Positions 1-30,747 of a DNA stretch of 30,747 nt are shown here, in pieces. Position numbers and translations under genes: made by a program. The stretch's first letter is position 1; each line of letters starts with the position of its first letter. The DNA lies in IMG/VR virus record IMGVR_UViG_3300030419_000048, positions 1-30,747 of that record; one strand, given 5' to 3'. The notes beneath the pieces are model-generated. The model worked only from the letters and a program-made list of their open reading frames with translations, made no database searches and was not told the DNA's origin. This stretch comes from a virus.

Positions 1-126
1 AATGATATAGTACTACCTATGATACCAACAGAAGGACTGATGACATTAACCTTATCCTTACTTGGTCTTGGTGGTATGAGAAGTTTTGAGAAGACCAAAG
101 GTATACAAAGAGACAATCTTAAATAA
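1..126 (+). CDS. Three-helix (GTA-type) holin, C-terminal fragment
   Basis: The frame is open from the window edge to a TAA at 124-126, giving 41 residues of a gene whose start lies outside. The visible end has a Gly/Leu-rich hydrophobic stretch (LMTLTLSLLGLGG) followed by MRSFEKTKG and a charged tail. This is the way the 3-TM holin family first described for gene-transfer-agent release ends. Such proteins make inner-membrane holes that let peptidoglycan hydrolases reach the wall. The stop overlaps the next start (TAATG), so it is probably translationally coupled to the terminase small subunit gene. Only the last helix is visible, so the family call rests on this C-terminal signature. Confidence 0.6.
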   Translation, partial: NDIVLPMIPTEGLMTLTLSLLGLGGMRSFEKTKGIQRDNLK

Positions 127-533
127 TGCTAACAGATAAACAAGAGAGGTTTGCACAAGCCTACGTGCTACATCGTAATGCAACAGAAGCTGCCAAGGCT
201 GCTGGATATGCTGCACGATCTGCCTATAATCAAGGTTATAGGATGTTAAAGAACGATGAGATTGTGGAAAGAATAGCCGACTTAGAGAATGAACTAGAAA
301 CTAATATAGATGTTATTGATGAAATAGAAAATCAATATACATTTGCTAAGAATAATGGTCATACAAATAGTGCTATTAAAGCACTGGAACTTCTTTCCAG
401 AATACGAGGAGCCAAGGGTGATAAAGATGCTGATATGTCTAAGGAAGGTTTAGAAACATCTATCATCGAAGCTCTACAAATACTTGGCAAAGACAAAGTT
501 GATAACCTTATTAAGAAATGTAACTTTACATAG
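126..533 (+). CDS. Terminase small subunit
   Basis: A 135-aa protein. The N-terminus reads LTDKQERFAQAYVLHRNATEAAKAAGY (given here in parts: LTDKQERFAQAYV, then NATEAAKAAGY). This is the classic helix-turn-helix opening of the Terminase_2-type small subunit (about residues 3-45). A helical, acidic middle (IADLENELETNIDVIDEIE) probably makes the oligomer. The small subunit recognises phage DNA and loads the large ATPase/nuclease subunit for head filling. No large subunit is in this window. The gene starts inside the stop of the holin gene (TAATG) and is followed 9 nt later by a lipoprotein gene. It is on the opposite strand from all the head and tail genes, which is worth noting. Confidence 0.85.
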   Translation: MLTDKQERFAQAYVLHRNATEAAKAAGYAARSAYNQGYRMLKNDEIVERIADLENELETNIDVIDEIENQYTFAKNNGHTNSAIKALELLSRIRGAKGDKDADMSKEGLETSIIEALQILGKDKVDNLIKKCNFT

Positions 534-542
534 GAGAAATAT

Positions 543-893
543 ATGAAGATTATTGTAGCTTTAGTAGCTAGTTTATTTGTGATTGCTGCTTGTAACGATG
601 AACAAGAAGCACAAGCAAGTAATGTTACTGTTGAAGATCTGGCTCCGTTGCCCACTAGGACAGCAGATCTAGGTATTACATTAGGTACTCGTTATGAACT
701 TAATGCAGACGACAGTACTCAGAATAAGATGAGACTTTTTCTTTCAAAGAAGTTCTTGGAAGATAATATTATTAAGGTAGCTTGGACACGTAAGATAGGA
801 CGTACTGTTAACTTCTTTCGTTCTTCTACTGTGAATGGTGTGAACTATAGAGATACAGGAGATATATTCCTAGAATATAGCCGTAGTTTTTAG
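543..893 (+). CDS. Small phage-encoded lipoprotein
   Basis: A 116-aa protein with a Lys after the start Met, a hydrophobic h-region (IIVALVASLFVI) and a lipobox ending in Cys17 (VIAAC). It is therefore predicted to be lipidated and to have about 100 mature residues. The +2 residue is Asn, not the Asp that retains E. coli lipoproteins in the inner membrane, so outer-membrane placement is plausible. The start has a good Shine-Dalgarno (AGGAGA). The mature part is acidic at first, then basic and aromatic, with no family I recognise. Candidates are a superinfection-exclusion or receptor-masking lipoprotein, or an outer spanin. It is long for an o-spanin and no i-spanin partner is adjacent on this strand. 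The last 4 nt overlap the end of the convergent 50-aa gene. Confidence 0.7.
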   Translation: MKIIVALVASLFVIAACNDEQEAQASNVTVEDLAPLPTRTADLGITLGTRYELNADDSTQNKMRLFLSKKFLEDNIIKVAWTRKIGRTVNFFRSSTVNGVNYRDTGDIFLEYSRSF

Positions 894-1042
894 TTTCTCT
901 CTCTGTTAAATAATTCAAAGAGTGTTCGTATCTTATCTTTTATGATTTGAATATCCGAATGCATCTTTGCCAGCACAACGATAAGAGTAGTAAGTGCAAG
1001 GAAGATGGGCCAAGATGTTCTAATAAATTCCATCCAATCCAT
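890..1042 (-). CDS. 50-aa single-span membrane protein (short gene)
   Basis: A short gene: ATG at 1042, TAA at 890-892, 50 residues. An AAGGAG Shine-Dalgarno lies 8 nt before the start. The protein starts MDWMEF, has one hydrophobic span at about residues 11-25 (WPIFLALTTLIVVLA), then an amphipathic charged tail rich in Ile, Lys and Arg. This is the topology of a small class III-like holin, pinholin or accessory lysis protein. It follows the M15 peptidase gene, which also suggests a lysis role. It is the last gene of the leftward block, and its stop overlaps the convergent lipoprotein stop by 4 nt. A 12-bp inverted repeat covers its leader and part of its coding sequence. Confidence 0.65.
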   Translation of the reverse strand: MDWMEFIRTSWPIFLALTTLIVVLAKMHSDIQIIKDKIRTLFELFNRERN

Positions 1043-1063
1043 TTATTACTCCTTATCGTTGTG
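974..1063 (-). promoter_or_regulatory. 12-bp inverted repeat over the start of the 50-aa gene
   Basis: The arms 974-985 (CACAACGATAAG) and 1052-1063 (CTTATCGTTGTG) are perfect reverse complements, with 66 nt between. The upstream arm begins right after the M15 stop and abuts the AAGGAG ribosome site of the 50-aa gene; the other arm is in its membrane-span codons. Pairing would hide that ribosome site. Confidence 0.55.
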
Positions 1064-1438
1064 TTATTTATAACTCCATATAGTAGGAGTTTGATAGTTG
1101 TCCATATCTAAATGAACATATCTATCTTCCTTAGAACCATGCTGCTTTATACCTATACCTTTAAAGCCATGCTCCGTTGCTAATCTAATTATATTATATG
1201 CTTTTTTACCATGACATGCAATATCTACAGCTATACCTTGTAGATGGGGTGAACTTCTATTACCCCCTATAACATCGTTGTAAGCCATATGTCTATAGCC
1301 CGATATTATATTCATGTGCTGATCTAATTCCTTCCGAAGAGCTACGAGCTTCTTCATAAACTCTTCATTCATATTTATTTCACCTGTACCTTTACATCTT
1401 AAATCGTCTTCTGAGAAAAACTCCCATCGTTTCTTCAT
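1064..1438 (-). CDS. M15-type peptidoglycan peptidase (endolysin)
   Basis: A 124-aa single-domain protein of the Peptidase_M15_3 type, a zinc D-Ala-D-Ala carboxypeptidase/L,D-endopeptidase-like fold. Visible motifs are SGYR (46-49), SPHLQGIAVDI with zinc ligands His65 and Asp72, and YVHLD with His109 as third ligand and Asp111 next to it. The order SxHxxGxAxD...HxD is the family signature and looks intact. It has no signal peptide, so it needs a holin or a virion route to the periplasm. The start has a clear AAGGAG 5 nt upstream. It sits between a GH24 lysozyme and a 50-aa membrane protein, so two enzymes cutting different wall bonds (glycan and peptide) lie side by side. Confidence 0.88.
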   Translation of the reverse strand: MKKRWEFFSEDDLRCKGTGEINMNEEFMKKLVALRKELDQHMNIISGYRHMAYNDVIGGNRSSPHLQGIAVDIACHGKKAYNIIRLATEHGFKGIGIKQHGSKEDRYVHLDMDNYQTPTIWSYK

Positions 1439-1447
1439 TATAACTCC

Positions 1448-2047
1448 TTATATGGGTCGTGGATTATAGGGATATGGATTACGTTGTATCATACCACCTG
1501 TATGCCGTCCTCTGGCAAATAAAGCTGCTTCTTCTCCTCGTCTTGTTACTAGCCCCTCTAATATAACCTTATCTCCATCTTCATTAGCACCTTTTGTAAA
1601 TCCTTGTTCAGCATCAAATAGTTCAAATGCAAATCTTTTTTTATTTCCATCTTGTAATGCCTTCATTGCATTAGTACCTTGGTTAGTAATTTTTGTATAC
1701 CCTACATTTTGTAGAATTGGAATTAAACCTTCTATTTCATTATGAGTAAATCTCATTCCTTTTGGAAGTTTTGCCTCTAATTTTCTTACATCCTCTAAGG
1801 CTACTTCTATTTGATTATCGAAGTTAGCTTCTGCCCATTCAGGAGTTCGTTCAATATCTTTACTATCAGAATCTATAAGTTGTCCATAACCTACTGTCCA
1901 ATTCCCACCACTATCTTGATAAGGAATAAGATGTGGATCACCTGACTGATCAACTGATTCCCACTTACGTATTAGAGCAGCAGCAGCAGGGTACTGCTCT
2001 GATATCCTAACAGGAGTAGGTTCTTCCATAGGTAGTGGATCAACCAT
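1448..2047 (-). CDS. GH24 (T4-type) lysozyme
   Basis: A 199-aa muramidase. The catalytic triad pattern of the family is visible: Glu30 in KWE, Asp45 in YQDSGG, and Thr51 in WTVGYG. The conserved C-terminal segment LVTRRGEEAALF, typical of T4-lysozyme-like phage enzymes, is near residues 166-177. The spacer between Glu30 and Asp45 is longer than usual (it contains DQSGDPHL). The last 20 or so residues are a non-catalytic tail, RHTGGMIQRNPYPYNPRPI. Its RxxGGxI start resembles the Gly-Gly motifs of the large virion proteins here. That leaves open a virion-associated role rather than only final lysis. The start overlaps the upstream stop (TAATG). Confidence 0.85.
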   Translation of the reverse strand: MVDPLPMEEPTPVRISEQYPAAAALIRKWESVDQSGDPHLIPYQDSGGNWTVGYGQLIDSDSKDIERTPEWAEANFDNQIEVALEDVRKLEAKLPKGMRFTHNEIEGLIPILQNVGYTKITNQGTNAMKALQDGNKKRFAFELFDAEQGFTKGANEDGDKVILEGLVTRRGEEAALFARGRHTGGMIQRNPYPYNPRPI

Positions 2048-2289
2048 TATTTATCCATCCTCATGTAGTCATCTATCTTATCTTCAAGCCTATCGAACCT
2101 TGCCATAATCTGGTGTAGGTCGTCCTTAACATCTTGCTTGGTTGCATAGGTCAGAGCTATATGCTCCCTATTAGACAACCCTTCCTCACGTATCTTTGTA
2201 ATGGATGCTGAAGTGGTACGTATCCACCACAGAAATCCACCAATAGCCATCGTGAGTATGGCATTCCAGATCATAGTCATGTCTTGCAT
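2047..2289 (-). CDS. Small membrane-anchored coiled-coil protein in lysis cluster
   Basis: An 80-aa protein. One hydrophobic span lies at about residues 7-23 (IWNAILTMAIGGFLWWI). It is followed by a charged helical tail ending in YATKQDVKDDLHQIM and FDRLEDKIDDYM, a heptad-like pattern. Small one-span proteins with a C-terminal 'K-D-D-hydrophobic...RLEDKID' helix are frequent next to phage lysozymes. Their function is not established: holin, antiholin or inner-spanin-like roles are all possible. The start has GTAGGAG 7 nt upstream. The stop and the lysozyme start share TAATG, so the two are coupled. Confidence 0.7.
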   Translation of the reverse strand: MQDMTMIWNAILTMAIGGFLWWIRTTSASITKIREEGLSNREHIALTYATKQDVKDDLHQIMARFDRLEDKIDDYMRMDK

Positions 2290-2301
2290 AAGTAACTCCT
2301 A

Positions 2302-5300
2302 CTAGTCGTTTATAGTTGTCTTTTGTAAAGCATCATATAGTTGATCTATTTGTTCCCACGGAATAACATTTCCAGAACGGATCGTTCCTAAGTCAGCTTG
2401 TGGAGTTGGATAGAAAGGTACAAACTCGTTATTTCTAGCATTGTCCATGTAATCAAGTAAGTTAGGCATAAGTCTAGTTGTATGATCTTTTGTTGCCCCA
2501 CCTATAATAACATCCAGCCCATCTGTATGAGATTTAACTTCTGGATTATATTTAATATTATTATCATTTAATAGACTATCGTAAGTATCTGTAATACTTT
2601 TTAATCTTTTATAATTATCTATTTGCTTCTTTATAGAATCTGCATACGTATTTGCAAGCTCTTCTTGTGTTCTCCCTGCTGGATTAGAAGCCTCTGATGT
2701 AAATTTAGCAGGTGCATTCTCTATTTCTTTTACTAAAGGTAAGAGATTTCTTCTTACACCAGCAGATATATCTAATCGTTGAGGACGTATACCAAGCCAT
2801 CTAGTAAAAGATCCTAAACCTGTAAATTCTTTTGGAGACATTGAGTATCCAAACTCAGACATTACTCCTCTTCCTTGTAAAGCTGCCTGTTTTTTTCTAT
2901 TCTGATATTGTAATTGCTTTTTTAATAAAGTATAAGCTCCGGGTTCAAAAGCCTTTAAGATACTTTTACCAGATTCTAGAGCAAACCCCGGAATATCTTT
3001 AATTGCTTCTTCTTGTCCTTCTCTTGTAAGAGCACCTGTAGCTAATTGCATTCCTAATTCTGTAGCCATAGAAGCTCCTAGAAATGGGCCAAGAACATTA
3101 TCATAAGCAGCTACACCTAAAGCCCACATATCTGTACGTGGTATATCTCTGTCAGCTTTTAAAGCAGCCATAACCATTTTTGCAGGAGCCTTTAGATAAG
3201 AAAAAGGATCTATTGGTCCTAGATTTATATAGTCTACTCCAATATGACCACTCTTATCTTCATCAATACCACTTAAAAATATTTTATTTGTATTCTGTTC
3301 CCACGGAGGAGCTAACCGATTTATATTATAAACATCTTCTTGATCTAAACCTTGCCATTGCATTGACCAATTGGCTAATGCATCTCCCATTAGTGAAGCA
3401 GTAATTAAACCAGCCGTTCTCCTATACCCTTGATCTCTAATAGCTTCAGCAGCCTTATCATCTATATCAAAACCTTCTCTTCTTAACCTTGCTGCTGTTT
3501 TTCCTGAAGCATCTTGATATGAATATTTTACGAGGTTCTTACTAACTCGTGTAAGCTCGGCTGGCCATGCAGCAAAGTCACTAAGAGGAGAACGTCTTAA
3601 CCATTTAACTGTTTTAGGAACAAGAGCATAGTTAGGCATTAAGTCTCGTGTTCTGACTGCTGCCATTTCTTCTAGAACATCATCAGATACTCCTAGATTC
3701 CATTTCCTCATATCATCCAAAGTTTTTTGGAAATGTACAATTTTAAATAAATCATCTTCAGCCTGATATGTTTCAAATATCTTTCTAGTTGCTACTCCTA
3801 TTCCAGATTTATTCAATCTACCTATATGAGAATTAGGATCATAGTTAAAGGCTTCACTAGCTATCTTCTTAACTGTTTGTGCTTTAACACTACTATCCAT
3901 AATACCTAGTTCTTGCAGCCGTCCAACATATTTTCCCAACTTCTCATCACTATAACCTCTGAGTCGATTGGTAACTATGTCTAAAGCTCCATGTTCCCTA
4001 CCAAAAGTAAGTGGATTATAACCATTAGCTCCTAGAAGAATTAGATTACCCATGACATTCCGTCCATGAGTAGCAGGAGATAGTACAGTCTTAGCTGTTT
4101 GAGTACCTACCTTTGATAATAGAAATGCTCTACCTAATGCATTTGCTGGAGAAAATAATTCTGTACCTTCCCGTATAAATTTTTGATAACTTTCATTAGC
4201 TACAAGATCTTCTAATGGATTTTGTGCCTGATAATCTTCTGGATCTAAAGCCTTTTTCCCCAATATTCTAGTTAATCTTTCATTTGAAATATCTTTCAAC
4301 GAATCCATAGCTTCTTCTTTTGTAGTATTAGGAGAAGGAAGAGGAGATTCTAAACGGCTTGGTCCCATTGAAACTCGTGGTCCTCTTGTAGTTTCTTTAG
4401 CTAGTCCATTTGCCAGAAGATGGCTTCTTAATCCATGTAAATAATCAGCTTCAGCTTTAGCTACTGCTAATTTTTCATAGGTTCTGCCAAAGTTTTTATA
4501 AGGATCTTTTATTTCTCCAATTAGTTCTTTGATTTCCCACGGCAGATTACTTCTTCCATAAAATGGTTTACTACTTTTTAAAGCACTATCACTAAGAATT
4601 TTAAGAGATTCATTCTGGAGTTTTTTATCTCGTTTACCTAGTATCTTTTTTAATATATAATCAGCCTGATCTTCAGTAGCCCCTTGCCTTTGAATATAAT
4701 TTAGAGCATTCTCTATTCGTCTCATGCCCCCGTCCATATTCTTTAATTCATCCCAATTTTCAAATGAAGGATCGTCAAATAAACGATAAGCTCTATTAAG
4801 ATATAATCCTATTTGAGAATCTATAGTTGCTTGTAATTCTCCTGAAACAATTCCATTTTTAGAGTCTGTAATAGCTCTTGAGAAATCATCTACCATTCCT
4901 CTCATACGAACTAAACCATCTGCTGTATCATTGAATCCTATAGATCTAAGAGTTTCTAAAGCTGCTGCTTGAGTTTCAGGACGATCTCCACCTAATCCTC
5001 TATTCATTAACTCTAATAGTTCCTTTTCATCAATAGGTTCATCGGTTAATTTATTTGCTGCTTTTCGTTCTCGTTCAACAGTTCTCTTTAGATCTTGGGC
5101 TATACCATCTGCTTCTGATACAGCTTTGTTACCAGCATACATTCTACGTAATGCCATAGCTAATGTAGTATCATCTACACCATATCTAGATGTAAGATTT
5201 TCTTTCATTTTCTTTTTAGACCACTTAGCTAAATTACTCATACCAGTTTTTTGCAGAACAGTTTCTCCAAGTTTCATTTTACGAGCTGTTTTTCCTACAT

Positions 5301-6159
5301 ATGGAGCACTAAATGTTGCAATTCCTCCTATTGCTGCAAATGGTCCTTCCAGTATAACATTATTTCTAAAAGCATCAAACCATTGTTTAGCTTCACTATC
5401 ATGGGGATCTATAGCTAATCTATCAATATATTTAATTAGATCAGGATGGGAGTCTCCATATTCTTCTATTAGACCTGTAATGATATCTTCATCTGGACCT
5501 AAAAGAAGTGTCATTCCTGTACCAGTAGCAAAGCCTTCTCTTGCCAGAGCTTCTAATTTTTTCTTGGGTCTTTGCTTTTTAGCCCATCCTTGAATTTTTT
5601 CAGGAGTTCGTATGACTTTACCAGTACGATCCTTATGTGGAAGTTTTAAGTGAGGTCGTGTAGATTTTATTCCTCTTGCCCTACGTAACCCCATCTTAGC
5701 CCATTTATAACCTTTTAAAGCTCCTGTATAGGGAACTAGAAATGGAGCTACATCTCCAACAAGTGGTTCCAACCACCCATCTCCATGATAAGGATCGAAT
5801 AATTCTGCTGCTGTACGTTTAGCATCATCAGGAATATGTTCACCTGCTCTCTCAGCCCATCCACCTATAAGATCTTCTACATATTCAGGAGTTATTAACT
5901 TACCTAGATCTAAAGCTATATCAGCAGTTTCCCCTACAACCCTACCAGCTATACGACCTACAGTTAATCCGGGTGAATCAGCTTGAAAATCATCATCGGC
6001 AAACTCCTGCCATGCAGCAGCAAACTCTTCAGAGTCTACACCTTTTTCATCTAAATATCTTTGCACATCTTCTGTGCCAAAGCTATCAGAAGAAGCTGCT
6101 AGTTTATCTAGATCTTCTTTTATCTTATGAAACTCACCAGTTCTAGGTGTCATTACCAT
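2302..6159 (-). CDS. Very large internal virion / ejection-type protein
   Basis: A 1285-aa, mostly helical protein with no enzymatic motif I can see. Residues about 640-1000 contain the most recognisable part. ATHGRNVMGNLILLGANG is followed by VKWLRRSPLSDFAAWPAEL, a 'GYRRTAGL' helix, and LAPPWEQNT leading to 'YINLGPIDPFSYLK'. This series resembles the helical domain (LPD38-like) seen near the C-terminus of large polyvalent or ejection proteins of marine podoviruses and N4-like phages. Such proteins sit in the head or are ejected to form a DNA channel. The upstream AAAGGA is 12 nt from the first ATG; a second ATG is at codon 3. It lies directly after the 772-aa protein and before the lysis genes. 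The ejection role is inferred from size, composition and position. Confidence 0.65.
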   Translation of the reverse strand: MVMTPRTGEFHKIKEDLDKLAASSDSFGTEDVQRYLDEKGVDSEEFAAAWQEFADDDFQADSPGLTVGRIAGRVVGETADIALDLGKLITPEYVEDLIGGWAERAGEHIPDDAKRTAAELFDPYHGDGWLEPLVGDVAPFLVPYTGALKGYKWAKMGLRRARGIKSTRPHLKLPHKDRTGKVIRTPEKIQGWAKKQRPKKKLEALAREGFATGTGMTLLLGPDEDIITGLIEEYGDSHPDLIKYIDRLAIDPHDSEAKQWFDAFRNNVILEGPFAAIGGIATFSAPYVGKTARKMKLGETVLQKTGMSNLAKWSKKKMKENLTSRYGVDDTTLAMALRRMYAGNKAVSEADGIAQDLKRTVERERKAANKLTDEPIDEKELLELMNRGLGGDRPETQAAALETLRSIGFNDTADGLVRMRGMVDDFSRAITDSKNGIVSGELQATIDSQIGLYLNRAYRLFDDPSFENWDELKNMDGGMRRIENALNYIQRQGATEDQADYILKKILGKRDKKLQNESLKILSDSALKSSKPFYGRSNLPWEIKELIGEIKDPYKNFGRTYEKLAVAKAEADYLHGLRSHLLANGLAKETTRGPRVSMGPSRLESPLPSPNTTKEEAMDSLKDISNERLTRILGKKALDPEDYQAQNPLEDLVANESYQKFIREGTELFSPANALGRAFLLSKVGTQTAKTVLSPATHGRNVMGNLILLGANGYNPLTFGREHGALDIVTNRLRGYSDEKLGKYVGRLQELGIMDSSVKAQTVKKIASEAFNYDPNSHIGRLNKSGIGVATRKIFETYQAEDDLFKIVHFQKTLDDMRKWNLGVSDDVLEEMAAVRTRDLMPNYALVPKTVKWLRRSPLSDFAAWPAELTRVSKNLVKYSYQDASGKTAARLRREGFDIDDKAAEAIRDQGYRRTAGLITASLMGDALANWSMQWQGLDQEDVYNINRLAPPWEQNTNKIFLSGIDEDKSGHIGVDYINLGPIDPFSYLKAPAKMVMAALKADRDIPRTDMWALGVAAYDNVLGPFLGASMATELGMQLATGALTREGQEEAIKDIPGFALESGKSILKAFEPGAYTLLKKQLQYQNRKKQAALQGRGVMSEFGYSMSPKEFTGLGSFTRWLGIRPQRLDISAGVRRNLLPLVKEIENAPAKFTSEASNPAGRTQEELANTYADSIKKQIDNYKRLKSITDTYDSLLNDNNIKYNPEVKSHTDGLDVIIGGATKDHTTRLMPNLLDYMDNARNNEFVPFYPTPQADLGTIRSGNVIPWEQIDQLYDALQKTTIND

Positions 6160-6171
6160 ATTATAAATCCT

Positions 6172-8490
6172 TTAAAGGTTACGACCGAATGCCCAATTTG
6201 ATACAATTGCATTTGTTGTTGTTGAAGCAGATGGTGAAGTACCAGTTTGAGAAGTAGTTTGTCCCTTTCGGTCACTATAAGGTACTCTATATATAGCTCT
6301 AAGTTTATCTGCTAGTTTTCGTTCAAATAACTCATTGTATACAACATCACCGGGGAATATACCACCCAACGGACCTCTAATATAGTCTAATACTTCTGCT
6401 TGAACTTCATTTACTATTCCAGCAAATTCACCAGCATGTGCTGGTCTGTCAGCTCTAGCCTCACTACCATACCATATAAGTTCCATTCTCTTTTCAAGAT
6501 CAGAAGTATCAGGTAAGTCTGCTTGACCTACTCCTAAAGCTATTCGATTTTGATCTAATAAATGTTTAGCTTCCTGAATTTGAATATCAAGGTCAGCTAT
6601 TTGAGTTGCATCTGTAAGCTCTGATCTTGCAACTGTCATGTCAGATATAATATTTTCCAGATCATAGTTTCTGGCAGCTAACATTTCTTTTCGTTCTTGA
6701 TCTGAAATGCCTTTCATAGTATCACGATAATCTGCCATACCAGCAGTAACTATTGGAAGACCTTCCTGTACCCCTGATCCGAAAGCAGCTATAGCTCCTT
6801 TTTGTGGATCAGCAGTTAGCATACCTGCACCACTTGCTAGTAAACCAGCATAGAAAGATTGCATCTTATCTTCTTTAGCTCTTTCTCTTTCAGCAGCAGC
6901 ATACTCTCTACTCTCTTGGAGGATTTCTTCACGAGTAGGACGATCTGCTGCAAGCTCACGATACATTTCCATTAAAGGATCAACTCTTTTTTCTTTTAAT
7001 CTTCTAACTTCATCTACAGAAGAGGGATCTAAAGTATATGCATTACTATTAACCTCACCTCCCGGTTTTAAAGAAACAAGTCCACCTCCCTTTCTAACAG
7101 GTACGTATGGTGGAGCACCTGCCGTACCTAAGTTTGTCTGTGCTCCTCCTGCTCCAAGATTAACTCCCTGTACTTGAGGAACCATTGCCTGAATATCTTG
7201 ATCTATTTTATTTTTAAATTGTGGATTACTCTCATACATCTTCATAAGGTGAGGAACCATCTTCTGTGCTCCTAGTGGTACTTGAGGTACACCCCCAGTT
7301 GTGGGTGCCGTTGGTACTCCACCACCTTGCAGAGAAACTAGACCACCACCTTGACGGCCTACCATTCCACCTTCTTTTCTACCACTAAATCCACCAAACA
7401 TTCCATACAATCCAGCAGCCCCTTGAAGACCACCACCAAGTGTCTGAGCTAATGATGGAGTAGGTATAGTCTGTTGTCGTTGTTCTGTAAAGCCCATCTG
7501 ATATGGAAAGCCTCTAACAATAGACTGATACTTTCCTAGTGTCTGAGCAGGGAACACCTGTTCCTGTCCAAATTCCTGACGAGCTATATCCAAAGCCTGT
7601 TGTCTTCTTTGCTGTTGGGTTTCTCCAATGCCAGCCAGACCACCAATATCAGCTCTTGCTCTTTGTCCAGCAATATCTCCTAGTGCAGCAAACTGTCTAC
7701 CACCTGCCAACTCTCTTTGACGTTGGGCCTCTGCTGCCTGTTGTGCATTCTGAAATGCAGTGGATAATCCTCGTGCTTGTATATCACCTAGACGTTCAGC
7801 TAAATTTCTTTCAGCTTCTGATTCTACCAAGGCTTGCCTAGTTCCACCAAAGGAACCAGCTCCAACAGCTTGTGCTGCTCTACCTTGTACTGCTGCTTCT
7901 TCATCTCGTACTGCTTCTCTTTTAGCTATGTCTACCACATTCTGAAGGAATGGGTCCATCCTACGTCCGATATCTTCTGTACCTACTTCGGATGTACCTA
8001 ATGCTGTAGAGGCTAATGCAGGTCTAGCATATGTTTCTCCTGCTGCCAGTGGTGTACCAGCAAAACCAGTGAACTGTTGTCTACCTGTTTCAAAAGCTGC
8101 TTGTTGTTCCGGGGTAAAGGAAGCAATTTGAGGTCCGGGGAAGGGAAGGAAACCCTCCTGTTTCTCTCGTTGAAATTCAGCTTGAGCTTCACCTAGAATA
8201 TCCGATATGAATGGACGTAACTCAGGTGGAAATTCTGTGGTCTGAGTAACACTTTGCTGTGCAGGTGGAGCAGGTTGCCCACCACCACCAAACTGTCGTA
8301 GACCAGTGATTTCATTAATAGTTCCTGATCCACCTATGGACTTTAACAGACGAGCTTCAAATGTATTTACATGAGCAAGCTCTGTATCTCCCTCTGTACC
8401 ATGACCTGCAAGTTCACTATATAATTCATTAAATAGTGATACCTTTTCAGGCATAGATAGATCTAAAATATATTCTTTTGTATCAATCAT
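6172..8490 (-). CDS. Large virion protein with GDTELAHV module and GG-motifs
   Basis: A 772-aa protein in four visible parts. First is a short N-terminal helix, then a GDTELAHV...GGSGTINEITGL module at residues 34-66, shared with the 685-aa protein. Next is a long Gln/Ala/Arg-rich helical region (about 85-340) with many EQQ, RQQ and QQA runs. Then comes a Gly-rich segment with two copies of a GGGLVSLxxGG motif (RKEGGMVGRQ plus GGGLVSLQGGG at 371-391; RKGGGLVSLKPGG at 466-478). The C-terminal third is helical and charged. Large proteins of this make-up occur in marine podovirus tail/ejection modules; I know no assigned biochemical function. The start overlaps the GNAT-like gene by 8 nt and has AAGGA upstream. 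Residues 740-760 are Ser/Thr-rich. Confidence 0.6.
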   Translation of the reverse strand: MIDTKEYILDLSMPEKVSLFNELYSELAGHGTEGDTELAHVNTFEARLLKSIGGSGTINEITGLRQFGGGGQPAPPAQQSVTQTTEFPPELRPFISDILGEAQAEFQREKQEGFLPFPGPQIASFTPEQQAAFETGRQQFTGFAGTPLAAGETYARPALASTALGTSEVGTEDIGRRMDPFLQNVVDIAKREAVRDEEAAVQGRAAQAVGAGSFGGTRQALVESEAERNLAERLGDIQARGLSTAFQNAQQAAEAQRQRELAGGRQFAALGDIAGQRARADIGGLAGIGETQQQRRQQALDIARQEFGQEQVFPAQTLGKYQSIVRGFPYQMGFTEQRQQTIPTPSLAQTLGGGLQGAAGLYGMFGGFSGRKEGGMVGRQGGGLVSLQGGGVPTAPTTGGVPQVPLGAQKMVPHLMKMYESNPQFKNKIDQDIQAMVPQVQGVNLGAGGAQTNLGTAGAPPYVPVRKGGGLVSLKPGGEVNSNAYTLDPSSVDEVRRLKEKRVDPLMEMYRELAADRPTREEILQESREYAAAERERAKEDKMQSFYAGLLASGAGMLTADPQKGAIAAFGSGVQEGLPIVTAGMADYRDTMKGISDQERKEMLAARNYDLENIISDMTVARSELTDATQIADLDIQIQEAKHLLDQNRIALGVGQADLPDTSDLEKRMELIWYGSEARADRPAHAGEFAGIVNEVQAEVLDYIRGPLGGIFPGDVVYNELFERKLADKLRAIYRVPYSDRKGQTTSQTGTSPSASTTTNAIVSNWAFGRNL

Positions 8491-8917
8491 TGTTCATTTC
8501 CTTCACTAAAACAGTATAATACTTTTTATACCCCTTGTTGGATAGTAATCTTTCCCATCCTTTTCTATAAGCCATGACTTCAATATTACTAATATTATTT
8601 TTCTTACAAAAATCAGCAGCTACTGAAGGCCATTCTTTCATCCATTCCCCTAATTTATTCTTCTTTGCTCCAACTAAATGTATTTGTAAATGTCGTTTAT
8701 TAGGATAAATTATAATTTGAGTAGTACATGCTCCAATAATTTTTTGTTCTTCTTCATCCAAGAATAACCAAAGTTGTTGCCTTTGATTCTTTAGCCATTC
8801 TTTTATATCATCTAATCCTACTTCTTCTAATCCTGTTTCTAATGGTTTCTTTAATAGTGGTGCAACACTAGACCATACAAGATCTATATGTTGAGGTTCA
8901 ACTTGATATATAATCAT
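8483..8917 (-). CDS. GNAT-like protein in the virion module
   Basis: A 144-aa protein with the secondary-structure rhythm of a GCN5-related N-acetyltransferase. It shows an N-terminal helix (LEEVGLDDIKEWL), a strand pair (LWLFLDEEEQKIIGACTTQI), a second beta segment (HLQIHLVGA), a helix, and a C-terminal GYKKYYTVLVKEM of the GNAT type. The acetyl-CoA loop R/QxxGxG/A is not clear (HLVGAKKNKLGEW), so catalysis is doubtful. Similar short GNAT-fold proteins recur beside tail and ejection genes of podoviruses, with no proven role. It is tightly coupled: ATGA overlap with the 685-aa gene upstream and an 8-nt overlap with the 772-aa gene downstream. It may act on, or be part of, those proteins. Confidence 0.6.
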   Translation of the reverse strand: MIIYQVEPQHIDLVWSSVAPLLKKPLETGLEEVGLDDIKEWLKNQRQQLWLFLDEEEQKIIGACTTQIIIYPNKRHLQIHLVGAKKNKLGEWMKEWPSVAADFCKKNNISNIEVMAYRKGWERLLSNKGYKKYYTVLVKEMNND

Positions 8918-10971
8918 GAGATTAAGTTAGATAACTCCCTATCTTCATTTAATTCAGTCTGTTGTTTATCTGTTCCATGTGCTTTCTTACGAACTAATTT
9001 TGTAAATCTATCTAGAGCTTGTGCTCCTGCATTACTACTACCATTACCTAGCATGGACACAACATCGGCAGGTAGAACATATTCATCTGAACTTAGCAAA
9101 GCTATATCAGGTGTATCAGGAGCATCTTCAGGATCTTGAGGGATTACCTTATATGGAATTTCATCATCCATGCCATCTCCATTCAACGGAACCTGTCCTT
9201 CAAATACAGGTGTATTCTGACCTAGAGGTTCTCCACCATGAGCCAGAGAAACTAGTCCACCTCTACTTGATTCTTCCACTACTGGAGCTACAGAAGCTAC
9301 AATAGGATCTTCTCTCTTAGCTTTGAACCTAGACAGTAGATTTTCCAAGGCTGCATCTCCTGCTGGTATATTTGTAGGAGTAGCAGATATAGGAGTAGCT
9401 GTACCTGATCCTGATGGAACAAATATAGGTGTAGTTGGAGCTGTATCTATAGCTTCCTCTGATCCTAAGATCCTAGCTAATCTATCATCTACATCAAAGT
9501 CTGCTGTCTTTGATGTAAATGGAGTAAATACTTTTGCCTCTTCTTCTGGAGCACCACCACCACCACCTTTATCCTTCTTCTTTTTAACAGGAAATGGATT
9601 CTGATAAGGATGATAATCTGGAGGTGCCCATGATCCATGCTGTACAAAATACTCAGGAGAACCCGGAAGAGCACCATAAGTATTTGGGCCACCACCCGGA
9701 CTACCCGTAGAACCACCCGGATATAAACTTATAATACCACCATTAGCTGCTTGAGCTACCTCAATCTCTTCACTAGGATCTGTAAAGGCATCTGTTAGTT
9801 GTCTCCCTAATCCTCTACCTTCTCCTTCTTCTACTACTCTGCTAACTAGAGATTCTTCGGAGAACCTATCCTCACCTGTAACTGGATCTACATCTATAGC
9901 AGTTCTGGCAAACTGTGGGTCTGCTGGATCAAAAGGAGCAACTCTTCTAGGAGCACCTAAAGGTTGAGATTCTTGTCTAAATAAAGATGGTCCTAAAGCA
10001 ACTGCACCCATAGCAATATTTAAAGGATCACTTAAACTATCTTTAGCTTTACTTAGAAATGTATCAAATAATCCTTTTTCTGCTACTGTTTCTGTTGCTT
10101 CTTCTGCTGCTGCTTCTTTTGCTGCCGTTTCTACTCCTTTTTTAGCTGCTGTATCTTTTCCAAGACCACCTAAGAAACTCTCACCTCTAACTCCTGCAAG
10201 AGTAGCTCCAAGAACAGCACCTGTCATAACATCTTCTGCTTCTGTTTCTTTACCTGTAAGAGTATTCATAACAGGAGTAGTGAGAGCACCTTCCAGAGCA
10301 CCTTGGAAAACAGGGTTCATACCTTGATACCCTTCCCATAATGAACTAGCAGTCTTAGCTAAACCACCCCATAATCCACTCGATTGTGCTGCTCCTATTC
10401 CTCCATATACTCCTTGACCCATTACATGAGCACCTATAGGAAGAGTAGACATTGCACTACCTGCCATAATACCAGAAGTAGCAGCAGGAGTAGCAAATCC
10501 AAAAGCTGTTGGAACAGCAGCAGCAGCTAATGGAACAGCAGCAGCAGCAGTACCACCAGCAATAGCAGGAGCAGCAGCAGCACCAAGAGCAGCTATTGCA
10601 GCAGGAGCAAATGCTTCTGGTAGATTAGTTTCAGGATTAAGAGTAACTCCACCACGTAAAGAAGAAAGTCCTTTAGCTTCTTCAGGAGTAACATGCATTA
10701 ATTCCGTATCACCATATCGTCCTGCTTGTCTTACATTCTCAGCTTGTTCTGCAAGACTACCACCACCACGTAAAGGTTTTGGTTTAGGAGCTTTATACCT
10801 AGCAGAATATTCAGGATCTTCCTGTGTTCGTAATCTAGCAGCAGCTTGCATTTCTTCCATAGTCTGAGGTTGCTTCATCATCTGCATAACCTCATACTTA
10901 TCCTCTGCATCGGGCATGATAGGTTCATTGCCTATCTTTTCTCTTAGCTCTATTAATTTATCTACTCTCAT
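8914..10971 (-). CDS. Large virion / ejection-type protein with hydrophobic Ala-rich tract
   Basis: A 685-aa protein. Residues 87-122 carry GDTELMHVTPEEAKGL and a Gly/Asn/Pro tail that matches the module at the start of the 772-aa protein. Directly after (about 122-195) is an Ala/Gly/Pro-rich hydrophobic tract (for example AAIAALGAAAAPAIAGGTAA) long enough for several membrane passes or for channel insertion. Two Gly-Gly motifs follow: NGGIISLYPGG (410-420) and RGGLVSLAHGG (570-580). The C-terminal part is acidic, rich in Pro and Asp (GDGMDDEIPYKVIPQDPEDAP). The architecture fits a DNA-ejection or internal head protein that meets membrane, but that is inference. It begins at an ATGA overlap with the 75-aa gene and ends in an ATGA overlap with the GNAT-like gene. 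Confidence 0.6.
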   Translation of the reverse strand: MRVDKLIELREKIGNEPIMPDAEDKYEVMQMMKQPQTMEEMQAAARLRTQEDPEYSARYKAPKPKPLRGGGSLAEQAENVRQAGRYGDTELMHVTPEEAKGLSSLRGGVTLNPETNLPEAFAPAAIAALGAAAAPAIAGGTAAAAVPLAAAAVPTAFGFATPAATSGIMAGSAMSTLPIGAHVMGQGVYGGIGAAQSSGLWGGLAKTASSLWEGYQGMNPVFQGALEGALTTPVMNTLTGKETEAEDVMTGAVLGATLAGVRGESFLGGLGKDTAAKKGVETAAKEAAAEEATETVAEKGLFDTFLSKAKDSLSDPLNIAMGAVALGPSLFRQESQPLGAPRRVAPFDPADPQFARTAIDVDPVTGEDRFSEESLVSRVVEEGEGRGLGRQLTDAFTDPSEEIEVAQAANGGIISLYPGGSTGSPGGGPNTYGALPGSPEYFVQHGSWAPPDYHPYQNPFPVKKKKDKGGGGGAPEEEAKVFTPFTSKTADFDVDDRLARILGSEEAIDTAPTTPIFVPSGSGTATPISATPTNIPAGDAALENLLSRFKAKREDPIVASVAPVVEESSRGGLVSLAHGGEPLGQNTPVFEGQVPLNGDGMDDEIPYKVIPQDPEDAPDTPDIALLSSDEYVLPADVVSMLGNGSSNAGAQALDRFTKLVRKKAHGTDKQQTELNEDRELSNLIS

Positions 10972-11195
10972 GATTTCATTCTCCGAGGATTCATATAGTT
11001 TGACTGTGCTATAGTATTATCAGGAATAAACGTATTTGGTGATTTATTTGTACTCAACATAGGATTATTCATATTAGCCATAGGATCAACTAAAGTTTGA
11101 ATAGTCTTACCCTCCAAGTATTTAGGTGTACCTAGTCCTTGGTTTAGGTTTTGTATAAAGTTACTCTTATATAAATGATCCATAAATTCTGACAT
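10968..11195 (-). CDS. Small 75-aa virion-module protein, unknown
   Basis: I place the start at 11195 (MSEFMDHLYK), where the upstream stop and this ATG form TAATG, with AGGA 9 nt upstream. A start at 11213 would give 81 aa but overlap the neighbour by 19 nt. The protein is rich in Asn, Met, Pro and Thr (NQGLGTPKYLEG, DPMANMNNPMLS) and looks poorly ordered apart from an N-terminal helix. No known family is evident. It is locked between the tail-side 94-aa gene and the 685-aa ejection-type gene by stop/start overlaps at both ends. It is probably made in step with them and may be a minor virion or assembly factor. Confidence 0.55.
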   Translation of the reverse strand: MSEFMDHLYKSNFIQNLNQGLGTPKYLEGKTIQTLVDPMANMNNPMLSTNKSPNTFIPDNTIAQSNYMNPRRMKS

Positions 11196-11479
11196 TAGTT
11201 TAAATCCTGCCATGCTTGAGTTGCTGCTGTACTAACATATCCTTTAAACTTACCTGTACTAACTGAGTAAGCTATATCACCTTTGTCTGGCCTCTTAATA
11301 CTACCTACTGTTACTACTGAATATATATTTGTAGCTGGTGTAGCATCCTGTTGTTGATCTCGTGTATCTAGTTCATTAACAAGTGCAGCTCCCCATTGCT
11401 GAAACTTATTATAAGCATGGGTAACTCCTCGTTGAATGTCATCTGAAAAGATAGTAGGAAACTCTGGATACCTAGCCAT
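11195..11479 (-). CDS. Small 94-aa tail-module protein, unknown
   Basis: The start chosen is 11479 (MARYPEFPTIF), at a TAATG junction with the nozzle gene. An upstream in-frame ATG at 11530 would overlap the nozzle gene by 52 nt and has no better ribosome site. Residues 12-45 form a likely helix (SDDIQRGVTHAYNKFQQWGAAL in two parts: SDDIQRGVTHAY and NKFQQWGAAL). The second half is beta-rich (TNIYSVVTVGSI, KGDIAYSVSTGKFKGYVS). Proteins starting with a similar YPxFPxxFSDDI segment follow gp10-like nozzle genes in marine podovirus contigs, in my recollection, but I know no assigned function. A tail-tip or nozzle-associated role is a contextual guess. Confidence 0.55.
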   Translation of the reverse strand: MARYPEFPTIFSDDIQRGVTHAYNKFQQWGAALVNELDTRDQQQDATPATNIYSVVTVGSIKRPDKGDIAYSVSTGKFKGYVSTAATQAWQDLN

Positions 11480-13680
11480 TATCTCAAACCATCTGGTTGC
11501 ATCGACATACGAACTGTTCCCCATTGCCACTTCGTACCAGCCGATTCACATGATACTCTTACTCTTCCCTGCCTTCCTCGTGCTCTTAAATCTACTTTAT
11601 TTGTATTCTTTGATATAGAGAATGGTCCTTTCTCTATTAATTCTGAGTCAGCTTGCTCTGGAAAATTCTTGGTCTTTATCGAAAACTTTATAACTCCATC
11701 ATTAATAGCTAAATCAGGTACAATTCTGTCAATAAACATTAACTCATTACCATCATTAATATCAAAGTCTGCTGACTCTAAGAATGAAGTTGCTGCTTCA
11801 CCATTTATTGTAAAAATATTTTCAGGTTCATTATTATATAAGTTATTACCTGCAACACTTACACCTGTTGTAATTGTATTATCAAAGGTTCCCTTGTCTG
11901 CAAAGGTGGTAAAGATACCACTTCCATAGGTCCAGTAGTTTTCATCAGGTGACCAGATAACATAAGAATCACACTCATTGGAATCCGTGGAAGGATATAA
12001 CCATACTATTTCTTTAAACTCTGAATTAACTCCTGCAAATATCTTATCTTTCTGGCTCTCGTTTAATCTATCAAATACATATCTACGTACTGTACAGTCC
12101 AAAGTTCGTACCTGTCCATCAAATGCATAGAAGTTATCAAAACCCATCCATGCAGTACGACCATCATAATCAACGGCTGCATGAGGAGCTATAAGTCCAC
12201 AACCAGAACCCATCTGTGTAAACTTAAATGTAAATGGTGGACCTACAAATGTCTGTAACCATAATGCATTATCTGTCCATATATTAATAGCATTTCTGGA
12301 TCGTACTCCACCTACTATCTTATTACCATCTGTAATCTGTACTTCACCTGAAGTCGAACTAACAGAAGGAACCCAATTAGTCTGGTCTTCCTGATTCGAC
12401 CATCGTACTGTCATGGGATCATATGTACCAGTGGGAGATGCTGTAGTTCCAAATTGATTAGCTCCAAGAGCTATAACATGTCTATCGTTAGGAGATACCA
12501 AGATAGATGCAATCGTTGTAGGTGTGGAATTTGTAGCTCCAGATACCTTTACTGCCCTTAAAGGAGTTGTTGATGCATCTGTATCGAATAAATATAGTGT
12601 TCCATTCCTACGATTACATAGTACATCTTCACCCCAATTATCTAAACTCCATTGTGTAATCTGACTTGAGAAACCTGTAGCCCCTACAGATGTAGGTTTA
12701 TTATAAGCTCTGCCTGTAGTACCTTGTGGGAATATACGAGCAGTCATATTCAAATTAGAAGTAACATCTCCTGATGCACTTGCATTGGCCTTGGTTGTAA
12801 TAATAATCTGTGTACTGGCTACAGATGTCACAGTAAATAGAGGACCACCTACACTTACTCCACCTACACTAGGCTTAGTTAATATAAGATTACCACCTAC
12901 TGTGGCAGGTACAGCATCTATACTTGTGGGTTTAAAGAATACAAAGTCATTGGCAGCAGCATTATGAGCAGCTCCACAAGAGACAGTAACTAATGGACTA
13001 CCAGCATTTGTTGTAACTTTACTTATACCTACTGATGTTGGCTCTGTAGCTGTATACTTGGCAGCACCAAATCCTAGACCGGGAGCAGCATTAGATACAC
13101 CAGTAAAGATAGGATAGTGTACAGTAGCTTGCCCTGAACTATTTTGAGCAGCACTGGCAGTTGTAGCTACTTCTATGGAGAAAGAATTAGTTCCTAGATT
13201 AGTAACCTCATATACACTTGTACCTAATATTATATTACCACCTATGGTTACACCACCACTTGGACCTGATACACTGGTAAAGAAGACATAATCTCCAGTT
13301 GCTCTACCATGTCCAGCAGCCGTAACTGTAACTGTAGTAGCTGATAGAGCTACAGTAAATGCACTTGTAATAGTAGTTGAAGTAGAAACAGGAGTTATAT
13401 CTACAAGCCTATCCTGATCATGTTCATACAACTTCTGAGGTGTGCCAAAGATTGCTCTCTTCTGCTGATCATAATCAGTATAGGTAAGAAGATCACGAGC
13501 AGCACCATCAAACGTAGCAGATACTTTTGTCTCATACCCACGTAAGTTCTCTGGTTTACCAGCTCTAAATCTTACCCTGTCGGCATCATACCAAGAACCT
13601 TCCTCTGCATACTGAGTAGATTCCCGTCTAATACCGGGAGCAATATTTAGTTTTACAAGTTTAGCATCTGAAGAAGACAT
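11479..13680 (-). CDS. Tail nozzle / stabilisation protein (P22 gp10-like)
   Basis: A 733-aa beta-rich protein. Its N-terminus (LNIAPGIRRESTQYAEEGSW, then YDADRVRFRAGKPENLRGYE) is the hallmark opening of the marine-podovirus P22 gp10/T7 gp12-like nozzle proteins, which extend the short tail below the adaptor ring. Two tandem related beta modules are inserted at about residues 105-190 and 215-310. Each runs VTV...AxH...(D)-FVFF...GGN-IL...VTxV. They resemble FCCH-type inserts. The C-terminal half has propeller-like blocks (WGEDVLCNRRNGTLYLFD, MGFDNFYAFDG, IVWLYPSTDSNECDSYVIW). It follows the fibre genes and precedes the ejection-type genes, as expected for a podovirus tail operon. The stop overlaps the next start (TAATG). 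Confidence 0.75.
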   Translation of the reverse strand: MSSSDAKLVKLNIAPGIRRESTQYAEEGSWYDADRVRFRAGKPENLRGYETKVSATFDGAARDLLTYTDYDQQKRAIFGTPQKLYEHDQDRLVDITPVSTSTTITSAFTVALSATTVTVTAAGHGRATGDYVFFTSVSGPSGGVTIGGNIILGTSVYEVTNLGTNSFSIEVATTASAAQNSSGQATVHYPIFTGVSNAAPGLGFGAAKYTATEPTSVGISKVTTNAGSPLVTVSCGAAHNAAANDFVFFKPTSIDAVPATVGGNLILTKPSVGGVSVGGPLFTVTSVASTQIIITTKANASASGDVTSNLNMTARIFPQGTTGRAYNKPTSVGATGFSSQITQWSLDNWGEDVLCNRRNGTLYLFDTDASTTPLRAVKVSGATNSTPTTIASILVSPNDRHVIALGANQFGTTASPTGTYDPMTVRWSNQEDQTNWVPSVSSTSGEVQITDGNKIVGGVRSRNAINIWTDNALWLQTFVGPPFTFKFTQMGSGCGLIAPHAAVDYDGRTAWMGFDNFYAFDGQVRTLDCTVRRYVFDRLNESQKDKIFAGVNSEFKEIVWLYPSTDSNECDSYVIWSPDENYWTYGSGIFTTFADKGTFDNTITTGVSVAGNNLYNNEPENIFTINGEAATSFLESADFDINDGNELMFIDRIVPDLAINDGVIKFSIKTKNFPEQADSELIEKGPFSISKNTNKVDLRARGRQGRVRVSCESAGTKWQWGTVRMSMQPDGLR

Positions 13681-13682
13681 AT

Positions 13683-14606
13683 CTACCTATCAAAGTTCTT
13701 TAGAAGTACTGCATCTATTGTTGCACTACTTCGTGCATTAAATACCAGCATATCTACATCAGCAGCACCTGTACTTAAACTAGGTACAGAGGCTGATACA
13801 AACTGCCAAGCTGTGTTGAAACTTAATGTCCTAGATCCTGTACCATCCTGTACAAAGTATATGTTACCACCTTGTCCTACAGTACATTCAGCAGGTTTCT
13901 TCAGTGTTCTATTTCCACCTATAGTAACCAAGAAGTTATTACCCTTGGCAAAGTTCACACTGATACATGCTGCATCTGTTACAGTCACTATAGGATTGTA
14001 TACTCTGGCTGATGTTGATATAACAAATGATCCATCACGTATAGTCTTTGTACCTAGTAAGGTTACATTACCTGTAGTGGATACTCGTAGATATCGTATG
14101 TCAGCAAGAGAAGTATCAGGTATATTAGTAGCACAGACTCCTATATCTGCACTGGCTGCTGTACCTAGATTAAATCCTTTAGCATTAATAGAGTGTACTG
14201 ATGTACCATCACATATAACTAATCCTACAGAACCTAGTGGTATATCATATCCATCACCACTGGCTGTCTTCATCTTCACAATATCAGATGCTGTAGTATT
14301 AGCTGATACCTTATTATTAATTACATAGCTCTTTGACTTGGCAGGTATAACCAATGATATAGTATTATTGGACCCACCAACTGATCCTTTTAATTCCAAG
14401 AAAGCAGAACGAGATTCATCTGCTGCACCTTCGTTCTCTGTTAAGGTAACTGTAGCTGCTGATCCTATTGATACTGTTGTATAAGAAGCAATAGCATCGT
14501 CTACCAGATCAATGACTTGGTTATTAAGAACAGTTCCCCATGTGTTGGGATTGTCACCATCTCCTTGTTTTGTTAGTCTTATTCGACTAGTATAACTTGA
14601 TGCCAT
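13683..14606 (-). CDS. Tail fibre-like / receptor-binding accessory protein
   Basis: A 307-aa protein. The opening SRIRLTKQGDGDNPNTWG plus VLNNQVIDLVDDAIASY is a familiar start of marine-phage fibre and tail-tip proteins, where it probably forms a trimerising head. The middle is beta-rich with a Lys/Ala-poor, Ser/Thr-rich composition. The C-terminal ~100 residues (NFLVTIGGNRTL, VGQGGNIYFVQDGTGSRTL, then VDMLVFNARSSATIDAVLL) match the end of the 1045-aa fibre, so the two share a module. It could be a short fibre or a fibre cap. The ATG has TAGGAG 8 nt upstream. Function is inferred from sequence style and its place just before the nozzle gene. Confidence 0.65.
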   Translation of the reverse strand: MASSYTSRIRLTKQGDGDNPNTWGTVLNNQVIDLVDDAIASYTTVSIGSAATVTLTENEGAADESRSAFLELKGSVGGSNNTISLVIPAKSKSYVINNKVSANTTASDIVKMKTASGDGYDIPLGSVGLVICDGTSVHSINAKGFNLGTAASADIGVCATNIPDTSLADIRYLRVSTTGNVTLLGTKTIRDGSFVISTSARVYNPIVTVTDAACISVNFAKGNNFLVTIGGNRTLKKPAECTVGQGGNIYFVQDGTGSRTLSFNTAWQFVSASVPSLSTGAADVDMLVFNARSSATIDAVLLKNFDR

Positions 14607-14616
14607 TATTCAACTC

Positions 14617-14994
14617 CTACTTAAAGTATGGATTAGTATCATAGGGAATACTCATTTCCCCACCTATTAATCCACATGATTTATTATCTGGTTTAGATAA
14701 AAGTAATACCCACATACCTTTATATTGATGTACATATAGTTCAGCAAGATCTTGCTCTGTCGTTAATCCCCACCATACTTTCTTTAACTGTAATCTATCT
14801 GTTAAATCCTTATGAGCAAAGTCACTATCTGAACATGGTAGATGCCTTTGAAATAATCTACCAAACATCTCAGTCGATTGGTTATTTTCATCTGGTGTTT
14901 TAGTATATGGATTAGCTTGAACTCCTCCTATAATAAAAATAGATGTTAAAGCTAAGATAACAATTGTAATTATAGTTGTCAATAAAATCTTCAT
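14617..14994 (-). CDS. Secreted 125-aa protein with two-Cys domain, unknown
   Basis: A clear Sec signal peptide: KILLTTIITIVILALTSIF with a likely cleavage after VQA (residue 27). The mature part has two cysteines (PCSDSDF and KSCGLIGG) framing HKDLTDRLQ, VWWGLTTEQDLAELY and GMWVLLLSKPDNKSC. This order (Cys, helix, 'GL...LAELY', 'W-(T/V)-LL..PDxxSC') recurs in small exported proteins of alphaproteobacteria and their phages. I know no proven function. An exported protein inside a fibre cassette is unusual; it could modify the cell envelope, act in superinfection control, or be a misplaced cargo gene. The start has AAGGAAT 8 nt upstream. The signal peptide may remain as an anchor. Confidence 0.65.
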   Translation of the reverse strand: MKILLTTIITIVILALTSIFIIGGVQANPYTKTPDENNQSTEMFGRLFQRHLPCSDSDFAHKDLTDRLQLKKVWWGLTTEQDLAELYVHQYKGMWVLLLSKPDNKSCGLIGGEMSIPYDTNPYFK

Positions 14995-15005
14995 CTATTC
15001 ATTCC

Positions 15006-17420
15006 TTACAATACTGCTGGAGCTACTGCCACTCCACTCCCACCAAAAGGATGCTTGGCAAAAGCTGCAAACACATAAGTACCATCATCAGCATTTATTC
15101 TATTATCTGTTCCTCTAAGTTTAAAACCATTAGAAAGGAAATCTACTTTAACTCCACTAAGAGTTGTTTCTGCATCACCATCATTACCTATTACATAATT
15201 TTCTGCTGGATTATATGTATCTCGTGCTCTGTCTAAAATAGTCCAAGGTTCATTATCACCATCAAATTTTATCATAACCATCTCAGGAGTAAAGCCACAG
15301 AATGAATAAGGACCATCTGTTTCTCCTTCTCCTGTATAAGTTCCAAACTTAGAAAATCCTGCTACTTCTACAAATGAATAAGCTAGATAAGTTTCAGTTG
15401 ATTTATTCACATTAACATCTGTTCCTATTGTAAAGGTTGTTGAGTTTGCTCCTGTAACAAAACCAGAAGAACTGGTTGCTCCATTTGCATCCGATAGTAC
15501 CCATTTCTCACTATAAACAGTAATTCCTGATTCCCAATTTGATGCAAGATGATTATCTGAATAACTACGAGGAAATATCCATACAGTAGTTGGAGTAACT
15601 CCTAGACCATGCCCAATAGTTGCTCCACTTCCTGTTCCAGTATATGTACTAATACTTATTCCAGCCGTTGTATCTACATATGTTGTTCCTGTATTAATAC
15701 TACCATCTGTATTAGATGATCCTGAATTACCAGCAGCCCAATTCCATGCTACATAAGTTCTACTACTTGTATTAACATCTCCAGTAGATAACTCACTACC
15801 ATCTCCAAGTGCAAAACCATCTGTAGCAAAGGATGTTACAGCATCTGTTACGTCATCTTCTATATCCCTATTACTCCAAAAGAGAGCTTTTCCAGTTCCT
15901 CGTGCTGCATCTTGAAAGACATGAGCAGCAGCATTACTTCTACACTTCATCCATACTATATCTGGTTGCATATTAGAATTACCACCAAAAGTAATAGACT
16001 GTGTACTACCATTTCCTGTATACGTAGCTACTTGGAAATTAGTAGATGGATCTGCAAGATCAGGAGCAGCTAAGTTAGTTGTATTCAATGCCAAGAAATT
16101 AGTAGGAGCACTATACTGCCATTCTTCTTCAGCAAAGTATGCATCAAATACAGCACTTGATTCATTACAAACTGCTGGACCCCATCCACCTCCATTAACC
16201 AATGTAGAACTTATTGTATATGCTGCACCTGTTCCACTTGAACCAGATGTAGGATCACCTGAGTTCTGCCATGTATCATTCTTTCCAAAGTATACAAAGC
16301 CATTATCAAGATCCATAGCTACACTTATAACATCTCCTACATCCCATGAATTTCCAAAGTCAGCAAGTGTATTATTTCTATATGTCTTTCCATCTAATGA
16401 TCTATAACCAAGGCTATCACCTGTACCATGCTTACTACTACTACCTAGTTCATGGTTTGATTGTACATCACATTGACTTATTCCTATTAGCCCACCTACA
16501 ACTACATCTGTAGATGTCCATTTAACTTCCCAATACCATTTACCCGTTCTTGGGAAAAAGGTTCCTTTAGCTGAATCTTGTGCTCCAGTACCATTTACAA
16601 ATCTTTTATTACCTTCTGATAATGTAATATTATCTTCTAAATGATCAGCTACATTCCATACACAATGATTATTAGTTGGAGTATCTGATGATTGATGATC
16701 TGAACTTATATTGTTTTCTGTGAAATCATTATTATTACCACTTACATCATTACCTAGATCACCACTAGATTCAAAATCTAAGAAGCATCCATTCGTACCA
16801 TAACTTCCACTGTACTCTTTTGGAATCCAAACACCTTTACTATTAGTTTCTCCAAAGTCTGCTGCTTCTGCTTGTGTACCATCTATTATATAAAATTCAG
16901 CTATATAGCCATCCATATAATTAGAACCTTCTTTACCTATATAATGTGCTGATGTACTATTTATATCAAATGCAAAATCTTCTGCTGGTGCTGAATCCGT
17001 AGATAATGATGCTATTGAACCATTTACATATAGTTTTAATCTATCACTGGCTGTGCTTTGTGTTGTATCAGCAGCTATAACTATATGATTCCAAGATGTA
17101 GGATCTCTAAAAACTCCACTAGTAACTTTAAAATTACTACCATCACTTATATATAATTTATTATCATTATCTGATATTTTAATTTCAGTACCACTTACTG
17201 AAAATAATGCTATTCCTCCACTAGTAGTACTTGCAAATTTACATAGTTTAAACCAGAAGCTCATAGTCCAAGTTGTTCTATTAGTATTAGAACTAGGACT
17301 TCTTGATAGATACGAGCTAGAAGAAAAATCAAACATACAAGAATTATCAATAGAATATGTAGTAGCTGCTCCAGCTTGAGCTGCTGCTGCTGCCATCATA
17401 TAGTTGGTAAAGATACTCAT
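15006..17420 (-). CDS. LamG-SPRY tail fibre B (receptor binding)
   Basis: An 804-aa adhesin. A concanavalin/LamG-3-like domain lies at about residues 20-195 (MSFWFKL, SWNHIVIAADTT, LKLYVNGSIASL, YIAEFYIIDGTQ). A SPRY domain lies at about 265-430 (GKWYWEVKW, GLIGISQ, GDVISVAMDLDNGFVYFGKN). The rest (about 480-804) is a DUF7483-like tail-fibre region (MQPDIVWMKCRS, AGNSGSSNTDGSINTGTTYV, HGLGVTPTTVWIFPR, YVFAAFAKHPFGG). The protein is paralogous to the 794-aa fibre upstream along its whole length. The N-terminus is short and Ala-rich and may attach to the tail. LamG and SPRY folds bind glycans or proteins, so a host-surface ligand is likely. It begins 1 nt after the chaperone-like gene ends. Confidence 0.78.
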   Translation of the reverse strand: MSIFTNYMMAAAAAQAGAATTYSIDNSCMFDFSSSSYLSRSPSSNTNRTTWTMSFWFKLCKFASTTSGGIALFSVSGTEIKISDNDNKLYISDGSNFKVTSGVFRDPTSWNHIVIAADTTQSTASDRLKLYVNGSIASLSTDSAPAEDFAFDINSTSAHYIGKEGSNYMDGYIAEFYIIDGTQAEAADFGETNSKGVWIPKEYSGSYGTNGCFLDFESSGDLGNDVSGNNNDFTENNISSDHQSSDTPTNNHCVWNVADHLEDNITLSEGNKRFVNGTGAQDSAKGTFFPRTGKWYWEVKWTSTDVVVGGLIGISQCDVQSNHELGSSSKHGTGDSLGYRSLDGKTYRNNTLADFGNSWDVGDVISVAMDLDNGFVYFGKNDTWQNSGDPTSGSSGTGAAYTISSTLVNGGGWGPAVCNESSAVFDAYFAEEEWQYSAPTNFLALNTTNLAAPDLADPSTNFQVATYTGNGSTQSITFGGNSNMQPDIVWMKCRSNAAAHVFQDAARGTGKALFWSNRDIEDDVTDAVTSFATDGFALGDGSELSTGDVNTSSRTYVAWNWAAGNSGSSNTDGSINTGTTYVDTTAGISISTYTGTGSGATIGHGLGVTPTTVWIFPRSYSDNHLASNWESGITVYSEKWVLSDANGATSSSGFVTGANSTTFTIGTDVNVNKSTETYLAYSFVEVAGFSKFGTYTGEGETDGPYSFCGFTPEMVMIKFDGDNEPWTILDRARDTYNPAENYVIGNDGDAETTLSGVKVDFLSNGFKLRGTDNRINADDGTYVFAAFAKHPFGGSGVAVAPAVL
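15690..15736 (-). repeat. 47-bp direct repeat, copy 1 (in fibre B)
   Basis: Identical over 47 nt to 18671-18717. It encodes the AGNSGSSNTDGSINT segment at about residues 562-577 of the 804-aa fibre. Its phase within the codons is the same as in the second copy, so an exchange here keeps frame. Confidence 0.85.
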
Positions 17421-17421
17421 T

Positions 17422-17988
17422 TTATTCTACTAACTCAGGCCAATCATATAATATACCTGTTACGTTACCTTCCTGATCTGTTACTAAAAACAAGGCTTCT
17501 ATTGCTTCTGTATCTACTGCATTATTAATAGCAGTCTCCATCTCTGTAGCTTTAGTACGAATAGCATCTCTCCAAGTTTGAATATTACTTGGAATATCAG
17601 TTCCCTTATCAGCTTTACGGATAATAGCCCAATCAGTTTGAGATAAAAGGCTACCTTGTTGATGCTTTACTTGTTCAATTAAAATAGATTTAACTCCACG
17701 AGTAACCACCTGATTACCTTTATGATCTTTTAGTAAATTACCATTTTTATCTGTAACATTTTCATCATCAAGTTTCTTGGCTGTCTTTGTTACTGTACCA
17801 TCTGCATTCTGTGTATACCACCATGTTACTGCATTAGGAATAGGATCAGGAATTATTTCTTCTAAACCAGCCAACTTCTTATCATCTTCTGACCATATAT
17901 GCCAGTTCCTTGGATGCTTTATACCATCAGCACTTATCCAAGAAGAACCTTCTTTTATAATATTTCCTGTTTTTATTTCTTTCCACAT
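17422..17988 (-). CDS. Tail fibre assembly chaperone-like protein
   Basis: The start is set at 17988 (MWKEIKTGNIIKEG), which has AAGGAG 7 nt upstream. A longer reading from 18033 would run into the previous gene. 188 aa. Residues about 120-170 hold SLLSQTDWAIIRKADKGTDI and WRDAIRTKATEM, the pattern of the tail assembly chaperone / fibre assembly family (Phage_tail_APC-like: LLxxTDWxxIRxxxxGxxxPxxxxxxRxxIR). The N-terminal half has WISADGIKHPRNWHIWSED and VTWWYTQNADGTV repeat-like segments. It lies between the two paralogous LamG-SPRY fibres, the typical place for a helper that folds or attaches one or both. The family link is by motif; the client is inferred. Confidence 0.68.
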   Translation of the reverse strand: MWKEIKTGNIIKEGSSWISADGIKHPRNWHIWSEDDKKLAGLEEIIPDPIPNAVTWWYTQNADGTVTKTAKKLDDENVTDKNGNLLKDHKGNQVVTRGVKSILIEQVKHQQGSLLSQTDWAIIRKADKGTDIPSNIQTWRDAIRTKATEMETAINNAVDTEAIEALFLVTDQEGNVTGILYDWPELVE

Positions 17989-17998
17989 ATTATTCTCC

Positions 17999-20383
17999 TT
18001 ATCTACCGGGAGCTGGTGACAAACCATCACCACCTAATGGATATTTGGCAAATGCCCAAAAAATATACACACCACCATCAGCATTTCTTGATACATCACT
18101 ATTCCTAATTTTTACACCATTAGATAAAAAATCTAAATCAGCAGAACCTTCGGCAGCAGTATCATTTAGAACTAATCTTTCACTCATCACATTATACGTG
18201 CTTCTTTTATTATCCCACACAATCCAATCCGATGTTGAATCTACTCGTTTACTTACAAAAAAAGCTGGTTCAAATCCACAATAAGCAAAGGCTCCATCAG
18301 ACGATCCGTTCCCAACATAAGTACCAAATCTACTAAATCCTTCAACCTCTGCAAATGCATAGGCTACGTATGTTCTACCAGAGCCATTTACACCAACATC
18401 TGTTCCAATACTAAAAGTAGTGCTAGATGCTCCTGTAATTTGATTTGATGAAGAACTAGGTGCCTCATTATCATTAAGTTTCAGTTTTTCAGTAAAGGCT
18501 GTTACTCCATGTTCCCAATTTGCTGCAAGACGATGATCTCCATTAGAACGAGGCATAGTAAATACAGTAACAGGAGTTGTTCCTAGTCCATGTCCTACAG
18601 TTGCTGCACTACCTGTTCCAGTATAGGTACTTATAGAAATACCAGCCGTAGCATCTACATAGGTTGTTGTTGTATTAATACTACCATCTGTATTAGATGA
18701 TCCTGAATTACCAGCAGACCAACCATATCCTAAAAAAGAACCACTAGAAACATTTACCCAAGCTCCTGAACCAACAGTAAATCCATCACTACCAAAAGCA
18801 GTTAGACTATCACTACTTTCTGATTCAGCATCATTATCATTCCAGTTTATATACTTCTCAACACCACGAGCAGCATCATAAAGTGTCCAAACTCTACTAC
18901 CATCCCTTTGTTTAAGTAAAACTGCATCAGGTTGCATATTAGAATTACCATCAAATGTGACTGCATTAGAACTACCTGTACCAGAATAAATAACTGCCTG
19001 AAAATTAGTCGATCCATCAGGAATATCAGGACTAAAATTATCGGCACGTACTTCTTTGAACCCTGCTGGAGCAGCCGTATTAAATGATCTCTGTCCAAAG
19101 TTAGCAATTAAAGTTGAGTTACCTGTACCATAGTCGGCTGCAAATGCTGGTTGAAACATTCCAGATAGACTTGAAAAGGCTTCGTTAGATCCTGCTGCTG
19201 GATCACCACTGTTAGGATATGTACCATTAATTGAGAACCATATCTTTCCATTATCTAAATCAAGAGCTACTCCAACAATATCTCCAGCACTCATGGCACT
19301 TCCATAGGAAGAAGTTGTATTACCAGTAATCTTTTCTCCTTTGGTTGTAATTGCATAGCCGTTATTACCTGAGACTTGAGGAAAACTAGTTCCACCAGAA
19401 CCATCTTGGATATCCCATGCTGGACCTACTACACCTACAAATTCTCTATTAACACCACTTTGTCCTAATGTATCCAGTTCACACTCCCAATACCACTTAC
19501 CACTAGACATTCCAAAAGTTGCTCGTACATCATTTGAATTACCTGTATTACTGTTCGTCCATTTAAGACATCCCTCAGATAAAACACAACTACTTTCTCT
19601 ATGAGCATCATTATAATTCATAATTGCATAATTTTTAGTAGGACTATCCGTAACCTGATCTGCTGCTACCAAATTAGTGACAGTAAAATTATTTCCATTT
19701 CCACTAGAGTCAGTACCTAAAGAACTACTATCTGCAAACTTTAACCAGTATCCATTTGTTCCAAATGTAAGTCCTGATGGGTTAATGGGCCTCCATACTC
19801 CATTATCGTCAAACTCTCCTAGATCTGTAGCAGCTTGTTGTGTGCCATCCACAAAAATACACTCAGCTAGATAGCCGTCCCAATATCCTCCACTATTTCG
19901 ATGACCAAATATTTGGGCAGCAGCCGTATTTATATTAAAATCATAATTTTCACTAATGGAGTTATTTGTTTCATAATCAGTTAGATGTACACCATTATGA
20001 TATATTTTCATTCTATTGCTTTCTGTACCTTGAGTAGTATCAGCAGCTAAAATTATATGAGTCCAACCTGACATATCTCTAAACTGAGCACTAGGTCTTT
20101 TTAATCCTCCACCATCTATTAGATAAAGTGAAGAATTACTATCTGATAATAAAAACTCAAAATCTCCACCACCAGCACTAAAAGCATTCATTCCTGCACT
20201 AGTACTTTCTGCATTTCTGCAAAGTTTAAACCAATAACTTAATGTCCACGTTCTTCTATTTCCAGCAGAATCTGGAGTGAAAGATAACTGTGGACTATCG
20301 TCATCATTGAAACATAAAGAGTTCTCTATAGAATATGCAGCAGCTCCTCCACTCCCAAACATCTGTGTTCCAAATACTGGCAT
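17999..20383 (-). CDS. LamG-SPRY tail fibre A (paralogue)
   Basis: A 794-aa protein with the same layout as the fibre at 15006-17420: LamG-like domain (about 20-195; LSYWFKLC, WTHIILAADTTQ, MKIYHNGVHL, LAECIFVDGTQ), SPRY (about 265-430; GKWYWECEL, FVGVVG, GDIVGVALDLDNGKIWFSING), then a DUF7483-like C-terminal region (MQPDAVLLKQRD, SISTYTGTGSAATVGHGLG, YIFWAFAKYPLGG). It diverges most in the ligand-facing loops of LamG and SPRY, as expected for different receptors or different variants. The C-terminal third is best conserved and contains a 47-bp stretch identical to the other fibre. The ATG overlaps the stop of the 1045-aa fibre (TAATG). Role: host recognition. Confidence 0.78.
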   Translation of the reverse strand: MPVFGTQMFGSGGAAAYSIENSLCFNDDDSPQLSFTPDSAGNRRTWTLSYWFKLCRNAESTSAGMNAFSAGGGDFEFLLSDSNSSLYLIDGGGLKRPSAQFRDMSGWTHIILAADTTQGTESNRMKIYHNGVHLTDYETNNSISENYDFNINTAAAQIFGHRNSGGYWDGYLAECIFVDGTQQAATDLGEFDDNGVWRPINPSGLTFGTNGYWLKFADSSSLGTDSSGNGNNFTVTNLVAADQVTDSPTKNYAIMNYNDAHRESSCVLSEGCLKWTNSNTGNSNDVRATFGMSSGKWYWECELDTLGQSGVNREFVGVVGPAWDIQDGSGGTSFPQVSGNNGYAITTKGEKITGNTTSSYGSAMSAGDIVGVALDLDNGKIWFSINGTYPNSGDPAAGSNEAFSSLSGMFQPAFAADYGTGNSTLIANFGQRSFNTAAPAGFKEVRADNFSPDIPDGSTNFQAVIYSGTGSSNAVTFDGNSNMQPDAVLLKQRDGSRVWTLYDAARGVEKYINWNDNDAESESSDSLTAFGSDGFTVGSGAWVNVSSGSFLGYGWSAGNSGSSNTDGSINTTTTYVDATAGISISTYTGTGSAATVGHGLGTTPVTVFTMPRSNGDHRLAANWEHGVTAFTEKLKLNDNEAPSSSSNQITGASSTTFSIGTDVGVNGSGRTYVAYAFAEVEGFSRFGTYVGNGSSDGAFAYCGFEPAFFVSKRVDSTSDWIVWDNKRSTYNVMSERLVLNDTAAEGSADLDFLSNGVKIRNSDVSRNADGGVYIFWAFAKYPLGGDGLSPAPGR
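18671..18717 (-). repeat. 47-bp direct repeat, copy 2 (in fibre A)
   Basis: Identical over 47 nt to 15690-15736, 2981 bp away and in the same orientation. It encodes the same segment at about residues 556-571 of the 794-aa fibre. Mismatches begin at once on both sides. Confidence 0.85.
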
Positions 20384-23300
20384 TAGCTGAAAGCCTGTTG
20401 TACTGCACCAAGTTGAATACTTCCTGATGCTTTAACAAAGTATGGTATGATATCCACGGCATTAGCAGCAGTACTGAGAGTTATACCTGCACCACCAGCC
20501 GTTTCGTAATCTGTTCCTAAACTTAAAGTTCTTGAACCTGTTCCATCTTGAATACAAACTATAATTCCAGATTGTCCTACCTGCTCTGTACTTGGATTAG
20601 CAAAGGTAACATTACCTGTAAATGTAAGAACAAAGTTTTGATTGGTAGCAAAGTCCAGTGTTACACTTCCTGTATTACTTGTGTCCGTATCTGTTGTAGC
20701 AAGTAAAGTTCCAGTTATAGTAGTTCCATTTGCTGTCGTAGAAAGTTTTGAAGAATTATCATGGTAAAGTACTACAGCTCCATCAGTATTCATAACTGCC
20801 ATTGTCTCTGAAGTATCTTTCAAGAAATTTATACTTGCACCATTTGTACGGACAAGTAACCTTCCAGTTCCATTATCTGCAACATGACTGTCAGTAGCAT
20901 CATGATAGATCTGTAAATCATCACCTGTACCTAAAAGAATTTTATCATCGTCTTGCATATCCAAATTATTATTAAGAGTCATGACTCCATTAACAGATAC
21001 AGTACTTTGAAGATGAGTAGCACCTTCTACTGTAACAGTAGAGGCAAAGTTAGCAGCACCACCTACACTTAAAGCTCCTGATATACTAACAGCACCACCT
21101 ATAGTTGTTGTACCACCAACTGTTAGATTACCAACAAGTATTGTGTTACCTGAGACACAGACTGCATCATCAAATTCTGCTTTACCTGCTACAGTTAATG
21201 TACTTAGAAGATTGGTAGCTCCACCTACACTCAAGGCTCCTGCTATACTAGCAGCACCTCCGATAGTCGTAGTACCACCTACAGCTAAGTTACCTACAAG
21301 TACTGTATTACCTGAGACACATACATCGTCATCAAACTCTGCTTTACCAACAACAGTTGCTGTACCACCTACTCCTAAGTTACCTGTTAGAGTTGTGTTA
21401 CCAGCTATGGTTACTGTACCACCTACAGTTAAATTACCTACTAATATTGAATTACCTGATACACAAACGTCATCATCAAACTCTGCCTTGGATGCAAAAG
21501 TAGCAACACCACCCACACCTAATGTACCTGTTAGTGTAGTATTGCCAGCTATAGTAACTGTTGATGCAAAGTGTGCAGCACCTCCCACACTAAGAGCACC
21601 TCCTATACTAGCTGCTCCACCAATAGTGGCTGTACCTCCAACTGTTAAGTTACCTACTAGAACTGTATTTCCACTTACACATACAGCATCATCGAACTCA
21701 GCCTTACCTGCAACAGTTAGTGTACTAAGAAGATTAGTAGCTCCACCTACACTAAGTGCTCCTGCTACACTAGCAGCTCCACCTATGGTAGTAGTACCAC
21801 CAACTGCCAGATTTCCTACAAGTACTGTATTACCTGAGACACAAACGTCATCGTCAAACTCTGCTTTACCTACGGCTGTAAATGTTCCACCTACTCCAAG
21901 ATTGGCTGTTAAAGTTGTATTACCAACTATAGTTGCCGTACCACCTACAAATAAGTTACCACCTATGGTAGCATTATTAACTGATATATTACCTTCAACG
22001 GAAGCAGTAATACCTGTAAGATTAGAACCATCACCATAGTATGCACTTGCACATACCTTTGCATTTGCAGCTTGTACATTAGCACCAGCTATGGTTACTG
22101 TACTGGCAAAGTTAGCTACTCCACCTACACTTAGAGCACCTCCAATACTGGCAGCACCTCCAATAGTGGCTGTACCACCTACGGCTAAGTTACCTACTAA
22201 TACTGAGTTACCACTTACACATACGTCATCGTCAAACTCAACCTTGGCAGCAAAGGTAGCTATACCTGTTTGTGCCAGAGTACCACCTATAGATGCATTA
22301 CCTGCTACATCCAATGTACTTCCAAGACTTGTAGCACCTGATACACGTATTGTACTAAGGAAACCTGAAGCTCCAGATACAGTAGCTGTACTCAAGAAGT
22401 TAACTGCACCAGCTACACTAAGAGTACCACCAATCGTAGCATTACCTGTTATACGTAAAGCTGAAACAGATGTATTACCAGAAGCTGGAACATTCGTTAA
22501 ATTAGATCCATCACCATAGAAAGCAGAAGCACAAACCTTTGCATTGGCTGCTTGTACACCAGTACCTGCTATAGTTACAGTTCCTGTTATATTAAGATTA
22601 CCACCTATGGATGTATTACCTACTACGGATAAAGCTCCACCCACACCAAGTGAATCTGCCAAAGTCACAGCACCACCTATGGTAGCCGTACCTCCAACAG
22701 TCAAGTTGCCTACTAGTACTGAGTTACCTGATACACATACATCATCGTCAAACTCTGCCTTACCTACTACAGTTAATGTACTGAGTAAGTTCGTAGCTCC
22801 TCCAACACTAAGAGCACCTGCTATACTGGCAGCTCCACCTATCGTTGCTGTACCTGCCACGGCAAGATTTGTACCTATATTGGCATCACCACTAACCGAT
22901 ACATCTTTCTTAAATGTACCATCACCTGATACAGTAACTGTAGATTCAAAGGTAGCTGCACCTGTTCCTTTAAATGTACCACTGACAGATACATTGCCAG
23001 CTACATCCAGTGTACTTCCAAGGCTAACGGCTCCTGTTATGGTGGTAGTTCCACCTACGGCCAAGTTACCTACGAGTACAGTATTACCACTTACACATAC
23101 ATCGTCATCAAATTCTACCTTACTTACGAATTGGGATGTACCACTTACATATGCATTACCTACTACCGATATATTTCCTACACAGACATTTCCACCTATA
23201 CTGGAATTAACACCTGTAATATTGGAACCATCACCATAAAATGCAGAGGCACATACTTTTGCATTAGGTGCTGCTACATTAGCACCATCAATAGATACTG

Positions 23301-23520
23301 TACCACCTATTTGTACGTTACCAGATACAGAAGCATTACCATCTACTCCAAATGTACCTGTTGCCTTGGCTGCTCCTGTTGCAACTTGGAAAGCTATATT
23401 AGTACCATCACCTGTTTGTATCTGTGTAAGATCAGCAGAGACACCAGCATTGGCACTTACAGCCAGCTTTACGAGTTGTTTATATGTATCTGATATTTGT
23501 CTTCCTGTTAATGTGCTCAT
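20383..23520 (-). CDS. Large repetitive tail fibre
   Basis: I choose 23520 (MSTLTGRQISDTYKQL) as start: it forms ATGA with the upstream stop, and this N-terminus is the recurring 'xxTGRQIxxTYKxLLKxx' start of marine-phage fibres. The alternative ATG at 23535 adds 5 residues. 1045 aa. Residues about 70-850 are a beta-repeat built from GGTxTIGGxxSIxGALSVGG-like units, eight copies of EFDD(D/A)VCVSGN, and three copies of NAKVCASAFYGDGSNLTG-like units. After this come a GTGDDLQIYHDATDSHVADN-type module and an end domain (VGQSGIIVCIQDGTGSRTLS) shared with the 307-aa protein. The repeats probably form a long beta-solenoid or trimeric shaft. It is likely a side fibre that touches the host first. Confidence 0.75.
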   Translation of the reverse strand: MSTLTGRQISDTYKQLVKLAVSANAGVSADLTQIQTGDGTNIAFQVATGAAKATGTFGVDGNASVSGNVQIGGTVSIDGANVAAPNAKVCASAFYGDGSNITGVNSSIGGNVCVGNISVVGNAYVSGTSQFVSKVEFDDDVCVSGNTVLVGNLAVGGTTTITGAVSLGSTLDVAGNVSVSGTFKGTGAATFESTVTVSGDGTFKKDVSVSGDANIGTNLAVAGTATIGGAASIAGALSVGGATNLLSTLTVVGKAEFDDDVCVSGNSVLVGNLTVGGTATIGGAVTLADSLGVGGALSVVGNTSIGGNLNITGTVTIAGTGVQAANAKVCASAFYGDGSNLTNVPASGNTSVSALRITGNATIGGTLSVAGAVNFLSTATVSGASGFLSTIRVSGATSLGSTLDVAGNASIGGTLAQTGIATFAAKVEFDDDVCVSGNSVLVGNLAVGGTATIGGAASIGGALSVGGVANFASTVTIAGANVQAANAKVCASAYYGDGSNLTGITASVEGNISVNNATIGGNLFVGGTATIVGNTTLTANLGVGGTFTAVGKAEFDDDVCVSGNTVLVGNLAVGGTTTIGGAASVAGALSVGGATNLLSTLTVAGKAEFDDAVCVSGNTVLVGNLTVGGTATIGGAASIGGALSVGGAAHFASTVTIAGNTTLTGTLGVGGVATFASKAEFDDDVCVSGNSILVGNLTVGGTVTIAGNTTLTGNLGVGGTATVVGKAEFDDDVCVSGNTVLVGNLAVGGTTTIGGAASIAGALSVGGATNLLSTLTVAGKAEFDDAVCVSGNTILVGNLTVGGTTTIGGAVSISGALSVGGAANFASTVTVEGATHLQSTVSVNGVMTLNNNLDMQDDDKILLGTGDDLQIYHDATDSHVADNGTGRLLVRTNGASINFLKDTSETMAVMNTDGAVVLYHDNSSKLSTTANGTTITGTLLATTDTDTSNTGSVTLDFATNQNFVLTFTGNVTFANPSTEQVGQSGIIVCIQDGTGSRTLSLGTDYETAGGAGITLSTAANAVDIIPYFVKASGSIQLGAVQQAFS
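21000..23330 (-). repeat. Coding repeat array of the large fibre
   Basis: Internal repeats at both DNA and protein level. Copies of the Asp/Cys unit EFDDxVCVSGN are near plus-strand positions 21147, 21309, 21447, 21669, 21830, 22209, 22720 and 23081. Intervals are uneven (roughly 140-510 nt), because different numbers of Gly-rich TIGG/VSGN units separate them. The YGDGSN units are near 22026, 22503 and 23225. Blocks such as 'KAEFDDAVCVSGNT plus a GNLTVGGT' run are nearly identical between copies, so unequal recombination could change shaft length while keeping frame. Confidence 0.8.
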
Positions 23521-23792
23521 ATCGTTTGCCACCATCTATTTTCTGAATCCCAATTACTGGTACAGTTTTGCCAATCTATAGCTCTGCCACCATCATCAGG
23601 ACGAGGGTTACGTATTGCCGGGTTATCTCTAACATCAGGTACTTTATTCTGTGGATGGTTTTTCAGGTCATACTTACCTTCATAATCCTGTGGGCATACC
23701 AGCATCCCATAACTATTCATTTTCATAACTCTATGTGGATAAACAAATCCACATGTATCACACATTGCTAGAGCATTCTTATTACTAGCCAT
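23517..23792 (-). CDS. Small Cys-motif (zinc-finger-like) protein
   Basis: A 91-aa protein. The N-terminal half has CDTCGFVYPHRVMKMNSYG and LVCPQDYEGKYDLKNHPQN, a Cys-x2-Cys...Cys arrangement typical of small rubredoxin/zinc-ribbon-like phage proteins. The fourth potential ligand is Cys77 (NCTSNW) or a His (PHR, NHPQ). This 'CxxCGFxYPxRxMKxxSxGxLVCPxD' sequence is common in marine podovirus contigs, next to tail-adaptor genes; I know no function. The C-terminal half is Arg/Asp/Trp-rich and likely flexible. It lies between the second adaptor-like gene and the large fibre, and overlaps the fibre start by 4 nt (ATGA). A connector or fibre-attachment role is only a guess. Confidence 0.65.
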   Translation of the reverse strand: MASNKNALAMCDTCGFVYPHRVMKMNSYGMLVCPQDYEGKYDLKNHPQNKVPDVRDNPAIRNPRPDDGGRAIDWQNCTSNWDSENRWWQTI

Positions 23793-23793
23793 T

Positions 23794-24468
23794 TTATACC
23801 ATATTTAATTTAGGTGTGATAAATAAACTAGCCCTTTGTTTGTCCTCTTCCAATGCTCTAACTAATAATTCTTCATAATTTCCTTTTAACATTCCTATTC
23901 TATTTGCATCTACACCGGGAGTTTTCATGGCAAGATAATAGGAAAGTCCACATGTAAGGGGTGGGAGAAATCTTTTAGGAAGATCTGCATTCTGTTCAGC
24001 AGACTTATTAACATCTTCCAGTTCCCGTATTCCTTCTATATTTAAAATATCTGTACTATTCTCAGGTATGGGCCATACTAGAACAGTTGGATTATCTCTA
24101 TCTCTTTTTATTGTAAACTGACTTGGCCTACCTGTCTGCTTCTTATTGGGAATAATCTGATATTCCTCAAAACTAATTCTTTGTAGTTGTATATCTGTGT
24201 CATCTCTACGTAATACTACTTCCAATGCATCCAAGGTATCACTTGCCAGTGCATAGGAAGTGGTACTGGTAGCTACTGTTACCAATGTAGTATAGGTAGT
24301 CCATAGCAGAATACCTCTATTCTGCCAATCCTTTAACATTAAATTAATAGACCTACGTGCAGAGGCTGGAGTATGACCGAGAGTTTGCTCTCCCCCGATC
24401 ATCTCCGTAGCTTCTTGGATCACCTCATCTATATCTAAGTTAAAGTTAAATGTTCCTGACGTTGCCAT
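23794..24468 (-). CDS. Head-tail adaptor / tail-tube protein 2
   Basis: A 224-aa protein. The N-terminus DIDEVIQEATEMIGGEQ, the 'ARRSINLMLKDWQNRGILLW' helix pair, a central beta sheet (TSYALASDTLDALEVVLRR) and 'RPSQFTIKRDRDNPTVLVWP' are the layout of the adaptor/tail-tubular-A family (P22 gp4 / T7 gp11-like). These form the dodecameric ring under the portal. A conserved 'ADLPKRFLPPLTCGLSYYLA' helix, expected near the end, is present at about residues 171-190. It differs from the other adaptor-like gene at 27703-28383 and is separated from it by the basic-protein cassette. The start lies 6 nt after the neighbouring stop; the ribosome site is weak. Confidence 0.7.
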   Translation of the reverse strand: MATSGTFNFNLDIDEVIQEATEMIGGEQTLGHTPASARRSINLMLKDWQNRGILLWTTYTTLVTVATSTTSYALASDTLDALEVVLRRDDTDIQLQRISFEEYQIIPNKKQTGRPSQFTIKRDRDNPTVLVWPIPENSTDILNIEGIRELEDVNKSAEQNADLPKRFLPPLTCGLSYYLAMKTPGVDANRIGMLKGNYEELLVRALEEDKQRASLFITPKLNMV

Positions 24469-24474
24469 GCTAAA

Positions 24475-24663
24475 CTATTTCTTTTTACCATGAGTATGAT
24501 GCGTTTCACTTAGAAAGAAACCTACTACACCTGATGCACCACAAGCAAGCATAACTATATTCTGCCATAATTCAACTGGTACGGAAATACCAACCATAGC
24601 TAGAACACCTGCCAATGCAGCATAGGAAGAAGGCTCTTTAAATCTATTTATAATATGAGTCAT
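24475..24663 (-). CDS. 62-aa two-helix membrane protein (holin-like)
   Basis: A 62-aa protein with two predicted membrane spans: about residues 13-30 (SYAALAGVLAMVGISVPV) and 36-51 (IVMLACGASGVVGFFL). The tail is His/Lys-rich (ETHHTHGKKK). The opening INRFKEPSSYAAL followed by a two-span hairpin is a common layout for small phage holin-like proteins. If a holin, it is far from the lysis genes and would be an extra one; it could also act at the virion-membrane interface. The ATG overlaps the stop of the 48-aa gene (ATGA) and has AAGGAG upstream within that gene. Confidence 0.6.
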   Translation of the reverse strand: MTHIINRFKEPSSYAALAGVLAMVGISVPVELWQNIVMLACGASGVVGFFLSETHHTHGKKK

Positions 24664-24806
24664 CTTGTTCTCCTTTTTGGTTTTTTTGTCAACTTACTCC
24701 CTGCACTCTTCTGTATACCTGCACCATGCTTTCTAGTCCAGTTCTTGGCTATATTAGGATGGTTAGCATACATATAAGATCTTTGAGCTTTTGACTTAAA
24801 CGGCAT
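24660..24806 (-). CDS. 48-aa MPFKSKAQ-type phage protein (short gene)
   Basis: A small gene: ATG at 24806 and TGA at 24660-24662, 48 residues. It starts MPFKSKAQRSYMYANHPNIA, continues KNWTRKHGAG, and ends in a Lys/Arg run. A short protein with this MPFKSKAQ(Q/R)RYxYAxxPxIA opening is widespread in phages and is reported as small, basic and of unknown function. The start overlaps the stop of the 308-aa basic protein (TAATG), and the stop overlaps the start of the 62-aa membrane protein (ATGA). Codon-level coupling and a family-like sequence make it real. Confidence 0.72.
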   Translation of the reverse strand: MPFKSKAQRSYMYANHPNIAKNWTRKHGAGIQKSAGSKLTKKPKRRTR

Positions 24807-25732
24807 TACTTTTTATATCCTTTACCATAACCACGTAGAGCAGCACCAACACCGATAGGTCCACCTGCTTTACGTCTTACTGTTCCACCACGTTTTCTAA
24901 TCTCAAATCCACCCATAGCTCGTAGTTCTTCTTCAGATGGTAAGGCTCTCTGTGAACCACCTAGACCCATTTCATCTGCTATTCCTGCTGTTGGAGGTGC
25001 ATATCTACCTGTGGCTACAACTATTACTCGTGGACTACCATCAGGATTTCTACCTCTTTGGACAAGTCTAACTGTTCCATTCTTAATTAATCTGCGTAGC
25101 TGTGCTCGTGAATAACTTTTAGGATCAGGATCTACTTTCATCTTGGATGGTAAAGCAGTATTTACTCCTTCACCTAGATTACCTCTTTGAGCAGCCGATC
25201 CTCTAACAAGAGGTAATCTGGTAGGTTGTCCAGCAGCTTCAGGACGTTGAGCTACCATACGTTGAATAAGTTTACTTCCTCTACCAGTACGCTTTGCTGC
25301 TTCTTGTTCTAGTCTACTTGCTAAAGCAGCTTCTTGTTTTCCTATATCTCGTGCTCTAGCTTCAGGAGAAGCTGCACCTGATGTCATTGGTGGAAGTGTT
25401 CCAGTTGATCTTCTTCCACGAACTTTACCTGCTACTTTCTTTTTAGTATCTATAGGCTTTTTACGTCTTTTTTCTGCACGACTTGCTAAAGATTTTCGTA
25501 GTTGCGTAACAGTTATTCCTATTTGTCTAGCTACTTTTGTTTCAGTCGCAGTAGGTGGACCTTTCTTAGCTACAATAGGTTTATCTGTCTTTGGTTTACG
25601 ACCACGCTTTTTACGCTTACGTCCACGAGTTTCTTTCTTAACTATAGTAGTTTCATCTGTCTTTGGTTTAGAACTACTAGCTTTACGTTTACGAGTTTTT
25701 GTCTTAGCTTTAGTTTTAACTTTAAGAGCCAT
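24806..25732 (-). CDS. Basic DNA-binding-like virion protein D (AT-hook-like)
   Basis: A 308-aa protein with 80 Lys+Arg (26%). The N-terminal tag MALKVKTKAKTKTRKRKA matches that of the 284-aa protein. Residues 36-48 (RGRKRKKRGRKPK) contain two AT-hook-like cores, of which KRGRKPK is the better match. An approximate repeat KPKTDETTIVKK / KPKTDKPIVAKK flanks it. A possible helix-turn-helix (ARQIGITVTQLRKSLA) is at about 68-83. The C-terminus has 'EIRKRGGTVRRKAGG' and 'IGVGAALRGYGKGYKK', the last shared with the 284-aa protein. It is preceded by a strong AGGAGG 6 nt before the ATG. A nucleoid-like role in the head is plausible; it is not a known family to me. Confidence 0.6.
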   Translation of the reverse strand: MALKVKTKAKTKTRKRKASSSKPKTDETTIVKKETRGRKRKKRGRKPKTDKPIVAKKGPPTATETKVARQIGITVTQLRKSLASRAEKRRKKPIDTKKKVAGKVRGRRSTGTLPPMTSGAASPEARARDIGKQEAALASRLEQEAAKRTGRGSKLIQRMVAQRPEAAGQPTRLPLVRGSAAQRGNLGEGVNTALPSKMKVDPDPKSYSRAQLRRLIKNGTVRLVQRGRNPDGSPRVIVVATGRYAPPTAGIADEMGLGGSQRALPSEEELRAMGGFEIRKRGGTVRRKAGGPIGVGAALRGYGKGYKK

Positions 25733-25733
25733 C

Positions 25734-26312
25734 TTACCCTCCTACTTTTCCACCTTTGTAGAGAGAAGCTACAAAAGAATTACCATCTGTACTCATTTTA
25801 CCACCAGACTTACGTTTAGCAGTTCCACCTTTTCTTAGTTGTTTAGCTTTTAACTGAGCACCACGAGTTCCAGTTTTAGGCATCTTTGATGGTATATCAA
25901 GAGGTGTTTTACTACGTAAAAATCCTTTACTACGTGAACCTTGATTTTCTTTTATAAATGTTCCAGCCTTCTTTTCTCTACTTCTTTTAGCTTTTTGTAA
26001 TCTTGCTAGAACTGTAGGATTTTTAACTTTTCTAATCATAGCTGATATTTCTTTACCACTATACTCTTCAGCTATATCTGCTGCACTCATACCTTGAAGT
26101 TGTTTTCTAACTCCTGACATTTCAGGAAGAACTCTTTTTGCAACTTGCTCAGTCTTCTTACTACGATCAGCACGTTTAGCTCCTGCTTGAGCTTCTGATT
26201 GTACTCGTGCTGTATCTTTTTTTACAGCTTTTTTCTTTGAAGCCTTTGGTTTTAATTTCCGTTGAATACGTTTCCTTTGAATTGCTCTTATACCTTTAGA
26301 TAAAATACCCAT
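25734..26312 (-). CDS. Basic virion-module protein C
   Basis: A 192-aa protein with 53 Lys+Arg (28%). It is Lys/Arg-rich from the start (KGIRAIQRKRIQRKLKPKA) and has a central helical region, roughly residues 60-110 (EISAMIRKVKNPTVLARLQKA). The C-terminus is 'RKGGTAKRKSGGKMSTDGNS' followed by 'FVASLYKGGKVGG'. It thus has the 'KGGxxKRKSGGKM' and 'YKGGKV' segments seen in the neighbouring 172-aa protein. It begins 1 nt after the 284-aa gene ends, with AGAGGATC before the ATG. No enzymatic motif is visible. It probably binds nucleic acid or an acidic partner; the shared C-terminal tags suggest a common destination in the particle. Confidence 0.6.
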   Translation of the reverse strand: MGILSKGIRAIQRKRIQRKLKPKASKKKAVKKDTARVQSEAQAGAKRADRSKKTEQVAKRVLPEMSGVRKQLQGMSAADIAEEYSGKEISAMIRKVKNPTVLARLQKAKRSREKKAGTFIKENQGSRSKGFLRSKTPLDIPSKMPKTGTRGAQLKAKQLRKGGTAKRKSGGKMSTDGNSFVASLYKGGKVGG

Positions 26313-26313
26313 T

Positions 26314-27168
26314 TTAAGATCCTCTCTTTCTTACGGCACCACCACCACGTAGAGCAGCACCCATTCCTATAAGACCACCCTTACTATATTTAGATGTTCT
26401 CATTCCTCTTGTACCAGTTCCTTTTGAACCACCACCTGAATCTTTAGTATATGCAGAAGATTTAGTTGTACCTGTACTTCCTCTATATCCACCTATAGCA
26501 GTTTCACCCGGTTTTCTTCCTCTCATTTCTTCTAGCATAGCTCTTAATCGTCTAACTTTACCTGTTTCTTTTCTCGATTGTGCATTGGTTATAGCAACTT
26601 GTATTTCTCTTGGAGTAGGATTATATCCTTTACGAATTTCACCTGTTTGTTTAAACCAATCTGGATCTGAAGTTTTAGGTTTTCCTCGTCTTTTCTTTCC
26701 TTGTTCAATTGCACGTTGCTGACCTTTAACATCTTTACGTCCTTGCCTAGCTGTAGCTTCAGCATCAGACTTAGCCATTGATTTTCTTAATCTAGTTAAT
26801 TCTGTTTGTTCTGCTGCTGTAATTGTACCTCTCTGTTTTTTAACTTCTAGTTGAGTTTTCCTTTTTACTCGTCCTTGTCTACCACGGGATGCTTTCCAAC
26901 CTGAACCTGTAGCTGTTCCTTCTGTTAATCCTTTTTGTCCACTACCTGTAGATACTTTACCAGTATCGCCTTTACGAGCAGCTCTAACACTCCCACCAGT
27001 AACAGGATCACGACTAGCACCTTCTTCTACAACATAATCTTTTCTAAAGCGTAATCCTTTTTGCGTAGCTTTACCATTCTTACCCTTACCACCTGCTGCT
27101 GCTGCTGGTACAGGTGTTTTACGTTTACGCTTTTTTGTCTTAGCTTTAGTTTTTACTTTTATAGCCAT
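26314..27168 (-). CDS. Basic virion-module protein B
   Basis: A 284-aa protein with 73 Lys+Arg (26%). The N-terminal MAIKVKTKAKTKKRKRK is identical at 15 of 17 positions to that of the 308-aa protein. The middle is low complexity (Gly/Thr/Lys/Arg) with a possible coiled coil around 'AAEQTELTRLRKSMAKSDAE'. The end is 'SKYSKGGLIGMGAALRGGGA' plus VRKRGS, sharing GxGAALRGxG with the 308-aa protein. AAAGGAG lies 9 nt before the start. A Lys-rich head tail that neutralises DNA charge is the simplest reading; sequence alone cannot tell a DNA-compacting protein from a scaffold that is expelled. Confidence 0.6.
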   Translation of the reverse strand: MAIKVKTKAKTKKRKRKTPVPAAAAGGKGKNGKATQKGLRFRKDYVVEEGASRDPVTGGSVRAARKGDTGKVSTGSGQKGLTEGTATGSGWKASRGRQGRVKRKTQLEVKKQRGTITAAEQTELTRLRKSMAKSDAEATARQGRKDVKGQQRAIEQGKKRRGKPKTSDPDWFKQTGEIRKGYNPTPREIQVAITNAQSRKETGKVRRLRAMLEEMRGRKPGETAIGGYRGSTGTTKSSAYTKDSGGGSKGTGTRGMRTSKYSKGGLIGMGAALRGGGAVRKRGS

Positions 27169-27184
27169 TTGTCTGTCTCCTTTA

Positions 27185-27703
27185 TTAAACTTTACCGCCA
27201 GCTTTGTAGCCGATCATAATTTTACCACCACCTCTGCGAGAGACAGATCCACCTTTAGAATACTTTCTCTTTGGTGTACCACCTTTACGTTTCTTTACTT
27301 TTCCACCTTTTGACTTGGAAACTTTACCACCTGCTTTAGCTCCAAAATTAGGATCATTTAAAATAGTGTCCATTAAATCATCTTCTTTTTGCTTTCGCAT
27401 TCGGTACTTTTCTCCTCTATCTCCTTCATATCCTTTAGGTGGAGGTAAATCCTCTTTAGTTACTTTTGTATCTGGCTTTTTCTTCTTACGCCATTCAGGT
27501 GGGTTATAAGGACTTGTACCAGTACCGGGAACCATCTCCCAATCACCGGGACGATTTATTGTACCTCTGTACGCTTTTCCTTCTGCTAGATCCTTGGCTG
27601 TTCCTACTCGTGTATCACGTACATTTGTACCTGCACCAGTTTTCTTTCCAGCTCCACCTCTACGTCTACGAATTGTTTTTGAAGTATTAGTTCGACTAAC
27701 CAT
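27185..27703 (-). CDS. Basic virion-module protein A
   Basis: A 172-aa protein with 46 Lys+Arg (27%) and 17 Asp+Glu, net about +29. It opens with an Arg patch (KTIRRRRGGAGKK). A central segment contains Pro, Trp, Asp and Lys (NPPEWRKKKKPDTK, EDLPPPKGYEGDRG). The last 50 residues are a run of Gly-Gly/Lys units: AGGKVSKSKGG, KVKKRKGG, KYSKGGSVSRRGGGK and IGYKAGGKV at the extreme C-terminus. The ATG overlaps the stop of the first adaptor-like gene (TAATG), with AAGGAG just upstream. It is the first of the four basic proteins in transcription order. Confidence 0.6.
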   Translation of the reverse strand: MVSRTNTSKTIRRRRGGAGKKTGAGTNVRDTRVGTAKDLAEGKAYRGTINRPGDWEMVPGTGTSPYNPPEWRKKKKPDTKVTKEDLPPPKGYEGDRGEKYRMRKQKEDDLMDTILNDPNFGAKAGGKVSKSKGGKVKKRKGGTPKRKYSKGGSVSRRGGGKIMIGYKAGGKV

Positions 27704-28383
27704 TATTGTGCTCCTTGTATTACAGTATTAGGACCACCCACTGGATTACGTGGATTTTCCATATCATCCTGCCTCATTCTACGAGATTGATTTCTAAGTG
27801 CATCTATTGCATTTTTATAACTACCTTCCCATTCCTGTACTACATTCCAACTCTTGGTGAATCGTGCTGACTCTACCATGCAAGCACTAAAGAGTGCAGT
27901 ATAGGCAAATTCACTAAAGTAGTTTGAGGTTGTTGCACTTGTCCCTGTTGCAGAAGATAAGGGAATAGGTCTGCGTGTATATTGTATTTCTCCTGACACT
28001 GCTGAAGCAGGAGTTGGTACTATGTAAATGGATGTATTATTCTTACGTGCATAATATCGTGGAGTACCTGAAGATGTGCTGGCGTGAGGCCAGTAATCTA
28101 TAGCATACTCATATGTTCTTTGTAATAGAGTGGTAATATTAGATGAGGCACTCGTTTTAAAATTAACATTCCTTACTACAAGAGTATCGGCTGGCAGACT
28201 AACCGTAGGATTATTTGCCGTAAATGAGAAAGTGGCAAAGTTATCCAGACCGGGATCATCCAGTTCTTTTATCAGACGATCTTCTGCCTTCTCTACAAAC
28301 TTGGGAATCTGTTCCTCATATTCTGAAGAATCATTTTCAGATGTATTTATAAGATCTGTTTTAAGGAATGCATAATTAGGCAT
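27703..28383 (-). CDS. Head-tail adaptor / tail-tube protein 1
   Basis: A 226-aa protein. It opens with PNYAFLKTDLINTSENDSSE and 'QIPKFVEKAEDRLIKELDD', the helical start of the short-tail adaptor/connector family. Then come a beta region (ATFSFTANNPTVSLPADTLV, GEIQYTRRPIPL) and a C-terminal helix pair (YFSEFAYTALFSACMVESAR, NAIDALRNQSRRMRQD). Proteins of this form sit below the portal and bind the tail nozzle. There is a second such gene at 23794-24468. It is preceded by AGGATAAG 4 nt before the ATG and ends at the TAATG shared with the first basic protein. Weak alternatives are a gp6-like head completion protein. Confidence 0.7.
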   Translation of the reverse strand: MPNYAFLKTDLINTSENDSSEYEEQIPKFVEKAEDRLIKELDDPGLDNFATFSFTANNPTVSLPADTLVVRNVNFKTSASSNITTLLQRTYEYAIDYWPHASTSSGTPRYYARKNNTSIYIVPTPASAVSGEIQYTRRPIPLSSATGTSATTSNYFSEFAYTALFSACMVESARFTKSWNVVQEWEGSYKNAIDALRNQSRRMRQDDMENPRNPVGGPNTVIQGAQ

Positions 28384-28387
28384 GTGC

Positions 28388-28708
28388 TTATCCTAATATG
28401 GCAGTTACAGGTCCAGCATCAGGTGCAGATACAGTTACCTTACCATATACGGCTACACCAGTTTCTCCTAAATATGTATCAATTACTCCGTTTGCCTGAA
28501 TAGCCAATCGTATAGCTGTTCCCTGTGCAGTCTTATTTGTAATTTGCTGCTCACCTATTACTTCAATCATTCCTGATACAGTTGCCGTAGCATGAATAGC
28601 CACTATACGAGTAGTTGTACCATCAGCACCTACTGTTGCTCCTGTATCTACCCTTTTTAGTGGGCCACTTCCTGCTGTTGCCATTGCAACTATTAAATTT
28701 GTAGCCAT
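28388..28708 (-). CDS. Small beta-rich protein after MCP (decoration-like)
   Basis: A 106-aa protein, rich in Ala, Thr, Val and Gly, with a beta pattern throughout (TRIVAIHATATVSGMIEVIG, AVYGKVTVSAPDAGPVTA). It has no charge clusters, signal or membrane span. Small beta proteins immediately downstream of the major capsid gene are often capsid decoration/cement proteins or head-tail completion proteins; I do not recognise a family. It has AAAGGAA 7 nt before the ATG. A stable hairpin lies between it and the capsid gene, so its level may differ from that of the capsid protein. Confidence 0.5.
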   Translation of the reverse strand: MATNLIVAMATAGSGPLKRVDTGATVGADGTTTRIVAIHATATVSGMIEVIGEQQITNKTAQGTAIRLAIQANGVIDTYLGETGVAVYGKVTVSAPDAGPVTAILG

Positions 28709-28733
28709 ATTAAATTCCTTTTAGTAATAGTAA

Positions 28734-28759
28734 GGAGGGTGGCTAACGCATCACCCCCC
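28734..28759 (-). promoter_or_regulatory. GC-rich hairpin between capsid and downstream genes
   Basis: On the minus strand the RNA reads GGGGGGUG - 10-nt loop - CACCCUCC: eight pairs including one G-U, plus a flanking A-U pair. It starts about 15 nt after the major capsid stop and ends about 25 nt before the next start. No T-run follows (UUACUAUUACU), so it is not a classical terminator. An attenuator, RNase barrier or RNA-stabilising hairpin that sets a high capsid-to-downstream ratio is more likely. In an AT-rich genome a run of six G's stands out. Confidence 0.6.
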
Positions 28760-28774
28760 TCACATTAGTTGCCT

Positions 28775-29674
28775 TTAGCTTCCAGCGTTTCCACGCCAGC
28801 CTCTCCAATCGGAAACACCAAAGCTATAACGCTCTCGTGCTTTAAATCGAAGATTGCCAGTGTCAAAATCTGGCTCCATCTTTGTCTGAAGTGGAGTACG
28901 TGTGAACATCTTTGTACCATTAGGAACATCGGTTTTTACAAACCAATCATCAGTTCCAGTGAAACGTCTATTGACATAGAATCCGTTAGGAATCATGCCC
29001 ATGTGACGAGTGGCATTGATATCATTATTAGCACCACCGGGTTTGCCGGGAGTATTCAGAATGGTATCAGCAGTATTCCATGAATCAACAGGAATATGCA
29101 AAGATACAGCACTTGCACCTATGAGGATACCACGATCATCCTTGGTCTTTTGGACGTTGGTGATAGCAGTCTCAAGAGTTGCAATAGCCAATGCACCAGC
29201 AGATTCCAGATTGCTCTGGTTTCCATCAGAAATGGTAGGATGGGCAGCACTAAAGAATGCAACACCATCTCCAATCGTATCGGAAAATCCGTTGGTAAAC
29301 AGATTAGCAGCTTTGACTTCCTTGGTATTTGCCATTGCACGAGCCAAACCTCTGGCACGTAGTTTTGCAAAGGTGTCATACAAGTTGTCTTCCATTGCTT
29401 CTTCTGTAATTGCAAAAGCTAGAGCTACAGTCTCTGCCGTGTAACGGGCAGTATAACTCTCTTGTGCATCATCATAAGTAATAGCAGCCCCTTCAGATTT
29501 AACTGGAGCAGTGCCGAAACCTGTAAATAGAACTTCTTCTTCAAAGGCCCGATCAGAATTTTCAACGTCATAAAGTGCTTTATGTTCATCGTCAACCTGA
29601 CCATATTCCAACCCGAAGACGGCATTTAAGCCGGGAAGAAGTTCTTTGGCAATACTAGCTCTGTTTACAGCCAT
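28775..29674 (-). CDS. Major capsid protein (HK97 fold, Mu gpT-like)
   Basis: A 299-aa protein. It has the main features of the HK97-type family related to Mu gpT. The N-terminal arm (ASIAKELLPGLNAVFGLEYG) is followed by a Phe/Thr-rich loop (EEEVLFTGFGTAP) and the spine-helix region (TEEAMEDNLYDTFAKLRARG, LARAMANTKEVKAANLFTNG). An A-domain (AFFSAAHPT) and C-terminal strands (FDTGNLRFKARERYSFGVSD) complete it. No delta-domain-sized N-terminal extension is seen, so any scaffold is separate. A strong AAGGAGA precedes the ATG, in keeping with high expression. It lies between a decoration-like gene and a hairpin. Confidence 0.85.
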   Translation of the reverse strand: MAVNRASIAKELLPGLNAVFGLEYGQVDDEHKALYDVENSDRAFEEEVLFTGFGTAPVKSEGAAITYDDAQESYTARYTAETVALAFAITEEAMEDNLYDTFAKLRARGLARAMANTKEVKAANLFTNGFSDTIGDGVAFFSAAHPTISDGNQSNLESAGALAIATLETAITNVQKTKDDRGILIGASAVSLHIPVDSWNTADTILNTPGKPGGANNDINATRHMGMIPNGFYVNRRFTGTDDWFVKTDVPNGTKMFTRTPLQTKMEPDFDTGNLRFKARERYSFGVSDWRGWRGNAGS

Positions 29675-29692
29675 AGTTTATCTCCTTCCTAG

Positions 29693-30310
29693 TTATGCCG
29701 TTGAAACTGTTGCAGTTGCAAACCGATCCCTGTGAGTGGGTAACCAAACTTCAAGCATTGGATATTGGTCAAGTCCGTCTGTACCTTCATTCGGATCTTT
29801 AGCATAGCCAATAACTCGTACATTACCTACAATGGTTTCTACACCAGCAGCCGAAGTTTCTACAAAAAATGCAGACTGACCTGTAGTAGTACTACCAGCA
29901 GAAGCTGTCGAAACAGTTGCCGTATAATTAAGTACTTTACAAATCTCTCCATGACTACAAGTTGCATTACCTTGAATGTAATACGTCTGATCAGGATCAG
30001 TTATGACATGGAACTCAATGCTGGTTGCAGCAGTGATAGCTTCACCGGGCCAGTAACGTGACCAAGTTGGCTTACCATCCGTATCTACATAGTTACAACC
30101 AACGAATACACCCGAAGGCTTCAAGGTTGCACCAATAGATTCCGAAATCGTACCACTAGCTTCAATACAGATTAAGTCACCAGTATACAGTTTCTTAGGA
30201 GCACGAGTTATAGTAGTTGGTGAAATAACAGTTGACATCCCACCAGTATTATAATTCTGCCCCTTCTTACGAGCAGGAAGGAAGCCACGTAGTGCTCTTG
30301 TACTAGACAT
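29693..30310 (-). CDS. Capsid decoration / head-associated beta protein
   Basis: A 205-aa protein. The segment GFLPARKKGQNYNTGGM, then 'LYTGDLICIEASGTI', 'PSGVFVGCNYVDTDGKPTWS' and 'RYWPGEAI' is a sequence style that recurs next to capsid genes of podoviruses (GVFxGCxYVDxDGxPxWSxxWP). These are usually considered decoration or capsid-stabilising proteins, with no catalytic role. The rest is Ser/Thr/Val-rich beta (FFVETSAAGVETIVGNVRVI). It is transcribed just ahead of the capsid gene with AAGGAGA 7 nt before its ATG, a strong ribosome site, so abundant expression is expected. Confidence 0.65.
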   Translation of the reverse strand: MSSTRALRGFLPARKKGQNYNTGGMSTVISPTTITRAPKKLYTGDLICIEASGTISESIGATLKPSGVFVGCNYVDTDGKPTWSRYWPGEAITAATSIEFHVITDPDQTYYIQGNATCSHGEICKVLNYTATVSTASAGSTTTGQSAFFVETSAAGVETIVGNVRVIGYAKDPNEGTDGLDQYPMLEVWLPTHRDRFATATVSTA

Positions 30311-30336
30311 AGTATTCTCCTTCCATTGTTAATAGA

Positions 30337-30747
30337 CTACTCCTGAAAATTAGGAGTACGTCCTTTAAATGTTCTCGATTTACTACTATTGGAAATAGGC
30401 ATCTGAGAATTGGAATGCCGCATTAATTGTGCATTAACAGCTTCCAACATATCGTTGGCCTTAGTCCTATAGTGTTTTCTTTTGGCCTCTAGCTTTACCG
30501 TGGGTATCTTACCCAAAGCAATGTCTCCACGACAGACAACTCCAGCATATCGGCCTTCTTCTCTCACGGTAGAAGTTGCTCCCATTTCAGGTACTTCTTC
30601 AGGAGAAACAAACTCCCATCCTTGCTGTTGTTTCTTACCAACTTCTTGGTAATCATCCTGACCATTAAGAAGGATACGTAGCCAACCAAGAGACATATCT
30701 TGCTGACGATATCTTTCTTCAACTTCACGAGGTATATAAGTTGCGTT
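30337..30747 (-). CDS. Head-assembly protein, C-terminal part (partial)
   Basis: The frame stays open from the right edge (NATYIPREVEERYRQQD...) through an in-frame ATG at 30696 to the stop, 136 residues. No Shine-Dalgarno precedes that ATG, so the true start is outside the window. The visible part has a YRQQDMSLGWLRILLNGQDD stretch, 'QQQGWEFVSPEEVPEM', and a Lys/Arg-rich helix (KLEAKRKHYRTKANDMLEAV) before a Ser/Asn/Arg-rich end. Its position directly ahead of the decoration and capsid genes fits a scaffold-like or head-assembly protein. I do not recognise a family. Confidence 0.6.
   Translation of the reverse strand, partial: NATYIPREVEERYRQQDMSLGWLRILLNGQDDYQEVGKKQQQGWEFVSPEEVPEMGATSTVREEGRYAGVVCRGDIALGKIPTVKLEAKRKHYRTKANDMLEAVNAQLMRHSNSQMPISNSSKSRTFKGRTPNFQE

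Follow-up and report, generated by a model that had tools for sequence, protein, structure and literature searches.

Recurrent C-terminal tags on variable basic proteins beside the capsid gene of HTVC023P-type phages as candidate head address labels

The window, the whole stretch of 30,747 nucleotides analysed here (IMG/VR record IMGVR_UViG_3300030419_000048), starts within a phage head module, with genes at 30337 and 29693 followed by the major capsid protein (MCP) and an adaptor; as the record is fragmentary, TerL and portal are missing from it. The order TerL, portal, GroES, scaffold, two small proteins, MCP and adaptor was found in nine long relatives, and the order TerL, portal, GroES, scaffold, MCP and adaptor is that of the HTVC023P-type pelagiphages and the CRP-901 group (PMC9599517, PMC10149686). 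The MCPs of these groups are 49–52% identical to that of the window. A slot bordered by two adaptor genes contains the basic proteins, as follows.

28775..29674, minus strand: MCP, 299 aa, the head-module marker (Pfam Phage_capsid_4, E 7e-15; PHROG major head protein)
27703..28383, minus strand: adaptor 1, 226 aa, upstream border of the slot (Pfam SU10_adaptor, E 1e-20)
27185..27703, minus strand: 172-aa basic protein, ending in GYKAGGKV (ORF call)
27188..27211, minus strand: C-terminal tag GYKAGGKV of the 172-aa protein
26314..27168, minus strand: 284-aa basic protein with RG tag (ORF call)
27118..27168, minus strand: 17-residue N-terminal patch of the 284-aa protein, MAIKVKTKAKTKKRKRK
26317..26367, minus strand: C-terminal RG tag of the 284-aa protein, GMGAALRGGGAVRKRGS
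25734..26312, minus strand: 192-aa basic protein with YD-type tag (ORF call)
25737..25793, minus strand: C-terminal tag of the 192-aa protein, STDGNSFVASLYKGGKVGG, a YD-type core GNxxVxSxY plus GGKV
24806..25732, minus strand: 308-aa basic protein with RG tag (ORF call)
25682..25732, minus strand: 17-residue N-terminal patch of the 308-aa protein, MALKVKTKAKTKTRKRK
24809..24865, minus strand: C-terminal RG tag of the 308-aa protein, GGPIGVGAALRGYGKGYKK
24660..24806, minus strand: fifth basic ORF of the slot, 48 aa, 29% K+R, without a tag
23794..24468, minus strand: adaptor 2, 224 aa, downstream border of the slot (Pfam SU10_adaptor, E 2e-11)

As an earlier sequence-only reading had described, four consecutive ORFs encode highly basic proteins (K+R of 26.0, 27.6, 25.7 and 26.7% in the 308-, 192-, 284- and 172-aa proteins; 2.6–15.3% in the remaining 21 window proteins checked). 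Their pI is 10.6–11.7, and each has a net charge of +29 to +57. The 48-aa ORF, which overlaps the 308-aa gene at its stop and has orthologues in loci L001 and L354, is an addition to the gene list of that reading. Its placement of the genes between two adaptor-like genes also holds, with the bordering genes scoring 75.4 and 44.9 bits against SU10_adaptor (PF24175; Pfam cut-off 27 bits), and the adaptor-1 border recurs in all 11 long B-type contigs in which both adaptors were found. No known domain or fold could be assigned to the four basic bodies: PHROG profiles gave no match at E ≤ 1, the best Pfam match (E 0.025) fell under the cut-off, and a foldseek search with the AF2 model of the 308-aa protein (pLDDT 59; about 35–42 in the tag region, which is predicted to be disordered) returned nothing under E 1.6. 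The MCP sequence had no match in the PDB, and its AF2 model (pLDDT 72) has an HK97-type fold that aligns with T5, GTA and encapsulin structures (TM about 0.45, E 1e-6 to 1e-8), resembling encapsulins about as well as phage capsids.

The N-termini of the 308- and 284-aa proteins are alike, as had been noticed, in 15 of the first 17 residues (46 of 51 bases), with no similarity between the two proteins past that point. Among relatives, the window shares the KVKTKAKTK patch with a single near-sibling contig, L354, and the patch is therefore taken to be a local copy; its near-identity in DNA indicates that local copying does occur. Absence from the other relatives rules the patch out as a general signal, and the proposed layout of paired N- and C-terminal tags is not borne out. 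Another N-terminal motif returned by motif discovery, EI...KN.LA.G, proved to be one small family split by clustering. At the opposite end, where the 308-aa protein reads ..GVGAALRGYGKGYKK, the GxGAALRGxG element said to be common to the 308- and 284-aa proteins, with its GAALRG core encoded by the same codons in both, recurs in relatives far beyond chance. For the YKGGKV/YKAGGKV ends, the 172-aa protein does end in GYKAGGKV, while the 192-aa protein ends in SLYKGGKVGG, two residues past YKGGKV. The GYKAGGKV ending is also found on unrelated proteins of near relatives (96 aa in L001; 221 and 72 aa in L002), and the tag of the 192-aa protein is the same in L002 and L354.

C-terminal tags are widespread across the relatives, and a few of them (RGxGxAxRGxG, DGxAxRGKTxGxx-stop, SGHNRLY-stop and xYD-stop; hereafter RG, DG, NRLY and YD) end many unrelated K/R-rich proteins in marine and freshwater phages of the HTVC023P-type MCP family, preceded by a flexible K-x-GG linker. 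At loci selected by MCP, 35 body clusters have RG.G.A among their 25 C-terminal residues, a count inflated somewhat by short bodies, compared with 0 mid-protein and 2.0 in shuffled tails (maximum of 6 over 200 shuffles); these controls rule out a composition artefact. Mutually unlinked bodies number at least 36 for the RG tag at E ≤ 1 and at least 68 for the DG tag at E ≤ 0.1, with K+R of about 0.2–0.3, though some DG-tagged bodies are less basic (12–16% K+R). Scans of IMG/VR that started from the tag, without selection by lineage, placed the DG tag at the C-terminus in 153 of 162 matches, 141 of them in one register three residues ahead of the stop, whereas a control pattern of equal degeneracy with reversed codon order produced 15 scattered matches, ruling out chance pattern matches. 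Searches of the PDB with single tags and a tag profile returned only a 9-residue chance match to a dehydrogenase, insensitive tblastn searches of isolate phages with the short tags returned one Planktothrix phage group or nothing, and the tag strings were not found in the literature searched.

The tags are linked to the capsid gene by lineage and by position. In the IMG/VR scans, 112 of 116 C-terminal DG loci belong to the HTVC023P-type lineage, and for three of the remaining four longer records encode this MCP; 125 of 131 NRLY matches are basic ORFs of the lineage, and 44 of 55 C-terminal RG loci belong to it vs 9 of 62 other RG loci (p 4e-13). Across 744 kb, 17 of 18 DG tags lie 1.7–4.7 kb downstream of MCP on the same strand, and in 12 long contigs 26 of 27 tagged ORFs are inside the slot from MCP to adaptor 2, with one elsewhere. 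Tagged genes also occur between TerL and portal (L111, L134, L154 and L163) and near ejection-protein genes (L421). Carriers include the SAR11 phage HTVC023P, with two RG-tagged proteins, gp32 (QGZ17661.1) and gp51 (QGZ17680.1), and the Planktothrix phage Pag-Yong1 (UMO75986.1), and tags are present in MAG bins of several phyla, for which the bin assignment of phage contigs is weak. Tags are absent from 59 of 76 loci with the same capsid family in genome collections, many of these loci being incomplete, and none occur in CRP-901 or CRP-902; the head therefore does not need them. No receptor gene was found to track tag presence.

Orthologues exchange tags. Homologues of the 284-aa protein in L361–L365 (33% identity, E 3e-14) bear a YD-type tag and the orthologue of the 192-aa protein in L001 (53% identity) bears an RG tag, while homologues of the 308-aa protein in L354–L384 keep the RG-type tag behind a variable N-terminal half and orthologues of the 172-aa protein in L001 and L355–L359 keep their tail. 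Tags within a genome resemble one another (similarity of 0.56 vs 0.36 permuted; maximum of 0.49 over 1000 permutations), and tag type splits by MCP clade, an agreement that may be plain shared ancestry. The four window proteins are part of a variable basic accessory set encoded between MCP and adaptor 2.

The nearly identical bases of the N-terminal patch and the shared GAALRG codons in the window would suit a cause at the DNA level, in which gene ends are alike because they were recently copied or serve as recombination sites, without protein function, but lineage-wide the tags on unrelated proteins of one genome agree in amino acids and not in codons. Among 50 within-locus pairs of DG tags, residue identity is 90% and codon identity 45% vs 37% expected, and no pair (0 of 50) lacks a synonymous change. 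Selection therefore acts on the protein, recent DNA copying is ruled out as the source of the C-terminal tags by this codon comparison, and a DNA-level cause, largely refuted for these tags by their sequences, is extremely improbable. It is also unlikely that the basic bodies form a co-assembled core that condenses packaged DNA, with the tags mediating contacts among them. The high net charges, the disordered model of the 308-aa protein, the several tagged basic proteins per genome and the mutual resemblance of their tags all speak for such a core; however, the less basic bodies are tagged too, as are proteins with SLT (one) or LysM (four) domains, the many untagged relatives with the same capsid argue against an essential core, and a fixed register such as that of DGxAxRGKTxG is not something that DNA binding requires.

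Proteins of entry and of lysis often contain SLT or LysM domains. Their presence on tagged proteins counts in favour of virion cargo, while the chance that the carriers are lysis proteins counts against it. Together with the suitability of variable accessory genes for host takeover, the link to lysis is consistent with tags that act in the infected cell (in takeover, membrane or assembly-site localisation, or lysis) on proteins that never enter virions. Such a role is quite unlikely, as the tags follow the head module and not the hosts, which range from those of HTVC023P and Pag-Yong1 to the phyla of the MAG bins, and the tagged genes adjoin MCP in the head-assembly operon. Position in a late operon is no proof of incorporation into particles, and the literature searched contained no virion proteome of a tagged phage. 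The two SU10-type adaptor genes that border the slot would fit neck or tail accessory proteins whose tag docks on the adaptor or portal rather than in the head interior, but untagged relatives have adaptor genes equally and tagged genes are also located between TerL and portal or near ejection-protein genes in some loci, making this highly unlikely.

Judged from sequence comparisons, the C-terminal tags are probably virion (head) address labels on variable basic cargo, similar to the capsid-targeting sequence (CTS) of T4 and at the opposite end of the protein. The earlier idea that tags direct different basic proteins to one place is well supported for the C-termini, by their recurrence, protein-level conservation and capsid linkage, and set aside for the N-terminus. 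A head component (the MCP at its inner face, the scaffold or the portal) would bind the tag during assembly and pull any attached body into the prohead. The bodies would be delivered along with the DNA, probably doing different jobs: cell-wall entry is probable for the SLT and LysM carriers, and the very basic bodies would perhaps serve in DNA compaction or counter-defence. Several interchangeable C-terminal tags would, by analogy, work like the single T4 peptide. The fuller proposal, a head address code in which interchangeable, clade-matched C-terminal tags load fast-changing, unrelated proteins for delivery with the genome, is evenly balanced between holding and failing.

In T4, the CTS on IPI, IPII, IPIII and Alt is an N-terminal peptide of about 10 residues with a proven head-targeting function, which the gp21 protease cleaves off, and T4 relatives have variable basic internal proteins with a common targeting peptide (PMC9026906). 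The likeness is a short terminal peptide on differing small basic proteins that vary among related phages, and variable basic bodies behind one peptide are found here. A shared N-terminal targeting peptide is not, the window's N-terminal patch being unconserved; the conserved tags are C-terminal, of several kinds, not known to be processed, and candidate addresses. In phage P1, a capsid-targeting sequence on DarB brings antirestriction cargo into the head (PMC9024508), likewise a terminal stretch directing accessory cargo, but in one protein system with dedicated partners and not on dozens of unrelated proteins. Encapsulins take up unrelated cargo through short, usually C-terminal loading peptides (e.g., PDB 7s2t, EncA with the EncB targeting peptide), and the phages have both such C-terminal peptides and an HK97-fold shell encoded nearby. 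The encapsulin peptides bind inside their shell, whereas tag binding is proposed here; an encapsulin is not a DNA-packed phage head, and no sequence relation is known between the two kinds of tag. P22 is short-tailed, and its ejection proteins are accessory proteins packed into the head and delivered along with the DNA (PMC8402733), but they have no common terminal tag described and no homology by the searches run. The text searched of PMC9599517 and PMC10149686 does not describe the tags.

The tag-bearing phage group is among the most widespread aquatic phages. The most abundant viral proteins of ocean proteomes form a cluster that includes the capsid of a relative, vSAG 37-F6, and another relative, AAA160-P02, is 86% identical to it (PMC5490008); the AAA160-P02 MCP is 52% identical to that of the window, and none of the tags tested were found at its locus. 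Should the tags prove to be head addresses, a list of virion cargo could be read from the last 15 residues encoded by the variable genes next to MCP. Bodies without a profile match would then have a place of action to be tested, and proteins could be loaded into phage heads by way of a short C-terminal peptide.

The 30,747-base viral contig carries part of a late region, short-tailed-phage-like and on the minus strand, with the following features in gene order:

Ahead of the major capsid protein (MCP) gene, minus strand: two small genes, the first in the order
28775-29674, minus strand: MCP, Phage_capsid_4
Between MCP and adaptor 1, minus strand: 106-aa protein
27703-28383, minus strand: adaptor 1, SU10_adaptor match
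27703 down to 24806, minus strand: four basic ORFs (308, 192, 284 and 172 aa)
After the four basic ORFs, minus strand: fifth basic ORF, 48 aa
Between the 48-aa ORF and adaptor 2, minus strand: 62-aa protein, predicted to have a hydrophobic stretch
23794-24468, minus strand: adaptor 2, SU10_adaptor match
Beyond adaptor 2: fibre, ejection-like and lysis genes

Lysine and arginine make up 25.7-27.6% of the four basic ORFs, against 2.6-15.3% of the 21 other window ORFs checked, and their net charges run from +29 to +57. No match to them was found in PHROGs at E up to 1, nor in Pfam above its cut-off. The sequence-only reading, which described four basic proteins with shared ends, was right save for two small corrections: the 192-aa protein really ends in YKGGKVGG, and the 48-aa basic ORF had been overlooked. 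The AF2 model of the 308-aa protein (mean pLDDT 59) shows some helices, and its tail is disordered (pLDDT about 35-42 over the tag); a tag predicted to be disordered is as expected of a linear motif. Elsewhere the window holds two paralogous fibre or virion genes (15006-17420 and 17999-20383; best match of both, phrog_19943) and a fibre-like protein of 1050 aa (20383-23535) with many repeats of the type KAEFDDDVCVSGN..VGNLxVGGT.

An MCP search returned 80 related loci in IMG/VR, and related MCPs (32-52% identity) occur in the pelagiphages HTVC023P and HTVC027P, the Roseobacter phages CRP-901 and CRP-902, the Planktothrix phage Pag-Yong1, DSL-LC04 and other isolates. The K/R-rich ORFs downstream of the MCP in these relatives repeatedly share the same few C-terminal endings, namely the RG (RGxGxAxRGxG..), DG (..RADGIAQRGKTRGRMV-stop), NRLY (..SGHNRLY-stop) and YD (..GxxxVxSxYD) tags and the ending GYKAGGKV. 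In the window, RG tags end the 308-aa and 284-aa proteins, the 192-aa protein has a YD-type tag continuing into GGKV, and the 172-aa protein ends in GYKAGGKV. These are modular, protein-selected C-terminal tags, borne by variable basic proteins and linked to one head module.

Among the MCP-selected loci, an unbiased count of four-residue gapped patterns ranked RG.G.A and G.G.A..G highest, with 35-36 clusters of bodies (proteins without the C-terminal tag) holding them in the last 25 residues, none in mid-protein segments, and a mean of 2.0 (maximum 6) in 200 shuffles of the tails. Trimming of the bodies and splitting of short ones inflate these cluster counts, as seen for one small family. By a stricter count, the mutually unlinked bodies number 36 with RG tags (E<=1) and 68 with DG tags (E<=0.1), and these merge into 5 and 19 connected components, respectively, at those lenient E-values. 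There are more than a few independent folds among the tagged bodies, since SLT, LysM, DUF5872 and DUF6321 domains are among the carriers.

IMG/VR was also scanned for DNA able to encode each tag, which avoids the circularity of selecting by MCP. The RG pattern matched an ORF C-terminus in at least 55 loci; among the matches listed, head genes of the lineage (phages with this head module) accompany 44/55 of these and 9/62 of the others (Fisher, 4e-13), the nine including internal or N-terminal RG arrays within the same lineage. For the DG pattern there were at least 162 matches in at least 119 loci; among those listed, the tag is C-terminal in 153/162, exactly three residues before the stop in 141, and lineage genes are present in 112/116 C-terminal loci. 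Three of the four remaining loci (L252, L299, L312) are short fragments from records encoding this MCP. A control pattern, built from the same codons by reversing their order, had only 15 matches across the entire collection, and these shared no position. Scanning for the NRLY pattern yielded 131 matches: K/R-rich ORFs of lineage contigs account for 125, a single homologous family for five, and chance for the last. Conservation is built in at the positions that a pattern specifies; unforced DG positions are conserved as well: among 136 matches listed, 119 have R at -16, 109 have S at -18, 128 have K at -7 and 135 have I or C at -12.

The tagged genes concentrate in the slot from MCP to adaptor 2, the gene content of which varies from genome to genome. 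In 12 long RG-type contigs, the window included, the slot holds 82 unassigned ORFs (58 basic, 26 tagged), as opposed to 527 ORFs outside it (46 basic, one tagged; Fisher among basic ORFs, 2e-7). The single exception (L207 15174; G009 15174-16262) encodes 362 aa downstream of a very large virion gene. In 12 long DG-type records (744 kb), all 18 tags share the strand of the MCP, and 17 of them sit 1.7-4.7 kb downstream from it. Other relatives also have tagged genes between TerL and portal and, in L421, near ejection-protein genes. The L421 gene belongs to an NRLY-tagged family of 104-106 aa (also L419, L457, L477, L489) and lies outside the MCP slot, on a contig that also carries the ejection genes and the gene for a 733-aa virion protein.

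Several further endings and placements were observed. The RG tag occurs on SLT transglycosylase and LysM proteins (L020 3826-5151; L061 2571, L065 10006, L074 9297). The RG motif is not always C-terminal, because heptads also form tandem arrays or stand N-terminally in small proteins (L103 5765, L109 9212, L181 9741, L190 1856, L100 986, L130 207, L085 17016). Another recurring C-terminus, (K/R)GCG(K/A)(V/I)M..R.K.TK, is terminal in 8/8 ORFs holding it among the fetched loci (L058 3035, L086 9847, L100 1722, L109 9892, L190 4497, L502 4854, L503 6927, L529 3633). Pelagiphage-type proteins ending in or near ..YYKD(I/L/M) or ..YYG.. (L516 127, 10291, 10581; L082 21361; L502 5102; L558 4774) possibly carry the YD tag of that clade. 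Six proteins of the untagged relatives CRP-902 (L083 5098-10349) and CRP-901 (L084 6776-10484), one annotated as a nuclease, are encoded between portal and GroES and share the start M(A/G)NP(V/L/I)K.., which may correspond, at the N-terminus, to the tags. Small basic proteins starting with a calcium-loop-like DL(T/S)GDGxVTxxDxLxGRG occur at L081 8646, L051 11157, L059 10672 and L188 2959.

Residues of the tags are kept while codons diverge. In 50 pairs of DG-tagged proteins with unlinked bodies, each pair from one locus, residue agreement is 90% and codon agreement 45%, against 37% expected from codon usage, and no pair lacks a synonymous difference (0/50); codon identity among RG tags reaches 0.525, where 0.415 would be expected. 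It follows that the tags are old and maintained by selection on the peptide. At free positions, RG tags on unrelated proteins of one genome have a similarity of 0.563, against 0.364 with permuted labels (s.d. 0.039; maximum 0.494 of 1000). The 192-aa orthologue in L001 (53% identical; MCP 97% identical) has an RG tag in place of the YD tag, the 284-aa protein has homologues in L361-L365 (33%, E 3e-14) that carry a YD tag at their end, and in the 308-aa family the RG-type tag persists while the N-terminal half varies. The N-terminal tag proposed for the 308-aa and 284-aa proteins is present and is not general, recurring only in the near-sibling L354; the DNA of the two genes is near-identical over 51 bases with an abrupt end, for which recent local copying is the best explanation.

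On the MCP tree, a single supported clade (23 rows, 100/98) contains the NRLY tags, and its sister (44 rows) most of the YD tags, a few of the YD labels there being false. The DG tag is confined to one side of the deepest supported split, that of HTVC023P (33/39 tagged rows, against 0/37 on the window's side), these loci having been fetched by tag so that absolute DG frequencies carry no meaning. A clade-specific head receptor would give this pattern, as would shared ancestry alone. By the patterns used, an RG or DG tag is present in 17/76 loci with this MCP in bacterial and archaeal genome collections, many of them shortened and some of the untagged having other recurrent ends (YYKD, KGCGxxM), and CRP-901 and CRP-902 are without the tags. 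The same MCP family also occurs, untagged, within longer bacterial contigs of a Salinisphaera hydrothermalis isolate (L548) and a Dehalococcoidia bin chromosome (L545), possible prophages. The tags are not universal in the MCP family, so they serve accessory proteins and not head building.

In T4, different basic internal proteins with a common N-terminal capsid-targeting sequence (CTS) are taken into the core and ejected; T4 relatives have further basic proteins whose ends resemble the CTS (PMC9026906). These internal proteins are the nearest working model, whereas the tags of the window lineage are C-terminal. Encapsulins are HK97-fold shells able to bind C-terminal cargo peptides. The window MCP models as an HK97 fold matching encapsulins and phage capsids alike, a likeness compatible with cargo-peptide binding and not specific support for it.

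The proposal that the tags direct proteins to one place in the capsid is supported for the modular C-terminal tags, tied to one head module, and not for the local N-terminal patch. Neither a virion proteome of a tagged phage nor the tag strings were found in the literature searched. That the basic bodies form a DNA-neutralising core seems unlikely, and it is no likelier that the tagged proteins act in the cell only. Head or virion targeting is the role that we rather favour for the tags: a head component would bind the tag during assembly, bringing the body into the particle, and the tagged bodies would be delivered together with the DNA. The RG-tagged SLT transglycosylase and LysM proteins are good first candidates for testing such a cargo function.
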